Source: a virus
Direction: 5' to 3' (one strand)
Virus record (IMG/VR): IMGVR_UViG_3300045012_000053
Location: 1-64,000 of that record
DNA length: 64,000 nt
The notes beneath the pieces are model-generated. The model saw only the letters and a program-made list of their open reading frames with translations. It was not told where the DNA came from and did no database searches. Both the position numbers and the translations under genes were made by a program. Of the stretch, positions 1-64,000 are shown one piece after another; position 1 is the first letter of the stretch; every line of letters starts with the position of its first letter.

Positions 1-7164: not shown

Positions 7165-9205
7165 CGCTGCCTCCCATGTTACGAAGCATGCGCACCATTC
7201 TCGGGTCTCCCTTGCAGCCCTTGCCCTCCAACACCACGTAACGGGCGTTGACCAGACCGTAGAACGCTTTGTTCCACACTGATATCCCGTAGCGGTTCGC
7301 GTGCATCACGTTCTCGATCTTGTTCTGGCGCATCGTGCCGCCGTTGCGGCGAAGCAGGTGCATCACGCCTTGCTGAATCTTTGATTCATCGTTCCGCGCT
7401 TCATACTGCTCCAGATATTTCACGACCGCGCGCTCATACTGCACCATCTCGATGCCGCGCGCCACGCAGTCCTCGTCGATCTCATCCAGACCTAGGTCGA
7501 TAGCGAAGTACAGCGCCCACTTCTCCGCGCGAATTTCGGTGCGGCTCCCGTACACTTCCATGATGCGCTTCAAAGGCGTCTGATCGAAGAACTCAAAAGT
7601 CTTCTTGTTTACTGCGCGGTCCATAATCTTCTTGGTCGCGAGCGCAGCCTCATTGTAATTGATGAACTGCTCCAGCTTCTTCTCCGGCAGCTCCCTCGGT
7701 TGCAGCACGAACGTGAATCGTTCATTCAACCCGGTGTCCTGCCCGGCCAGCTCTGCCCACAAATCATTGAACTTCAAGTCGGTGGTCGCGGATACGAGTG
7801 TGGTGCAGTATGTATCGCCTTCGATGTTAAACGTGTCCTTCTTCGCCTTAATCGAGTTACCGAACGCGGACGATTCGTACATCTTGAGAAGTGTGCTCGC
7901 GAGGCTGCTGCCCTCGATGCGCGCCTTGCTCACTAGAGAAGACAGCTCGTCATAGAAGAGCACAGCGTTCTTGCAGTTGGTGCGCTGCATATCGGTGCCG
8001 AGGCCTTCGGTCGAGCCGACTTCCCACACGACCGATCTGCCGTCTGCGTTCTTCACGTCCTTGGAGTAGTGCGTGAGCGTGCTTGCGTATTCGAGGAACT
8101 TCATTCCGTCCTTGATGGACGAAGACTTGTGGCCCTCTCCCGCAGCGCCGATCAGCACCATGTAGAACGAAGGCTTCCAGCGCTTCATAGGGACGTTGAC
8201 CTTGGTGCCGAGATAGTTCATCATCATCGCAGCCGTGGGCATCCACATGAAGTAATCGATACGGGAGTTGACTTCGCAGTAAGGCTTGACAAAGCCTTCA
8301 TAGATAGAGGTGCCAAACATTACGTGGCGGGGAAATATCGGATACTCGACCTGACTGAGGTCTAATTCGTCTTCCGGCTCGAACTCGGGCGCAGCTTCTA
8401 CTGCCGCTTGAGGCGCTTGCGTGAGCTGAATGCTTTTGTCTTGTCCGGGTTCATAGATGCAGATGGAGCGCGCCATCTGCCGAACCTTGTCGTCGTCAAT
8501 CGGCTCCTCGCACTGTTCGTGCACGATGCGGAGAAGAGCGGTCTCGATTTCGTCCTGCGTGAGTCCAGCGTTGCGGAGACGTCCGGCCTGCGTGAGCATG
8601 AATCCGTGAATGCTGCCGTGAGGAACCTTGCCGCGTTCGTTGCGCGGCGTAACATCCGCGACAGTCTCGGCCTTCTTCTGAATCTTCTGACTGATGAGCC
8701 AATTGATGAGCCAGTCGGGCGCTTCCGCGATCTCCGTCCCCCAGTTCAATGCTTCGTACGGCTTCAACGTGTCCGGGTGAATGCTGCCGGGACCGACAAC
8801 GTACTCGCGGTTCGTGCGGACGGACCAGTCTTGTCCCACGACATAGGTCTGGGAGATGTTGCCCATCGCCATCGACGCCTTCGTGTGGCGAAAATAGAAG
8901 TGGCCGCGCCCGGGGCGAGAGCGCACCTTGAAAGTGTTGGGCATCGTTTGCCCGGTCCCTTGTTGCATGCGGGGGAGAACATTCGGGGAGTCGACTTCGA
9001 GGAACCACACACCGCCGTCTTCCGCGCGCGCGACGCACGCAGCGTTGCAGTCCGGATACTGTTCGTTCCACTTGGCGATCTGTTCTAGGTTGGATGTTGC
9101 TGTGGTGGGAAAGTCGGGGAGAAACGCACGCTTGGTGCCGGGACGCACCGGAGTAACCGGGATTCCCAGCTTTGCAAGCGGCTCAGCAATGTCGATAAAT
9201 GCCAT
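7157..9205 (-). CDS. PrimPol-type primase fused to DUF3987-like ATPase/helicase
   Basis: 682 residues. The N-terminal third is a bifunctional primase/polymerase domain: IPVTPVRPGTK, an acidic strand WFLEVDSP, SRPGRGHFYF and the VGPGSIHP motif. A primase C-terminal helical segment with GSIHGFMLTQAGRLRNAGL follows. The last half is a P-loop ATPase with an atypical Walker A GAAGEGHKSS near residue 350 and the Walker B NAVLFYDELSS, resembling the DUF3987 primase-associated helicases. It probably lays primers and opens the template ahead of the split polymerase. It has its own promoter and an AGGAGA ribosome site before the ATG. Confidence 0.82.
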   Translation of the reverse strand: MAFIDIAEPLAKLGIPVTPVRPGTKRAFLPDFPTTATSNLEQIAKWNEQYPDCNAACVARAEDGGVWFLEVDSPNVLPRMQQGTGQTMPNTFKVRSRPGRGHFYFRHTKASMAMGNISQTYVVGQDWSVRTNREYVVGPGSIHPDTLKPYEALNWGTEIAEAPDWLINWLISQKIQKKAETVADVTPRNERGKVPHGSIHGFMLTQAGRLRNAGLTQDEIETALLRIVHEQCEEPIDDDKVRQMARSICIYEPGQDKSIQLTQAPQAAVEAAPEFEPEDELDLSQVEYPIFPRHVMFGTSIYEGFVKPYCEVNSRIDYFMWMPTAAMMMNYLGTKVNVPMKRWKPSFYMVLIGAAGEGHKSSSIKDGMKFLEYASTLTHYSKDVKNADGRSVVWEVGSTEGLGTDMQRTNCKNAVLFYDELSSLVSKARIEGSSLASTLLKMYESSAFGNSIKAKKDTFNIEGDTYCTTLVSATTDLKFNDLWAELAGQDTGLNERFTFVLQPRELPEKKLEQFINYNEAALATKKIMDRAVNKKTFEFFDQTPLKRIMEVYGSRTEIRAEKWALYFAIDLGLDEIDEDCVARGIEMVQYERAVVKYLEQYEARNDESKIQQGVMHLLRRNGGTMRQNKIENVMHANRYGISVWNKAFYGLVNARYVVLEGKGCKGDPRMVRMLRNMGGSGD

Positions 9206-9220
9206 TCTGTCTCCTCGGAT

Positions 9221-9251
9221 ATTGTAGGTCGCGCTCTGGCGACCGCGTCAA
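9221..9251 (-). promoter_or_regulatory. Promoter with internal palindrome upstream of the primase gene
   Basis: Reverse strand: TTGACG (9246-9251) and TACAAT (9221-9226), with a long 19-base spacer. The spacer contains the palindrome GGTCGC-CAGAGC-GCGACC, which could be an operator placed between the two boxes. Confidence 0.55.
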
Positions 9252-9290
9252 GCCTTGTTTAACCTCGGCTTTCAGGTCTCCGAGGGAAGA

Positions 9291-9893
9291 TTAGAAGGCG
9301 TCGTTTTGAACTTGCTGTGGCGCGTTCAAACTGACCGTGTTGGCTGCTGGCTGTGCTTGAGACGTCTGTGCATACGTTTGCACCGGGCGACCTTGTGGTC
9401 CGGCCTGCGTCTTCGGCTTGTCCTTGAAGCGAACGAAGTTTGCGGGCGCTTTAGGCGCTACTACGCCTTGAGGAAGCGGGGATGCTCCACCGACGAAGGT
9501 TACCATCGGTTGCTTCCCATCCGGTCCCACAGACTTTTTCTGGTCCGGTTCCTGCGTGAGGAACAGGCTGTTGGAGCGGCCCAGTAACAAACGCGCTAGG
9601 TCTTCCGTGTTCTGAACCAGAGGCGGCTGAGTCCCAAGAATCTGACGAAGAATCTTCGTGAGGTTCGAGTTGTCCGTCTGAGTCGCATTGTAAAAGCCCG
9701 CGATGGTGAAGGGATTGCCTTCGCTGTCGAGATACGGCGCGCCGTTCACGAGCGATAGGACCCACAAAATGCGAACCTTATCCTTCGGCCCGAACTTCGT
9801 TGGGAACTGCGGCATATCAACCACGTCGATGATCGTTCCGAGGAACGGTCCACCTGCTGGCTGTTCGAATACTTTTCCTTGTCCGATATTCAT
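9291..9893 (-). CDS. Unknown replication-cluster protein, possible ssDNA-binding protein
   Basis: 200 residues. The N-terminal 140 residues look like an all-beta domain (FLGTIIDVVDMPQ, VRILWVLSLVNG, PFTIAGFYNATQ), followed by a flexible Gln/Pro/Ala-rich tail ending in acidic-aromatic DAF. An OB-like core with a disordered tail ending in Asp-Ala-Phe recalls phage single-strand binding proteins, and the gene sits between primase and exonuclease. That role is an inference from layout and composition; no diagnostic motif is visible. Confidence 0.4.
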   Translation of the reverse strand: MNIGQGKVFEQPAGGPFLGTIIDVVDMPQFPTKFGPKDKVRILWVLSLVNGAPYLDSEGNPFTIAGFYNATQTDNSNLTKILRQILGTQPPLVQNTEDLARLLLGRSNSLFLTQEPDQKKSVGPDGKQPMVTFVGGASPLPQGVVAPKAPANFVRFKDKPKTQAGPQGRPVQTYAQTSQAQPAANTVSLNAPQQVQNDAF

Positions 9894-9924
9894 CTATTAT
9901 TCTCCTGCGCTGTGCGCTTTGAGT

Positions 9925-10650
9925 TTACTGCTGTTCGTCTTCCAAGTCCTCCGGTTGCAAATCGAGAACCTGCATACGAAATTCGTTGTTGACCTTCTTG
10001 GAGAGGTTGTCGATGTCCATCTCCTTGACCGCTTTCCACCAAATCTGTCGCTCCGGGTTCCAGCGAAACTTGTGCTTCTTGGCCTTCGAGTTTTCGTTCC
10101 GCTTTTGCAGCGACTGCACTACAACTATCGGGGACTGCGCGCGCTCCAAAACTATCTCAAAGGGGAACTTCGCCATGAGTCGCAGCATCGCGCTAACATC
10201 AGCGCCAGCTTCGTGCGGGTCGTAGTAGATGCCCATCTTGGCGCACATTGTAATCAGTTCTTGGCCGGGCATAGGCAGGTCTGTGAACGGGTCGATCAGA
10301 AGTTTGTCGGGGAATTTTCTTTTCAATCGGCTCGCCCACGCGTGGTACATGGGGATGTCGAAGCGGCGACCGTTGAATGCAACGATGGCCTCAGCGCGGT
10401 CAACGAAGTACATCGTCTCCTCGTACGCTTCCTCCTGCTCGTAGCCGAACTTGTTACACATCGCTTGAGTAACGCCAGTGATCTCGGTGATTTCGTCTGT
10501 GACGGGGACGCCATCAGACTGGACAAGGAACGCGCGAGTATCAAGACTACGGCTTAATTTTGTAGTCCACAAGGCCACGCCAACTTCTATTGGGCGATCT
10601 TTGACTTTGTCGAGACCCGTGCTTTCAATGTCCAATCCGGCGACGATCAT
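9925..10650 (-). CDS. DnaQ-like 3'-5' exonuclease (RNase T/DEDDh)
   Basis: 241 residues with the DEDDh exonuclease motifs: DIESTGLD at residues 7-14, the middle segment IVAFNGRRFDIPM with the second acidic residue, and HEAGADVSAM supplying the catalytic His and last Asp. It hydrolyses DNA or RNA 3' ends with two metal ions. The split polymerase already carries its own proofreading domain, so this one more likely trims recombination intermediates or acts on RNA. The N-terminal Met is followed directly by the first beta strand, so the start is well placed. Confidence 0.87.
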   Translation of the reverse strand: MIVAGLDIESTGLDKVKDRPIEVGVALWTTKLSRSLDTRAFLVQSDGVPVTDEITEITGVTQAMCNKFGYEQEEAYEETMYFVDRAEAIVAFNGRRFDIPMYHAWASRLKRKFPDKLLIDPFTDLPMPGQELITMCAKMGIYYDPHEAGADVSAMLRLMAKFPFEIVLERAQSPIVVVQSLQKRNENSKAKKHKFRWNPERQIWWKAVKEMDIDNLSKKVNNEFRMQVLDLQPEDLEDEQQ

Positions 10651-10685
10651 GCAGTTAGCTCCACAAGTACCACCAGCGGTGGCAT

Positions 10686-11036
10686 CTATTGTTTCACTGG
10701 TTCCGAGCCATCGATCAGACGCTCCACTCCGTTTTCATCCGGCGTTGACAGCTCCCCGGTGATCGGAATAACATCGGCATCAATGCTTACAATCCACTTG
10801 AGTGGCACCAGCATGCGCTCTGCCGGGGTTTGGCGAATGTCGATGATCTGTCCTTGGTCCTTTTGCACGAACATCGCTTGAGAGCGGATGAACGCGCCGG
10901 ACTGTGCCTCGATCAAATCGTTGATGCCCTTGGTGTCGTCTCCGAGGTAAATCATGTACGCGTAAATGGTCTTGGGCAGGCCGTTCATCTGCCCGTCCCA
11001 CGACACGTGCCCGTTGAGCCTGATTACGGTTTGCAT
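10686..11036 (-). CDS. Hypothetical protein, 116 aa
   Basis: The reading frame is open further upstream, but the real start is the ATG at 11036, which overlaps the TAA of the next gene. The protein (MQTVIRLNGHVSWDG at the start, VPLKWIVSIDADVIPITGE near the end) looks like a small mixed alpha/beta fold. I do not recognise it. Confidence 0.65.
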   Translation of the reverse strand: MQTVIRLNGHVSWDGQMNGLPKTIYAYMIYLGDDTKGINDLIEAQSGAFIRSQAMFVQKDQGQIIDIRQTPAERMLVPLKWIVSIDADVIPITGELSTPDENGVERLIDGSEPVKQ

Positions 11037-11392
11037 TAGTCTGTCAGCTGGACCTTGGCCTTGCCGCCTTCGCGGATGGCCTGTTCGGCTGCCTTGGCTT
11101 GCGCCGCAGCGTTTGCCGCTGCGATCACCGCCGCCGGATTGACGGCTGGGATGATCTTGGACGGCTCCGGAATATTGTGCTTGCCCGCGCCCACGCTCTT
11201 CACTTCGCAGACGTCGGAGCAATACGCTAGGTTGCGACCGTCCGCCGTTTGAGTGAGGCGCACGCCCATCAACCACGCGTTATCCGGATTGGCGATCACG
11301 GCCTTGTGCTGCGACTGTTCGTACGTGATCGTCTTGGTGCATTCTGGTCCGTCACACGTGATGGTGCGGACTTGTGTATCGATGATTGGCAT
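11036..11392 (-). CDS. Small zinc-finger-like protein
   Basis: 118 residues. A treble-clef-like pattern CDGPEC...YCSDVCE suggests one zinc site in the first 65 residues. An alanine-rich helix (about 80-110) follows. It is coupled at both ends by overlaps with the HD protein gene and the 116-residue gene. The function is unknown. Confidence 0.65.
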   Translation of the reverse strand: MPIIDTQVRTITCDGPECTKTITYEQSQHKAVIANPDNAWLMGVRLTQTADGRNLAYCSDVCEVKSVGAGKHNIPEPSKIIPAVNPAAVIAAANAAAQAKAAEQAIREGGKAKVQLTD

Positions 11393-11961
11393 TATTTTAT
11401 CCTTTGTAGATTGTAAAGTTGTCTAAATCGAGTGAGAAATGCTTGTTTTGCATATCCGGGTGCCCACTCGTGAATCGTGATATCTGCTTCTGTTTCATCC
11501 GTGCCCCACTTTTTTGATTCGTACTGCGTGGCCTCGGTGACATTCATTAGCTGCGCCTTCTCCGCATACAGCATTTGAACGTCGTACTTCTTTACTTCCT
11601 CGGACATCGGGTAAGGCAGTCCAAACTTCTTGAAAATCGCCTGCTCTACCTTCTCCTCGATTTGAAGATACGCAGGCCCGGCTGCTGTGAAGTGTTTCAG
11701 CGGGCGGTTCATATCTCCCAAATAGGCTTCGCTCGCGTCGTGCATCAAACACTCGAACGCGATCTCCTGCGGGCAGATAATGCTGGCGTAAACGCTGTGC
11801 TGGGCCACGCTGTAATGAAATCGTGTGTGCCCGGTCCAGCGGCACAGCTGCGACAACGAATGAGCGATGTCTTCCTCGCACACCATCTCTGGCTGGGGAT
11901 TCAGGTGGTAAAACTTCTTCCCCGTGTACGTGATAATCCACGCCTTTTGTTCGTCTGTCAT
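11392..11961 (-). CDS. HD-domain phosphohydrolase, 5'-deoxynucleotidase-like
   Basis: 189 residues with HD-domain metal ligands: HYSVAQHSV supplies the first His, LMHDASEAYLGDMNRPLK the HD pair, and a later Asp lies in KKYDVQM. This is the YfbR-like pattern of enzymes that dephosphorylate deoxynucleoside monophosphates. Next to a nucleotide kinase and a dCMP deaminase it fits a phage nucleotide-pool module. It overlaps the kinase gene by four bases. Confidence 0.82.
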   Translation of the reverse strand: MTDEQKAWIITYTGKKFYHLNPQPEMVCEEDIAHSLSQLCRWTGHTRFHYSVAQHSVYASIICPQEIAFECLMHDASEAYLGDMNRPLKHFTAAGPAYLQIEEKVEQAIFKKFGLPYPMSEEVKKYDVQMLYAEKAQLMNVTEATQYESKKWGTDETEADITIHEWAPGYAKQAFLTRFRQLYNLQRIK

Positions 11962-12644
11962 TTGTGCCCCTTGAGCGCGCGTAGGTAGTGCACGAGCGTC
12001 ACAGCGTACTCCTCCAACAAAGGCAGATCGCCCGTCTTCACGGTGATTTGATAGTCGACGTTGTATCCGTCGAGTTGTGTCTCCGAGGTATGCTTCGGGT
12101 CGCGGCTATCATCAACGTACGGTGTGCCGTCTGAGTTCAAGCGGCTCACGCGCACGGTATATCCGCCCACGCTTTTCACGGCCTGCGCCTCGTTGATGAA
12201 GCGCATATCCGTTGCCATCACAATGCTGGCCTTTGGATTGATTCCATCCTTCCACTGCTTGACCCAATAGTCCTGATCTTGTGCGCGACGGTACTCGGTG
12301 CCCCACCACTGTAGCAGCTTCGCGTGCTTGCCGTACGGCGCGCGTGCGCTCACTTCCGCATTCGGGTCCGGCTGCACCCACGCAGGAATAGCAATCGTGT
12401 TTTCAATCTTCAAATCTAAAGCACCACGAAGCCACCAATCGCCATACGGCGACTTCAAAAAATCGTTGACTTCTTTATACAGTGCGTCCGCGAACGCGTG
12501 GCGTTGAATAATGACAGGCTTGTGATTTCTCAACCCATGCTTTGCCGCAGCCGCATCGATCTTCGCGAAATAGCTGTCGATGGCTGTGGCGAAGCTGTCC
12601 TTGCCGTGGCGAGCGCGATTCCCGAGGCCCAAGATTAGTGTCAT
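11958..12644 (-). CDS. Deoxynucleoside monophosphate kinase-like protein
   Basis: 228 residues. A P-loop-like GLGNRARHGKDSFA at residues 6-19 resembles the G-x-x-x-x-GKD/S loop of T4 gp1-type dNMP kinases. A later MATDMRFINEAQAVK segment matches the LID-proximal VxDxRxxNE pattern seen in that family. It would phosphorylate dNMPs to dNDPs. Its neighbours, an HD nucleotidase and a dCMP deaminase, support the assignment. Confidence 0.75.
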   Translation of the reverse strand: MTLILGLGNRARHGKDSFATAIDSYFAKIDAAAAKHGLRNHKPVIIQRHAFADALYKEVNDFLKSPYGDWWLRGALDLKIENTIAIPAWVQPDPNAEVSARAPYGKHAKLLQWWGTEYRRAQDQDYWVKQWKDGINPKASIVMATDMRFINEAQAVKSVGGYTVRVSRLNSDGTPYVDDSRDPKHTSETQLDGYNVDYQITVKTGDLPLLEEYAVTLVHYLRALKGHK

Positions 12645-13084
12645 AAATCGCTCTCGAATGGCGTTAGCTTCACGCCGCCTGCTATCAGAATCTTCTTGCT
12701 CGTTTCAAATCCATAACGCGGGTCAGCCCAGCGCTCCGGTTTCACGGTGTACACCAGCTCCGAAATACCGACCGCGACAATCGCTCTCGCGCAGTCTGCG
12801 CAAGGAAACCAGTTGAGGAACATGACGCAACCTTGCAGGTCATGACCGTTCTTCCCGTAAATAGCGTTACGCTCTGCGTGTTCAATCCAGTTGTATTTTT
12901 CGGGGCGGCTAAGACGCTCCGGCGTTTTATCTATATCATAAGGCAAGCGATTCGAGTCGGTCGTGAACGGGTTATATGCACCCGGCTCATAGATAGCGCA
13001 CCCGGTTTGAGTGTCCGGGTCATCCGACTCTCGGGACGCGTGTATCGCCATATTCATGCCGCGAACGTAGAAGTCGTTTATCAT
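12641..13084 (-). CDS. dCMP deaminase-like zinc enzyme
   Basis: 147 residues with the cytidine/dCMP deaminase zinc site: HAERNAI (His ligand and catalytic Glu) and PCADCA (two Cys ligands). It converts dCMP to dUMP, feeding thymidylate synthesis. The frame is open further upstream, but the ATG at 13084 has AGGAG six bases before it and overlaps the stop of the preceding gene, so I start there. Confidence 0.87.
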   Translation of the reverse strand: MINDFYVRGMNMAIHASRESDDPDTQTGCAIYEPGAYNPFTTDSNRLPYDIDKTPERLSRPEKYNWIEHAERNAIYGKNGHDLQGCVMFLNWFPCADCARAIVAVGISELVYTVKPERWADPRYGFETSKKILIAGGVKLTPFESDL

Positions 13085-13320
13085 GCTGCTCTCCTGATCG
13101 CATCTTTGATATCGTTCCTGTCGCCGCAGATCGGACACGGTACAGCCTTGTGCTCCGGATTCAAATCAACCACCAGCCAGCCGTTACCGCAACGGCCACA
13201 TACCAGCTTGCCGTTGAAGTAGACGACCTTCTTCACGCCTTCCCGCTTCCTGCGGTCGGTGCGCTTCACGCCGTCGACTGCGCCGGGTTCGCGGCCTTTA
13301 TTAGTGCGATGATCTGTCAT
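13081..13320 (-). CDS. Zinc-ribbon protein
   Basis: 79 residues. A basic N-terminal half leads to a zinc ribbon, CGRCGNGW and CPICGDR about 20 residues apart. It may bind nucleic acid; the partner is unknown. It overlaps the dCMP deaminase start by four bases. Confidence 0.7.
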   Translation of the reverse strand: MTDHRTNKGREPGAVDGVKRTDRRKREGVKKVVYFNGKLVCGRCGNGWLVVDLNPEHKAVPCPICGDRNDIKDAIRRAA

Positions 13321-14318
13321 TGACGCGCCCTCGCTTCGTATCGTTCTAACAAAGAGATTAGCTTATCCAATTCCGCTCTGTCGCTCTTGATTTGTTCCAA
13401 AAACGACACAGGAGCAACTTCTTTTGCTCTTCTTTTTCTTCCGGGACACTCTTCGTGCGCTTCGTGCAACTCTTTTCTTTCACAACGCAGCATTATTTTC
13501 TTCTCCTCTAAGGTCTCTTTCTGCAAAATAGGCGAGAGCAAGAAATGCTGCTGCCGCCACTGCTGGAACTTGTCCGTTTCCAGTGGCTTTATATCTGTCC
13601 ATCCAGCGGGCCACCCCATCAACCACTCTTGGTCTATTGGGTTCGGACGAGGACTTTCGTTTCCCTCGTAAGGCCACAACTTTGCTCCCTCGTTCTGCTT
13701 CCGAGAATCCTTTGCTGTAGAGTCCGTGCCTTTCGTTGACAGATTCCCTTGTCCAACCCTCGGGTTCTTTTGACCAAATGCGCGGATATAATTCTTGCAC
13801 CCCTCGTGCTTGTACATTGAAGGAGCTAAGTAATTGGCGGCTGTCGTCGGCGTATGCAAGAAGCCAATATCTGGAACGGTTATGATCTGCACCCAAGTCT
13901 GCCGCCGAAAGGGCGAGTGTTTTAGTTCTATATCCGCCTTTACGGCAGTCGGCAGCTGCTTTTGAAATGGCTTTAATTGATACGTTTTCAGCGAAAACCA
14001 ATCGGGGTTTAACTTCGTCCACGATGCGAAACATCTCAGGCCAAAGATCGGCTGCTGTCGACCTTCCGTGTGTTGCTGTGGAGAAGGCTTGGCAAGGAAA
14101 GCCTCCCGAAACCAAGTTAACAGAGCCTCTCCAAGGCTCTCCTTTAAAGGAGCGAATGTCATCCCAGATAGGGAACGGGTGGAAAAATCCATCATTCTGT
14201 CTTTGAATAAGAATGCTTGTGGCGTAGGGTTCAATTTCAACAGCGCAGACAGTTCTCCATCCGAGGAGTTCGCTCGCGAGTATTCCTCCACCAGCGCCCG
14301 CGAAAAGTGCCAACTCAT
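13317..14318 (-). CDS. Overprinted protein (MSWHF family) in another frame of the methyltransferase gene
   Basis: This 333-residue frame lies on the same strand as the cytosine methyltransferase and covers almost all of it. Its ATG at 14318 has its own AAGGAG about ten bases upstream. The sequence is not random. It begins MSWHFSRALVEEY, and from memory I recall phage proteins that start this way and share the later LMGWPAGWTD-IKPLE-DKF motif; I cannot check that here. The frame continues 163 bases past the methyltransferase stop, with a charged coiled-coil tail (EQIKSDRAELDKLISLLE). A second good start lies at 13493 (AGGAG nine bases before ATG), so the last 58 residues might also be made alone. 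The function is unknown. Confidence 0.55.
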   Translation of the reverse strand: MSWHFSRALVEEYSRANSSDGELSALLKLNPTPQAFLFKDRMMDFSTRSLSGMTFAPLKESLGEALLTWFREAFLAKPSPQQHTEGRQQPIFGLRCFASWTKLNPDWFSLKTYQLKPFQKQLPTAVKADIELKHSPFRRQTWVQIITVPDIGFLHTPTTAANYLAPSMYKHEGCKNYIRAFGQKNPRVGQGNLSTKGTDSTAKDSRKQNEGAKLWPYEGNESPRPNPIDQEWLMGWPAGWTDIKPLETDKFQQWRQQHFLLSPILQKETLEEKKIMLRCERKELHEAHEECPGRKRRAKEVAPVSFLEQIKSDRAELDKLISLLERYEARARQ

Positions 14319-14358
14319 TTATTTTATTCTCCTTATCAGCGTTCTCCCTTCTCCCCAT
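13480..14358 (-). CDS. DNA cytosine-5 methyltransferase
   Basis: 292 residues with the C5-methyltransferase motifs in order: FAGAGGG (motif I, residues 19-25), the catalytic PCQ in GGFPCQAFS (about 85-93), ENV at 124-126, a motif VIII-like DHNRSRYWLLA, and motif IX/X VDGVARWMDRYKATGNGQVPAVAAAA near the end. It transfers methyl from SAM to cytosine and may shield phage DNA from host restriction. The frame is open upstream, but the ATG at 14358 has GAGGAG eight bases before it, just after the previous stop. No cognate nuclease is recognisable next to it. Confidence 0.9.
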   Translation of the reverse strand: MGRRENADKENKINELALFAGAGGGILASELLGWRTVCAVEIEPYATSILIQRQNDGFFHPFPIWDDIRSFKGEPWRGSVNLVSGGFPCQAFSTATHGRSTAADLWPEMFRIVDEVKPRLVFAENVSIKAISKAAADCRKGGYRTKTLALSAADLGADHNRSRYWLLAYADDSRQLLSSFNVQARGVQELYPRIWSKEPEGWTRESVNERHGLYSKGFSEAERGSKVVALRGKRKSSSEPNRPRVVDGVARWMDRYKATGNGQVPAVAAAAFLALAYFAERDLRGEENNAAL

Positions 14359-14368
14359 TATTTTCTCC

Positions 14369-14722
14369 TCACTGGGATAGGCGATATTCAAAAATTCCAT
14401 CTGCTCTCTTACGAGTATCAATTACGTATGAACCCATCTCTGGCTTCCGTAGCGTTCTAATACACGCCGACAACCCCGTAAGACTTTTATAGCCAGACAA
14501 TCGTGATATCTCGTCCAACGAAGACCAGCCACTTGCAGCCATTGCAGCCAGAACGCTATCTACCTTGCGACTTACAGCGGTGCGATGGTTGACGACGCAA
14601 TCACCCAAACTCTCTGATGTGATGTGAAATGTTTTGTAGTCTGGGTCTCCTACATATCGCACTTCTGATAGCGAACCGCTCGTGCTCACTACTTCTACTT
14701 GCTTGCCTTTATAGTATGCCAT
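14369..14722 (-). CDS. Small protein with winged-helix-like C-terminus
   Basis: 117 residues. The C-terminal 65 (SGWSSLDEISRLSGYKSLTG through DTRKRADGIFEYRLS) follow a winged helix-turn-helix pattern ending in a beta hairpin. The N-terminal half is beta-rich with no motif I know. Standing first in the transcript before the methyltransferase, it may regulate it or act as a DNA-recognition part. Confidence 0.6.
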   Translation of the reverse strand: MAYYKGKQVEVVSTSGSLSEVRYVGDPDYKTFHITSESLGDCVVNHRTAVSRKVDSVLAAMAASGWSSLDEISRLSGYKSLTGLSACIRTLRKPEMGSYVIDTRKRADGIFEYRLSQ

Positions 14723-14743
14723 GACTCACCTACCTTTCAAGAA

Positions 14744-15463
14744 TCATACTAGCATAAGTTCAGGCTGATTGTCAAGAGTTATTTTAGCAGTATTTCCGTA
14801 GGAGACGAACTGCTTTATTAAATCAGATTTAACACCGCTAATTGGCGCACGGACATTTGTCATCCAATCAACAGCCGCTTCCACGAATAAATGTCCTTCT
14901 GTGGTCAGCGTGCCATCGTTATTGTACATGCGACCTGAATCAAAAAACCTATGAAAAGAAGGAATCGGGTAACCACTGTATATGCCTGCTTTGGCTTCTT
15001 TCGTAAGCTCAGTAAGGTGTGCTGAATCCATAAAATCTATCAAAACCGAGGGAATATCATAATTACTAAGGATATCTTTGGACCAAATCTGCTGTCGCGT
15101 GCGCCTATTTACAACACATTGGGTAGTTCCTGTGTTGCCGGGAACTCGCGGAATATTATTAGGCGACGGAGAACTCGCCCCGATCTTTAGGAACCCAAAA
15201 AATGCCTCACCCATATACCTGCCTTGGCTGCGCCTAGGTTGACTTGTAACGTGAGAAGGTATTGTGGTGCCAGTAAATAAAGCCCGTGCAACAGCCACGT
15301 GGTCAAGTGTTGTTTGAGAATAAGTACCGGGCGCACCCATCATCGCTAAGAAAAACTTACTTGCCGCCCCTCCTTGAGTTGTTGCTCCGTAAGCGCCGCG
15401 AATCTTACCACCCGAAAGAATGAGATTTCGGATGACATCTTGAATCTGGTTCTTTGTTGACAT
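14744..15463 (-). CDS. Hypothetical protein, 239 aa
   Basis: No domain is recognised. The protein has Gly/Ser-rich stretches, then a segment IWSKDILSNYDIPSVLIDFMDS and an EAAVDWM helix. Base use is more AT-rich than its neighbours, suggesting recent acquisition. It precedes the methyltransferase operon, so a restriction-linked role is conceivable, but I see no nuclease motif such as PD-ExK or HNH. Confidence 0.6.
   Translation of the reverse strand: MSTKNQIQDVIRNLILSGGKIRGAYGATTQGGAASKFFLAMMGAPGTYSQTTLDHVAVARALFTGTTIPSHVTSQPRRSQGRYMGEAFFGFLKIGASSPSPNNIPRVPGNTGTTQCVVNRRTRQQIWSKDILSNYDIPSVLIDFMDSAHLTELTKEAKAGIYSGYPIPSFHRFFDSGRMYNNDGTLTTEGHLFVEAAVDWMTNVRAPISGVKSDLIKQFVSYGNTAKITLDNQPELMLV
14746..14775 (-). 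promoter_or_regulatory. Sigma-70 type promoter of the methyltransferase operon
   Basis: Reverse strand TTGACA (14770-14775), 18-base spacer, TAGTAT (14746-14751). It lies at the 3' end of the 239-residue gene and drives the 117-residue gene and the methyltransferase. Confidence 0.65.
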
Positions 15464-15478
15464 TAATTATTCACCTTA

Positions 15479-17095
15479 CTAGGCTCTCCATTCTCCGTTG
15501 TAAATCGTGACAATAGTGCGCTTCCCGTTCGAATACGTCAACGTATGACTGTGAGTTGCTGCGCTAGGCCCCAAATTGTAGTCCCAGCGGGGCTTTGCAC
15601 TCGTGCCTGCTACGTACAAACCACCAAAGATACCAGTGGCGTGGGTGTGGGCTGTGTTTGCCTTCCGAGCCATCTTGCTCAGATTGTCAGGGGTTCCGAA
15701 GCGTCCTGCGGGACCTAGGTGTCCGTGCATGCCTGTCTCGATGCGCTTGCCGCAAATCAGGTACGACTCATCAGCAATAAGAAACTTCGCGCCTGTCAAG
15801 CCAAACTTTCGCATCACGTGCTCGATGACACTGATGTCACGGGGCATCTTGCCGGAGCGAATCTGGGCGTACATCCAAGATTGCAATTCTAGAAACAGTT
15901 CTGCGTTCGCTGGGTCTACCCGATAATCGAAGTCTCGAAGCCACTTCTTAACCCAAGCATCATCGTGGTTTGAATCAACGACAATCATCTTAGAAAAAGG
16001 GCGCTCATAAGTCTTAATAAGAGCTACCGTGTCTTCTACTTCCTTGCTGAACTTGCTATAACCGCGCAGGTACGTGTGGAACTTAGCGTGGTTGTCCTTG
16101 TGTTTACGATTATGCGGATTAATACTGGCACCTTCCATAATGTCGTGAAGAAATTGATATTTCGGGTTCAACGTGTCCAGCATATCATGAGACGCCTTAA
16201 CAACGACGGGGTCTGCGAACGTGCCGTGCAGGTCGCCGAAGGTGAGCGCTTCCACTCGCACGCCTTGAACAACTTTACCTTTGGTGACAAGCACGTCCAA
16301 GTCCTGCATCGTGTTGGTGCCTTCATCCTGATTCAGCTGTCGCACCCACCAGTTGCCGTCCGAGTTAATCTCGACGAGTAGCCCGCCGTAGATGTGGTGA
16401 AATTCAGCGATTACTCCCTCACGCTTCTGAATGTAGTTGCGCTGAGTAACCGTGCCCGTGGTGTAGTTCAGCTTCACGCCCTCGCCCTGCATCGTTGCAA
16501 TCGAACGCATCGCTAGCTTGGCGTGGGGGAAGATTGCGCTCTTGCGTCCGGTGTAGGATTCCAGCCCGGCCAGCGGGTTGACCATCGTGGGCAGGATGTT
16601 CATCTCTCCGCACCACACGAGTCCCTTCCCGAGTTCGATACGCCGATCTTGGATATAATCGTAGCCTGCAATCTTCGGGTCGTACCAGAGTTCCTTCTGT
16701 TCGATCTTGTCCTTGCCGCGCTTCACGCTCAACTTTCCGTATGCGTTCTGGTTGTACGTGTAAGTGCCAACGATAATCTGAGCGTTGTAGTAAGCTGCAA
16801 GCGCTTTCAAATTATTCCACGCATCGTCGTTGACCAGCGTGTTATTCTGCGCGGATGTTAAGATATAACGAGCCACCTTCCCCTTCTCGGGCAGCGGATA
16901 CTTCTCAGCCTGCGTGCCAGCGCGTGTGCCCGCAGCAATCGGCTTCTCTGCTACGCCAGTGGGAACGAGAATGCGCCGCACCGATGAGCGTGAGATGCCT
17001 AGCTCTTTCGCGGTAGCGCGGATGTTGCCGCTGTGCTTCTCGTAAATCTTGGCTACTTCGTCTTGAGACTTGCGCTTGCTCTTGGGTACGTTCAT
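15479..17095 (-). CDS. T5 A1-like protein: HTH plus metallophosphoesterase
   Basis: 538 residues. Residues 10-45 form a helix-turn-helix (IRATAKELGISRSSVRRIL). A basic, beta-rich middle part follows, then a calcineurin-like metallophosphoesterase domain with TFGDLHGTF, VVDSNHDDAW, a GMHGHLGPAG element and NTAHTHATGIFGG. This combination resembles the A1 protein of phage T5, which is needed for host DNA degradation and second-step transfer. I infer a nuclease or nuclease regulator acting early in infection. It precedes the membrane coiled-coil and HNH genes in reading order. Confidence 0.72.
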   Translation of the reverse strand: MNVPKSKRKSQDEVAKIYEKHSGNIRATAKELGISRSSVRRILVPTGVAEKPIAAGTRAGTQAEKYPLPEKGKVARYILTSAQNNTLVNDDAWNNLKALAAYYNAQIIVGTYTYNQNAYGKLSVKRGKDKIEQKELWYDPKIAGYDYIQDRRIELGKGLVWCGEMNILPTMVNPLAGLESYTGRKSAIFPHAKLAMRSIATMQGEGVKLNYTTGTVTQRNYIQKREGVIAEFHHIYGGLLVEINSDGNWWVRQLNQDEGTNTMQDLDVLVTKGKVVQGVRVEALTFGDLHGTFADPVVVKASHDMLDTLNPKYQFLHDIMEGASINPHNRKHKDNHAKFHTYLRGYSKFSKEVEDTVALIKTYERPFSKMIVVDSNHDDAWVKKWLRDFDYRVDPANAELFLELQSWMYAQIRSGKMPRDISVIEHVMRKFGLTGAKFLIADESYLICGKRIETGMHGHLGPAGRFGTPDNLSKMARKANTAHTHATGIFGGLYVAGTSAKPRWDYNLGPSAATHSHTLTYSNGKRTIVTIYNGEWRA

Positions 17096-17102
17096 GTTCC
17101 CT

Positions 17103-17825
17103 CTAGTGAAATAAGCCGATGAATGCTGCGACTGTTACCGCTACGCCTGCAACGAAGCCCTGCTTACGTCCCTTCCATAGTGCTTTGTGAATCTGAGTCT
17201 TCGCAACCTTGGCATCTTCCGCGCGTCCGGTCTTTTCGAGCGTGAGGCTGGTGTTCAATCCGGTGATCTGTGTGTCGAGTTGAGCGCGAACAGCGGTGCA
17301 GCCTGTTAGCTTATCTTGCGTGGCGGCAAGCTGATCGGTGAGCGCAGGAATCTTTTCTAATTCCGCGACTGTGGTGTGAGCGGCATCCGTGGTGACCGCA
17401 ACGGTGCCGTTGGTTTGAGGAGTAATACTGCCGGGGGACAGCTTTAACATATCTTCCCAGTGAGAGGAGAGAAGCGGGAGGGGAAGCGCCGCGTCCGCTT
17501 GCTGTACCACCACAAGTTTCTGTTTCGATGCCGCGATCTTCGCGTCGTCGATCTTGGCCTTTGCATCCACGCTGGCCTTTAACTGTGCAATCTGTACTTG
17601 TAGCGCGAGATTATTCTTGTCAACTTGTGCGATCTGCGCGTTGGTTGCGGACTGTTCGGCCTTCAAGTGGTTGCTGTACGCATCATAAGCTTTATCGCCA
17701 TAGTGCCAGAGAACGCCGGAGATGATGAGTGCAAGGAGGAGCTTTTCGTGGGCCTTAATGAGTGTAACCCAATGCGAGATGATCGGGTGTGTTGAGGTGG
17801 CTATTACTGTCGGCTGTGTTGCCAT
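17103..17825 (-). CDS. Membrane-anchored coiled-coil protein, possible spanin-like or inner membrane protein
   Basis: 240 residues. A membrane helix near residues 25-45 (LLLALIISGVLWHY) is followed by a long Ala/Gln/Lys coiled coil (55-105), a Thr-rich middle, a second coiled coil and a C-terminal membrane helix GFVAGVAVTVAAFIGLF. Phage i-spanins also have an N-terminal anchor and coiled coil, but two terminal anchors and the early position make that call weak. Confidence 0.55.
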   Translation of the reverse strand: MATQPTVIATSTHPIISHWVTLIKAHEKLLLALIISGVLWHYGDKAYDAYSNHLKAEQSATNAQIAQVDKNNLALQVQIAQLKASVDAKAKIDDAKIAASKQKLVVVQQADAALPLPLLSSHWEDMLKLSPGSITPQTNGTVAVTTDAAHTTVAELEKIPALTDQLAATQDKLTGCTAVRAQLDTQITGLNTSLTLEKTGRAEDAKVAKTQIHKALWKGRKQGFVAGVAVTVAAFIGLFH

Positions 17826-17834
17826 TTTTCCTCT

Positions 17835-18365
17835 CTATCTAGGTAAAAGATGTTTCACGGGTGGCATCAATTTGCGTTCCTTGCGCAGCCGCTTCCTATG
17901 CGCCTTGGTTCCAGTTCGGCCAGTGTACCCTATGTGCTTCATTCCGAGCGCGATGCGGACGGGCGGATTGAGCAGATACGCGGCTATTCTTTCCACCACA
18001 ATAGCCACAGAAAGGTTCTTCACCTTACCGAGGCCATAACGCTTGTACGCGTTCTCGATTTTACCGATTAAAGGATTGCATCGGGAGCACGCGAGACCGC
18101 GTATTTCTCCAGTGTCATGATCGTGATCGACTGACAGCCTGCGTCCCTTCACAGGCTCCGGACACCAGCAGATGTAACAAACGCCGCGCTGGTGCGCAAG
18201 TATGATCTCGTACTGCGCAATGGTCAGCTTATAGTTATCCCACAACCGTTTCGCGCGAGCGCGTTCTTTCGCTTGATCTTCCACAAGGGGAGTACAAGCG
18301 GTGGCATTCAGTACCCAGCAAGGGTTCCCTGATCTCGTTTTCCGAGGTCCGAAACATTTCATCAA
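17835..18365 (-). CDS. Recombination endonuclease VII-like HNH protein
   Basis: 176 residues. The core CYICWCPEP...LSVDHDHDTGEIRGLACSRCNPLIG is the endonuclease VII/HNH treble clef with the SVDHDHxTG metal loop. A basic C-terminal tail (RKRLRKERKLMPP) follows. Endonuclease VII resolves branched DNA, but single-domain copies scattered in phage genomes usually behave as homing endonucleases. The frame starts MMKC, so either Met may initiate. Confidence 0.82.
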   Translation of the reverse strand: MMKCFGPRKTRSGNPCWVLNATACTPLVEDQAKERARAKRLWDNYKLTIAQYEIILAHQRGVCYICWCPEPVKGRRLSVDHDHDTGEIRGLACSRCNPLIGKIENAYKRYGLGKVKNLSVAIVVERIAAYLLNPPVRIALGMKHIGYTGRTGTKAHRKRLRKERKLMPPVKHLLPR

Positions 18366-18390
18366 GGAATTTCTGAAAACTCAATCCGTT

Positions 18391-18666
18391 TTAGGCACAC
18401 ATATCCCAGCGCTGAACCCGGCGGCTTCCACGGGTGCCAATCGTTGGACGATATTTCCCCCTCCCCTCGGTGACCTTTACAATTCGAACGCCTGCCAGCG
18501 CTTCCGGATTGCGGTGCTCGCCTCTCCGCGTGATGCGGTAGTTGTACGCCATCGAATCAAGAAGCCCGTCCTGATCTAGCGCGGACAGCTGAGGCGGGAA
18601 CAGCCTTGCCAGCGTATTCTCCCACGAGAATCCACCGCTGCCTGCTGGGAGTAGGATGAACTTCAT
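18391..18666 (-). CDS. Hypothetical protein, 91 aa
   Basis: A small protein beginning MKFILLPAGSGGF. It carries no recognised motif. It overlaps the 86-residue gene by four bases, which supports translation. Confidence 0.55.
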   Translation of the reverse strand: MKFILLPAGSGGFSWENTLARLFPPQLSALDQDGLLDSMAYNYRITRRGEHRNPEALAGVRIVKVTEGRGKYRPTIGTRGSRRVQRWDMCA

Positions 18667-18923
18667 AGCAGTCCCTTCGCCACCATACGGCGGCGGAACA
18701 ATTCGTAAGCGAAAATGTTCTCCATCGAATCAAGGGTGAGAAGGATGAGGCGGTACTCATCATCGCGTGTCAATTCCGGATGCGTAGCGAGGATACGTGT
18801 CAGCTGTTCGCACTCCGGGCCGTCGTCGGTGGGGTCATACTGATACACCTCCGCGCAGTTGTGTCGCTCCCAAAATTCTTGGTGTGCGGTCGGTGGTGTC
18901 CAAAACTCGCTATTACTTTGCAT
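18663..18923 (-). CDS. Hypothetical acidic protein, 86 aa
   Basis: An acidic, probably helical protein (TRDDEYRLILLTLDSMENIF). It overlaps genes on both sides (four and eleven bases). No family is recognised. Confidence 0.55.
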   Translation of the reverse strand: MQSNSEFWTPPTAHQEFWERHNCAEVYQYDPTDDGPECEQLTRILATHPELTRDDEYRLILLTLDSMENIFAYELFRRRMVAKGLL

Positions 18924-19017
18924 CCTTGCCTCCGGGGAATCCGTCGTGCGCGTTGAACAGCGCGAGCCATCCTAAGATGGCGACCGCGAGCGCGCCTAAC
19001 CACATCATATAGGTCAT
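18913..19017 (-). CDS. Micro membrane protein, 34 aa
   Basis: Starts at the ATG at 19017 with AGGAG six bases upstream. One membrane helix (MMWLGALAVAILGWLALF) is followed by a short charged tail. A longer in-frame extension exists but would run through a structured leader and lacks a ribosome site. Confidence 0.6.
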   Translation of the reverse strand: MTYMMWLGALAVAILGWLALFNAHDGFPGGKDAK

Positions 19018-19044
19018 TGCACACTCCTGTACAAATCTGGGAAC

Positions 19045-19197
19045 TTGTACGCTTTCGTACAAAGGCGTTGTGCGCCTAGCAGCTAACAGTTGGTTTCTAA
19101 GAGAGTCGCGTACTCTCTGGGATTGTGTCCCCCGCCGCGTCCCACCGCTCTCGGACTTACGTGGGTGCTGTACACGGCATTCACTGTTAGCTGCTAG
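19045..19197 (-). ncRNA. Structured leader or small RNA closed by a 15-bp perfect stem
   Basis: CTAGCAGCTAACAGT (19076-19090) and ACTGTTAGCTGCTAG (19183-19197) are perfect inverted repeats 92 bases apart. Inside, GAGAGT-CGCGT-ACTCTC (19101-19117) and a CCCAC/GTGGG helix can form, giving a multi-branched fold. Just before the small membrane gene a further hairpin, TTGTACG-CTTT-CGTACAA (19045-19062), is present. The promoter at 19249-19277 would transcribe it leftwards. It could be a riboswitch-like leader or a stand-alone RNA; no known class is recognised. Confidence 0.5.
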
Positions 19198-19248
19198 ATG
19201 CACGGGGCGGGTCTCTCAGGTCCGCCCCCGCTGTGCTCTACTGAATAC

Positions 19249-19277
19249 AGACTACCACCGATCTGGTTTACCGTCAA
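19249..19277 (-). promoter_or_regulatory. Sigma-70 type promoter for the structured leader and 18391-19017 genes
   Basis: Reverse strand TTGACG (19272-19277), 17-base spacer, TAGTCT (19249-19254). A GC-rich hairpin GGGGCGG/CCGCCCC lies just downstream (19204-19229). Confidence 0.6.
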
Positions 19278-19284
19278 TGGTACT

Positions 19285-19731
19285 TTAGTTCTTGACCGTC
19301 GCGGCGTACCGTCCGACTTGACCGCGAACGAATTTGATGTGCTTGCAGTTGCGGTTCTTCTTGAACATCGTGAAGAAGAAGTTTTCGCAAGAACAAATCC
19401 ATCCACGGAAGTTTGAACGGCGAATGTAGGCCACGTTGTACTCCTTGCCCGATTCGCCTTGCACTTTGCCGTAAACTTTCAGCCCGGTCTTCTGGGTGCT
19501 GCGCTTCAAGCTGACGACCCTCATGCCCGGTGCGCTAATGATCTTCGTAGCAGGAACCTCTTGTACCGCGCTGGCCCTGAATGCGCCGCGCTTCCCTGCC
19601 ATCGTGCCAGTTTCCATATCGAGACTGATACAGCCGTAGCTGAATATATGATTGATCTTGCCGATACCAGTCCAGAAAGGATTGGAACTCTCGGGCACAA
19701 AAACCCTGTCACCCACTTTCAAGTTTTTCAT
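19285..19731 (-). CDS. SWIM-type zinc finger protein
   Basis: 148 residues. The C-terminal part has a CxC...CxH SWIM-type zinc motif: ICSCENFFFTMFKKNRNCKH. The N-terminal half starts KVGDRVFVPE and is beta-rich. SWIM domains bind DNA or proteins. It has a GAGGAAAC ribosome site before the ATG and lies downstream of the DUF932 gene. Confidence 0.65.
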   Translation of the reverse strand: MKNLKVGDRVFVPESSNPFWTGIGKINHIFSYGCISLDMETGTMAGKRGAFRASAVQEVPATKIISAPGMRVVSLKRSTQKTGLKVYGKVQGESGKEYNVAYIRRSNFRGWICSCENFFFTMFKKNRNCKHIKFVRGQVGRYAATVKN

Positions 19732-19802
19732 GTTTCCTCTTTTCTCGACTTAACGTCGAACGAGAGGGGCGATCTCTCGCCCCCTTCGCTCGCTGTTAGG
19801 TG

Positions 19803-20615
19803 TTATGCGCCCACCTTGATCTCTGCCATCTTGCTAGCGAGAGACCAGAGCGCGCGGTTCAACTTGGTGTTCTCCGCGATGCCCACGACCGCGCGGGTGC
19901 GGTTACGGCGACCATTGGGTGTATAAGTGCGCAACCCGCCTTCCACCGTGTTCTCTTGAATCCGGTTGAACGTTGACCACAGGTCCGTGCCGATGTCAGA
20001 GGAGCGGCGGGGTTGGAGAAGCTTCTCCGCTTCCGGTGCGACCGCGCCCTCTTCAAACCGCAAACTGTGGGCCTCTTCCGCGAGGATGCGCGCTTCCGAG
20101 GGACGCAGGTCAATAGTCTTCCACAGTTTCACGGATTCCACAACCTTGGGAGCTGCTTCCAAGATGCCGCGAGTGGCGTCGATCACGTTCTGAATGATAT
20201 TGCCCGTGTGGCGAATCTTGATGACCTCGCACAGCCCCTCCGCAACCATCAAACCATTGAGGCAAGCGAGACGGAATGCGCCGAGAGACAGTTCATAGCG
20301 TGAGGTTCCATCGTGAGAGTTGACGAGCACAACTTCTACCGCCGTGTCGCCAACCTGAGTCAGGTTAGCGTCGTTGGAGCGGAAACGAATGATGTGCTTG
20401 GTGAAATACTTTTTGTCAAGGATGCGGGAAAGAGACTGCGCAGCATTGTAGGGCTGAAAACCCGCTTCGCGCATGCCATCGATCACGTTCGACGTGGGCA
20501 CGAACGAATAACGTTCCGACTGCGCGTACCACGGTTGAGTGGCGAACGCGGAGGGAGCGATCTGGTTCAGTTCTTCGTTGCTGAGCGGACGATTCTGAAA
20601 GGTGCGACGGTTCAT
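19803..20615 (-). CDS. DUF932 phage/plasmid-like protein
   Basis: 270 residues matching the DUF932 family by its core: KHIIRFRS, GDTAVEVVLVNSHDGTS, YELSLGAFRLACLNGLMV. Members are widespread in phages and plasmids, and their molecular role is not established. It has its own consensus-like promoter and AGAGATAAC before the ATG. A GGGGCGA-GAGA-TCGCCCC hairpin lies between it and the SWIM gene. Confidence 0.8.
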   Translation of the reverse strand: MNRRTFQNRPLSNEELNQIAPSAFATQPWYAQSERYSFVPTSNVIDGMREAGFQPYNAAQSLSRILDKKYFTKHIIRFRSNDANLTQVGDTAVEVVLVNSHDGTSRYELSLGAFRLACLNGLMVAEGLCEVIKIRHTGNIIQNVIDATRGILEAAPKVVESVKLWKTIDLRPSEARILAEEAHSLRFEEGAVAPEAEKLLQPRRSSDIGTDLWSTFNRIQENTVEGGLRTYTPNGRRNRTRAVVGIAENTKLNRALWSLASKMAEIKVGA

Positions 20616-20663
20616 GTTATCTCTTTTCTGTTGGGTTGGCTCTAGGCCGTTCCAACTGTTAAC

Positions 20664-20692
20664 AGTATCTCACAAGTGCTACAAATTGTCAA
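20664..20692 (-). promoter_or_regulatory. Sigma-70 type promoter for the DUF932 gene
   Basis: Reverse strand TTGACA (20687-20692), 17-base spacer, GATACT (20664-20669). It leaves a leader of about 40 bases with a ribosome site. Confidence 0.72.
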
Positions 20693-20705
20693 GAGGAAAA
20701 ACGTA

Positions 20706-20849
20706 CTAGTACAGAGGTCCTAGTACGTCGCTCGATTTGTGTTTCCGCTTCGACTTAGAGTTAGACTCCAGCTTATAATTGGCGCACAACGAAAGAACGG
20801 TCAGTCCTAGAAATAGCAGGATAGCGCACAATGAATCAATCATAGACAT
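20706..20849 (-). CDS. Small membrane protein, 47 aa
   Basis: Starting at the ATG at 20849 (inside the end of the upstream gene) it reads MSMIDSLCAILLFLGLTVLSL, a single membrane helix, then a basic Ser/Lys-rich tail. A longer frame exists upstream but reads as a shadow of the neighbour. Confidence 0.5.
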   Translation of the reverse strand: MSMIDSLCAILLFLGLTVLSLCANYKLESNSKSKRKHKSSDVLGPLY

Positions 20850-21156
20850 TTTCGTTCTCCCACAGCCACGCACGTGCGGCAGATTCATCAAGTCCGAATT
20901 GCTTAACACGGCGTTTGCCTATATAGCCATTCCAGTTGTCCCATTGGTTCTTCCAGATTCGCCGCTGCTTGCTAAGCGGTACAACAGGCTCATCCTTTTT
21001 GTCTTCCATTCCAACACACTCAGCGACGGCGTCCTTGATACTGATATCCCCCTCCAAAATCTGAGAGTCGCTGTACAACACGGTCTGCCCATCGTGCTCT
21101 TGAAAGAAGTCGTTGATTGATTCCAAAATCTCAATCGCTCTTGCGAGTCTGCTCAT
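20836..21156 (-). CDS. Hypothetical protein, 106 aa
   Basis: A charged small protein. The C-terminal half has an aromatic-rich stretch (IWKNQWDNWNGYIGKRRVKQ) like a small nucleic-acid-binding motif. No family is recognised. Its start overlaps the 43-residue gene. Confidence 0.55.
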   Translation of the reverse strand: MSRLARAIEILESINDFFQEHDGQTVLYSDSQILEGDISIKDAVAECVGMEDKKDEPVVPLSKQRRIWKNQWDNWNGYIGKRRVKQFGLDESAARAWLWENENVYD

Positions 21157-21262
21157 TTTTAGCGGCCTCCGTTTTCCTGATCTGCTGGTACGTGATGTCG
21201 AGGACGCGGCGAAGCTTGGTGCCTTTATGCGGGCGGTGAAGCTTACGGCGGTCAGGTTTCAT
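21131..21262 (-). CDS. Very basic small protein, 43 aa
   Basis: ATG at 21262 with GGAGG six bases upstream. It is Lys/Arg-rich from the start (MKPDRRKLHRPHKGTKLRR). It overlaps its neighbours by four bases upstream and 26 downstream. Its size and charge suggest nucleic-acid binding. Confidence 0.55.
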   Translation of the reverse strand: MKPDRRKLHRPHKGTKLRRVLDITYQQIRKTEAAKNEQTRKSD

Positions 21263-21447
21263 GCTGCCCTCCATGATTTTACTTTCATTGCCGTGGCCCG
21301 CAGACTGTCGTTCAAATCGTTGGCTTCCCGGCGCAGCGCTTGCGCCTTCACGCGGCCTTCTTCGCTCTGCCGATCTTCAAACAGATTCGCTTCACGGTAG
21401 AGCATGCTGATCTTCGCGCGAATTGCGTATCGCTCTCCCTTTGTCAT
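21259..21447 (-). CDS. Small helical protein, 62 aa
   Basis: Start ATG at 21447 with AGGTGAC upstream, overlapping the stop of the 54-residue gene (ATGA). It reads as one long charged helix pair (AKISMLYREANLFEDR, ALRREANDLNDSL). The function is unknown. Confidence 0.55.
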   Translation of the reverse strand: MTKGERYAIRAKISMLYREANLFEDRQSEEGRVKAQALRREANDLNDSLRATAMKVKSWRAA

Positions 21448-21608
21448 AATGTCACCTGTTCGTCGTGAATCTCCCACTGCAATCGCGTGATGGTATTAAT
21501 CGCTTCCATCCTGTTCCACCAATCGTCGTTCCATAACGCTAGCTTGGTGTGCTGCAAGATGCGCTGAGCGCGGCGCAGCATCCAATAGCGCCGAGTTAAA
21601 AACTTCAT
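21444..21608 (-). CDS. Small hypothetical protein, 54 aa
   Basis: The ATG at 21608 overlaps the previous stop (ATGA) and its own stop overlaps the next ATG, a tight chain that identifies it as the real gene here. It begins MKFLTRRYWMLRRAQRILQ and is Trp/Arg-rich (NDDWWNRMEA). No family is known. Confidence 0.55.
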   Translation of the reverse strand: MKFLTRRYWMLRRAQRILQHTKLALWNDDWWNRMEAINTITRLQWEIHDEQVTL

Positions 21609-21856
21609 AGCAGTTTCGCAATCTGGCTCGCCGCGAAGGCAGCGGCCTCTTTCTTGGTGTTGAAATTCTTCGATTCGTTCCAGTCGTAGACGCCGCCGAT
21701 ATAAACCTCGACGTCATATCCAGCAGTGCCGATATCCGGATTGCATCGGTGCCAATCTGCAATGCGCACGACTAGGTCACGCTTGCGGCACTCAATGCTG
21801 GGCACAGCGGTGCGAGGCCACTGGTTTGCATTCTCGGTTGGCTTGATGCGTTTCAT
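21605..21856 (-). CDS. Hypothetical protein, 83 aa
   Basis: Looks like a small alpha/beta domain (YDVEVYIGGVYDWNESKNF then a helix KKEAAAFAASQIAKLL). It is first in a chain of overlapping small genes, with a promoter and a GGAGG ribosome site. Confidence 0.6.
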   Translation of the reverse strand: MKRIKPTENANQWPRTAVPSIECRKRDLVVRIADWHRCNPDIGTAGYDVEVYIGGVYDWNESKNFNTKKEAAAFAASQIAKLL

Positions 21857-21874
21857 ATTGCCTCCAATAAATAC

Positions 21875-21903
21875 ATTCTCTCACGCGCGCCAACAATTGT
21901 CAA
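21875..21903 (-). promoter_or_regulatory. Sigma-70 type promoter for the 20706-21856 gene chain
   Basis: Reverse strand TTGACA (21898-21903), 17-base spacer, GAGAAT (21875-21880). The hexamer and the bases before it (CGTGAGAGAAT) are the same as in the promoter at 23364. Confidence 0.65.
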
Positions 21904-21932
21904 CAAAAATCTCGAACAAAAACGTACTAGTA

Positions 21933-22430
21933 CTAGCGCCACACTATTGGAGTGCCAAAAGATATGCCGTTGTGCTTCCATGTGATTCTGCCCTTGTTTA
22001 CCTTACGGGAGCATGGGCTGTGATAGCCTGTCAGTAGCATATTGGGGCCGGGTCGACGGCTGCGGTACACTACCGCGCCGCAATCGCCGCACGTACCAGC
22101 GTATGGCTTCTCTACTTGAACCACTTCTGATATGTCCGCGCACCGTTCCGCCTTCGCGCCGATGCTCCTCGCCATCACCTGCCACATTCTGCCGTGCTTG
22201 GCTTCGTGTCCGGCGAGCGCGTGCGCTATCTCGTGCAGTATCGTATCCAGCACTATGTCCTCGGAGTTAATCTCCGCAAGCGGGCCGGACACGGTGATAA
22301 GCTTTTTCCAAAACATGCAGCAACCGATGCGCTGGGTCGCGCGATCAAATTCGAACCGCCATCCTTGCTGCGCGAGTCCGTGGTGATAGAAGAGGTCTTG
22401 TGCCATCATGCGAGCGCGTTCCAAGTTCAT
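21933..22430 (-). CDS. SprT-like zinc metallopeptidase
   Basis: 165 residues. Zinc site HEIAHALAGHEAKHG (HExxH with a downstream His) near residue 67, then a C-terminal zinc-ribbon CGDCGAVV...SPCSRK. The arrangement matches SprT/SPRTN-like proteases. Cellular relatives cut DNA-protein crosslinks; the phage substrate is unknown. It overlaps the micro membrane gene by four bases. Confidence 0.8.
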   Translation of the reverse strand: MNLERARMMAQDLFYHHGLAQQGWRFEFDRATQRIGCCMFWKKLITVSGPLAEINSEDIVLDTILHEIAHALAGHEAKHGRMWQVMARSIGAKAERCADISEVVQVEKPYAGTCGDCGAVVYRSRRPGPNMLLTGYHSPCSRKVNKGRITWKHNGISFGTPIVWR

Positions 22431-22513
22431 GGCTTACCCCATTTGATTATCTCGTACACGCGTCGCACGATCAGCAGAGTGATCGCCCACGTAATTCCGA
22501 CCTTAGTTAACAT
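22427..22513 (-). CDS. Micro membrane protein, 28 aa
   Basis: ATG at 22513, TGA overlapping the ATG of the SprT gene. Single hydrophobic segment VGITWAITLLIV followed by RRVYEIIKW. The overlaps on both sides support translation. Confidence 0.45.
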   Translation of the reverse strand: MLTKVGITWAITLLIVRRVYEIIKWGKP

Positions 22514-22793
22514 AAGCAACCACTTCGTAGCGGCCAGACTCGTGGCGGTACCAAGTCATGGTCAGATACTTGCCTTCCCCGCATTCAGCGTGGATGCGCG
22601 TGTTCTCTCCTGCTGTTTTCACGTCATCATAAGCGGGGAGGGTGAAGCCGTTCGCTTGTAGCGCGGTATCGATGCGCATGTAAGGGATAGAGTTCCACAA
22701 GCTTTGTCCCAAGGTGTGGAGCGCCGCGTTAACGCGCATCAGACGGCGCGCCATCGTTGGTATCTTGGCCTTGCATTGTGTGCACAGTGTCAT
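22503..22793 (-). CDS. Hypothetical protein with CxxC, 96 aa
   Basis: Start at the ATG at 22793, overlapping the previous stop; the open frame upstream is a shadow. It begins with MTLCTQCKAK, half a zinc knuckle, then a mixed fold ending MTWYRHESGRYEVVAYVN. No family is recognised. Confidence 0.55.
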   Translation of the reverse strand: MTLCTQCKAKIPTMARRLMRVNAALHTLGQSLWNSIPYMRIDTALQANGFTLPAYDDVKTAGENTRIHAECGEGKYLTMTWYRHESGRYEVVAYVN

Positions 22794-23014
22794 ATCGAAA
22801 CCTCCATAACTTTGTCGTGCTCCATCACTCCGTTTGGTACGATACATATGCTGTGAAGAGGATAGCGTCCTCGGTCCCACAGCCCACGCTCTGATCTTGC
22901 GGCGAACACTGCATCTGATTCCTGTCCACGTATAGCTCTGTTGGCATCTATACCAACTAGGAATCTGTATATCGCAGCCGTTTCACGATCACGGATGACC
23001 ACGCGGAACGTCAT
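22790..23014 (-). CDS. Hypothetical protein, 74 aa
   Basis: Beta-alpha-beta-like small protein (MTFRVVIRDRETAAIYRF). It is chained by four-base overlaps with both neighbours. The function is unknown. Confidence 0.55.
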   Translation of the reverse strand: MTFRVVIRDRETAAIYRFLVGIDANRAIRGQESDAVFAARSERGLWDRGRYPLHSICIVPNGVMEHDKVMEVSI

Positions 23015-23226
23015 GACTTCCTCGCTTTCATTGCCCTTGCGATCTTGCCCTCATCCTTGCGCTTCCCAGTGACTTCCAAGCACAGCAGCGTGTACGTTAC
23101 GCCTTGCGCTGTGACTGTCTCTTCATACTCGCGGCAATCGAATCCTTGAGAGACACAGGATGCAACGACATCAGCGCGGACTTGGCGTCCTGCCAGATTG
23201 TTGCTGAATGTGTATCTCCCTGTCAC
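23011..23226 (-). CDS. Hypothetical protein, 71 aa, GTG start
   Basis: The GTG at 23226 overlaps the stop of the 44-residue gene. One Cys pair and a KRKDEGKIARAMKARK basic tail. No motif is recognised. Confidence 0.5.
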   Translation of the reverse strand: MTGRYTFSNNLAGRQVRADVVASCVSQGFDCREYEETVTAQGVTYTLLCLEVTGKRKDEGKIARAMKARKS

Positions 23227-23357
23227 GACTTCACCTCGATCTTATAAGCGTGCTGAACTCTCGACCTCGGGCTTGGCGCGCCGTTGTCATATATCACGCC
23301 CATGTTGCACTCGTCAAGGTTGCTGGGCTTGCCGCCGTCGGTGATCTCGTATCTCAT
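23223..23357 (-). CDS. Small protein, 44 aa, leaderless start
   Basis: ATG at 23357 directly after the -10 box of its promoter (six bases between), without a Shine-Dalgarno site. It begins MRYEITDGGKPSNLDECN and its end overlaps the next GTG. First gene of the 22427-23357 chain. Confidence 0.5.
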   Translation of the reverse strand: MRYEITDGGKPSNLDECNMGVIYDNGAPSPRSRVQHAYKIEVKS

Positions 23358-23363
23358 GGTATG

Positions 23364-23392
23364 ATTCTCTCACGAACCCAGTTTCGCGTCAA
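23364..23392 (-). promoter_or_regulatory. Sigma-70 type promoter, leaderless, for the 23223-23357 gene
   Basis: Reverse strand TTGACG (23387-23392), 17-base spacer, GAGAAT (23364-23369), six bases, then ATG at 23357. Confidence 0.65.
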
Positions 23393-23416
23393 TAGTACTT
23401 GACTGGTACGAACGGC

Positions 23417-23818
23417 CTAGTACGTGTAAGCCGCGCTCATGCCTCTCTCGTTTAAAAGCACAGCGCCTGCGCCCTCCACAACAAATACGCTATCAGTTAG
23501 ATTATCGCAGTAAAAGTGTCCGCACTCGTAAGGATTATATCTGATGCGCGCGGGCAAGTCTGGGCCTGTTTCATCGATTCCCGCCGCGCCTTCGACTGCC
23601 AGCTTGCCTATCACGAACGCGTGCACGTTCTTCCGCTTCTGTTTCAACACGCGCTGGCGTCCTGATTCGAGCACGAGGAATACGGCAGAGGAAAGCAGCA
23701 CACGGTGGCGACGGGCCTTGACCTTGCCGTCCTGCATGATAGAGTACAATGGCTTGGCGTTCTTGCCGTGTTTCAGGTTGCGGTAGACCTTGACGGAGCG
23801 CGTGATGTCGATGCTCAT
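23417..23818 (-). CDS. Hypothetical protein, 133 aa
   Basis: A basic N-terminal half (RQRVLKQKRKNVHAFVIGKL) and a Cys/His cluster CGHFYCDN near residue 100. No family is recognised. It overlaps the 83-residue gene by four bases. Confidence 0.55.
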   Translation of the reverse strand: MSIDITRSVKVYRNLKHGKNAKPLYSIMQDGKVKARRHRVLLSSAVFLVLESGRQRVLKQKRKNVHAFVIGKLAVEGAAGIDETGPDLPARIRYNPYECGHFYCDNLTDSVFVVEGAGAVLLNERGMSAAYTY

Positions 23819-24066
23819 ACCTTACCCACAAAATAGAAGACGTCGCTGTGAGAGTTTCCGCATCGCGCGGTCTCTTCTGCAACCAGAGAATTCCATCGGT
23901 CAACTAATTCCAAAGCCTCTGCGCGCGTCTTGGGATTGCACGCGACCTGTGAGAATGGCACTATCTCAATGCGCGCAACGTCGCCACGCATCAAGACACG
24001 CTTGTAATACGTTGTTGGAGTCTCCGCGTTTAGGAGTATTTGATTCGCTGGTCCTGTGATGTTCAT
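23815..24066 (-). CDS. Hypothetical protein, 83 aa
   Basis: Small alpha/beta protein (MNITGPANQILLNAETPT, then RIEIVPFSQVACNPKTRAEA). It is chained with its neighbours by overlaps. The function is unknown. Confidence 0.55.
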   Translation of the reverse strand: MNITGPANQILLNAETPTTYYKRVLMRGDVARIEIVPFSQVACNPKTRAEALELVDRWNSLVAEETARCGNSHSDVFYFVGKV

Positions 24067-24434
24067 TAAAGCACCCTTTCAATCATGAATGGACTAAGCC
24101 CCAGAGTTTGCTGGTTGAAATAATCCAGCTTGGCTGTAAATAGGCCGTGTTCTTGTACACCGAGAATCGTGGCGGGTCCATTGTGCGTTTGGACGCGGGT
24201 GCCGACTGGGAGAATTCGCAAAGTGATGTTGCCGAGGACTTCGGCGACTTCCTTTTTATTCAAACGTGACTTCATCCACGGGTCGCCGCCGTACTCCTGC
24301 CACGGTGTTCCCGGAACGTGAAATTCAACCCATAGAAAGAATTTCACAGTTGAACCGTGTCCGTATCGACGCACAACGAAACGGTATTCAAAGTTCAGAT
24401 GCTTGCGAACGTTCTTGCCTTTGTAGATGTTCAT
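24066..24434 (-). CDS. Hypothetical protein, 122 aa
   Basis: The ATG at 24434 has AAGGA upstream and lies over the stop of the next gene; a longer frame upstream is less likely. An SH3-like strand series (LPVGTRVQTHNGPATILGVQ) occupies the C-terminal part. The function is unknown. Confidence 0.55.
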   Translation of the reverse strand: MNIYKGKNVRKHLNFEYRFVVRRYGHGSTVKFFLWVEFHVPGTPWQEYGGDPWMKSRLNKKEVAEVLGNITLRILPVGTRVQTHNGPATILGVQEHGLFTAKLDYFNQQTLGLSPFMIERVL

Positions 24435-24664
24435 AGCGAATCCTTTAAATGGCCTGCCTCGTGAACTTCCCACGCTTGCCATCCCGAATGATAAACACCG
24501 TCAGGCGTGGTGTTTCCAGAATGCCAGCCAGTCGGCCAGAATGTCAGGATAGAGCAGCGCTTGCGCATCGCGTCCCAAATGTAGAAATGACGACGACACT
24601 GGCGACCAAATACTTTGGTCACCTTGGACCACGGCTCAAACGTGAATGCTGGCTTGATCTTCAT
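24431..24664 (-). CDS. Hypothetical protein, 77 aa, leaderless start
   Basis: Begins MKIKPAFTFEPWSKV; rich in Trp and His. The ATG is six bases after the -10 box and has no ribosome site. First gene of the 23417-24664 chain. No family is recognised. Confidence 0.55.
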   Translation of the reverse strand: MKIKPAFTFEPWSKVTKVFGRQCRRHFYIWDAMRKRCSILTFWPTGWHSGNTTPDGVYHSGWQAWEVHEAGHLKDSL

Positions 24665-24670
24665 GTTCCG

Positions 24671-24699
24671 ATGATCTCACCCGTTCAGTTTATTGTCAA
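24671..24699 (-). promoter_or_regulatory. Sigma-70 type promoter, leaderless, for the 24431-24664 gene
   Basis: Reverse strand TTGACA (24694-24699), 17-base spacer, GATCAT (24671-24676), six bases, then ATG. Its -35 lies inside the 3' end of the ribbon-helix-helix gene. Confidence 0.6.
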
Positions 24700-24874
24700 T
24701 AGTACTTTCGGTTGGTACTCGCAGATTGGCATCGATGTTCGCGGTGAGCCGGGCGATGGAATTGTCGACACACCAGCGAACTAGGGCCGCGAGCGGCTGA
24801 TTGGAACGCTGGGACAGCGCGTCGAGCGCGGCCAGCTGCTCCGCGGTGAACCGGATGCGTGTCGCGATCTTCAT
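24677..24874 (-). CDS. Ribbon-helix-helix-like DNA-binding protein, 65 aa
   Basis: The first 45 residues follow the CopG/Arc ribbon-helix-helix pattern: strand ATRIRFTAEQ, helix LAALDALSQRS, turn, helix LAALVRWCVDNSIARL. The tail is short and polar. It is the first leftward gene beside the control region, and one AACCGGGCACG repeat lies within its promoter, so it is a natural candidate for an autoregulatory repressor or an origin-binding protein using those repeats. That link is inferred. It is predicted to be translated from a leaderless mRNA. Confidence 0.6.
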   Translation of the reverse strand: MKIATRIRFTAEQLAALDALSQRSNQPLAALVRWCVDNSIARLTANIDANLRVPTESTIDNKLNG

Positions 24875-24880
24875 AAGAGC

Positions 24881-24909
24881 ATGCTAGCACAACCGGGCAC
24901 GGTTGTCAA
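24881..24909 (-). promoter_or_regulatory. Sigma-70 type promoter overlapped by the AACCGGGCACG element
   Basis: Reverse strand TTGACA (24904-24909), 17-base spacer, TAGCAT (24881-24886), six bases, ATG at 24874. The plus-strand repeat AACCGGGCACG (24891-24901) fills the spacer, so a bound protein would block the polymerase. Confidence 0.7.
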
Positions 24910-25340
24910 GTGGAATCTTGCGGTGTAAGCGCGCGGAACAGTGTTTTGGGGGAACGCGTAACACCGATGTGCAAACCGGGCACGCTTTTGCACACTCAGG
25001 CATTCTATAACCAAATTCTATCGCATACCCTTGGTTATAGAATTTTGGCACGTAATGTGATGAAAACAAAGGACATCATAAATTCTATAACCAAAAATAG
25101 GGGGGTCAGCAGAGAGAGAAGGGTGACAACCGGGCACGCTTTTCACTGACAACCGGGCACGCTTTGCACACGATCAGATGCAAACCGGGCACGCTTTGCA
25201 AAAGCCAGTTGTCGAAAAAACAGTGTTTTTTGCAACTGACATTACGTATCAGAGAATAGATTGTAAATATAACATAACAAAGGACTTAGTAAAATGTAAC
25301 AAAATTACCCAATGAAAGACTGCGCAAACCGGGCACGCTT
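24891..25340 (+). repeat. Six direct copies of AACCGGGCACG(CTTT)
   Basis: Copies begin at 24891, 24974, 25128, 25151, 25183 and 25327, all in the same orientation. Five extend to AACCGGGCACGCTT and several continue to TTTGCA. Spacing is irregular (23 to 154 bases). Direct repeats beside a small DNA-binding protein gene suggest operators or replication iterons. Confidence 0.8.
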
Positions 25341-25476
25341 TTCACGCTCGCTTGTGCTTTCTCTCTCTACGACGATAGGCATTTTTGGTTATAGCATTTT
25401 GTAAGATCAATCTAATCAGTAAGTTAGGAGCGAAAATTCTATAACCATGCTTTGGCGTTAGCATTGGCTATAGAAT
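25002..25476. repeat. Six copies of ATTCTATAACCAA in alternating orientation
   Basis: Forward copies at 25002, 25082 and 25436 (last base T); reverse copies TTGGTTATAGAAT at 25031, TTGGTTATAGCAT at 25385 and TTGGCTATAGAAT at 25464. The first two form a perfect 13-bp inverted repeat 16 bases apart, and the last two a near-perfect one 15 bases apart. They look like paired binding sites for a dimeric protein. Confidence 0.78.
25206..25238. other. Near-perfect hairpin with A6/T6 arms
   Basis: CAGTTG-TCG-AAAAAAC / GTTTTTT-G-CAACTG can fold with a three-base loop. It could act as a bidirectional terminator between the arms or as an origin hairpin. ACAGTGTTTT also occurs near 24938. Confidence 0.5.
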
Positions 25477-25807
25477 CCTGTGACAGGCCGAGATCAGGCA
25501 AGATTTGCTGCCCAAATATCGGCACAAGAGCTAAGTCGTTTATAATCAACAGATGCGAAAAACAGCTTGGTTCGATGCCACTCCTCGTGCTCCTTTTGCC
25601 CACTTTCGAGCGATCTATCGGGTGACAGTTCATTGAGAACTAGCCCAAATTAAAATCCCGTGATCGCTGATAAGTCGCACGATATCAATAACTTGCAGAT
25701 GATGTCACGTCTGATCTGTCGACGCGTGATTGCCAGAAAATTCTTAGACGAGAATTTCTATCGCGCAAGTCCTGTGTTTTCAACGATTTGTGATCGTGGC
25801 AACGAAA

Positions 25808-26036
25808 TTGCTCCCCCAGCAAGCCGATTGCCAAACTCAAAAGCCTTTAGAATGAGCAACTTAGTAGCAAACCAGCGAGTTGTGGATTAATAGAGCATTA
25901 AACCACAGCGCCTCGGGCAACGATTGGCAACGCGCAACGATCTGACGTGTTGAGCCGTCAGCGAATCGAAACCGAAACGTTAAGTGCTTGCGAATCAATG
26001 AGATAGTCTTTGGTTGTGATCTTGCTCCCCCAGCAA
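25808..26036 (+). repeat. Duplicated TTGCTCCCCCAGCAA element
   Basis: Identical 15-base palindromic elements (TTGCT-CCCCC-AGCAA) at 25808-25822 and 26022-26036, each preceded by TTGTGATC within about 25 bases. This suggests a local partial duplication. Confidence 0.6.
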
Positions 26037-26325
26037 TTCGGGGACCAAACGTAGGACCCGCCGCCTGCCGGGAGTCGTGGTCGCCCCAAGGGGCCTCGCG
26101 AGGGGCGCGGACGTTTACGTGGCAACCACGCGCGCACTACCCCCGCCGTCACGCCGGGTCGCACCCGCCAGCCGTACCCGGTCATTTATCCGGACACGCT
26201 GACCGGAAACAAAGGACTTAGCCGCCTACTATAAGCGGCGCGTGGGAAAGATCGTGTGACAGATCGGATTTCCATAAGTTTTACTTATAACCAATCCCGG
26301 CGCGAGCCGGACAAGGATGCACCCA

Positions 26326-27216
26326 ATGAAAGTGAACAAACAGGTTTCGGACCCGCGCACCACTCTGGCCGCACTGCTCGACAAGATTCAGAGCCGCCTC
26401 ATCCACACCGCTGATAAGACCCGTCAGAACTCCGACGAGATCGCGGCGCTCCGCGACGAGACCCGATTAAAGGTCGGGACGTTGCAGCGACAAGTGGGCG
26501 AGAAGACTGGAAGCATCGAGACTTCCATCGAGACGCTGGAACACCAAGCGGTCACAGCGGACAAGAAGCTGACCGAACGCGTGGACGCAATCAACGAGTT
26601 GCGCATCGACATCCAGTCTCGTTTGGACCAACACATTAGAGAATCGGTCGACAAGGAGGCGAAGCAGACCCTCCGCGATCAGTCGAACGTTCAATCTCTC
26701 ACGAATCTTCGCGACTCAGTGCAGAAGGCCTTCAATCAGGTGAAGGACGACGTCGCAAGTCTATTGAAGACCATCCAGCGCTTGAACGAGCGCGTCGGTC
26801 AAGTCGAGAGTCAGAACCTGTCTCTCGCCAGCGCAGTCAGTTTGTTGCAGAACCGCATGGACTCCCCGGCACCAGCACCGCAGATGCCGTCCGACCACGT
26901 TTGGATTAACCGCAAGCTGTCGGGCGTTTACGACACCACCACGGATTTGGAAGCGCGTCTTCAAAAGCTGGAAGCTGGGAAGGAAGTGAAGCAGCCAGCA
27001 GGTCGCGCGCCTCGCACGGAAGTCGTCGACGGGCAAACGCTTGTCGTATACGCGAAGGCCCCGATCACGGTATCGGACCCGGCGGACGAATTTCCTATCG
27101 TCGCGCAAGTGTACCGCGTGGTCGCTGATCGCGTCGGTCCCACGCTGAGTTTGATTCCAATCAGTTCTCCCGTTCGCATCACGCAGAAGGAAGCGCGAGA
27201 GGCCGGACTCAAGTGA
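26326..27216 (+). CDS. Coiled-coil protein with C-terminal beta domain
   Basis: About 296 residues. Residues 10-175 are almost entirely coiled coil, with repeated heptads such as LQRQVGEKTGSIETSIETLE. A small beta domain follows (VDGQTLVVYAKAPITVSDP...VAQVYRVVADRV). The ATG at 26326 has AAGGA eight bases upstream; an ATG at 26317 is in frame but has no ribosome site. First rightward gene; no family is recognised. Confidence 0.6.
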   Translation: MKVNKQVSDPRTTLAALLDKIQSRLIHTADKTRQNSDEIAALRDETRLKVGTLQRQVGEKTGSIETSIETLEHQAVTADKKLTERVDAINELRIDIQSRLDQHIRESVDKEAKQTLRDQSNVQSLTNLRDSVQKAFNQVKDDVASLLKTIQRLNERVGQVESQNLSLASAVSLLQNRMDSPAPAPQMPSDHVWINRKLSGVYDTTTDLEARLQKLEAGKEVKQPAGRAPRTEVVDGQTLVVYAKAPITVSDPADEFPIVAQVYRVVADRVGPTLSLIPISSPVRITQKEAREAGLK

Positions 27217-27488
27217 ACCGCCGCAAGTTCCTTCAATGGATGGGGGTGGGTACTGCGGTAGCCGCAGTCGCCCCAAGCCTACTCTCCGCGATGGAACCCG
27301 TTGCCACACCAGCAGCCTACTCCACGTACGTGATGGGGCAGGATGCATTTATCGCCGGGTATGTGGATTACGCTAATTTTTCTGATTTCGCGATATCAGC
27401 CGCGATAGATGAGTGCGTATCGAAGGCAGCGGAAGAGCTGGCACACACTCACGCGCGCCGCATCAGCTATCTTTGTAGGACGGCGTGA
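27213..27488 (+). CDS. Tat-leader protein resembling part of the major capsid protein
   Basis: GTG start overlapping the previous stop. The N-terminus MNRRKFLQWMGVGTAVAAV is a textbook twin-arginine signal (RRKFL, hydrophobic core, then SLLSAME). The mature part contains YANFSDFAI-AAIDE-V, which lines up with YSNFSSFAI-AAIDE-V of the capsid protein encoded at 48261; I count about 19 identities in 38 positions. It ends after 91 residues. It may be an exported capsid-derived fragment, a decoy or a misassembled fusion; the role is unknown. Confidence 0.6.
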   Translation: MNRRKFLQWMGVGTAVAAVAPSLLSAMEPVATPAAYSTYVMGQDAFIAGYVDYANFSDFAISAAIDECVSKAAEELAHTHARRISYLCRTA

Positions 27489-27727
27489 TGAATCAGTTCT
27501 ACATTCCAGCTGGAGTTTATTACCGTAACGTCCGCACGGTTGTCTACAAGGACTCGACGGATTACGCTAGCATTTTCTTTTTCGAGAACACGAGCGAGAA
27601 GTTGGTTCGCATCACTTACCGGGGTAAGACCGAATTCTTGGAGCCGGGAGAGAAGACACAAGTAAAAGTTTCCGAATACTCGGAAGAGATGCCAGAAGTC
27701 ACCACGTTGAACAACGGGGTGTCTTGA
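27485..27727 (+). CDS. Small beta-rich protein, 80 aa
   Basis: All-beta sequence (MMNQFYIPAGVYYRNVRTV, VRITYRGKTEFLEPGEKTQV). The pattern I-x-Y-x-G-K-x-x-L-x-P recurs in the next gene, suggesting old duplication. It overlaps its neighbours by four bases. Confidence 0.5.
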   Translation: MMNQFYIPAGVYYRNVRTVVYKDSTDYASIFFFENTSEKLVRITYRGKTEFLEPGEKTQVKVSEYSEEMPEVTTLNNGVS

Positions 27728-27978
27728 TGGCGTTCCGCGTATCCGAAGAGCTGAACCGCATTTGCACCGAGGCGGGAGTTCAGTGCACCGTAACGCTAGA
27801 CCCGCAGGACTTTAAAAAGATTTTCCAGTTCCGCAGTTTCAGTTTGAACTCTGTTGAGATCAGCTATGGCAAGCAGACCTACATCTTGCAGCCGTCCTCC
27901 ACTTTCGTCTTTAAATCATTGGACGGAGTGGAACCGAAGATCACCAAGTGGTTCGTGTGGTACTCACGAGTAACATGA
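27724..27978 (+). CDS. Small beta-rich protein, 84 aa
   Basis: Contains VEISYGKQTYILQPSSTFVF, similar in layout to the preceding protein. The function is unknown. It overlaps the next start (ATGA). Confidence 0.5.
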   Translation: MMAFRVSEELNRICTEAGVQCTVTLDPQDFKKIFQFRSFSLNSVEISYGKQTYILQPSSTFVFKSLDGVEPKITKWFVWYSRVT

Positions 27979-28160
27979 GCAAGAAAAACATTCTGTCGAA
28001 AGACAAGATAGACAATAACACCGTCCGAGTGACTTTCGAGAATCCGGATGGTCAACGAGTTTACGAATACAAGGGCAGCTCGATGCGCGCGATCATGCGC
28101 GGGAGAGACCCACAAGGTTTGACGGGCGGAAGGCTCGTGGAACACAAGAAGGACTCATGA
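27975..28160 (+). CDS. Small protein, 61 aa
   Basis: Start at the ATG at 27975 overlapping the upstream stop. TVRVTFENPDGQRVYEYKGSS then RAIMRGRDPQGLTGGRLV suggests a small beta-sheet plus helix fold. No named family. Confidence 0.5.
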   Translation: MSKKNILSKDKIDNNTVRVTFENPDGQRVYEYKGSSMRAIMRGRDPQGLTGGRLVEHKKDS

Positions 28161-28378
28161 ACAAACTTATGAACGTGGAGAACACAAACTGGACCGGGGA
28201 TTACGTGTACGTTCACCCGACCATCACCACTCCATATATCAACCCCCTTCCAATCCCGAACACCTATCCGGTGTATCCGCAGCAGCAGCCTAACATCTGC
28301 CCCGGATGCGGACGTTGCCGCCAGTGCGGCCAGCCAGCACCACAGCAGGTTCAAATTACCTGCCAGAATAATTCTTAA
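28157..28378 (+). CDS. Pro-rich protein with zinc knuckle, 73 aa
   Basis: Tyr/Pro/Asn-rich first part, then CPGCGRCRQCG, a compact four-Cys cluster. Probably a small virion or nucleic-acid-associated protein; the function is unknown. Confidence 0.5.
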   Translation: MNKLMNVENTNWTGDYVYVHPTITTPYINPLPIPNTYPVYPQQQPNICPGCGRCRQCGQPAPQQVQITCQNNS

Positions 28379-28387
28379 AGAGGTTTT

Positions 28388-28741
28388 ATGGCAGAGACAA
28401 AGAAGAGCACGCCCGGCGCGAGCGGCACATTCGAAAGCGGCGCGTGCGGTAGTCCGGAAGATTACAAGCCGACATACGGCGACCCGAAGGTCACTGCGGC
28501 GAACGACGTGGCCCTTCAAAAGGAACCGCGTTTCGGCGCGAAGCAGGGAATTCTAGAGACCCAGAAGGAAGTCGGCGGGCAGAGCTATCCGGGCCGCGCG
28601 ACTCCCCCAGTCCAGCAGGTAACAACTGCCAAGGAAGAGACTGGCACAACCGTAAAGTGTGTGAAGAGACAGACGGGCTTGAACCGCTATCCGATCAATG
28701 AGCACGAAGAGAAGCACAAGACTCACGGACCCAATAACTAA
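28388..28741 (+). CDS. Hypothetical hydrophilic protein, 117 aa
   Basis: Low-complexity and likely disordered (TPGASGTFESG, GKQGILETQKEV-like stretches, His/Lys tail). GAGG ribosome site before the ATG. The function is unknown. Confidence 0.5.
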   Translation: MAETKKSTPGASGTFESGACGSPEDYKPTYGDPKVTAANDVALQKEPRFGAKQGILETQKEVGGQSYPGRATPPVQQVTTAKEETGTTVKCVKRQTGLNRYPINEHEEKHKTHGPNN

Positions 28742-28749
28742 GGAGCAAT

Positions 28750-28944
28750 ATGATTATCGCAATCGTAGCAGGCGTGGCAGTACTTGCCGCAGCCGGAATT
28801 TACGTGAAGAACCACGGCGTCGCGGCATCACTCGTGGCAGCGAAGGCCGAGATCGCAAAGATCGAAGCGGAAGTCGCGGCGGAAGAGCCAGTCGTGAAGG
28901 CGAAGGTTCTAGCAGTGATCGCGCGCTTGAAGGCGCTTCTATAA
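28750..28944 (+). CDS. Small membrane-anchored helical protein, 64 aa
   Basis: N-terminal membrane helix MIIAIVAGVAVLAAAGIYV followed by an Ala/Lys/Glu amphipathic helix. AGGAG before the ATG. It ends just before the tRNA promoter. Confidence 0.55.
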   Translation: MIIAIVAGVAVLAAAGIYVKNHGVAASLVAAKAEIAKIEAEVAAEEPVVKAKVLAVIARLKALL

Positions 28945-28951
28945 ATAAGAC

Positions 28952-28980
28952 TTGACAAACGTCCCGACTTGTGGTAGGAT
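28952..28980 (+). promoter_or_regulatory. Strong sigma-70 type promoter for the tRNA array
   Basis: TTGACA (28952-28957), 17-base spacer, TAGGAT (28975-28980), about seven bases before the first tRNA. Confidence 0.75.
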
Positions 28981-28987
28981 GTTTGCA

Positions 28988-29065
28988 GTGGTGAGGTTAG
29001 TGTAGCGGTCAGCACGGGAGACTGTGAATCTCTCGGCACGGGTTCAAATCCCGTTGGGACCGCCA
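28988..29065 (+). tRNA. tRNA-His (GTG)
   Basis: Anticodon arm GGAGA-CTGTGAA-TCTCT and T arm ACGGG-TTCAAAT-CCCGT are clear. The outer acceptor pairs but its inner pairs mismatch (GTGGTGA against GGACCGC), so the exact 5' end and its activity are uncertain. Confidence 0.65.
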
Positions 29066-29187
29066 ATTTTACCGGAGTAACGCCCGGGTAGTAAAAGTTC
29101 TCGGACTTAAACCGAGTGGCTGTGACCTAGGACTCGAACCGAGCATCTGTCTCGTTAACAGTGAATCCCTAAAAGGAAACACTGAAA
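29066..29187 (+). other. Structured spacer between tRNA-His and the HNH gene
   Basis: Contains the arm CTCGG-ACTTAAA-CCGAG and further hairpins, but no complete cloverleaf. At its end CAGTG...CACTG (29159-29183) can enclose the AAGGA ribosome site of the HNH gene. Confidence 0.4.
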
Positions 29188-29580
29188 ATGAAATGTGCTT
29201 GGAGATGTTGCAGTGAAGAAGTTGTTGGTCGTAAGAACAAAAAATTTTGTACCAAGAATTGTTCTGTAAAACATCATGTTGCTCAGAATCGTACTCAGTA
29301 TAAGATTCGAGCAGTTAAGTTGTTTGGCGGTAAGTGCTCTCGATGCGGCTACAACAGATGTATTCGAGCACTTCAATTCCATCACGTTGACCCGACTTTG
29401 AAAAAGTTTGGCATAGCGGCGAAGGGATTTACGAGGTCTTGGGAGAAGTACAAAGAAGAATTATTTAAGTGCATTCTACTGTGTGCAAATTGTCATGCAG
29501 AAGAAGAGCACCGACTGCTAGGGTGTGGCTCAACTGGTACAGCAGACGACTGTTACTCGTCCAGTGCGAAAGCACATTGA
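29188..29580 (+). CDS. HNH endonuclease running into tRNA-Asn
   Basis: 130 residues. N-terminal zinc motif CAWRCC...KKFCTKNC, middle KCSRCGYN, then LQFHHVDPTLKK and ILLCANCHAEEEH, an HNH core. The last 21 residues are encoded by the tRNA-Asn gene. AT-rich compared with its surroundings. The SD site lies in a hairpin (29159-29183), which would limit translation. Confidence 0.82.
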   Translation: MKCAWRCCSEEVVGRKNKKFCTKNCSVKHHVAQNRTQYKIRAVKLFGGKCSRCGYNRCIRALQFHHVDPTLKKFGIAAKGFTRSWEKYKEELFKCILLCANCHAEEEHRLLGCGSTGTADDCYSSSAKAH

Positions 29581-29606
29581 AGGTTCGAATCCTTCTGCCC
29601 TAGCCA
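29519..29606 (+). tRNA. tRNA-Asn (GTT) with long variable arm
   Basis: Acceptor TAGGGTG/TGCCCTA, G73 and encoded CCA; anticodon arm GACGA-CTGTTAC-TCGTC; T arm GAAGG-TTCGAAT-CCTTC. The variable region has a GTGC-GAAA-GCAC hairpin, a class II feature not expected in tRNA-Asn. Confidence 0.8.
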
Positions 29607-29616
29607 ATTTTGTTGT

Positions 29617-29690
29617 CAGGTATTCTGATAGTGGTAGTCTACGTGCGTCGGAAGCATGAGGCCGTGGTTCGATTCCACGATTCCTGACCA
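29617..29690 (+). tRNA. tRNA-Pro (CGG)
   Basis: Anticodon arm CGTGC-GTCGGAA-GCATG, T loop TTCGATT, acceptor CAGGTAT/ATTCCTG with one mismatch, CCA encoded. Confidence 0.82.
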
Positions 29691-29836
29691 GATGTTGCAA
29701 CAGAGAGTTAAACATCTCCGGGTAGCTTCCGTGACGTGGCCTCGTCGACTGGTAAGGGGCAAAACTCTCGCGGACCCAAAAATCCGCCAAAGCGCTTCTG
29801 GCGGGGCGCGTTGACAAATACCGCCCGGATTTTTGT
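29691..29836 (+). other. Structured spacer without gene
   Basis: Contains GAGA-GTTAAACA-TCTC and a long AAAAATCCG/CGGATTTTT inverted repeat (about 29778-29834). No full tRNA can be folded. Confidence 0.35.
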
Positions 29837-29919
29837 GCCCTGCTGGCGGAACTGGCAGACGCGGCGGTCTTAGAAACCGCTCCGAAAGGGTGTAGGTTCA
29901 AATCCTATGCGGGGTACCA
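29837..29919 (+). tRNA. tRNA-Leu (TAG)
   Basis: Class II. Anticodon arm GCGGT-CTTAGAA-ACCGC, acceptor GCCCTGC/GCGGGGT, TTCAAAT loop, CCA encoded. Confidence 0.88.
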
Positions 29920-30002
29920 ATCTTATATAAGAGGCCATGGTAGACGGCTACGTCACTCGTCTTAAGCGAGAGGGCAACTGGAAAATAGTCGACCGAGACT
30001 TT

Positions 30003-30078
30003 GGTCCTGTCGTTCAATGGATAAGGACGCTGCACTTCTAAGGCAGCTATCTCGGTTCGAGTCCGAGTAGGACCCCCA
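30003..30078 (+). tRNA. tRNA-Arg (TCT)
   Basis: 76 nt. Acceptor GGTCCTG/TAGGACC, anticodon loop CTTCTAA, T arm CTCGG-TTCGAGT-CCGAG, CCA encoded. Confidence 0.88.
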
Positions 30079-30154
30079 ATCTTCGGTCGGTGTGGGATAC
30101 GTCACCGCTAAGTGCCGCGCTCGTTGTTCCTCGGCTCCGAACTCTAGTTTCAGT

Positions 30155-30230
30155 GGACTGTTCGTTCAAACGGATAGGACGTGGCCCTGCGAAGGCCGCA
30201 ATACAGGTTCGACTCCTGTACGGTCTACCA
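30155..30230 (+). tRNA. tRNA-Arg (GCG)
   Basis: Anticodon arm TGGCC-CTGCGAA-GGCCG; acceptor GGACTGT/ACGGTCT uses G-T pairs; CCA encoded. GCG instead of the usual bacterial ACG wobble anticodon. Confidence 0.85.
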
Positions 30231-30238
30231 TTTTCTGA

Positions 30239-30314
30239 GGGCTGTTCGTCTATCGGAAAAGACGCGGAGCTTCGAACTCCGAAAGCGTGGGTTCGATTCC
30301 CCGATGGCCTTCCA
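30239..30314 (+). tRNA. tRNA-Arg (TCG)
   Basis: Anticodon arm CGGAG-CTTCGAA-CTCCG; acceptor GGGCTGT/ATGGCCT fully paired with wobbles; T stem has two mismatches; CCA encoded. Confidence 0.82.
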
Positions 30315-30323
30315 TTTTTCTGT

Positions 30324-30409
30324 CGCCTGCTGGCTGGAATTGGCAGACGCGGCGCACTCAAAATGCGCTCCTTAACCGGGTACAGGTTCGAGTCCTGTGC
30401 GGGCGACCA
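30324..30409 (+). tRNA. tRNA-Leu (CAA)
   Basis: Class II. Anticodon arm GCGCA-CTCAAAA-TGCGC, acceptor CGCCTGC/GCGGGCG, CCA encoded. Confidence 0.88.
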
Positions 30410-30517
30410 AGTTTGACTAGCGCACGCAATTGTAAGCCGTGTGACGGTCCCTCGATGATGGAGTGCCGCTAATGCAGGCAATCCTATTAGGCGTGTGAAC
30501 GCAGTCGAGAAAAGTTT

Positions 30518-30603
30518 GCGCGTGTGGCGGAATGGCATACGCGGCGCACTTAAAACGCGCTACCCCTTTGGGTGTGAGGGTCCGACTCCCTCGACGCGCA
30601 CCA
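30518..30603 (+). tRNA. tRNA-Leu (TAA)
   Basis: Class II. Anticodon arm GCGCA-CTTAAAA-CGCGC, acceptor GCGCGTG/GACGCGC, T loop TCCGACT, CCA encoded. Confidence 0.85.
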
Positions 30604-30608
30604 AGATC

Positions 30609-30683
30609 GCATGAGTAGCCAAGTGGTAAGGCGTTCGTCTGCAAAACGAATACACGCTGGTTCGATTCCAGCCTTGTGCTCCA
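30609..30683 (+). tRNA. tRNA-Cys (GCA)
   Basis: Anticodon arm TTCGT-CTGCAAA-ACGAA, acceptor GCATGAG/CTTGTGC, T loop TTCGATT, CCA encoded. Confidence 0.88.
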
Positions 30684-31080
30684 AGTTTGTCGGTCCCTAC
30701 ACGTTAGGCAAACCGAATCGTTCTGAGGCTCGGTCAACGAAAGACCGTCCATCTTTTTGGTAGCGTAGACGAACGCGGCGTAAGGAAGGCTCATAACCTG
30801 ACCCTTGTTTGCTACGCCGAGGAAGTTCAGACCACGCCTCAACACGTAACTGTGGAAGTTGCAGGCCGCGTAAGCGGACGGGTAAGGCCCGATGTATCGG
30901 TGAGAGCCATCACAAGGTGAGCGTAGATAGTCGATACCATTCAAGTCGGGGCACTCCCTTACGGTGCAAGTTCAAATAGGACCTGAGTGCTTGTTGAGCA
31001 TGCTGACGGTCGGGTTGAACGCTTAGAGGAATGTTCGTCCTCGACAGAAGTCTGGCTATAGCGCAACCAAATAATTTTTC
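30684..31080 (+). other. 397-base gap with tRNA-like fragments
   Basis: No complete cloverleaf and no supportable protein. Two acceptor-like closures are seen: CGGTC (from 30691) with GACCG-T-CCA (to about 30752), and GTAGCG/TGCTAC around an arm with a CTCATAA loop (about 30761-30817). They could be degenerate or truncated tRNAs. Confidence 0.35.
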
Positions 31081-31155
31081 GGGCTGCTAGTGTCAATGCA
31101 GCACAGCGGACTTTTAATCCGACGAGTGTTGGTCCAAGTCCAACGCGCTCCACCA
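31081..31155 (+). tRNA. tRNA-Lys (TTT)
   Basis: Anticodon arm GCGGA-CTTTTAA-TCCGA, T arm GTTGG-TCCAAGT-CCAAC, acceptor one mismatch, CCA encoded. Confidence 0.83.
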
Positions 31156-31242
31156 TCTTTACCGTGACGAGTAAATTAGCAGATACTCACGGCAAGACCC
31201 TGACGGTCTGTTGAACTTACTAGTCGGGGCACAATTTTCTGT

Positions 31243-31318
31243 AGCTTGTTAGCAAACTGGTCGTATGCGCCTCTCCTACAAAGAGGTGGGAAGAGTTCGA
31301 TTCTCTTACGAGCTACCA
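31243..31318 (+). tRNA. tRNA-Val (TAC), C33
   Basis: Acceptor AGCTTGT/ACGAGCT, anticodon arm CCTCT-CCTACAA-AGAGG, T loop TTCGATT, CCA encoded. Position 33 is C instead of the nearly universal U. Confidence 0.78.
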
Positions 31319-31417
31319 ATTTCTGTGGGAGTAAGTTCGAGCGGAACGTGAACGGTCGCGCAAGGGTATACACCTACGCGGACAGCCGTGGTTAAAGTCC
31401 ACGTGCTCCCAGACTTC

Positions 31418-31508
31418 TGTCGGTAGCATCAGCTATGCAGCGGACTCTTATAAAGTCCGAGCGCTAGATTGGCGCGCCGAGACGGGGCAGCACCGTCACC
31501 GACAACCA
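31418..31508 (+). tRNA. tRNA-Ile-like (TAT) with aberrant T loop
   Basis: Acceptor TGTCGGT/ACCGACA pairs 7 of 7, CCA encoded; anticodon arm GGACT-CTTATAA-AGTCC. A long variable region is followed by GACGG-GGCAGCA-CCGTC, whose loop lacks TTCRA. It may be a non-canonical tRNA or a decayed one. Confidence 0.5.
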
Positions 31509-31593
31509 GTTTACCGGGCGGTTCGATTCCGCCGTGCCTGACTCAGACTAGTCAACGGGTCAAAGCATGAAGTGGTTCCGGTACAGTTTAAGT

Positions 31594-31669
31594 GGCGATG
31601 TCATCTAGTGACTCAGGATGCCTGCTTCTCAAGCAGGTCACGCGGGTTTGAATCCCGCCGACGCTACCA
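31594..31669 (+). tRNA. tRNA-Glu (CTC)
   Basis: Anticodon arm CCTGC-TTCTCAA-GCAGG, T loop TTTGAAT, acceptor one mismatch, CCA encoded. Confidence 0.84.
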
Positions 31670-31786
31670 ATTTTGACACCGTCTCAAATATAACGGACGG
31701 GCTAGCAGTATCGAAGTTTGCCGTAACAGGAATACTCCGAGTCCCGTAAGGGTCGGAGCCAACGAAGGAGCGGCAACAGTTTCAGC
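31670..31786 (+). other. Structured spacer without gene
   Basis: Hairpins such as CTCCGAGTCCC-GTAA-GGGTCGGAG (about 31735-31758) but no complete tRNA or coding frame. Confidence 0.35.
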
Positions 31787-31862
31787 GGAGTTATCATCTA
31801 GTGGTCTAGGATGCAACCCTTTCAAGGTTGTCACATCGGTTCGAATCCGATTAGCTCTGCCA
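31787..31862 (+). tRNA. tRNA-Glu (TTC)
   Basis: Anticodon arm CAACC-CTTTCAA-GGTTG, acceptor GGAGTTA/TAGCTCT, T loop TTCGAAT, CCA encoded. Confidence 0.88.
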
Positions 31863-31871
31863 ATTTTCCGT

Positions 31872-31945
31872 GGGCTGTTAGTCTACCGGGATGACGGCTC
31901 GCTTGCACCGAGCAGGACGGGGTCCAATTCCCCGACGGTCCACCA
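31872..31945 (+). tRNA. tRNA-Ala (TGC)
   Basis: Anticodon arm GCTCG-CTTGCAC-CGAGC, acceptor GGGCTGT/ACGGTCC, CCA encoded. Confidence 0.87.
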
Positions 31946-31954
31946 ATTTTCTGT

Positions 31955-32029
31955 AGTCATCTAGCACAATGGCGGTGCAGGCTCTTGATAGGGGCACGGT
32001 TGAAGGTTCAAGTCCTTCGGTGACTACCA
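31955..32029 (+). tRNA. tRNA-Ile (GAT)
   Basis: Anticodon loop TTGATAG, acceptor AGTCATC/GGTGACT, T arm GAAGG-TTCAAGT-CCTTC, CCA encoded. Confidence 0.85.
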
Positions 32030-32119
32030 ATTTCGAACAGTCACGGGTTCCGCGTACGCGGATAAAGACTGAGACGGTGATGAAGTCCCGATAAGGCACC
32101 GATAAATTTCTGGTGACAC

Positions 32120-32362
32120 ATGACGATAGCAGATGCAGCTTCGGTTGCAGCACTGGCAGTCGATTTGATCGCCTTGTATTTTCTGATCGGCATTTGGAAA
32201 GATGACCGCGCGATGAGAATCGCGGCGGAAGAATCTTTGAAGGCCCAGTTGGAGTATCTGGGACTCAGACGTAAGTGGTACGAATCTAGGACCAAGAAGA
32301 AGGACAATGATAAAGCAGCTGAGCCTAGATCAGAGAATGGCGCTGGTGAGGACGGTTTGTAA
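32120..32362 (+). CDS. Small membrane protein, 80 aa
   Basis: One membrane helix (VAALAVDLIALYFLIGIW) followed by a charged helical tail ending KKDNDKAAEPRSE. A second small gene begins inside its end in another frame. The nested pair recalls spanin gene arrangements, but no lipobox is seen. Confidence 0.5.
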   Translation: MTIADAASVAALAVDLIALYFLIGIWKDDRAMRIAAEESLKAQLEYLGLRRKWYESRTKKKDNDKAAEPRSENGAGEDGL

Positions 32363-32417
32363 CGTGCTCGCGGTCATCATCACCGCTGTATACGTTTTCT
32401 GGATGATGACAAAATAA
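32307..32417 (+). CDS. Overlapping micro membrane protein, 36 aa
   Basis: ATG at 32307 inside the 80-residue gene, preceded by AAGGA. MIKQLSLDQRMALVRTV leads into a membrane helix (LAVIITAVYVFWMM). About half overlaps the upstream gene in another frame. Confidence 0.42.
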   Translation: MIKQLSLDQRMALVRTVCNVLAVIITAVYVFWMMTK

Positions 32418-32425
32418 ATTTCTGT

Positions 32426-32514
32426 GCCGGGGTAGAGCCAGTGGTCGACGCCGGGGGTCTCATAAGCCCTCTTCCGAAAGGAACGCGTGGGTTCGAATCC
32501 CACCTCCGACACCA
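32426..32514 (+). tRNA. tRNA with CAT anticodon and long variable arm
   Basis: Anticodon arm GGGGT-CTCATAA-GCCCT; T arm GTGGG-TTCGAAT-CCCAC; CCA encoded; acceptor six of seven. The variable arm TTCC-GAAA-GGAA makes it class II, unusual for Met or Ile2 tRNA, so the charged amino acid is uncertain. Confidence 0.78.
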
Positions 32515-32546
32515 GTTTTGTACGCCGAAGATGGCGAGGATGCAGT

Positions 32547-33110
32547 ATGTCATTACCTCTCATTTCTCAGCCGTCTAAAAACACCGCGATAGGCGTATTT
32601 GAGAATAACGGGAAAAGCGACATTTTTCAGATTGTCGGGCCAGACGGTGCTCTGCAAGTACACATGAATCATGACGGGTCCATTGACCCGCCAATTTATC
32701 CGCAGATTATCTCGGCACACGTCACGTCGGCTCAGTTGTTGGCTTTGAATACAACGTTCGTTCCGATTATTCCAGCGCCGGGACCGGGTCTCAGAATTTT
32801 GCCGCAGCAGTTCTCGGTAATTTATAATTTCGGCGGCACCCCATATACCGTAACGGGCGGCGATAACAATTTTTTCGCTATATGGCAAGGCCAAACAGAT
32901 TCCATGAACACAGCGTTAGGTGCTGTCCCAGACGTCGGTTTCCTAGACCAAGCGGTTTCTCAGATATTTATAACAGCGGCTGGCGCTATCGTAGCAACGC
33001 CTCTCGTGCAGTCGAACAACAAGGCTGTTGGGTTATTATCAAACGACATTTATACTTTAGGAAACGGAACTCTTGATATAACCATGTCCTACGTCATTTC
33101 AGCAGTATAA
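32547..33110 (+). CDS. Beta-rich protein with IFQIVGPDG motif
   Basis: About 188 residues from the ATG at 32547 (GAGG upstream); the longer frame reads through the tRNA. The motif DIFQIVGPDGALQVHMNHDG near residue 25 resembles two repeats in the protein encoded at 36854. The rest (FVPIIPAPGPGLRILP, FGGTPYTVTGGDNNF, GNGTLDITMSYVI) looks like a virion or decoration domain. The function is unproven. Confidence 0.55.
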   Translation: MSLPLISQPSKNTAIGVFENNGKSDIFQIVGPDGALQVHMNHDGSIDPPIYPQIISAHVTSAQLLALNTTFVPIIPAPGPGLRILPQQFSVIYNFGGTPYTVTGGDNNFFAIWQGQTDSMNTALGAVPDVGFLDQAVSQIFITAAGAIVATPLVQSNNKAVGLLSNDIYTLGNGTLDITMSYVISAV

Positions 33111-33149
33111 TTTTACAATACCTCGAAGGCCCAACCCAAAAGAGGACCC

Positions 33150-33446
33150 ATGAAGGAAAGAATAGAAAGGTTGGAAAATCACATCTGGTTTCACGATTCC
33201 TACAAACGTGAACTAAGGGAGATACTGATGGCATTTGCAGACAGCATCGCAAAGTTGCAGGCAGACGTAGCAAAGTTGATCGCAGAGAACGGCCCGGGTG
33301 CAGTCGCGGCGGCAGTTGCAGCCAAGGACGCATCGGACGCAGCAGCGGTTGACGCAGTCGACGCAACAGTAGTAGCGGCACTTGCCCCGGCCCCAGCGGC
33401 TCCGGCAGCGCCAGCAGCAGCGGCCCCGGCAACTCCGGCGGCGTAA
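33150..33446 (+). CDS. Coiled-coil protein with Ala/Pro-rich tail, 98 aa
   Basis: Basic-acidic helices (MKERIERLENHIW, FADSIAKLQADVAKLI) followed by an Ala-rich and then Ala-Pro tail. GAGGA before the ATG. Probably structural; unknown family. Confidence 0.5.
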   Translation: MKERIERLENHIWFHDSYKRELREILMAFADSIAKLQADVAKLIAENGPGAVAAAVAAKDASDAAAVDAVDATVVAALAPAPAAPAAPAAAAPATPAA

Positions 33447-33481
33447 CACTTCCCCGTCGTTAACTCGACGGGACATTTTGA

Positions 33482-33555
33482 GCGGGTGTGGTGTAATGGC
33501 AGCACCTCATCCTTCCAAGTTGAATGTGAGAGTTCGAATCTCTTCACCCGCTCCA
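33482..33555 (+). tRNA. tRNA-Gly (TCC)
   Basis: Acceptor GCGGGTG/CACCCGC perfect, anticodon loop CTTCCAA, T loop TTCGAAT, CCA encoded. Confidence 0.86.
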
Positions 33556-33562
33556 AGTTTGT

Positions 33563-33636
33563 GCTTTGTTAGTTCAACGGCAGAACGCCGCATTGGTAAT
33601 GCGGAAGTAAAGGTTCAATTCCTTTACGAAGCTCCA
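33563..33636 (+). tRNA. tRNA-Thr (GGT)
   Basis: Anticodon arm CCGCA-TTGGTAA-TGCGG, acceptor GCTTTGT/ACGAAGC, CCA encoded. Confidence 0.87.
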
Positions 33637-33637
33637 C

Positions 33638-33713
33638 GCACTGGTCATACAGCGGCCTAGTATACCGAGCTTGTACCTCGGTCACGTTGGTTCAAATCCA
33701 ACTCGGTGCTCCA
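33638..33713 (+). tRNA. tRNA-Thr (TGT)
   Basis: Anticodon arm CCGAG-CTTGTAC-CTCGG, acceptor GCACTGG/TCGGTGC, T loop TTCAAAT, CCA encoded. Adjacent to tRNA-Thr(GGT). Confidence 0.86.
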
Positions 33714-33722
33714 AGTTTCTGA

Positions 33723-33796
33723 GCGATGTTGGTATAGTGGTAGAACGGCACCTTGCCAAGGTGCAGGCGCGGTTTCGATTACCGCACGTCGCTCCA
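33723..33796 (+). tRNA. tRNA-Gly (GCC)
   Basis: Anticodon arm GCACC-TTGCCAA-GGTGC, acceptor GCGATGT/ACGTCGC, CCA encoded. Confidence 0.87.
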
Positions 33797-33902
33797 AGTT
33801 TTGTGTCGCGTCAAGTCCTTCGCCAGCTCCAACCAGTCCTAGACTGCCGGGTTGCAAGGCGCGGTAATCTCTGTGGTTCAGAGCAAACACAAGAATTTTT
33901 GA
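33797..33902 (+). other. tRNA 3'-half-like fragment and spacer
   Basis: GTCAAGTCCTTCGCCAGC-T-CCA (about 33814-33834) looks like a T arm, acceptor 3' strand and CCA without a matching 5' half. A CTCT-GTGGTTC-AGAG hairpin follows. Probably a remnant. Confidence 0.35.
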
Positions 33903-33976
33903 GCACCGCTGGTCCAGTGGCAGGACGCGCCCCTCGTAAGGCCGAAGCATAGGTTCGATTCCTGTGCAGTGCTCCA
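33903..33976 (+). tRNA. tRNA-Thr (CGT)
   Basis: Anticodon loop CTCGTAA with one stem mismatch, acceptor GCACCGC/GCAGTGC one mismatch, T loop TTCGATT, CCA encoded. Confidence 0.82.
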
Positions 33977-33984
33977 AGTTTTGT

Positions 33985-34074
33985 GGATGAGCGGCGAAGT
34001 AGGAGTGTCGCGGCGGGCTGTAACCCCGTTGGGCCTTTGGTCCTCAGAGAGTTCGATTCCCTCCTTATCCACCA
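33985..34074 (+). tRNA. tRNA-Tyr (GTA)
   Basis: Class II. Anticodon arm CGGG-CTGTAAC-CCCG, long variable arm, acceptor GGATGAG/CTTATCC, CCA encoded. Confidence 0.86.
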
Positions 34075-34311
34075 AGTTCTTTTCTCTCGCGCCTGAAAAA
34101 CGTGAGGGACCATGACGCCGAACGGCAAGGCGCATCTAGTACGAGGTAGACTCGAAGGCGGCTTAGTCCGTACGTGCTGACCTAGATAGCATTCGTCCAT
34201 CGAGTCCACGTGTGAGTTCGAATCTCACTGGGAGCGGGTGATTTCAACGCGAGTCCAAAGGGCTGTGGCACGGCCAGCCACGCGATGAAATAGGATGCTC
34301 AGATTTTCTAC
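34075..34311 (+). other. Spacer with orphan T arm
   Basis: A perfect T arm GTGAG-TTCGAAT-CTCAC followed by TGGGAGCG (about 34212-34236) stands without anticodon arm or pairing 5' strand. A GTGGC/GCCAC-type hairpin lies near 34265-34280. No coding frame is supported. Confidence 0.35.
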
Positions 34312-34385
34312 AGGTTGCAAGTGTTACGGTAGCACATCCGGCTCCAACCCGGCGAGAGTGGGTTCAATTCCTACGCGGCCTGCCA
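34312..34385 (+). tRNA. tRNA-Trp (CCA)
   Basis: Anticodon arm CCGG-CTCCAAC-CCGG, acceptor AGGTTGC/GCGGCCT, G73, CCA encoded. Confidence 0.84.
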
Positions 34386-34404
34386 ATTTACCCTCGGGGA
34401 TTCG

Positions 34405-34824
34405 ATGGACGTTCTGCACAAGTTGTTGCTGACTGGTGAGATCACCACAGCGGTAATTTCTGGACTCATCGCAATCTCTGCGATCATGGGCTTTACGCGT
34501 GAGTTGCTTCACGGACCTGACCCGACGTGGCACCCTGATACAGACATTCCCGTTGCGATGGCAAAGGCCGCGAACGAAGGATGGGTTCACCGTCAACTCG
34601 TCGCATTCGACATCGCATTCAATGTCATCGTGCTTCGAGGCCAGCAGGATGAAACGATTTCTACTCACTCGTACCGCGCGATGCTGGAAGGTAAGACGTG
34701 GGGCAAGTTGATGTGCAAATGGCTCAACGGCTTCCAAGCCAATCACGGGCCGAAGGCAACCTCTGGCGATTACCAGCGCGCGTTAACACGAGTTCAGATG
34801 TTGAAGAAGGCCCTCGGGCTTTAA
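34405..34824 (+). CDS. Membrane-associated hypothetical protein, 139 aa
   Basis: N-terminal hydrophobic segment (ITTAVISGLIAISAIMGF), then a soluble part with NEGWVHRQLVAFDIAFNVIVL. No motif is recognised. Three membrane-protein genes follow in tight order. Confidence 0.55.
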   Translation: MDVLHKLLLTGEITTAVISGLIAISAIMGFTRELLHGPDPTWHPDTDIPVAMAKAANEGWVHRQLVAFDIAFNVIVLRGQQDETISTHSYRAMLEGKTWGKLMCKWLNGFQANHGPKATSGDYQRALTRVQMLKKALGL

Positions 34825-34841
34825 GAGTTTAGGAGACGACA

Positions 34842-34928
34842 ATGGTGATAGGAATTATGGTTCTCGTTGCCGCAGCTCTCGGATACGTCATCTATTTGGT
34901 TGTAACTGATTCAAGGTACGAAGAGTAA
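34842..34928 (+). CDS. Micro membrane protein, 28 aa
   Basis: ATG with AGGAG six bases upstream. MVIGIMVLVAAALGYVIYLV is a membrane helix, followed by a short acidic end. Its stop overlaps the next ATG (TAATG). Confidence 0.55.
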   Translation: MVIGIMVLVAAALGYVIYLVVTDSRYEE

Positions 34929-35254
34929 TGTGGCAGCTGACACTTCTCGCCATGACACCGCTGATCGTAGCGTGTCTCTTCCTGATCGGCGCTAGCGTCT
35001 TTGACGGCATCACAACCGTGAAGATGTTGAAGGCGGGCTATCACGAAAACAACCCGTTGTTTGGTAAGTACCCAAGCGCTCTCCGCGTGTTCCTAGAAGG
35101 CATGGGACTGATCGCGGGCGAGATCGCACTAGCGTTCCTCGCGAATCATTTTTCTTCCGACTTCGGTCTGCTGTTCGCAGCAACGTTTCTGATTCAAGGC
35201 GCGATTCACATTTACGACGGGCGTCACAATTTGAGTTTATCAGGAGTGAAATGA
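34928..35254 (+). CDS. Membrane protein, 108 aa, DUF5658-like
   Basis: Three or four hydrophobic helices. The motif FDGITTVKMLKAGYHENNPL (D-x-x-T-T ... G-x-x-E-x-NP) is shared with the next protein and is reminiscent of DUF5658-type small membrane proteins. It overlaps both neighbours. Confidence 0.55.
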   Translation: MWQLTLLAMTPLIVACLFLIGASVFDGITTVKMLKAGYHENNPLFGKYPSALRVFLEGMGLIAGEIALAFLANHFSSDFGLLFAATFLIQGAIHIYDGRHNLSLSGVK

Positions 35255-35592
35255 GCAATCTCGGCGGCTTCACAGACGCACAAACGTGGCAGGCAGCAGG
35301 ATGTGCGGCAGCATTCTTGGGCGCATACATGGCTGACCGTTACACCACGACAGTTGGACTGGCACACGGTTTGGTTGAAGGCAACCCATTGATGAAGTGG
35401 TTGAACTCCAAGATCAGCTTTTCTCTCGCGGCGTTTCTGGTCGGCGGCGCAATTCTGATCGGCGGCGCGGCGATGACCAACATCTCGGTTTACGCGGCAG
35501 ACGCTTTCTGGGGCATCATCGCAGTCGGCGAAGCTGTTACAGCGATTTTGAATTACAAGAAGTTGAAGGCTGCTAAGATCAGCCTGTTGTAA
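35251..35592 (+). CDS. Membrane protein, 113 aa, paralogue of the preceding
   Basis: Four hydrophobic segments and the shared motif DRYTTTVGLAHGLVEGNPL. With the preceding gene it forms a duplicated pair that could form a complex. The function is unknown. Confidence 0.55.
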   Translation: MSNLGGFTDAQTWQAAGCAAAFLGAYMADRYTTTVGLAHGLVEGNPLMKWLNSKISFSLAAFLVGGAILIGGAAMTNISVYAADAFWGIIAVGEAVTAILNYKKLKAAKISLL

Positions 35593-35602
35593 AATTTTCA
35601 AC

Positions 35603-35688
35603 GGAACGGTGCCGAAACGGTAGCCGGACTGGTTTGCTAAACCAGCGTGTGAAAGCACGTGAAGGTTCGACTCCTTCTCGTTCCGCCA
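35603..35688 (+). tRNA. tRNA-Ser (GCT)
   Basis: Class II. Anticodon arm CTGGT-TTGCTAA-ACCAG, acceptor GGAACGG/TCGTTCC, G73, CCA encoded. Confidence 0.88.
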
Positions 35689-35694
35689 AGTTTT

Positions 35695-35786
35695 GGAGTG
35701 CGGGGACCGATGGCGGTCAACTGTCTTGAAAACAGACCCTCGTTACTTTGTAGCGGGACAGAGTTCGATTCTCTGGCTCTCCTCCA
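35695..35786 (+). tRNA. tRNA-Ser (TGA)
   Basis: Class II. Anticodon arm CTGT-CTTGAAA-ACAG, acceptor one mismatch, long variable arm, CCA encoded. Confidence 0.85.
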
Positions 35787-35845
35787 TTTTCGACGTCGTG
35801 CGTAGATTAGATGCCTTATTCGACGCATCGATGCTAGTTTTCGAC

Positions 35846-35930
35846 GGAAGAACGTGCGAATGGCTCGCAACTGGTTTCGAACACCAGACCAGCCGCAAGG
35901 CTGACAGTTCAATTCTGTGCTCTTCCTCCA
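35846..35930 (+). tRNA. tRNA-Ser (CGA)
   Basis: Class II. Anticodon arm CTGGT-TTCGAAC-ACCAG, acceptor GGAAGAA/CTCTTCC one mismatch, CCA encoded. Confidence 0.85.
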
Positions 35931-35931
35931 T

Positions 35932-36006
35932 CCCCTGATAGCTGAGACAGATTAGCACCACTCTGAAAAAGTGGAGACGAGGACGCGAGCACCTCTCTCG
36001 GGACCA
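35932..36006 (+). tRNA. tRNA-Phe-like (GAA) with aberrant T loop
   Basis: 75 nt with encoded CCA. D arm TAGCTGAGACAGATTAGC and anticodon arm CCACT-CTGAAAA-AGTGG are normal. The T loop reads CGCGAGC instead of TTCRANY, and the acceptor has two mismatches. Confidence 0.6.
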
Positions 36007-36011
36007 AATTT

Positions 36012-36200
36012 ATGCCAAATGATTACTCAGTACCGCGCGCAGCACGCAAGCTGCCCGAGTCAGACAAGAAGACGCTGACACCAAAGTATTTGTTGCAGCA
36101 TGAGAATCACTTCGACCCGAACGTGTACACGCCGGAAGCGATTGAACCGCGCACGGGTAGTTTCGCTGGAACGAAGAGTCCAGATATTTCTAAAACTTAA
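36012..36200 (+). CDS. Small hypothetical protein, 62 aa
   Basis: Hydrophilic (MPNDYSVPRAARKLPESDKK). It lies between two tRNAs without a clear ribosome site, so it is tentative. Confidence 0.42.
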   Translation: MPNDYSVPRAARKLPESDKKTLTPKYLLQHENHFDPNVYTPEAIEPRTGSFAGTKSPDISKT

Positions 36201-36208
36201 TTTTCTGT

Positions 36209-36284
36209 TGGACGATGGTGTAACTGGAAACACGGCTGACTTTGAATCAGTAAGATGAAGGTCCGAATCCTTCTCATCCAACCA
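36209..36284 (+). tRNA. tRNA-Gln (TTG)
   Basis: Anticodon arm CTGA-CTTTGAA-TCAG, T arm GAAGG-TCCGAAT-CCTTC, acceptor one mismatch, CCA encoded. Confidence 0.86.
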
Positions 36285-36289
36285 GTTTA

Positions 36290-36358
36290 ATCTTCGGGGT
36301 TGCTCCCGAAGATAGATGGGGAGAGCCTATACTCTCCCCGTCGCTCTTATAGGAGAGT
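36290..36358 (+). promoter_or_regulatory. Tandem hairpins before the HNH gene
   Basis: ATCTTCGGG-GTTGCT-CCCGAAGAT (36290-36313) and GGGGAGAG-CCTATA-CTCTCCCC (36319-36340). The second arm can also pair with GGAGAGT of the ribosome site at 36352-36358. Confidence 0.55.
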
Positions 36359-36796
36359 ATGATGAAGATATGCAATATTTGCAAGGAACGCGAAAGTCTT
36401 CCTTACGGTTATAAATGTCGAGTATGTCATTGTGAGTATCAAAAAGCATACCACAAGAATCACCCACAAAGCATAGCGAAGTCTCACAAGGCTAGACAAA
36501 AGCATCGCAGAGATTTAATTAAAGAGCGTAAGAATGCGCCTTGTTTTGATTGCGGAGTGCGCTATCCTTGGTATGTGATGGATTTTGACCATGTGCGGGG
36601 CGAGAAGAAATTCAATTTATCGATTGCAAGCAACAAGATGTTTAGTGTGGATGTAATTAACGAAGAGATTGAAAAGTGTGACTTGGTTTGTGCCAATTGT
36701 CACCGTATCAGGACTTTTACAAGAACTCAATTGCCCGATAGTGTAACTGGAAACACGCGTGGCTCTGAACCACGAAACTCTAGGTCCGAATCCTAG
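36359..36796 (+). CDS. HNH endonuclease running into tRNA-Gln(CTG)
   Basis: 145 residues. Zinc pairs CNICKERE...CRVCHCEYQ, then CFDCGVRYPWYVMDFDHVRG and LVCANCHRIRTF, an HNH/homing core. The last 21 residues are the tRNA-Gln gene read as protein. AT-rich. GGAGAG precedes two ATGs; the second (36362) is better spaced. Confidence 0.82.
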   Translation: MMKICNICKERESLPYGYKCRVCHCEYQKAYHKNHPQSIAKSHKARQKHRRDLIKERKNAPCFDCGVRYPWYVMDFDHVRGEKKFNLSIASNKMFSVDVINEEIEKCDLVCANCHRIRTFTRTQLPDSVTGNTRGSEPRNSRSES

Positions 36797-36807
36797 TCAG
36801 GCAACCA
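36732..36807 (+). tRNA. tRNA-Gln (CTG)
   Basis: Anticodon arm CGTGG-CTCTGAA-CCACG, acceptor TGCCCGA/TCAGGCA one mismatch, T loop TCCGAAT, CCA encoded. Confidence 0.86.
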
Positions 36808-36814
36808 ACTTTAC

Positions 36815-36838
36815 GCCTCGCAGACGCGAGGCTTTTTT
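36815..36838 (+). terminator. Rho-independent terminator of the tRNA array
   Basis: GCCTCG-CAGACG-CGAGGC followed by six T, eight bases after the last tRNA. Confidence 0.85.
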
Positions 36839-36853
36839 ATTTACGGAGATAAC

Positions 36854-37231
36854 ATGGGCGTAGCAACACCAACAGCGATGTATTCGCAAAATAGTTCGCA
36901 ATCGAGTTTAACCGTTGCGGGCGCGTTCCCCCAAGTCACGCCTAACGGTGTCGCGAGTCAGAACCTTGATCTTCTACAGATCGTCGGACTCGGCGGCAGC
37001 GTTCTCTTGAACGTCGATAGCAATGGCACAGTTCATAACCCGGCAGTTGCCGCAACGAACGGCACCCGCATCGGTCAGTTTCAAACCAATCTTTCCAGCA
37101 GCGCAACCACCGCGCAGCTTTTCGCGAGCGCCTTCGCGAATCCTTCCCAGTTGGACATCCTCCAAGTTGTTAACCTCGGAGACAACGTCCACTATTACCT
37201 CGACTATCTAGGAGTAGCGCACGGCTCTTAA
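36854..37231 (+). CDS. Beta-rich protein with two QIV/QVV repeats
   Basis: 125 residues. LDLLQIVGLGGSVLLNVDSNG and LDILQVVNLGDNVHYYLDYLG form two copies of a strand-turn-strand motif also found once in the protein encoded at 32547. GGAGATAAC before the ATG. Probably a small virion decoration protein; inferred from composition and position only. Confidence 0.5.
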   Translation: MGVATPTAMYSQNSSQSSLTVAGAFPQVTPNGVASQNLDLLQIVGLGGSVLLNVDSNGTVHNPAVAATNGTRIGQFQTNLSSSATTAQLFASAFANPSQLDILQVVNLGDNVHYYLDYLGVAHGS

Positions 37232-37248
37232 TCCTGCGCTAAATCCTC

Positions 37249-37344
37249 GTGTGGCAACGTCGTTGTCCGCGTTGTGGTAGGGACCTTCGGAAGTTGAATC
37301 CGGCAGACGTCATCGTGTGTCTGTGCGGATGGATTTGGAGATGA
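37249..37344 (+). CDS. Micro zinc-ribbon protein, 31 aa
   Basis: A GTG-started frame reads WQRRCPRCGRDLRKLN...CLCGWIWR, a complete small zinc-ribbon (CxxC...CxC). No clear ribosome site; its stop lies two bases before the next ATG, suggesting coupling. Confidence 0.42.
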   Translation: MWQRRCPRCGRDLRKLNPADVIVCLCGWIWR

Positions 37345-37345
37345 A

Positions 37346-37582
37346 ATGGCAAATTTGAACAACCGTCAGAATCTGACGCCAGAAGAAGCAGCAAATGCTG
37401 TTGAAGTTTACAACAGCGCAGGCCGTCTCGATACAGTGAAAACAAATGCAGCGAACAACGACATTTTTCACGTGCGCAACGTAGTCATCGTTAACTTAGG
37501 CGGCGCTCTTGTAAAGGACGTACCAGCCACAGTAGTGAAGGCCAAGGCAGCGCGCGACAAGTTTTTATCGGACAACCGATAA
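37346..37582 (+). CDS. Hypothetical protein, 78 aa
   Basis: Helical Ala-rich start (LTPEEAANAVEVYNSAGRLD), a strand HVRNVVIVNLGGALV and a charged tail. GGAGATGAA upstream. The function is unknown. Confidence 0.5.
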   Translation: MANLNNRQNLTPEEAANAVEVYNSAGRLDTVKTNAANNDIFHVRNVVIVNLGGALVKDVPATVVKAKAARDKFLSDNR

Positions 37583-37594
37583 GCGGGAGATTTT

Positions 37595-37888
37595 ATGGCG
37601 AGTACGATCAGTGGTAACGTAGGCGGCGCGGCAGCATCAGGTGCGCAAGTCCAGTGTTTGAACATTGCGACTAAGGTGATTACTTACGGCGCTGGCGATG
37701 GTTCCGGTAACTACTCGATTCCCAGTCTCGCGGCTGGTACATACATCATCTCTGCATCCTTGAGCGCCAACGTTTACTACCACCCGGTTCAAGTTGTAGT
37801 GGACGGCGTAGCAACGTTCGCAGGAATCAATTTGAACCCGGTAGCGTTGAACGCGGCGAACGCGATTCAGCAAGCCACAAACTATTAA
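37595..37888 (+). CDS. Carboxypeptidase-regulatory-like/Ig-like beta protein
   Basis: 97 residues: SGNVGGAAASGAQVQCLN, DGSGNYSIPSLAAGTYIISAS, VVVDGVATFAGINL. This is the strand pattern of the CarboxypepD_reg-like beta sandwich often decorating phage capsids or tails. Confidence 0.6.
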   Translation: MASTISGNVGGAAASGAQVQCLNIATKVITYGAGDGSGNYSIPSLAAGTYIISASLSANVYYHPVQVVVDGVATFAGINLNPVALNAANAIQQATNY

Positions 37889-37991
37889 AGACTTTTGGCA
37901 ATCCGTTCAGCACGTTCCAAGAACGGTTTCCAATAACAGCGTCTTCAAGGCGGTTCCCCGTCTCGAAGGCGTACACTAAAAGGAAAACACA
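37889..37991 (+). other. Structured spacer
   Basis: Hairpin CCGTTC...GAACGG (about 37904-37927) and others; no gene seen. Resembles the structured spacers of the tRNA region. Confidence 0.3.
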
Positions 37992-38597
37992 ATGAGTAAC
38001 GTATTGGATTTTCAGGTATCCGGAGCATTCCCATCAAAGGTGGGCGGTCTCGGAACCACAGTTAAGTATTTCCCTCGTCCGATTGGTCCTTCCATCGGCG
38101 TGGCACCCTCGACCCCGTCTTCGACAAGCGCCATCGGCGCTCTGTTTCTCCCGGCACAGAACGTGTTTCAGGGACAGCAGATCAACGTCGTAGCGAGCGG
38201 TTTCTATGGTTCCGACACGGGCGACCCGTCGGGTACCGTAACCGTTCAGTTGTATGCGGTGACAGGTTCGTTGGCATCCCCGACGTACACCTCTCTCGCA
38301 ACAACGGGCGCGATCACTCCGTTCTTCGCGCAAGAGCCTTGGGGACTTAACGTAGAACTGATTGGCGCATCGAACGCGGGCGCAAACGGATTGCTGCTTG
38401 GTGCATACGAAGCATACATCCGTGGCTCTGTAACCGCTCCGACCACCGTGACCAACATCGTCACCGGGTTGGACTTCAACGCAGGTAACCCGGCGTTGCA
38501 GCAGGGCGCGGTGCTTGGCTTCGTTGTCGGCGTAACGTTCGGAACCACGGACGCGTCGAACAAAGCAGCCTTGTGCGAATTCACCATCGAGTCGTAA
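37992..38597 (+). CDS. Hypothetical beta-rich structural protein, 201 aa
   Basis: Gly/Ser/Thr/Val-rich with alternating strands (GTVTVQLYAVTGSLASPTYT, GAVLGFVVGVTFGTTDAS). AAAGGAAAAC before the ATG. Composition fits a virion surface protein; no family is recognised. Confidence 0.5.
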   Translation: MSNVLDFQVSGAFPSKVGGLGTTVKYFPRPIGPSIGVAPSTPSSTSAIGALFLPAQNVFQGQQINVVASGFYGSDTGDPSGTVTVQLYAVTGSLASPTYTSLATTGAITPFFAQEPWGLNVELIGASNAGANGLLLGAYEAYIRGSVTAPTTVTNIVTGLDFNAGNPALQQGAVLGFVVGVTFGTTDASNKAALCEFTIES

Positions 38598-38603
38598 TCA
38601 CCG

Positions 38604-38629
38604 GGGGCGAGCCTTTAGCGACTCGCCCC
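38604..38629 (+). terminator. Hairpin after the 201-aa gene
   Basis: GGGGCGAG-CCTTTAGCGA-CTCGCCCC followed by a pyrimidine-rich ACTTCTTCCT; no pure T run. A further hairpin-rich stretch (about 38640-38706) follows. Confidence 0.45.
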
Positions 38630-38737
38630 ACTTCTTCCTAGTTGGCTGGGACACTCCCAAGAGAGTGACCACCACAGGCACGTGCGGAAACCACGGCACG
38701 CTGGGTAACAGCCCCGGCAAATTTTAAGGATATCACG

Positions 38738-39052
38738 ATGGACCCAGCAGCTCTTACGTTGGGACAGATTTCCTCGGCCCTCAGAGATTTTACTGTGGTA
38801 GGAGTTCTTTTAACTGTCGCGTGGAAGTCGCGCGGCATGTACGAATCGGCGAAGAACTTCTTTGAGCGATTGACGAAGCACATGGATAAGATGGAGAGTG
38901 GTATGGAAACTCTCTTGACTAACCATCTGTTCCATATCGAAAAAGAATTGAAAGTGATGGCTCGCCGACAGGTGAAGGCTATCGAGGTGTTGCAGGCTCA
39001 GTCTGATGTAATGACAGACGACGGCGCACCACCGCCAGTAATAGAGGCGTAA
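38738..39052 (+). CDS. Membrane-anchored coiled-coil protein, possible holin-like
   Basis: 104 residues. A hydrophobic segment FTVVGVLLTVAW is followed by a coiled coil (KNFFERLTKHMDKMESGMET) and a short acidic tail. One anchor plus coiled coil occurs in class III-like holins and other phage membrane proteins. The ATG has AAGGA upstream. Confidence 0.45.
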   Translation: MDPAALTLGQISSALRDFTVVGVLLTVAWKSRGMYESAKNFFERLTKHMDKMESGMETLLTNHLFHIEKELKVMARRQVKAIEVLQAQSDVMTDDGAPPPVIEA

Positions 39053-39252
39053 TGCCAGCAGTATCGAAGAACCAGCGCATCGCGATGGCGATTGCGGAAC
39101 ATCATCCGGAAGACCTGAACGAGAAGAACAAGGGTCTGGCGGATATGTCGCACAAGCAGCTGCACGAGTTTGCTGCCACACCGGAGAAGGGTCTTCCGGC
39201 ACACGTTCACAAGAAGGCATCGTATCAAGCTGCTCGCGCAGCAAGGAAGTAG
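39052..39252 (+). CDS. Small basic phage protein, 66 aa
   Basis: Contains the pattern SKNQRIAMAIAEHHPEDL...MSHKQLHEFAAT-EKGLP, typical of small conserved phage proteins with an LxxFAxTKxKGLP motif. The role is unknown. It overlaps the upstream stop. Confidence 0.6.
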   Translation: MPAVSKNQRIAMAIAEHHPEDLNEKNKGLADMSHKQLHEFAATPEKGLPAHVHKKASYQAARAARK

Positions 39253-39254
39253 TC

Positions 39255-39527
39255 ATGGAAAGCAACAGCAACCCAGAAGAGACACTCCGCAACGGCAGCA
39301 AGCCGACGGGCAATGGCGGTTTGAAGGCTCCCGGCAACAGCCAAGCCGCAGCCGTGAAGACGACTTCGGACGGCGGCTCGAACCTTGAGTCTCTACGTCA
39401 AGGCAGCATTCCGAAGCCGGAAGGCGTAAAGGAAGTTTCCTACGATCAGGCTTGCCTAGCGAAGGCTCGTGCGCTCTACAACGAGACCACACACGACGCG
39501 AATCGCGCGAATAACGACAAAGAATAA
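39255..39527 (+). CDS. Hydrophilic protein, 90 aa
   Basis: Asn/Gly/Ser/Lys-rich and likely disordered, with a short C-terminal helix (ACLAKARALYNETTHDAN). The function is unknown. Confidence 0.5.
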   Translation: MESNSNPEETLRNGSKPTGNGGLKAPGNSQAAAVKTTSDGGSNLESLRQGSIPKPEGVKEVSYDQACLAKARALYNETTHDANRANNDKE

Positions 39528-39730
39528 TTCAACCTTGGACTGGTGACGCAGAAGAACTCTTCGCCATCAGGAACCCGAAGAGCGGAACCCGGGAATCATA
39601 CCGGGATGGTTGAGTGCCATCTTCCTAAGCCCCCACTCAGGGGTGTAGAAGAGCATGCGTCATCAGTGGTTCCAGCAAATTTTGTGCACAATCGGTCGGG
39701 CGTGCCACTAACACGCCCTCCTACTCTTTA
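39528..39730 (+). other. Spacer with hairpins before the HNH gene
   Basis: CCCGG-GAATCATA-CCGGG near 39588-39605 and GGGCGTG-CCACTAA-CACGCCC (39698-39718). The next bases TACTCT-TTAGTGG-AGAGTA enclose the ribosome site of the following gene. Confidence 0.45.
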
Positions 39731-40102
39731 GTGGAGAGTATCATGACTTTAAGTTTACGTGAGCGCAATAATCTTGCGGCTCAAAAGTATCGGAAAAATC
39801 ATCCCGAGAGAAGGCGTTTTATTCAAGCGCCCAAACGTGGAACAACCAAAGCACAAGCTGACGCCAAACTTTTGGAGCAAGAGAATAAGTGTGCGATTTG
39901 TGAAGAAATTTTTATAAAGACGCCCCACATTGACCACGACCACGTAACAAATCAATTTAGAGGGCTACTGTGTAGAGCCTGCAATCACATGCTAGGCAAT
40001 GCACGAGATAGCATCACTGTTTTACAAAGTGCAGTTGTGTATTTGAAAAAGTATGGAGCCTACAATGGTAAAGAAGCACCCATTCAGCCACACGGTGGTT
40101 GA
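39731..40102 (+). CDS. Endonuclease VII-like HNH protein
   Basis: 123 residues. Basic N-terminus (KYRKNHPERRRF), then CAICEEIFIKTPHIDHDHVTNQFRG-LLCRACN, the endonuclease VII core. AT-rich. Possible homing gene. GGAGAG precedes the ATG within a small hairpin. Confidence 0.82.
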   Translation: MESIMTLSLRERNNLAAQKYRKNHPERRRFIQAPKRGTTKAQADAKLLEQENKCAICEEIFIKTPHIDHDHVTNQFRGLLCRACNHMLGNARDSITVLQSAVVYLKKYGAYNGKEAPIQPHGG

Positions 40103-40352
40103 ACATCACAGAGATGGTTCTCACACCATTCATCACATCCACGAAAAGCACGGACATATCCACAGCGTTCCGAAGCGTGACGGCGATGTGCGTGGCGCTG
40201 CGGGCGATCACGATGGGATGCTGGACCACGTTATGGACCACACCTCTCAAATGAACCCGGGCGAAGGCCACGACGAAAACAACGAAGCGCTTGCGGCAGC
40301 AGGTCCGGCGGCAGCAGCCCCGGCGGCAGCGGCGGCACCTCAAGGGGCCTAA
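40065..40352 (+). CDS. His-rich protein with Ala/Pro tail
   Basis: Start at the ATG at 40065 (GGAG six bases upstream), inside the HNH gene's end. Many His pairs (VVEHHRDGSHTIHHIHEKHGH) could bind metal. The tail is an Ala/Pro repeat. The function is unknown. Confidence 0.55.
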   Translation: MVKKHPFSHTVVEHHRDGSHTIHHIHEKHGHIHSVPKRDGDVRGAAGDHDGMLDHVMDHTSQMNPGEGHDENNEALAAAGPAAAAPAAAAAPQGA

Positions 40353-40353
40353 A

Positions 40354-40536
40354 ATGGCAACTTCCTTTTACCGCTCGATGCACCACCTTCGTAAGGGCGG
40401 ACTGCACGACGCGCTACACATCCCGAGAGACGAGAAGATTCCAGCAGAGCGTCTAGCCTCGGCGAAGAAATCTCCCAATGCTCATGTGAAGAAGATGGCT
40501 GTGATGGCCGATAACATGAAGCACTGGAATCACTAA
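40354..40536 (+). CDS. Small basic protein, 60 aa
   Basis: MATSFYRSMHHLRKGGLHDAL; the ATG follows the stop of the previous gene by one base. His/Lys-rich, probably helical. The function is unknown. Confidence 0.52.
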   Translation: MATSFYRSMHHLRKGGLHDALHIPRDEKIPAERLASAKKSPNAHVKKMAVMADNMKHWNH

Positions 40537-40814
40537 TGAACTTCGGTCCAGCGAAGCAGTTCTTGAAGGCTGCGTTCAGCGACAACGGTACTCCTAGCAG
40601 CTCCCGTTTGTTGACGGTGCCTCATAGCATCGCTGCGATCTTTGTTCTCGTTTATCTTACCATCCACACAGGACACTATCCGGGTATGGATGAGGCAACA
40701 GGGTTGGGCGCGTTCGCTACGGCGCACTATGCGATCAACCGCGTCAGCAATATGTTCGGCGGGCAGAAGAACGCCGCACCTCCTCCGGTTCCACCAGTAC
40801 CACCACAGATTTAA
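40536..40814 (+). CDS. Membrane protein, 92 aa, possible holin
   Basis: One hydrophobic helix (VPHSIAAIFVLVYLTIHT), a weaker second one (FATAHYAINRVSNMF), and a Pro-rich tail. Small size and lone position before a secreted protein would suit a holin, but evidence is thin. Overlaps the upstream stop (TAATG). Confidence 0.45.
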   Translation: MNFGPAKQFLKAAFSDNGTPSSSRLLTVPHSIAAIFVLVYLTIHTGHYPGMDEATGLGAFATAHYAINRVSNMFGGQKNAAPPPVPPVPPQI

Positions 40815-40888
40815 CGCGGAGCAAGGGGTCCTTCGGGAACCGCGTACGCGCGATGGTGCCTTGCCAAGGGTCGCCCGTGGATAACAAC

Positions 40889-41764
40889 ATGAAACTGTTC
40901 CTCGCAGCAGCGTTAGTGATCGCGTCGCTGTTTGCAGTTCCAACTCCTGCCAAGGAGGCGAAGCCTGATTTAGCGAAGGCGACGCTGCTCGTCTACCAAG
41001 GCAAACAGGTCTGCAAGTATCACGAGGAAGCGTTCTTCATTTTCGAGGAACAAGTCTGGGGCTGTGAGTTCAAGTCGAATTTCACCTGCACCGCTACGGT
41101 AGTGGGAGAGTCAGGACACGAGTACATCGGACTGACAGCGGGACACTGCTTCGATTGGAACGCGGTGGACAAAAACGAATACTATGTCGCTGACAAGCTG
41201 GACGAGAAACCAGTCCTACACAAGATTAAGATCGTCAAGTTCGAGAACGACGAGCGCTACGATTACGGCGTCTTCACGTTCGAATCGCTGGAACGCTACG
41301 ACGTCATGCCAATCGCGGACAACGTCGACCCCAAGGTGGGCGACGAAGTTCTCAACATCAACTATTCGCTCGGCCTCACGCAGCAGGTTACGGTCGGAAA
41401 GATAGAGAGCGGCATCATCGAATCTCCTGCTATGGAGCAGCTGAAAGACACCAAGGGCAGATTCCTCGCGTCCATCAATGGCGGTCCCGGCGCGTCCGGT
41501 TCCGCAGTCGTGGACAAGAAGAGCGGACAGATCATCGGCTTGTTGGAGGGACACTTCCCCAACACGCGCATGGGTATGATCGTCATGCCTACAGGCCAGA
41601 AGCTAAAGAATTTTCTGCAAGACGACTCGGCTGGGCTTCGTCCTCAAAAGGCGGGTCCTCTTCCGAAGCCGCACGTGGCACCGAAACCGCCAGCTCCAAC
41701 GTTCTGGGAACTGGTACAAGAGCTGATTCGCCGCATCCTTCATAAGATCGGCATTAGAGGATAA
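40889..41764 (+). CDS. Secreted trypsin-like serine protease
   Basis: 291 residues from the ATG at 40889. A signal peptide (MKLFLAAALVIASLFAVPTPA) is followed by a chymotrypsin-fold protease with catalytic His in LTAGHCF, Asp in YDYGVFTF and Ser in GGPGASGSAVV. A Pro-rich linker and a C-terminal amphipathic helix (WELVQELIRRILHKI) end it. It would act in the periplasm or outside the cell. It is unrelated to the usual capsid maturation proteases. Confidence 0.78.
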   Translation: MKLFLAAALVIASLFAVPTPAKEAKPDLAKATLLVYQGKQVCKYHEEAFFIFEEQVWGCEFKSNFTCTATVVGESGHEYIGLTAGHCFDWNAVDKNEYYVADKLDEKPVLHKIKIVKFENDERYDYGVFTFESLERYDVMPIADNVDPKVGDEVLNINYSLGLTQQVTVGKIESGIIESPAMEQLKDTKGRFLASINGGPGASGSAVVDKKSGQIIGLLEGHFPNTRMGMIVMPTGQKLKNFLQDDSAGLRPQKAGPLPKPHVAPKPPAPTFWELVQELIRRILHKIGIRG

Positions 41765-41765
41765 C

Positions 41766-42032
41766 ATGGCATCAGATTTCGTATCCAACGCGCTAGCGAG
41801 CGCACACAAGTATATGGACGCCGAGAAGAAATCGAGCGTCGGAACCAAGAGCGACTTCGCTCCGAAGGCGGCATCGAAGCCTCAAGCGGAATCGAGCGAC
41901 TATGCTCACGCGAGAGCGGCCCGTAAGCCGGGCGGCTCGTTCATGGGCGTGGAAGCGAGCGAAGATCGTGGCAAGGAACTAAAATCGGCGCAAGAACAGC
42001 ACGACACCAATGTGAAGGCGCTGGACCAGTAA
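41766..42032 (+). CDS. Hydrophilic protein, 88 aa
   Basis: Ala/Lys/Ser-rich, likely helical and disordered (ASDFVSNALASAHKYMDAEK). It directly precedes the terminase gene; a small-terminase role is not supported by any motif. Confidence 0.5.
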   Translation: MASDFVSNALASAHKYMDAEKKSSVGTKSDFAPKAASKPQAESSDYAHARAARKPGGSFMGVEASEDRGKELKSAQEQHDTNVKALDQ

Positions 42033-42053
42033 CACCCTAATAGGAGTTCGACC

Positions 42054-44357
42054 GTGGCACTTACCGACGCACAGAGACAGGCAAATAGCAGAGCAAGAAA
42101 GAAGGGACTACCTGAACCTTACAGCGCAGCAGAATCGAAGGCACAAGCGGAGGCGCACGCGGCAAAGGAATCAAGACTCGTAGAACTGTTGGAAGAAGTT
42201 GCGGCCCACGACAGAGAAGGAAAGAGATACAAGAGCGAGGCCCGCAGCTATACGAAGTTGGTGCGTCTGTATTACGGTCAACCTGAGAATGGAGATGCCG
42301 ATGACGATGAGACCAGCGACGGCAAGACCGCCAAAAAGCCGAAAGGCCCGAAGCGTCCCAACCCATCAGAGACTCGTATACGAATTCAAAACTCCGACGC
42401 TGCTCCCTTGGAGCCAGTTAAGGGTAAATCCCGCAAGCGCGCAATCGAAGACATCACCTACGAAGTAGATGATATCGTCGGTTTCTGGCGCTGGCTCGAT
42501 CTGCGAGATCGCGCGCGAAAAGATTTGTATTGGCTCTGCCGACTACTCGGGCTGGGCGTGTACCGCGACGTGCACCAGATCACCTGCGACCAGTTCGTGC
42601 AGAAGAACTTCGGCGGACCTTGGCTGAATCGGGACGGCACGGTAGATCGTGAACGCACCCCGCTTGAGCCGATGTACTTTGAAGGCTACACGCTGGACGA
42701 TTTTCACGAGATGATCGATGCGCAAGAGCGTTTTGATGCGCAAGGTCGCTCGACAAAAGAAATGATGCTGCTCGACTCTCGTGGCTTTTACAAGTCAACG
42801 ATTGACGGAGTAGACTCGGTTCAATGGCTGCTGAACTGCCCTGATATCCGCGTGCTCATCATCACTGGTGAGTACAAGCTGGCGCTGTCGTTCATGCTTG
42901 AAATCAAGGGCTACTTCTTTGCAGCGGAAGGCCAAGACTTTACCTCGTTCCAGCTATTGTTTCCCGAGTACGCGCTGTACGGCGTGGATGGGACTTCGAA
43001 GGAACCGCTATTCTCTCCCGCTCGTATCCTGACACAACGTCAAGGCTCGATCTGGGTGAACTCAATCGTTGCGAACGTATCCGGTTGGCACTGCGACATC
43101 AAGAAGGGTGACGATGTTGTCACCAACGCGAACTCGAACACGGAAGACACGAAAGAGAAGCTAAAGAAAGATTACAACGGCACCGATGACTTGCTCGACC
43201 CGCACGGGTTTAGCGATCACATAGGCACCCGTTACTTCACCGACGACTGGTACGGCACGCGTCTCACGCCTCAAGACGGAGAGAGCGAGATCGCGCCGAT
43301 CAAGTACCACTGTCGCGGATGCTGGGAAGTTAGACCGGAATACGCAGAAGTTCCGATCATGCGCCTCACCGAAGAGATGGTGAAGCTGACGTTCCCGCAG
43401 AAGTGGACCTTTGCGAAGTTGCACCGTTTGCTCTTAAAGAAGGGCGAGCGCGACTTCCGCAACCAGCAGCTCAACGAGCCTACGGACGCCGCAGAAGACA
43501 GCGGCTTCAAGGTCAGCTTCACGGAGCATGACTTACGCGCGCACAGCTATCAGCGCGAGGCCGCGCCGAAGGCTGGAGACGTTTACATTACGTGGGACTG
43601 GGCGCTCTCGGACAAGAAGACATCAGACTACTCGGTCGGCGTCGTGGCTCGTTTGTACAAGAACGACATGAACGAGTGGGCGTTCGTAATTCTCGAAGTC
43701 ATATACGACAAGTGGAAGTACTCGGAACTCGCTTTTCAGATCGTGGCGCTCTCGAAGCGCTGGGGTCCGAAGGTCACCATGATCGAAGCGTCCAACGCTT
43801 TCGATCTTTTGAGAGACGAGATCACACGAGTCGGCCAGCGTCAAGGCTACCAGCCGTACATATACTGGAAGCAGCCATCGCGGGAAGAGAATGCGAAACG
43901 AAACCGAATTAAATCGTTGGAAATCCTTTTAGCGGAGCACCGTTTGCACTTCGTGCTCGGCCCGTGGATTGACGAAACGTTCAAACAGTTCACCCAGTAC
44001 ACAGGCGAGAAGAAGAACAAAGGCCGCAAGGAAGATATCCCGGACGCCATCTCATACATGACGTATATTCTCCCGGCGGAAGCTCGACCAATCATCGACA
44101 AGATCGACCCGGAAGAAGAGAAGAGACTGGCAGAGGAACGAGACAAGCAGTTTTTGAAAGTGCGCCACTACGAAGCGTACTTTGGACAGAGAGTTAGAAC
44201 GAAAGAAGAAGGCGGAAACCTTCCCGCTCCGACGTGGCGACAGTGGTCGCGTGGAGACTCGGGCGAGGTAAAACCGCCGGAGCCAGAGCCAGAACCGCCA
44301 AAGCCGCAGGACCCGAGAATGAAAATCTTCGGCAATAAAGGGCCTTGGCGCTTGTAA
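42054..44357 (+). CDS. Terminase large subunit
   Basis: 767 residues, GTG start. The N-terminal 150 residues are charged and linker-like. The ATPase part has a Walker-A-like SRGFYKST (Arg-rich form) near residue 245 and the strand IRVLIITGEYKLAL. The nuclease part begins ITWDWALSDKKTSDYSVG with conserved Asp residues, then TMIEASNAFDLL and the last acidic motif EDIPDAISYM. It pumps DNA into the prohead and cuts concatemers. The portal gene follows 18 bases later. Confidence 0.85.
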   Translation: MALTDAQRQANSRARKKGLPEPYSAAESKAQAEAHAAKESRLVELLEEVAAHDREGKRYKSEARSYTKLVRLYYGQPENGDADDDETSDGKTAKKPKGPKRPNPSETRIRIQNSDAAPLEPVKGKSRKRAIEDITYEVDDIVGFWRWLDLRDRARKDLYWLCRLLGLGVYRDVHQITCDQFVQKNFGGPWLNRDGTVDRERTPLEPMYFEGYTLDDFHEMIDAQERFDAQGRSTKEMMLLDSRGFYKSTIDGVDSVQWLLNCPDIRVLIITGEYKLALSFMLEIKGYFFAAEGQDFTSFQLLFPEYALYGVDGTSKEPLFSPARILTQRQGSIWVNSIVANVSGWHCDIKKGDDVVTNANSNTEDTKEKLKKDYNGTDDLLDPHGFSDHIGTRYFTDDWYGTRLTPQDGESEIAPIKYHCRGCWEVRPEYAEVPIMRLTEEMVKLTFPQKWTFAKLHRLLLKKGERDFRNQQLNEPTDAAEDSGFKVSFTEHDLRAHSYQREAAPKAGDVYITWDWALSDKKTSDYSVGVVARLYKNDMNEWAFVILEVIYDKWKYSELAFQIVALSKRWGPKVTMIEASNAFDLLRDEITRVGQRQGYQPYIYWKQPSREENAKRNRIKSLEILLAEHRLHFVLGPWIDETFKQFTQYTGEKKNKGRKEDIPDAISYMTYILPAEARPIIDKIDPEEEKRLAEERDKQFLKVRHYEAYFGQRVRTKEEGGNLPAPTWRQWSRGDSGEVKPPEPEPEPPKPQDPRMKIFGNKGPWRL

Positions 44358-44375
44358 TAATGAGGACATGACAGC

Positions 44376-46487
44376 ATGGCGGACATCGACGTAGCAGTAG
44401 CCAACTTGGAACAGGTGCCAGCAGCTGAGATCACGACGGACAATACCTACGTGGACTCGGAGACTGGGACGATTCAGTTCAATGATACTGCGGCTATCAA
44501 ACTTGTGCTCGACAGCGCGGAGATAGCGGACAATTTCATCAACATTAATCAGTGGGCCAGCGGTTGGACAATGTCCGACTTGCTATACCAGTCGCCGATG
44601 TCTACCAGCGACGGAGGCTCCGGCAGCACAGACGTAGCGAACTCGGCGGTGCCGAAGTTCATGGTCTCGAACCACATCAGTTCGATTGTTCCGAAGATCA
44701 TGGGCGGCATCTTCTACGAAGACCCGTGCTTCCTGCTTCGTCCGGCCCCGAACACAGATCAGGACGTGATCGCCGCGAAGACCGCGCTGTTCACGTTTCA
44801 GCTCAAGGCTATGCGCTTTGAGGAACAGATCGAACTTGGGCTGGAGCAGATGGCGCTGCTTGGCACTGCTATCTGGAAGTGGGGCTACACCGAGTACGAA
44901 AAGACCGAGAAGAAGTACAAGCGCTATGCGCCCAAGGTTAATGTGCCGGATGGTCTAGAGACCGCGCCGATTGACACGCCGGACTCCGACGACTTCGAGA
45001 TCGAGTTCTACAAGAAGACAGTCTCTCACCCGTGGTTGAAGTTCTGCGACATCCGTACAGTCCTAGTGGACCCGGGATGCCGCGTGGGCGACATCCGTAC
45101 AGCCAAGTGGGTTGTGTGGCGCGACTACGCTACTTACGATGATTTGGAAAAGCTTCGCGGGATGGAAGGTTACGAGATTCCTAGCGAGGCAATTCTTCGC
45201 TCGATGTTTGCGAAGGCCACTTCTCCGGGACCTGACAACATTACGATGACCATCCCGGAAGGGATGATGGGTTATTTGCAGCACTCGAAGCCGAGAAGCT
45301 ACAAGACTTCGGCGGACCCAAACAAGGCTCCGCTGGAAGTGTTGGAGTATTGGGACAACGACAAGGTTATCGTTGTGCTCATCTACAACGGCCACAACAT
45401 TTTGATTCGCAACGAAGCCAATCCGTTTGGAAAGATTCCTTTCTACTCGGCAAACTGGCGCAACATTCCTGACTCGTTCTACGGGCAGGGACTGGGCTTG
45501 CTAATCGGTAGCGAGCAGATCGTAGAGCAGGGTGTAACCAACCTCGCGCTCGACCTGCTGGCGTACTGCTTGCAGCCTGTCGCGCTTCGTAAGAAGGGCT
45601 TCAATGCACCGACACAGAACACGCGATGGGAGCAGGGCGGCATCATCGACGTCGAAGAGGACGTTGACAAGGCCTTCAAGTTCCTGCAAATGCCTCCTGT
45701 GCCTGCGGAAGCGTTCAGCTTCATCCAGCAGTCACAGAGCGCGGGCGCATCCACGTCGGGCGCGAACGAGCAGGTGGTGCAGGGCGCGGGACACGCGGGT
45801 ATCAGCACGACGGGTATGAGAAGCGGCACGGGCGCGGCGGCTGTTATTCAAGCCAACGCATCTCGTCTCGACGGTCCTACCGGACGTTTCGTGCGCCAAG
45901 TTTTCGAACCGTGGCTCTTTCAGATGGATGATCTCGACAACGACCTGTTGCCGACTAGCGTCATCAAGGATATCCTCGGCGAGAAGATGGGCAACGACTT
46001 CAAGGTCGACCACATCGAAATGCGTAACGCGAAGGTCGAATATGAAGTGCTCGCGGGCAGCAGCCTAGGTGCCAAGAAAGAAATGGCACAGGCTCTTCCG
46101 ATCATGATTCAGTTGTTGAACAACCCGACGTTCACTGCAAACGCGAACGACGCCGGATATCAGTTCGACGCGGTCGCCATCTTCCAAGCGTTCGTGGACG
46201 CGGCTGGTTGGAAGTTCAGCCAGAAGTTCTTACGCGAGATGACACCGGACGAGAAGAAGAAGCACGACGCGAACAGCCCAGCGGCTATCGCGGCGGCGCA
46301 GCAGGCATCAGCGCAGAAGATGCAGCAGGACAAGTTCCAACAGGAACAGGTTCTGGAAAACCAGAAGCAGCTCGGCAAGGCGGGTAACGAAGCCTTCCGC
46401 TCTTCTATCGAAAAGTCAACCGCCCCGCCGTTGCTGGGCACAGGCCCGGACCAGACACAAGGGTTCGGCGCAACAGACTCTCTATAA
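44376..46487 (+). CDS. Portal protein
   Basis: 703 residues. Typical portal features: IPKIMGGIFYEDPCF-like wing helices, GTAIWKWGYTEYE, the DPGCR turn, NPFGKIPFYSANWRNIPDSFYGQGLG and a clip/barrel segment rich in Gln and Ala at the end. Position directly after the terminase supports it. It forms the dodecameric DNA entry ring. Confidence 0.82.
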   Translation: MADIDVAVANLEQVPAAEITTDNTYVDSETGTIQFNDTAAIKLVLDSAEIADNFININQWASGWTMSDLLYQSPMSTSDGGSGSTDVANSAVPKFMVSNHISSIVPKIMGGIFYEDPCFLLRPAPNTDQDVIAAKTALFTFQLKAMRFEEQIELGLEQMALLGTAIWKWGYTEYEKTEKKYKRYAPKVNVPDGLETAPIDTPDSDDFEIEFYKKTVSHPWLKFCDIRTVLVDPGCRVGDIRTAKWVVWRDYATYDDLEKLRGMEGYEIPSEAILRSMFAKATSPGPDNITMTIPEGMMGYLQHSKPRSYKTSADPNKAPLEVLEYWDNDKVIVVLIYNGHNILIRNEANPFGKIPFYSANWRNIPDSFYGQGLGLLIGSEQIVEQGVTNLALDLLAYCLQPVALRKKGFNAPTQNTRWEQGGIIDVEEDVDKAFKFLQMPPVPAEAFSFIQQSQSAGASTSGANEQVVQGAGHAGISTTGMRSGTGAAAVIQANASRLDGPTGRFVRQVFEPWLFQMDDLDNDLLPTSVIKDILGEKMGNDFKVDHIEMRNAKVEYEVLAGSSLGAKKEMAQALPIMIQLLNNPTFTANANDAGYQFDAVAIFQAFVDAAGWKFSQKFLREMTPDEKKKHDANSPAAIAAAQQASAQKMQQDKFQQEQVLENQKQLGKAGNEAFRSSIEKSTAPPLLGTGPDQTQGFGATDSL

Positions 46488-46494
46488 TCCGGAT

Positions 46495-46510
46495 GGGGCC
46501 GCAAGGCCCC
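46495..46510 (+). terminator. GNRA hairpin after the portal gene
   Basis: GGGGCC-GCAA-GGCCCC without a T run. More likely an mRNA processing or attenuation element than a full terminator. Confidence 0.4.
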
Positions 46511-46529
46511 GTACCGACAGGATGGACCA

Positions 46530-46895
46530 ATGTCAGAGGAACGTAAAGTGTTGGGGGAAACCCTGACGTTTGAAGAGCGCTTGTCGCTCGCACAACTCGT
46601 GAATCAGCCGGGATGGAAGATTCTTGTTCGCTTGATGGCAGAGTCATGCCGCCGCGCGACTGAGGAAGTCATGAAGCTGAACCCGAGTGCGGAGCGTTAT
46701 CCAGAACTGCTGGTAGGAATGCAGACCACGGCTCGCGCGATGCACAAGTTCTCCGCTGAGGTGCTTGACTCCGTCAAGTTGCACCAGCGCACAGCAGTAT
46801 CGGAAGCACAGCAGAGAGAAAATCCTCAGCCCGTTTTAGAGGGCGTGAAGAACCGTTTTCGTCTGCCCATAAATCCCCCCGAGGGGAAGCAGTAA
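46530..46895 (+). CDS. Hypothetical head-cluster protein, 121 aa
   Basis: Mostly helical (LTFEERLSLAQLVNQPGW, RRATEEVMKLNPSAERYPEL). Between portal and scaffold genes; the function is unknown. Confidence 0.6.
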   Translation: MSEERKVLGETLTFEERLSLAQLVNQPGWKILVRLMAESCRRATEEVMKLNPSAERYPELLVGMQTTARAMHKFSAEVLDSVKLHQRTAVSEAQQRENPQPVLEGVKNRFRLPINPPEGKQ

Positions 46896-46916
46896 CAATC
46901 AAATACAGAGGACCAA

Positions 46917-48218
46917 ATGGCTATTACAAAGGAAGCAGTGCTGCTCATGGACTTGAAGTCCATCTTCGCAGCCGTGAAAGACCCCGCTACCTCGAAAGAG
47001 ATGCAGAACATTATTCGAGACCGTCAGGTTGCGTCTCGTATTTCGGAGTTGATGCTGGAAGCTCAGAACCGCGAGGCCGAAGTCGATGCGCAGATCGCGC
47101 GCGTCGTTCCTCCCACCACAGAAGAGCTGGCAGCGCAGGCCGCAGTGATGGCAGCAGAGCCAGCCGCAGTCGTGGCCCCCGCCACTCCCGTCGCGCCCGT
47201 CGTCGAACCTGTAGTTGACACAACTCTGTCGACCAAGGAAGAAGACGAGGCCTACAAAAAGGTAGGCGTAACAATCGTTCGAGACGCCAAGGGCGTCCCA
47301 ACCCGCTACATCCAAGACTACCAAGTCCGCGATGAGAAGGGGCAGGCGATTGGTCGTCCGACGCATTTGGAAGCGCGCACGCTACCCGACCTGATTTTGA
47401 AGAAGCAGGAAGCGCACGAGAGCGCGACCCGCGCTTTTCATCGCATGAAGATGCAGAACCTGACCTTCAAGCAGAGCAAAACAATTTTGACGCCGGAACA
47501 AATCTCGGAAGCAGCGAGACTAGCATTGGAGTCCAAGGACCCGGCGAAGGTCACCGAAGTTATTAGCGAGGTGATCGAGAGCCAGTATCAGCAGCGCGAG
47601 AAGGATTTGAAGGCGAAGGAGTGGCGAGAAGAAGGACGCGCCATCGCCAACGAATTCATGCGCCGCCATTTGCACGACTACAACCCGTGCGATGCCAACC
47701 AGAAAGAGCTTGGTGTTTATCTTTCTGAACATAATCTTGAGTTTACCGTGGACAACCTAGAGTTCGCACTTGCGGACCTCTTGGAACAAGGTGACAAGCT
47801 TGTCAAGGTGGAAAACACCGGGACAACGAAACATGCGGTTGAGGTCGCTAATCCGACCACACCCGCTACTGTAGCAGCCTCCGCAGCTCCGGCAATCCCG
47901 GTCGTGGACCCAGCCGCCGCAGTACCAACAGAACCAACACAGCCCGCAGCGCCTAGTCAGCCTGTGGCAGAGATAACGGTAACGACGCCTGCCGCCGCAC
48001 CCAATGTGCAACCAGCGGCCCGTCGTCCGGGAGTGAATGGGAGCCTACCTCCGGGTACGTTGAGCGCACAACGTCCGGGAGCACAAGACCCAGCACTCGC
48101 AAGGAAGGAATTCCTACAGTCAGTAAAGAAAATGGACCCGGAAACAATGAAGAAGAAGTTGAAGACGGACCCTCAATTCGTCAAGACTTTGCTATCTTAC
48201 GGGATTCGTATTCAGTAA
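46917..48218 (+). CDS. Scaffold-like capsid assembly protein
   Basis: 433 residues lying between portal and capsid genes. A helical, charged N-terminal part, Ala/Val/Pro linkers at about 70-105 and 290-370, and a charged C-terminus (KMDPETMKKKLKTDPQFVKT). Extended helical, linker-rich proteins at this position are usually scaffolds that leave the prohead. No protease motif is seen. Confidence 0.62.
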   Translation: MAITKEAVLLMDLKSIFAAVKDPATSKEMQNIIRDRQVASRISELMLEAQNREAEVDAQIARVVPPTTEELAAQAAVMAAEPAAVVAPATPVAPVVEPVVDTTLSTKEEDEAYKKVGVTIVRDAKGVPTRYIQDYQVRDEKGQAIGRPTHLEARTLPDLILKKQEAHESATRAFHRMKMQNLTFKQSKTILTPEQISEAARLALESKDPAKVTEVISEVIESQYQQREKDLKAKEWREEGRAIANEFMRRHLHDYNPCDANQKELGVYLSEHNLEFTVDNLEFALADLLEQGDKLVKVENTGTTKHAVEVANPTTPATVAASAAPAIPVVDPAAAVPTEPTQPAAPSQPVAEITVTTPAAAPNVQPAARRPGVNGSLPPGTLSAQRPGAQDPALARKEFLQSVKKMDPETMKKKLKTDPQFVKTLLSYGIRIQ

Positions 48219-48260
48219 CTGGCACCCCGCACAGCGGGAGCAAAAGACTAGAGCAACACC

Positions 48261-49286
48261 ATGAGCGGACCAAATCCCTCAGCATCAAACGTAGCAAACG
48301 TCCTGACAGCACAGGCAATCATTTTCGACAAGGAACTGATTCCGAACTTGAAGGGCAACACCAACGCATTCGTTGGCGCGGCAGAACGTCGTGTTCAGGG
48401 CCTTCACATGGGCGTGAACCGTACGTTCTTCCAGTACAACACACTTTCGGGTGACGTTGTGCAGAACTCCGATGGTACCGTGGGCAACCCGGAAACCATC
48501 ACTCAGTTGTCGTCTCCGGCACAGATCGGAGAATGGAACAACTACAGCAACTTCTCATCGTTCGCTATCGCAGCGGCGATTGACGAGCTTGTTGGCAACA
48601 GCGCAGTCGAACTTGGCTACCAAGCCGGGCAGTCGATCAGCGAGTTGTACAGCGCAGTTGCAGACAGCGCATCTGGTGTGGACGCAAACGTCAACCAGTC
48701 GTCGTTGCTTGCATCTCCGTACACCATTGACTTGGGCACCATCCGTGAATTGAAGCAGCAGCTTGTTTCAAAGAACGTATTGCCTTGCAAGCGTGGCATG
48801 TTCTTGGGCGCAATCAGCCCGAACGTGTTGGGTGACATCTACAACGCAACGACAGTGAACAACTCTATCGTTGACTTGTGGAAGTACGAAAACATGGAGA
48901 AGTTTGATGCAATGGCAGGCAGCGACCAGAACAAGGTCATTGTCCTACCGGGCACCAACATCGGCTTCATGCAGACCCCGTTCGTAACCACAACGGCCAA
49001 CTACAACGGCTCGGGTAAGATCGGATACCGCACATATGTTTTTGGCAATTATGCCATGATCGGTGTCTGGCTTCAAGTGCCGGGAGACACTGATCTTGAT
49101 GAAGGCGATTGGAAGACCATCGATTGCCGCGTCGTGACAGATGCCCCTGCATCCAGCTTTGACCCTGTCTCAACAATTGGTGGGTGGTGCAGCTATAAGT
49201 TCCACCAGACAGTTACGTTGCCACCAGCAACTGGCGCGAATACCCAGCGTATTCGCTACATTGACTCGGTTCCGGCAATTCAGTAA
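48261..49286 (+). CDS. Major capsid protein
   Basis: 341 residues. N-terminal arm, then EWNNYSNFSSFAIAAAIDEL, a spine-helix-like segment, and TIRELKQQLVSKNVLPCKRG with P-domain-like strands. Position after portal and scaffold, high Asn/Ala/Gly and strong codon choice support capsid. A CCCGC-ACA-GCGGG hairpin lies just before it. A short stretch is repeated in the Tat-leader protein at 27213. Confidence 0.8.
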   Translation: MSGPNPSASNVANVLTAQAIIFDKELIPNLKGNTNAFVGAAERRVQGLHMGVNRTFFQYNTLSGDVVQNSDGTVGNPETITQLSSPAQIGEWNNYSNFSSFAIAAAIDELVGNSAVELGYQAGQSISELYSAVADSASGVDANVNQSSLLASPYTIDLGTIRELKQQLVSKNVLPCKRGMFLGAISPNVLGDIYNATTVNNSIVDLWKYENMEKFDAMAGSDQNKVIVLPGTNIGFMQTPFVTTTANYNGSGKIGYRTYVFGNYAMIGVWLQVPGDTDLDEGDWKTIDCRVVTDAPASSFDPVSTIGGWCSYKFHQTVTLPPATGANTQRIRYIDSVPAIQ

Positions 49287-49295
49287 ATATTCCTC

Positions 49296-49324
49296 TTGAC
49301 ACAGGTTGCAACTTGTGTTAAGAT
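49296..49324 (+). promoter_or_regulatory. Strong sigma-70 type promoter after the capsid gene
   Basis: TTGACA (49296-49301), 17-base spacer, TAAGAT (49319-49324). It drives the HNH gene and possibly the tail genes. Confidence 0.72.
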
Positions 49325-49331
49325 GCAGATT

Positions 49332-49385
49332 GGGGGTGTGTGCCCAAACACACGCCCCTAATCAACTCTTTTGGGAGAGTATAAA
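49332..49385 (+). promoter_or_regulatory. Hairpin and occluded ribosome site before the HNH gene
   Basis: GGGGGTGTGTG-CCCAAA-CACACGCCCC (49332-49358), then ACTCT-TTTGGG-AGAGT around the ribosome site. Same layout as before the HNH genes at 36359 and 39731. Confidence 0.55.
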
Positions 49386-49751
49386 GTGAAAACATCGACT
49401 TTGAAAGTTCGTCAATGGCGTGAGAAAAATACAGAACGTAATCGAAACAATGGCCGTCGCTGGTTTGAGAAAAACAGGCAATATGATAGGCTACGTCGAC
49501 ACAGTCTCACACAAGAACAATACGACGCAAAGATGCAAGAGCAAGATAGTCGTTGCGCTGTCTGCTATAAAGAATTCACAGGAACGCCGCACGTTGACCA
49601 TAATCACAGATGCTGCCCAATACGAAGAAGTTGTGTCAAATGCCGACGCGGCCTTCTCTGTGAAGATTGTAATCTAGGCCTCGGCAGATTCAAAGACTCA
49701 ATAGAAGTTCTCAGCAACGCAATCGAATATCTCAAAGGATACAAACAATGA
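49386..49751 (+). CDS. Endonuclease VII-like HNH protein
   Basis: 121 residues from a GTG at 49386 (GGGAGAG upstream). Basic N-terminus (KVRQWREKNTERNRNNGRR), core CAVCYKEFTGTPHVDHNH with a CCPIRRSCVKC insertion and LLCEDCNLGLGRFKDS. Likely homing gene between capsid and tail genes. Confidence 0.8.
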   Translation: MKTSTLKVRQWREKNTERNRNNGRRWFEKNRQYDRLRRHSLTQEQYDAKMQEQDSRCAVCYKEFTGTPHVDHNHRCCPIRRSCVKCRRGLLCEDCNLGLGRFKDSIEVLSNAIEYLKGYKQ

Positions 49752-50440
49752 CCATTCATCAGCCGGGCCAGCCCTTCATCAAAGGCACGGATGTCGAGAA
49801 TCCGTTCAACGAACGACACGACATAGACGCTACACATGAAGCGATTCAACAGATGCTCGCGGGCGGCACGCCGAACTGGGTGAAGTGGCCGCACGAGTAT
49901 AAGTCATACGTTAAAGAGTCATTCGCCGCCGAGAAAGAAATCTCGAACAAGATGGCAGCGGCGTACAAGTGGGACGATCAGGAGAACCTCACGAACGAGG
50001 CCGCTCGTCACATCAATCGAACCACCACAAGAGATTTTTTGAAGAAGTTAAACGATAACGGCATTAAGACGGCGATCTTCGATAACGGCTGGGTAGGACC
50101 CGGCGGCATTCCGACGGTCGGATTGTTTTGTGTTCCCCCCTCGAATCCGCGCAAGCTTCGTCCTGTTTGCTACATGGATGTGCCCGCGATGTGGGAGTGG
50201 AGCGTTCTCCTTCTAGACAGCCACGGCATCCCGAACGGGGAGAAGTCGCGCGGATGGCGCACCATAGCGATTCAGCTCGTCGAGAAAGAGATCATCACCG
50301 AACAAGAGTGCCACAAAATTTTTGGGGTACCATCACCCAATGCAGTATCCGCCAGATATTTCCGCAGTCTTTGGGAGAAGCGTAACGGCAAACGTTACAT
50401 GGATATCGAAGATCAGGAAAGTCTCGGACAATCTGCCTGA
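49748..50440 (+). CDS. Hypothetical structural-region protein, 230 aa
   Basis: Globular mixed fold: HINRTTTRDFLKKLNDNGIK, GWVGPGGIPTVGLFCVPP, MWEWSVLLLDSHGIP. Possibly a head-tail joining or virion protein by position. No family is recognised. Confidence 0.5.
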   Translation: MTIHQPGQPFIKGTDVENPFNERHDIDATHEAIQQMLAGGTPNWVKWPHEYKSYVKESFAAEKEISNKMAAAYKWDDQENLTNEAARHINRTTTRDFLKKLNDNGIKTAIFDNGWVGPGGIPTVGLFCVPPSNPRKLRPVCYMDVPAMWEWSVLLLDSHGIPNGEKSRGWRTIAIQLVEKEIITEQECHKIFGVPSPNAVSARYFRSLWEKRNGKRYMDIEDQESLGQSA

Positions 50441-50493
50441 CCCCGGGCTAGTACAGGGCGGTTGAAGAAGTTTGCCAACCTTGAAGGTGTAAA

Positions 50494-51072
50494 ATGACGA
50501 ACCAGAATCAGAAGCCTGCGGCCACTGAAGTTGATGTGAACGCAGTGCTAGCAGAAGCACAAAAGACCGGAAATCTTTCCGAGTCTAAGTTCATGGCACT
50601 TCTCAGCATCATGATGGCGAAGGAAGCCCGCATCGCTGAAAAGGAAGCGGCGCTTGAAGTTGCTTTGAAGGCGCGCGACGACCAGCGCAGAAAAGAGTCG
50701 GAGAATTACACGGTCAGCAAGATCGAAACCCAGAAGGCTTGCAAGCACTTGAAGGGCGGCAAGGGACGCACCCGTGGTCAGCAGCGCGACCCGGCGGTCT
50801 ACAGCCACGTCTTCACCGATGGCACCCGAGTCATCAAGTGTCAGCTGTGTGGAGCGCGTTGGCTTCCGGGCGACACCGACGAGTACTTGACACGCAATGG
50901 GAGCAAGATTCCTAACTGGACGAACATCGGTTGGGGTCGAGCACAAGAGATGTGCGAAGACAGCAGCAACAAGCCGTCGTCTTCGGAGCGTTTCGGCGGT
51001 TCACAGTTTGGTTCCAACGTCTCAGACGTTGACAAGGCCAAGACCGCAGCGATCAAGAACCTACAGATTTAA
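50494..51072 (+). CDS. Hypothetical zinc-finger-containing protein, 192 aa
   Basis: N-terminal helices with a coiled-coil segment (EARIAEKEAALEVALKARDD), then a treble-clef-like site: CKHLKGGKGRTRGQQ...VIKCQLCGARWLPG. May bind nucleic acid or a virion part. Confidence 0.55.
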   Translation: MTNQNQKPAATEVDVNAVLAEAQKTGNLSESKFMALLSIMMAKEARIAEKEAALEVALKARDDQRRKESENYTVSKIETQKACKHLKGGKGRTRGQQRDPAVYSHVFTDGTRVIKCQLCGARWLPGDTDEYLTRNGSKIPNWTNIGWGRAQEMCEDSSNKPSSSERFGGSQFGSNVSDVDKAKTAAIKNLQI

Positions 51073-51083
51073 CCTTTACCCGA

Positions 51084-51110
51084 GGGGCGGCGGTTCCGCC
51101 CCATTCTTTT
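51084..51110 (+). terminator. Rho-independent terminator
   Basis: GGGGCGG-CGGTT-CCGCCCC followed by ATTCTTTT. Confidence 0.7.
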
Positions 51111-51122
51111 CTCCGAGGAAAG

Positions 51123-51224
51123 ATGACGACAGTAGCCACCACACAAACTTCTCAATCGACCTCCTTCGGCTGCATCCAAACACAATTTAAAAGCGCTCCC
51201 ACCGCTGCGCTTGAGGTATTTTAA
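51123..51224 (+). CDS. Micro protein, 33 aa
   Basis: ATG after GAGGAAAG; Thr/Ser-rich (MTTVATTQTSQSTSFGCIQ). Its stop abuts the next ATG, suggesting coupling. The function is unknown. Confidence 0.42.
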   Translation: MTTVATTQTSQSTSFGCIQTQFKSAPTAALEVF

Positions 51225-53603
51225 ATGGCAAATAACCAACTCCTAGCTTCTGATAATTTTGCGTCCGGCTCTCTTGCGGCGGGATGGTCCGCTCTACCGG
51301 GTCTGTCTATGACGCAAGTGGTCGCGGGTTCCCCGAACGTAACAGAGCCAAATTCTGTAGGGACAGGAGCCGGACAAATATGGACAGGCATAACATGGCC
51401 TGCGGACCAAATTTCAGAAGTTACGTTGAACAATCTTAATGTGAGCGGTTCTACGGTCGGTCTTGCAGTTCGTATGAATTCTGTTGTACAATCGGGCTAC
51501 TTGGCTGTTTTTAATTTTCAAGGCGGCGCTGGCGCGGGAAGGCTTACCGTTTTTAAAGACGTTTCTGGTTCTGTAACACAGTTAGGCAGCGCAGTTACTA
51601 CACTAACTTTTGCTGCCGGGGATGTTTTAACCTTTCAGGCTGCCGGATGCGCTCTTACTGTTAATAAAAATGGCAAGAGAATTTATTATTTTTACGACAC
51701 AACCTTCACGTCTGGCGGAAGTCCCGGCTACGACCAAAATTCGGCGGGGAGCGTTACCAATTCTCAGGTGAGTTCTTGGCGCGGTTATTCTGCTGTTCAA
51801 CAAGACGGTATTTGGAATAAACAGGGCATTGTCATCGCCCCGGTCATTGCTGATTTAAATGGTGCAACCGCTGGCGTCGGCATTCAATCTTGGTCCGTGT
51901 TTCAAGATACGAACGCCCAGATACTGTCAGGAACAGTATATAAAACTTGGCTCGTTAGTGATTGGTCGAATGACGCGACATCGAGTATGTATTACGCCGA
52001 GTCTCTTGACGGAGTTAGTTGGACCCGCAGAGGAGCAGCGGTTCTTGCAAACGTCACAAACGGCTTTGTTTTTAAGAACGGCTCGACATATTACATGTAC
52101 GCTCAAACTGCGGGCGCGTCTGGCACTGGCAACATGCTGGTATATACCAGCAGTGACGGAATAAATTGGGCTTTGCAGTCTCCGTCAAGTGTCCTAGTCA
52201 AAGGTACAGCAGGAGCATGGGATTCAGGTTCTTTTTATAACATTATTTGCGTAACAATTGTCGCGGGAACTTGGTACGGGTTCTATAATGGTAACAACGG
52301 CGGGGCGTTTTCGGTTGGTTTGGCAACATCAACGGACGGAATAAACTGGACAAAGTATTCCGGCAATCCTGTTATTTCTGGGGCCGTAACTACAGGAAAT
52401 AACATCGTTAATGTTGGCGGAACGTACTATCTATGGGGTGCCGCAACCCAGCCGGGCCAAGGTGGTTCTGTGTTGGACCCATACGAGGCCGTACGTTATA
52501 AGTCTACTAATTTGACGTCTTGGTCTCTTTCGTCGCACTCCCTTCACCGTAGTCAAATATTTGAATCTCTCAACGCTGTTACTGGAGGCGTTCAGGGTTT
52601 GGCTATGCTTAATGTGGGAGGAAGTACCTATCTTTATACGAACAGTTCTCAGGGAGATGCTGTTGCCCCTCAGATTGGACAAATTGGATTAGCGATAGCG
52701 CCCGTACCTGTAAGTTCTATAGTTTTGTTTCCAGAAGACGGTGCTTCACAAGTTGCAACCGACTTGTTCACTAGTGGAGCAGGAGATTTAAGTTCAAATT
52801 GGGTGACCCCGACTGGATATACAAAATTACAATTAACTGCGGGAGCTTTAGCGGAGCCTTCGGCAGCAAATACGGCTTGCGTTATGGCGTATACCGGAGC
52901 CTCTTTTTCTACAAATCAGTATTCGGAAATTACGCTTAAATCACTTGCAACAACCAGCGATACGTTTAGTCCGAGCGTCAGAACGCAAACCGGGTCAGAA
53001 GGTCTCTACAGCTTTAATTTGGTTGGACCAATTGGGAGCGCATATGCGTTTCTTCAACTTTATAAAGTCGTTTCTGGCGTTTCAACCAGCTTCGGTCCTG
53101 TCGTACAAATAACGCCGCAAATTGGAGATGTCATTAGGCTATCTGTCATCACGGGAAGTGACGGATTTCCGATTCTTTCTATCTATCAAAATGGTTTTTT
53201 AATTCTACAGTCAGAAGACTACGGAAATTCTCTTACAACAGGTTTTCCGGGAATGGTTGCTCTTGGTGTCGCTGCCGTAACAAACGCTCAAATAAGTTTG
53301 TGGTCCGGCGGAAATACAAATGTCACACCCCCGTATCCGCCGCCCGGGTCCAACGCGTACAGCGTCCCAGATAGCAGAGTTTCGACGGCAACAACACCAA
53401 ATTCTTCCCGTAATGTTCAGGGTACCTTGATATACGACGTCCCTAAGGTCTACTCTTTGCAGTATTGGTTCGACATTCTTTTCAACCGAACACAACCCTT
53501 GCCGGAAGACTGCCGTGCAGCAGGTGCGCCAGTAGATTGCCGCATCAGTCCCAACATTCCGCAGAATTCACGAGCACCGGGCACTTACGGGCCGGGAGAA
53601 TAA
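51225..53603 (+). CDS. Tail-associated protein with beta-propeller glycosidase-like domain
   Basis: 792 residues. Residues about 8-190 and 510-690 are two related jelly-roll (LamG-like) domains: SDNFASGSLAAGWSAL and TDLFTSGAGDLSSNWVTP. Between them lies a beta-propeller with repeating blades (YYAESLDGVSWTRRG, VYTSSDGINWALQSPSS, LATSTDGINWTKYSGNP), as in GH43/GH32-type glycosidases. It probably binds or cuts a surface glycan. AT-rich compared with neighbouring tail genes, suggesting transfer. The C-terminal 60 residues (GTLIYDVPKVYSLQYWFD) may be a virion-attachment part. Confidence 0.65.
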   Translation: MANNQLLASDNFASGSLAAGWSALPGLSMTQVVAGSPNVTEPNSVGTGAGQIWTGITWPADQISEVTLNNLNVSGSTVGLAVRMNSVVQSGYLAVFNFQGGAGAGRLTVFKDVSGSVTQLGSAVTTLTFAAGDVLTFQAAGCALTVNKNGKRIYYFYDTTFTSGGSPGYDQNSAGSVTNSQVSSWRGYSAVQQDGIWNKQGIVIAPVIADLNGATAGVGIQSWSVFQDTNAQILSGTVYKTWLVSDWSNDATSSMYYAESLDGVSWTRRGAAVLANVTNGFVFKNGSTYYMYAQTAGASGTGNMLVYTSSDGINWALQSPSSVLVKGTAGAWDSGSFYNIICVTIVAGTWYGFYNGNNGGAFSVGLATSTDGINWTKYSGNPVISGAVTTGNNIVNVGGTYYLWGAATQPGQGGSVLDPYEAVRYKSTNLTSWSLSSHSLHRSQIFESLNAVTGGVQGLAMLNVGGSTYLYTNSSQGDAVAPQIGQIGLAIAPVPVSSIVLFPEDGASQVATDLFTSGAGDLSSNWVTPTGYTKLQLTAGALAEPSAANTACVMAYTGASFSTNQYSEITLKSLATTSDTFSPSVRTQTGSEGLYSFNLVGPIGSAYAFLQLYKVVSGVSTSFGPVVQITPQIGDVIRLSVITGSDGFPILSIYQNGFLILQSEDYGNSLTTGFPGMVALGVAAVTNAQISLWSGGNTNVTPPYPPPGSNAYSVPDSRVSTATTPNSSRNVQGTLIYDVPKVYSLQYWFDILFNRTQPLPEDCRAAGAPVDCRISPNIPQNSRAPGTYGPGE

Positions 53604-53606
53604 TAG

Positions 53607-55181
53607 ATGGCATACGGATATTTTTCAAGCTTGTCAACCGTACAGTTGCAGCACTTGGTTGATGTCGCGCAAACGTACGGTGACATAGAACCCGTACTCA
53701 ACGCGGGCGGATTCACGCAGACCATCGCGCTCTCTTGCGCGAACACTGTGATGAACGATATCTGCGCCGTAGCCTTCCCTCACAAGTGGAACGAGTTCGT
53801 CATCCCCCCTATTTACTCCAATAGCTTTCAGCAGGATTACGCGGTCGTAAACGCTGCGGGCGTGTCCGGAATCCTGACGCTCACATCGGTATCTCAAGTC
53901 TCGACCTCATCGAATACCACGACCTATCTCGGTACAATCGTTGGCGGTGACTTCGGTGGTTGGGTCGGTGTGCCGTTCGTGATCGCGGGCTTCACCAATT
54001 CGAACAACAACGGAACCTTCATGTGCGTCGCCTCATCGGCTGGCGCGCTCGTTCTACAAAACACAGGGACCGTGGAAACTCATGCGGCGACTGCAATATC
54101 AGCCGCAGGCCCGCTGCTTAATATGTCGTGGTTGGAGCGCGGCGTCGGATTCGACATCAATAACACGGCCATTCCGAAGCCGTTCGTTCGCATCGAGTGC
54201 GGACGTCAGCTACCACAGTTTACCGCGAGCTACACGGGCGGCGCGGGACTCGGCGACCCCGGCTTCCGCGTCAATTGGTTCCCGAACCGCACGCTGTACT
54301 ACGGCACGTGGGGACAAGCCAATGTTGGCGGTGCTACGCTGGGGAACAACCCCGGCCCGGGTTCGCTGTACATCAACCCGCTCGGCGCTTCCATCAGCGC
54401 GGCCTCGTGGGTCGGCGGGCACGCTGCGTTCACAGTCAACTACATCCCGTCTACGGTCACGCTCGGTTCGATTCTCACTGTCACCAGCGTGTTCCCGGTA
54501 GCCTACAACGGCAACTGGGTTGTCACCAACATCAGCGACTCGGTGCAGACTGCGCCCGTTATCACGGTTACGATGGTTGCTAACCCCGGCACATACGAGT
54601 CGGGCGGCATCATCAATAACACTGCGCCTCTATCTCAGCCGGACAACCCGATCACTCAGATCATTGACGCCAATGGAAACTTCTTGCTCCTAACCACGTA
54701 TGGTACCGAGGGCACTACAGCGCCTCTAGCAGCTGCGAACGCGGTTCCCGGCACCACAGTGTCAGGAACTGGCGCAACGACTGTGTGGACGGTTCTTGAC
54801 CCGAATGGGTGGGGCTTCCGCTTCTCTCCAGTTCCGTCTCAGACAGGCACCGAATGGCAGTTTAATCTGATCGCACAAATGAAGCCTGTTCGCTTCGTCA
54901 GCTTGAGCCAGACGCTGGCACCGTTGCCCGACGAATTCGAGCCACACTTTCGTGAAGGGTTTATTGCGCAGCTGTACAAGCGCTCCCCCGAGAAGGCGGT
55001 GTACGCGAAGTTCAAGGATATGTATCAGGTGTGGAAGGAATCTTTGAACAGCATGCGCGTGAAGGAAGACCGTGAGCTGGAAGAAAATAAGTTCATTCCC
55101 AGCCGCACCATCTTTGGCGCAGCACGTAGCCGCAATAACTTCCAAGGCGGCGCTTGGCCGTATAACTACCCGAGACCATAA
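53607..55181 (+). CDS. Tail protein with inserted GFTNxNNNGTF module
   Basis: 524 residues. N-terminal (1-75) and C-terminal (about 400-524; GFRFSPVPSQTGTEWQFN, EHFREGF-like helices) parts look like one tail fold. Between them lies a beta module with VIAGFTNSNNNGTFMCV...ETHAAT that also occurs in the next two proteins, and a second Ig-like insert. The adjacent gene order suggests a tail adaptor or nozzle component. Confidence 0.62.
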   Translation: MAYGYFSSLSTVQLQHLVDVAQTYGDIEPVLNAGGFTQTIALSCANTVMNDICAVAFPHKWNEFVIPPIYSNSFQQDYAVVNAAGVSGILTLTSVSQVSTSSNTTTYLGTIVGGDFGGWVGVPFVIAGFTNSNNNGTFMCVASSAGALVLQNTGTVETHAATAISAAGPLLNMSWLERGVGFDINNTAIPKPFVRIECGRQLPQFTASYTGGAGLGDPGFRVNWFPNRTLYYGTWGQANVGGATLGNNPGPGSLYINPLGASISAASWVGGHAAFTVNYIPSTVTLGSILTVTSVFPVAYNGNWVVTNISDSVQTAPVITVTMVANPGTYESGGIINNTAPLSQPDNPITQIIDANGNFLLLTTYGTEGTTAPLAAANAVPGTTVSGTGATTVWTVLDPNGWGFRFSPVPSQTGTEWQFNLIAQMKPVRFVSLSQTLAPLPDEFEPHFREGFIAQLYKRSPEKAVYAKFKDMYQVWKESLNSMRVKEDRELEENKFIPSRTIFGAARSRNNFQGGAWPYNYPRP

Positions 55182-55183
55182 TC

Positions 55184-56122
55184 ATGACTTTTACACTACA
55201 AAACACAATCAATTTCGTCGAGACCTACATTCAGTACGCGCCTCTCACAGCAGGTCTGGGGCAGGAGCCTGCGGTCTCAACAGGCTCTATGGTTCGCAAC
55301 TCGATGCTGAACGCGCCGCTGACGTGGCAGTTCAATCGCAACGAGGTTACGTTTCCCACTGTTGTGGGACAGCAGGACTACACCTTAGCAACGATGCCAG
55401 ATATGTCGTTCGTGGAAAAAGTCGCGCTGACAGATGATGCGGGCAACGTCTACGAAATCAAAGACATTTATAACAATTCAGCCTTGGCGGTTTCATCGTT
55501 TCAACAGCGTCCCAGCGCGGTGTCGGTAGAGTCTTCGTCCGTCATTACCAGCGTGTTGAACTACAAGCTTCGTTTCCTCGGCGTGCCGGACAAGATTTAT
55601 ACCGTGACGGTGACCTATCAGAAGCTGGCTCCTCAGTTTGGGCCATACTTTATCACCTCTGCGGCGAACGCGGCTGGCGGCAACACGGTATACACGGGTA
55701 GCTTTGACCCTCTATCGTTCCCCACGGGCGCGACTGCGATCATCACCGGATTCAAGACCAACGCGGTAAACAACGGCTCTTTCACTGTGGTGAGCGTCAC
55801 GACTACGACGCTGACTCTTGCAAACGCGGCGGGCGTTGCGGAAACGATTTCGGCTTACGCGAACAACTTCTCGTGGGCACCCATCCCCGATCAGTATTCG
55901 GATGTTTACAACAATTTGTTCCTTTCGGAAGCTATGGCTGGCGTCGATGACGCTCGCGCGCAGCTTTACCGCCAGCGTGGAGTAGCCGCGTTGATGGCGA
56001 AGTCAACAGGCTTGACAGAAATGCAGAAGAACGCGTTCGCCCAACAGTGGCTGGCGCGCGGCACGGAACGCGCCGCAGCAGCAGGAATGGCGCAGATAGG
56101 AAATAACAGCAGAGGCGTTTAA
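55184..56122 (+). CDS. Tail tubular-like protein with beta module
   Basis: 312 residues. N-terminus (INFVETYIQYAPLTAGLGQ) and strand series similar to podovirus tail tube adaptor proteins, interrupted at about 150-225 by the module IITGFKTNAVNNGSFTVVSV...ETISA. The C-terminal helix pair (EMQKNAFAQQWLARGTERAA) is typical of adaptors that grip the portal. The assignment to tail adaptor is an inference. Confidence 0.55.
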   Translation: MTFTLQNTINFVETYIQYAPLTAGLGQEPAVSTGSMVRNSMLNAPLTWQFNRNEVTFPTVVGQQDYTLATMPDMSFVEKVALTDDAGNVYEIKDIYNNSALAVSSFQQRPSAVSVESSSVITSVLNYKLRFLGVPDKIYTVTVTYQKLAPQFGPYFITSAANAAGGNTVYTGSFDPLSFPTGATAIITGFKTNAVNNGSFTVVSVTTTTLTLANAAGVAETISAYANNFSWAPIPDQYSDVYNNLFLSEAMAGVDDARAQLYRQRGVAALMAKSTGLTEMQKNAFAQQWLARGTERAAAAGMAQIGNNSRGV

Positions 56123-56128
56123 AGACTA

Positions 56129-59100
56129 ATGACTACACTTGTTGAGAGCAGCGGAGGCGGACCACAGAAGCAGCCCAAGTACGTTCCTATTTTCATGGAC
56201 CGTGCCTTCACCGGGTTGTACACCCAGCGTGCGGTGCTGCACGACCCGTCCGACGTTTACACAGCAAGATTCTACGGCGGACGACCGGATGCACTTCTAG
56301 GCGGACGCAACATCGAGCTGACCAACCGTTTGACGTTGCAGCGTCGCCCCGGCATGAGTGTGTTCGGCGGCGGCTCGCTTTATCCGACCACCCCAGATCG
56401 TGCGTTCTCTTTCCAATTGTCTGACGGAACCATTCGCGTAATTATCGACACCTCGTCGAGCGGTCTGCTGACAGTTACCAGCGCTAACAACGCGTCTGCG
56501 GGCACCACGGTTTACAACGGCACGTTTCCCGGCGGCGGCTCGAACGGATATGTAGGACTAAAGTTTTTGATCGCGGGCTTCGGAACCAACGCGGGCAACA
56601 ACGGTACGTTCACTGTAACGGCCTCAACAACAACGACATTGACGTTGAACAACCCGGCTGGTATCGCGGAAACAATCGCTGCGACAGCGATCACAGCGGG
56701 CGGCGTTTACTGGGATGAGCAGAACGGCAGCAAGGTTCTCTTGGTAGCCAAGTCTCCGGGCGCGGGCCAGATGTATTTCGTCTCCGTAGCTGGCATCCTT
56801 TACATGGGCGATGGCATTGACACGAGACAGTACACCCCGCTGAATTTGAACGGAACGATTTGGAACTGGGGAATTGTAGCACCGACGACCCAGCCGTCGG
56901 TTACGATCACATCTTCGGGCGCTGCGGCATCGAAGTGGCAAGCCTCGACCGTATTCTCAACGATGGGTCTGACGCTCGACACGAACGCTACGCCGCAAAT
57001 TTGGCAGGTCATCGGCACGAACGCGGACGGCTCTAACCCGTCCAATCCGCAGTTCGGCACAACCGGAACGGGAGAACCGAACTGGGCATCCGCGACTGCG
57101 GAGGGTTCGACGCTGGTTGACGGCGGCGTTACGTGGCAGAACGCGGGTATCATGAACGATTGGAAGGCCAATTCGTTCTACACCGATCTTGGATTTTTCG
57201 GCCACACTCCGGCTCCGTCGTTCGCAGATCCGGCGGCTATTGCGGTCGCGAACGTAAGCGCGATCTACGGTAACTATAAGAACTCTGGAAGCCTCGGGCA
57301 AACGGGAGCTGCGGCGAACGAGCCGCACTTCTCCGGCGTGTATCCGGGTTCGAGCTACTTCGACAACAACACGCACTGGTTCGCGGTTGGCAACTATTCG
57401 ACACCTGCTGGCATGGCGCTGATGCGCTGGAAGCCGTCGCATGTGTACACAGGGTGGCAGGGCGGCGGCAGCACGCTGTCTTTGAATGGCACGCCAAACT
57501 TCATTCTAACAAACAATCTTCCTGCGCCGCCTCTCACAACGGTTTATATGTTCGTACCGAAGGTTGGCGGAACATCGTCGTCAGGCTACCAGCCGTTCCC
57601 CGCAAGCGCGGGAATCGGTACCACGGTCAGCGACGGACAGATTCAGTGGTTGAATCTCGGACAAGGTGCGTGGCAGGCCAGCACGCCATACATTCAGTGG
57701 CAGGCTCAAGGCTTGACGTTCGGCGTAATTTGGGACGGAGCAAACTTTCAAGTCTGTATCGCAAGCGGAACCAGTGGGAGCCACATTCCGGGAACTACGC
57801 TCGCGACAGCGGTCAGCATCACGGCTGGTAACGCTTCGGGCGGCAACACGACGTACACGCTCGGCTCCGGCACATGGACCGTTACTCCGGCTGCGGGCGA
57901 TCAGATCACATTCAGTGGATTTACGAACGCGGGAAATAACGGAACGTATCAGGTTGTGTCCGCAACAACGAACACAATAACGGTCAAGAACGCGCAAGGC
58001 GTCTCGGAAACGCACAGCGCCTCGGCAGCGTACACCGCGTGGGCAACCACGTACGGCGGAACCACACAGGACGGCAGCATCACGTGGACCTGCGTAGGAC
58101 AGAACGTTGCGTGGGCTGCGGCACAAACTTGGAATTTCCCTTCGGTAGGATTTCAGCCGCCCGGTCCCTCAGAGCCGTTCGGTGGTTCCGAGGTCGACGG
58201 CACAAACAACTTCGTTCAAGCTGTAATCGAATCAGGAACATCAGGCTCGGTTCAACCAACATGGGTCACCCCGTCTTCCATCCCGCCGACAGTAACGGAT
58301 GGTACGATCACGTGGCAGGCGGTTGGACCTGTATCGACAAACTCGCTCTCGTGGTTGTTCGGTCTTGCATATGCATATGCATATAAGTCTCGAACGCTGA
58401 CGGACGCTTATTCGCCTCTGCCATTGGGCGGCGGACTAGTTCCCCCGGGCAGTGTCGTTCTAGGACCGCCGTTCGGTTCCGAGACGGGCGCGATTTCATC
58501 CGCGTCGCCCGCAAATCAAATTATCGGAGCGAATTCTGGCGCGGTAAACACAATTTTAGGAAACTATTCGCCGGACCCACAGGTTGATACGATTGTCATC
58601 TATCGTTCCGCAGACAGCGCGAGCGGTGCTGCGGATATGTTTGAGCTAACAGAAATCCCGAACATCCCGTCTCAGGCTGGAATCTCGAAGTGGCAGTTCC
58701 AAGACTTCCTGCCCAGCGTTGCGAACAGCGTTTTCCCGGGCTTGAACATTCTTTTCCCGGCTCCGATTGACGGAGTCAACAATCCGCCGAACTCTGCGTT
58801 CCTTCCGATGGTATACAACTACCAGCGTATTTGGGGCGCGCTCGGACAGAGCGTGGCCTTTTCGGGAGGCCCGGACACGGAAGTTGGAAATCCGAATCAA
58901 GCGTTTAACGTTGCTGACAACCTTCCGTTCCTCGCTCCAGTCATCCGTCTTGTGAAGACGCCGCAAGGCATCGTCACATTCTTGACTGACAGTATTGAAA
59001 TGATCGGCGGCGGTCCAGCAACTGCGACCTTCTTCTCGGTCACGATGGCACCGGGCGTGGGACTGTTATCTTACAACGCGTGCGACGTGTTTGCGGGAGA

Positions 59101-59890
59101 AATTTACTTCTTCTCCGCAGACAATATGTTCCGTGTAATCACTCCTGCGTTGAACCTTTCAAACTTTGGATTCCCGCTGGGCGATCAATTCGCTAATCAG
59201 CCGTCGTTCGGAAGTTTGGATACAACGTGGAACCCGAAGAACGTATACGTGGCGGTTCACCAAAACGGCACCGACAACTGCATCTTTGTTGCGGACGGCT
59301 CAACTGGGTGGTACCGCTTGAACCCGCACCAAGTGCCGGGCGCTGCGCAAGGACCGGAACCGATCTGGTCTCCGTTCGCGGCGATCACGGACGGTGTCAA
59401 GCTGGTTCAAAGCGTGGAAACATCTCCGGGCATTAAGCAGCTGCTTGCTGGCTCGGTTCTCCCAGCCGACAATCTAACGTTCCGCGATCTGACAGTCTTT
59501 CAAGACGAGGGCGTTTCATATGATGCGTTCTTCACGATGGGCAGTATCTCACTGGCTCACCCGGGACAGCTAGCGCTCGTGAAATTCTTAGAGTTCGACT
59601 TCTCCGGAATTGGGTTTCAGCCGACCGTTAGCTATTTGCTCAACGAGATCAGCGGCACATTCACGCCGTTCGTAAATGGTGCGAACGCGGTGCCTCAAGC
59701 CGACCCGCCGTCGATCTACGGGGCTACCTCTATCGCGACGAGCTACAGCCCGAACCGCTATTACTTTAGTTCGAACCCGGTGCTTGCGCGCTGCCGTCAC
59801 ATGCAGGTGAAGGTTGATTACGGCACAAACGCAACCGGAAACGAGCTGTACAGCATGACGATCTATGGTCGTCTAATGATCGAAACGTAA
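56129..59890 (+). CDS. Large tail protein (nozzle-like) with repeated beta modules
   Basis: 1253 residues. N-terminal FMDRAFTGLYTQRAVLHDP-type start and C-terminal propeller-like strands (WYRLNPHQVPGAAQGPEP, VGIFTDSIEMIGG-like) resemble podovirus nozzle proteins. Two copies of the GFxxxxNNGTF module occur (about 145-195 and 590-640). A tandem set of T-x-G-x-V-x-W strand motifs also appears. It may form the tail tip channel. Confidence 0.58.
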   Translation: MTTLVESSGGGPQKQPKYVPIFMDRAFTGLYTQRAVLHDPSDVYTARFYGGRPDALLGGRNIELTNRLTLQRRPGMSVFGGGSLYPTTPDRAFSFQLSDGTIRVIIDTSSSGLLTVTSANNASAGTTVYNGTFPGGGSNGYVGLKFLIAGFGTNAGNNGTFTVTASTTTTLTLNNPAGIAETIAATAITAGGVYWDEQNGSKVLLVAKSPGAGQMYFVSVAGILYMGDGIDTRQYTPLNLNGTIWNWGIVAPTTQPSVTITSSGAAASKWQASTVFSTMGLTLDTNATPQIWQVIGTNADGSNPSNPQFGTTGTGEPNWASATAEGSTLVDGGVTWQNAGIMNDWKANSFYTDLGFFGHTPAPSFADPAAIAVANVSAIYGNYKNSGSLGQTGAAANEPHFSGVYPGSSYFDNNTHWFAVGNYSTPAGMALMRWKPSHVYTGWQGGGSTLSLNGTPNFILTNNLPAPPLTTVYMFVPKVGGTSSSGYQPFPASAGIGTTVSDGQIQWLNLGQGAWQASTPYIQWQAQGLTFGVIWDGANFQVCIASGTSGSHIPGTTLATAVSITAGNASGGNTTYTLGSGTWTVTPAAGDQITFSGFTNAGNNGTYQVVSATTNTITVKNAQGVSETHSASAAYTAWATTYGGTTQDGSITWTCVGQNVAWAAAQTWNFPSVGFQPPGPSEPFGGSEVDGTNNFVQAVIESGTSGSVQPTWVTPSSIPPTVTDGTITWQAVGPVSTNSLSWLFGLAYAYAYKSRTLTDAYSPLPLGGGLVPPGSVVLGPPFGSETGAISSASPANQIIGANSGAVNTILGNYSPDPQVDTIVIYRSADSASGAADMFELTEIPNIPSQAGISKWQFQDFLPSVANSVFPGLNILFPAPIDGVNNPPNSAFLPMVYNYQRIWGALGQSVAFSGGPDTEVGNPNQAFNVADNLPFLAPVIRLVKTPQGIVTFLTDSIEMIGGGPATATFFSVTMAPGVGLLSYNACDVFAGEIYFFSADNMFRVITPALNLSNFGFPLGDQFANQPSFGSLDTTWNPKNVYVAVHQNGTDNCIFVADGSTGWYRLNPHQVPGAAQGPEPIWSPFAAITDGVKLVQSVETSPGIKQLLAGSVLPADNLTFRDLTVFQDEGVSYDAFFTMGSISLAHPGQLALVKFLEFDFSGIGFQPTVSYLLNEISGTFTPFVNGANAVPQADPPSIYGATSIATSYSPNRYYFSSNPVLARCRHMQVKVDYGTNATGNELYSMTIYGRLMIET

Positions 59891-61650
59891 TGGCCGACAA
59901 CTTCATAGACGAGAAGAAGGTACCCGAGAATCTGACGCCGATTGATGTACCTGCGACGGTTCCCGGGAGAGCGCCACTAGGTGCACCTGCGCCGCCTATC
60001 CCGCACAATATGCCGCAGTTCTTCTCAGGTTCTATGCCGCCGTCATTGCAGCACGACGTCAGCTTCGTGGGCACGGAAGTCGGGACACCGCGCATCGATA
60101 AGTATTCTTTGATGCCGTTCGGCAACCAAGCGAATCCATTCACGAACGCGGCAGCACAGAGTGCCGTGATTCAAACGGGTGGTTCGTCCACGCCTGTGGC
60201 TCCGTCCACGGACGTGGAGTCAATCGCGACCAACCTGCAAACGGGAACCAACTATACGGTTCAAGTGTCGGACTTGGACACGCTGATCTCGATCTCGAAT
60301 TCATCTCCGGGGACGGTGATTCTGCCGGGACCCCCGGGCGGTTCGTTCGCGCACGTTCAAACGGTGAACTTCAACGCGAGCGCGATGTCGGCTACCACGA
60401 CGATCACGAACACGGCTGGCAATCTGATGGTGCTATCTGTCAAGACCAGCGACGGTGGTTTGACATACCCGACGGTTGTCGACAGTAACGGTAACACGTG
60501 GAGAAAGATCACGGTCGTTCTCGACGGTGGAAATATTCCAACGTCTCTCTGGTACGCTTACAATATCGCGGGCGGTTCGAACACTATCGTCGTTACAAAC
60601 ATCTCGACAAGTTCGTTCTGCTTGCCGACCGTGTCCGAGTACTCGGGATTTTCGTCGGCTGACCCGCTCGATGCATTTGCAGACTATACAGACGCGGTTG
60701 GCACGCTGACGACGGTAGCAACAAATTGCGCTATTTATTCGGCCATCAACTGGGGAACGGTTTCCAACCCGACGTCTCCTGCGGGATGGACGCAGCGCTT
60801 CACCAATACAGAACAGCTAGTTCAAGATCGCCTCGCGCCTCTCGCGGCAACTACCGTAACGGTGGACAGCGTTCCGACTGTGGCTGGTGGTGATACTGCG
60901 TCGGTTGCGGCCAGTTTCAAGACAACGAACGGCCCGAACTTCTCCCGGTTCCCCTCGGGATGGTTCACGTACATTGAAAACCGGGGCACCGGAATCGTAA
61001 TGGTAACATCGGCGGCTCTAATCGATGGCAGTTCCTCGGCCATTTCGCTCCCGCCAAACACGGGCATTTTGGTTGTGTTCAACGGCGTGGGCTGGTACAC
61101 AATGCGCGGCGTTCCGCCGGGCGTTCTGCCTCAAGGATTCACGCTCGTCTCGAACGAGTTCCTAACGTCGTACAACGCGGCAACCGGATTGTTCACAGCG
61201 GCCAAGGCAGCGTTCATCGGATTGTCGGATACTCCGGCCAGCTATTCAGGTTCGGGAAACTTCGAGGTCGACGTCAACAGCGGCGCGACAGCGCTGGTGT
61301 TTAACCCGAGACCGTACGTTGTTTGCGCATTCGCTGGCGGCACGTACACGAACTCTCAGATTATTTTGGCGTACCCGGTAGACCGTGCGGTAACGTTTGC
61401 TGCAAACTTCTCCGGTTCCAAGGCAACGCTGACTGCGGCTGTAACAGCCTCGACAACGTTCTTGGTTCAAAAGAACGGCTCGACCATCGGGACAATCGTG
61501 TTCGCATCCGGCACTACAGCGACTTCGTTTACAACTTCCGGCGGCACTGCACAGACGTTCGCTGCGGGCGATATTCTATCTGTTCTAGGTCCGGCATCAG
61601 CAGACGCCACAGCGGCAGGTCTCGGATTCTCGTTGCAGGGAACTAGATAA
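59890..61650 (+). CDS. Tail fibre-like modular protein
   Basis: 586 residues. A Pro-rich N-terminus, then a beta domain (about 155-345) similar to that of the following gene (NLMVLSVKTSDGG, SLWYAYNIAGGSNTIVV), and a C-terminal module VTFAANFSGSKATLTAAVTA...FAAGDILSVLGPASAD of a kind common in tail fibres. ATG overlaps the previous stop. Confidence 0.6.
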   Translation: MADNFIDEKKVPENLTPIDVPATVPGRAPLGAPAPPIPHNMPQFFSGSMPPSLQHDVSFVGTEVGTPRIDKYSLMPFGNQANPFTNAAAQSAVIQTGGSSTPVAPSTDVESIATNLQTGTNYTVQVSDLDTLISISNSSPGTVILPGPPGGSFAHVQTVNFNASAMSATTTITNTAGNLMVLSVKTSDGGLTYPTVVDSNGNTWRKITVVLDGGNIPTSLWYAYNIAGGSNTIVVTNISTSSFCLPTVSEYSGFSSADPLDAFADYTDAVGTLTTVATNCAIYSAINWGTVSNPTSPAGWTQRFTNTEQLVQDRLAPLAATTVTVDSVPTVAGGDTASVAASFKTTNGPNFSRFPSGWFTYIENRGTGIVMVTSAALIDGSSSAISLPPNTGILVVFNGVGWYTMRGVPPGVLPQGFTLVSNEFLTSYNAATGLFTAAKAAFIGLSDTPASYSGSGNFEVDVNSGATALVFNPRPYVVCAFAGGTYTNSQIILAYPVDRAVTFAANFSGSKATLTAAVTASTTFLVQKNGSTIGTIVFASGTTATSFTTSGGTAQTFAAGDILSVLGPASADATAAGLGFSLQGTR

Positions 61651-62324
61651 TGTCACTGGCTTATGTTCAATCGAGTTCTGGATTTTCATCCGGCTCATCG
61701 TTCACGATAAACATCCCGGGAACCACGTTAGGCTCCTTGATTCTTTTGATGATCGTTACGGCTCCGGATACTGGCGGTCCAACAATCTCGTCCATCGTTG
61801 ATACGTTCACGAACACTTATCACTTGATAGATTCGAATCACGACAACGCCAGCTTCGGTGGAAAGATTTATACCTACGCCTGCTATCAGAATGCTGGAAG
61901 CGGTGGAAACAATGTCACGGTGAATTTGTCCGGCGCGTCGACATTTCTTTTAATCGGTTACGAGGAAATCACAGGACAGGATACGACGGCCCCTATCAGC
62001 GCGTTCGGGGCTTACCAGTATGTTTCATCTGGGACGTCGCCGTCCATTAATCCGGTGACCACTACCTTTCTCAGTCAGATGGTATTGGGGTTTGGATATC
62101 AAGGGTCAAACTCAGCATCAACGCCGGGTTCAGGATATACAGTTCGAGCCGGATTTGCCAACAGTTTTTTCACGGAAGATCAGCTGTTTTTTGGAACTGG
62201 AACTTTTACGCCGACAGCTACAAATAGCTCGGAAAAGTGGTTTGTTGGTTCGTTGGCAATCAAACCAGCGGGTGCTGTACCGCCATCTTCCGGAGCAGGG
62301 ACTATAGTGTTTGTGATAACATGA
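61650..62324 (+). CDS. Tail protein sharing a domain with its neighbour
   Basis: 224 residues, nearly all one beta domain: SLILLMIVTAPDTGGPTISS, GGKIYTYACYQNAGSGGNN, STFLLIGYEEITGQDTTAPI. This pattern repeats the middle domain of the preceding protein, so the two arose by duplication. More AT-rich. Probably receptor-facing. Confidence 0.58.
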   Translation: MSLAYVQSSSGFSSGSSFTINIPGTTLGSLILLMIVTAPDTGGPTISSIVDTFTNTYHLIDSNHDNASFGGKIYTYACYQNAGSGGNNVTVNLSGASTFLLIGYEEITGQDTTAPISAFGAYQYVSSGTSPSINPVTTTFLSQMVLGFGYQGSNSASTPGSGYTVRAGFANSFFTEDQLFFGTGTFTPTATNSSEKWFVGSLAIKPAGAVPPSSGAGTIVFVIT

Positions 62325-62746
62325 TAGAATTCAGAGATTCAACAGCTCAAGATCAGCCGCAAATTCTTGCGTGGACGTTGGCTGACCCGTATCACGGCCA
62401 TCAAGCGGAATACTCCGGGCCGGGATGGTGGTTGACCAATGCGGCTGGCAGTCTACTCGCCTTCTGTTTGAAAGATGAGCGTGGCCCCCTGAGTTACGTT
62501 CGTATCGATGCGGAAGGCGAGTACATTCGCATCCACATTCAGTTCGCGCCGGAGTCGGAAGTCTCGAAGCGCAGGTTGATAGCCGGGCTGATTACCGGGC
62601 TGAGAGCCATTAGAAAGTTTTACGAATCGTTCGGCGTGAAGGGGATGATCTTCAATTCGGTCAGTCCAACGCTGATAGCGTTCATGGAAAGACAAGGATT
62701 TAAGTCGGTGGGCAGTGATGACTATCGATTGGACTTCGAGGGATAA
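62321..62746 (+). CDS. GNAT-like acetyltransferase
   Basis: 141 residues from an ATG overlapping the previous stop. The GNAT signs are weak but present: a middle strand/helix with KRRLIAGLITGLRAIRKFYE and the C-terminal MERQGFKSVGSDDYRLDF typical of acetyltransferases. Such genes are often found next to podovirus internal virion proteins. The substrate is unknown. Confidence 0.6.
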   Translation: MIEFRDSTAQDQPQILAWTLADPYHGHQAEYSGPGWWLTNAAGSLLAFCLKDERGPLSYVRIDAEGEYIRIHIQFAPESEVSKRRLIAGLITGLRAIRKFYESFGVKGMIFNSVSPTLIAFMERQGFKSVGSDDYRLDFEG

Positions 62747-62751
62747 TAAGC

Positions 62752-63429
62752 ATGTGCGGACCATCGTCAAGTGAGAAGTCGTTACAGCAAGGGAGCGAAA
62801 ATTTCTCCCAGTTGTTGAACAACAACTATCAAGCGCTGTACGGCAATCAAGCGGATGTTTTAAAGGAAATCGGCAACTCTCTTTCGCCGACTCTGGCTGC
62901 GGGACCTAGCCAGCAAGGGTTCAGCGCGGCTGAACTGGCTGCGCGCAATACGCAGGCCATCAACAGCTCTGCTGCTGCGGGTCGTAACGCGGCGCAGGCG
63001 GCTCGTACGTTTGGCGCGGGTGAGGGCGGTGGCGGTACCAGCGGCTTGACATCCGGCATCACCAAGCAGATCGAGGGCAGCATTGCGTCCCAGACAACGA
63101 ACAACTTGGCGACCCAGCAGAACAACATCGTTAATGAGAACTACCAGCAAGGCAACCAGAACTACTGGCGCGCGGAAGGTGGGCTGCAAACTCTCGGACA
63201 GCAGTACGGCAGCGCAGCGTCTTCGGCAGAGACCGGAGCCATCAACGAAAACGCAGACTCCTTTGGACAAGCATCTCAGATCACGAAGGAAAACAATCAG
63301 GAAGCGGAGACCATCGCGGGCGGTATTACTTCTCTCGCGGGCGCGGCAATTCCCTTCGCTAACAACAACAACTTTTTGAGCGGTCTCGGCGGCGGCAAAA
63401 TATTTGGCCCCGGCGGATTCTTCGGATAA
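62752..63429 (+). CDS. Gln/Asn-rich internal virion-like protein
   Basis: 225 residues, Ala/Asn/Gln/Gly-rich helices (SENFSQLLNNNYQALYGNQ, EGSIASQTTNNLATQQN), ending FANNNNFLSGLGGGKIFG. Composition and location before another long Ala/Gln protein match podovirus internal core proteins that enter the cell on infection. Inferred. Confidence 0.55.
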   Translation: MCGPSSSEKSLQQGSENFSQLLNNNYQALYGNQADVLKEIGNSLSPTLAAGPSQQGFSAAELAARNTQAINSSAAAGRNAAQAARTFGAGEGGGGTSGLTSGITKQIEGSIASQTTNNLATQQNNIVNENYQQGNQNYWRAEGGLQTLGQQYGSAASSAETGAINENADSFGQASQITKENNQEAETIAGGITSLAGAAIPFANNNNFLSGLGGGKIFGPGGFFG

Positions 63430-63440
63430 GGAATATATCA

Positions 63441-64000
63441 ATGACGATTCAAGATAGCGCCACACCACAGTTAGATCAGAACGGGAACCCGCTTCCCGCG
63501 CAAGGCGCGGCACCCGGTGCGCCTCCTCCATCACCGATTGTTTCCGGTGCGCCGGACTTGGCAACTGCGGTCGCGCAAGCATTTTTGAAGCATACGGCTC
63601 AGATCGCGCAGAACTCGACAGTGGCTCAAAGCGCGAGAGCGGCGGAAGCGCAGAAGGCTCTTGCCTCCGCAACTCCCGCAGTCGACCGTCCTGTAGATGA
63701 CGACAATCAAGCGTCAGCGCCCGGCTCATTTGCATCCAAGCTGACTGGAGCGCTCGGCGACGCGGCTCACGCGACCGACCGCCCGGGCGGGTGGTTGAGC
63801 GGCGTGGTGAATACATTGAACGCGAAGAATGTGCGTCTCGCTCAAGAACAGAAGGACGCAGTTTTGATGGCGAAGTCACAAGCGGAAAACATTGCGCTGC
63901 ACCGCAACTTCTATCAGCAGGATTTGCAGCACCGTCAGCAGTTTCAAGAAGGTAACAAGGCGTTCTTCTCTCAGTACAGAGAGTCGAACGATGTGCAAGA
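63441..64000 (+). CDS. Ala/Gln-rich virion protein, C-terminus beyond window
   Basis: The frame opens at ATG 63441 (AAGGA upstream) and runs to the window end, 186 codons. Pro/Ala-rich start, then helices (LATAVAQAFLKHTAQIAQ, QQDLQHRQQFQEGNKAFF). Likely the beginning of a larger internal virion protein. Confidence 0.6.
   Translation, partial: MTIQDSATPQLDQNGNPLPAQGAAPGAPPPSPIVSGAPDLATAVAQAFLKHTAQIAQNSTVAQSARAAEAQKALASATPAVDRPVDDDNQASAPGSFASKLTGALGDAAHATDRPGGWLSGVVNTLNAKNVRLAQEQKDAVLMAKSQAENIALHRNFYQQDLQHRQQFQEGNKAFFSQYRESNDVQ

Follow-up and report, generated by a model that had tools for sequence, protein, structure and literature searches.

What does a second open reading frame encode when it runs along almost the whole of a phage gene for a cytosine DNA methyltransferase, on the same strand? 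The question is raised by a locus in a 64,000-nt window (the whole stretch of DNA that was analyzed) that belongs to a 101,360-base virus record in IMG/VR. The likely answer is that the two frames specify a C5-cytosine DNA methyltransferase made of two subunits, with the genes for them, here called alpha and beta, superimposed on one strand. Translation of beta, formation of a heterodimer, and the activity, target site and role of the enzyme are all inferred.

Organization of the Overlapping Frames

Alpha, the subunit with motifs I–VIII and X, lies on the minus strand at 13480–14358 (ATG at 14358; 292 aa). Beta is a 333-codon ORF in the +1 frame that starts with MSWHF and contains motif IX; it occupies 13317–14318 of the same strand (ATG at 14318, stop codon ending at 13317), such that the two frames have a dual-frame stretch of 839 nt (13480–14318, minus strand) in common. 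Both starts are preceded by Shine-Dalgarno-like segments on this strand: GAGGAG at 14365–14370, 6 nt upstream of the alpha ATG, and AAGGAG at 14329–14334, 10 nt upstream of the beta ATG and within the alpha coding sequence. The first-pass annotation, made without database searches, had described a same-strand overlap of about 840 bases between a methyltransferase and a 333-codon frame, each with its own Shine-Dalgarno site (GAGGAG and AAGGAG) and with starts 40 bases apart. These claims held, including the 40-nt distance between starts.

Its further claim, that the second frame runs on past the methyltransferase stop, held with one qualification. In the window, beta with its extension exceeds alpha in length (333 against 292 codons), and in most relatives beta terminates near the alpha stop, usually within ~50 nt. 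Because the last part of the frame has its own ATG (13493) and a ribosome-binding-like site (GAGGAG, 13503–13508, 9 nt upstream), it is possible that the final 58 codons (13317–13493, minus strand, overlapping the alpha stop) are a separate gene rather than the tail of beta; this 58-codon ORF had no PHROG match. Neighbors of the locus, at window positions 15479–17095 and 11958–13138, include a dCMP deaminase, a deoxynucleoside monophosphate kinase and a DNA transfer protein of phrog_1745 (E = 4e-153), the last of which suggests a T5-like phage.

Division of the Methyltransferase Motifs between Alpha and Beta

Alpha matches PF00145 (E = 4.6e-22) over profile positions 5–177 of 324, which correspond to motifs I–VIII, and also matches phrog_363 (E = 1.4e-54). 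Motifs I, IV (PCQ), VI (EN) and VIII are present in order, and the catalytic motif IV, GGFPCQ (residues 85–90; 14089–14106, minus strand), is invariant in the family alignment. The alpha profile matches canonical enzymes (E = 4.4e-23) and the catalytic part of fused phage methyltransferases (E = 3.5e-33). Motif X (KATGNGQVPAVA, residues 257–268; 13555–13590, minus strand) also sits in the alpha frame (frame 0). Across the family, and unlike in monomeric enzymes, no convincing motif IX was found in the alpha frame, the four pattern hits there being judged spurious, but the +1 frame does carry it. The division of motifs between the two frames is shown by comparison.

In the window, the beta motif IX is RPNPIDQEWLMGWPAGWTD (residues 224–242; 13593–13649, minus strand), identified by hhalign, by alignment through fused enzymes and by conservation; it follows a variable region that begins at GFLHTPTTAANY (13650–13865, minus strand). 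Its consensus, LNPxWVEWLMGWPxGWT, also occurs in frame in fused phage methyltransferases, and hhalign matched beta to this LMG motif of the fused enzymes (Prob 95.1, E = 3e-8) and to the C-terminal halves of split enzymes (Prob 98.7, E = 2.8e-16). Aligned jointly with canonical enzymes, RLNPAFVEWMMGLP is placed over RRLTPRECARLMGF at motif IX and GNGVV over GNSVV at motif X. Because of these fused, split and canonical alignments, and because motif IX is found only in the +1 frame, beta probably carries the piece that alpha lacks, although production of the polypeptide has not been shown. This assignment of the second frame to the same methyltransferase was absent from the first-pass annotation. 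An AlphaFold model of a fused protein (pLDDT 80) has C5-methyltransferases as its best PDB matches, M.HhaI first.

Other searches with beta were less informative. The beta profile gave no direct match to distant canonical methyltransferases and nothing significant among PDB sequences, and Pfam and NCBIfam returned no match for beta frames. Beta alone was predicted poorly by AlphaFold (pLDDT 59.9, from an alignment that left out 8 rows from the phage collection), and this model was not used. The N-terminal half of beta was not found in fused or split enzymes. In PHROG, beta frames hit phrog_1008, which carries the label DNA methyltransferase, as well as small families without a known function; phrog_1008, phrog_26627 and phrog_35493 all match the beta frame, and phrog_1008 bears its label though the matched part is the motif IX side rather than the catalytic domain.

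Both Frames Are Kept Open among Relatives

Relatives were gathered from IMG/VR and GTDB genomes with alpha proteins only, so that an open second frame was no criterion of selection, although the query alignment nonetheless took in phage loci first found via beta. Stops were counted against expectations from shuffling synonymous codons within each gene, with the final 25 codons left out. Among 140 distinct loci selected by their methyltransferase, the +1 frame contains 2 stops where the shuffles predict 541, and it is stop-free in 139 of them (2.4 expected); the +2 frame shows no such depletion (1803 stops against 1488 expected). The window gene alone has no +1 stop, against an expectation of 4.7 (P = 0.002, synonymous-codon shuffles), and as a control, only 2 of 216 neighboring ORFs of at least 200 codons have a stop-free +1 frame. 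Depletion extends to those parts of each frame that lie opposite the other's motifs: in 137 loci, the beta frame over motifs I–VIII has 0 stops (337 expected) and the alpha frame over the variable region and motif IX likewise 0 (291 expected).

The start of beta is conserved as well, MS[WYF] at an ATG opening the frame in 140/147 loci, and the nearest alpha start is exactly 4 nt upstream of the beta start in 127 of the 147. The same arrangement occurs in more than 100 related phage and bacterial genes, which by kinship are not independent samples and for which annotation usually records just one of the two frames. Comparison thus shows the long overlap and the conservation of both frames. Stops interrupt the +1 frame of Stenotrophomonas phage S72 at codons 25 and 35, beyond which it is open to a motif IX-like end; possibly a shorter beta is made there from an internal start.

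Selection Changes Frame along the Overlap

The codon positions at which relatives differ vary along the locus. Over motifs I–VIII, pairwise differences peak at alpha third positions. From about codon 150 to 240 they peak at alpha first positions, the wobble position of beta, although coverage is low at codons 180–225. Over motif X, the peak returns to alpha third positions. Between motifs VIII and IX, where the beta variable region shows beta-like differences with low coverage in its middle, evolution seems to follow the beta frame, although either frame's version of this interval is present in fused enzymes. At motif IX itself, beta is conserved more than alpha in both samples and alpha first positions are the most variable; alpha four-fold sites differ at 0.229 there, compared with 0.53 in control genes. 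Selection on beta at motif IX is shown by this comparison.

Constraint is less uniform elsewhere. Alpha third positions are conserved above those of neighboring genes (0.239 versus 0.380 at 80–90% identity), but codons 60–120 show no excess synonymous constraint (0.551). For lack of extra constraint over these codons, it is likely that part of the N-terminal half of beta is merely kept open rather than conserved in sequence.

These results bear on the remaining claim of the first-pass annotation, that of a large, conserved dual-coding region, for which it had proposed checks and named what would refute it. Drift or stops in the second frame among relatives were looked for and neither was found, the two stops reported above aside; synonymous sites of the methyltransferase proved constrained where beta carries its motif; and the homology search of the second frame was empty in Pfam and NCBIfam, led to phrog_1008 in PHROG and gave the hhalign match to fused methyltransferases. 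The claim is supported by the absence of stops, the conserved start and the synonymous constraint at the beta motif, with protein production unproven.

Fused, Split and Nested Relatives

With beta from an Acinetobacter phage as query, a search of phages turned up split DNA methylase pairs from mycobacteriophages, as well as nested ORFs from Paenibacillus, Bacteroides and other phages. The +1 ORF of the split pair in phage Smooch contains EWMMGWPDGWVT, followed ~25 residues on by IIGNGVCPQQA. Split methyltransferases were seen in Mycobacterium phages Wile and Smooch and in Arthrobacter phage ArV1, each encoded as a catalytic half and, in another frame that partly overlaps it, a C-terminal half with motifs IX and X. 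A further scan yielded 30 phage ORFs of the fused type, in which one frame holds the catalytic domain together with LNPxFxEWMMGxPxGWVT and GNGVVPQQA. In a broader second sample of 80 phage methyltransferases, motif IX is in the +1 frame in 66 of the 67 scorable cases, and the beta start is mostly inside alpha.

A tree of the catalytic part, with a midpoint root and with states called by pattern, places 31 of the 35 sampled full-overlap loci in one clade (support 100/99). This clade also takes in two loci scored as split and one scored as fused, which could reflect contig truncation or errors of the pattern. The fused and split enzymes of phages group in another clade, which lies among nested ones; fusion in that clade may be secondary, as the tree suggests but does not prove.

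The interval between motifs VIII and IX in fused methyltransferases is occupied either by LPTPTASD-like repeats (loci L226, L228, L232 and L233) or by hydrophilic filler (L244, L252, L261 and L286). The filler resembles the other frame of the repeats, as if the segment could switch frame. The repeats were weighed as the recognition domain and are no more than a candidate for it, since either version is present in fused enzymes. In a different methyltransferase subfamily from bacterial genomes (L189, L209), the +1 frame is nearly stop-free and contains a motif IX-like LTIMGFAPDW or LNMMGFASDW.

Proposed Enzyme and Alternative Explanations

In the proposed enzyme, alpha would provide AdoMet binding, the catalytic cysteine, motifs I–VIII and the C-terminal motif X. 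Beta, initiated at its own start in the +1 frame, would supply motif IX and the variable region, most likely as part of target recognition, a role that is inferred. Together they would make up a single active enzyme for the methylation of phage DNA, and their adjacent starts could favor similar dosage and assembly. The presumed role, shielding phage DNA from host restriction, is inferred from the usual function of phage methyltransferases.

The least tenable alternative is that the second frame is a shadow ORF, an untranslated by-product of methyltransferase sequence and codon use. Some conservation of beta is indeed imposed by alpha motifs, as where MSWHF lies over NELALF, and codons 60–120 show no excess synonymous constraint. 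However, shuffles that preserve the alpha protein and its codon use produce 541 stops where 2 are seen, and at motif IX beta is conserved above alpha, with the most variable position being the first of alpha and hence the wobble position of beta. The shadow ORF was rejected on this stop depletion and codon-position pattern, and can be regarded as all but excluded. Were beta translated, it could still be an independent protein, such as a regulator or anti-restriction factor, overprinted on alpha by chance. In general, the product of an overprinted phage gene is often an unrelated protein (PMC8227390), and the absence of the beta N-terminal half from fused and split enzymes would fit such an origin. 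Against this stands the fact that beta holds the very motif that alpha lacks, and that the same segment lies within fused and split methyltransferases, which makes independence very improbable.

A monomer could also arise by double ribosomal frameshifting, with a +1 shift after motif VIII and a return before motif X, leaving the beta start unused. The selected frame does alternate from alpha to beta and back, as a double shift would produce, and fused single-frame relatives exist. Yet this scheme requires two shifts, leaves the conserved MS[WYF] start of beta unexplained, and gives a monomer no need for stop-free unused parts, in which 0 stops are found against 337 expected (beta) and 291 expected (alpha); it is therefore considered most unlikely. 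Since both frames are stop-free throughout and the beta start is conserved, two complete, independently initiated polypeptides are the favored and probable products, with production of beta still unproven.

Relationship to Known Split Methyltransferases

The two-polypeptide enzyme M.EcoHK31I (YGGCCR) has motifs I–VIII and X and its predicted TRD on the large subunit, which leaves the small subunit with motif IX alone (PMC3404938). The present locus resembles it in motif layout, a likeness drawn without sequence comparison, in that alpha has motifs I–VIII and X and motif IX is on a separate beta ORF. The genes for M.EcoHK31I also overlap in different frames. The present beta differs in overlapping alpha nearly from start to stop, usually beginning 4 nt downstream, and whereas the TRD is predicted in the large subunit of M.EcoHK31I, the variable region here seems, at low coverage, to evolve in the beta frame; no cognate restriction gene came to notice among the neighboring genes checked. 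The motif division is known from M.EcoHK31I, and what is new is the near-complete overlap.

M.AquI (CYCGRG), likewise made of two polypeptides, is split between motif VIII and the C-terminal motifs, with IX and X both on the small subunit (PMC3404938). Mycobacteriophage pairs such as Wile gp75/gp74 resemble this arrangement; the present locus keeps motif X on alpha and only motif IX on beta, and thus does not have the M.AquI division. In viral overprinting, a single stretch of DNA gives two products, read from the same strand in different frames (PMC8227390). Classical overprinting yields an unrelated new protein, whereas the second frame here would be part of the same enzyme.

Implications for Annotation and Phage Biology

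PHROG separates phrog_363, which contains alpha, from phrog_1008, which beta relatives match, as distinct DNA methyltransferase families; they are apparently the two frames of one locus type. Individual genomes differ in which frame is recorded. Pseudomonas phages phPA-G and Shamal have an annotation for beta alone, as a hypothetical protein, and none for the methyltransferase frame, which bears out the statement in the first-pass annotation that separately annotated MSWHF-type proteins exist. In Pseudomonas phage PS-1 only alpha is annotated, and in phage Diva both frames are, with beta noted as an internal gene. No description of such overlap as a widespread class in phage cytosine methyltransferases was found in the open-access literature searched, most subscription papers being outside its scope.

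A bolder reading, on which the evidence does not tip the balance either way, is that subunit genes are ordinarily superimposed in a large, old group of cytosine methyltransferases from phages and prophages. Parts of the enzyme would have changed frame as the group evolved (through full overlap, nesting, splitting and re-fusion), the DNA would be maintained as translatable in both frames, and databases would frequently list just half of each enzyme. If both products are made, gene callers that keep one frame, sometimes the non-catalytic one, would cause methyltransferases to be missed or cloned as inactive halves, and methylome or counter-restriction studies that used only alpha would return false negatives. 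The locus would then be a long, conserved same-strand overlap in tailed phages, unusual in that both frames serve one enzyme, and it offers a testable case of protein parts moving between reading frames.
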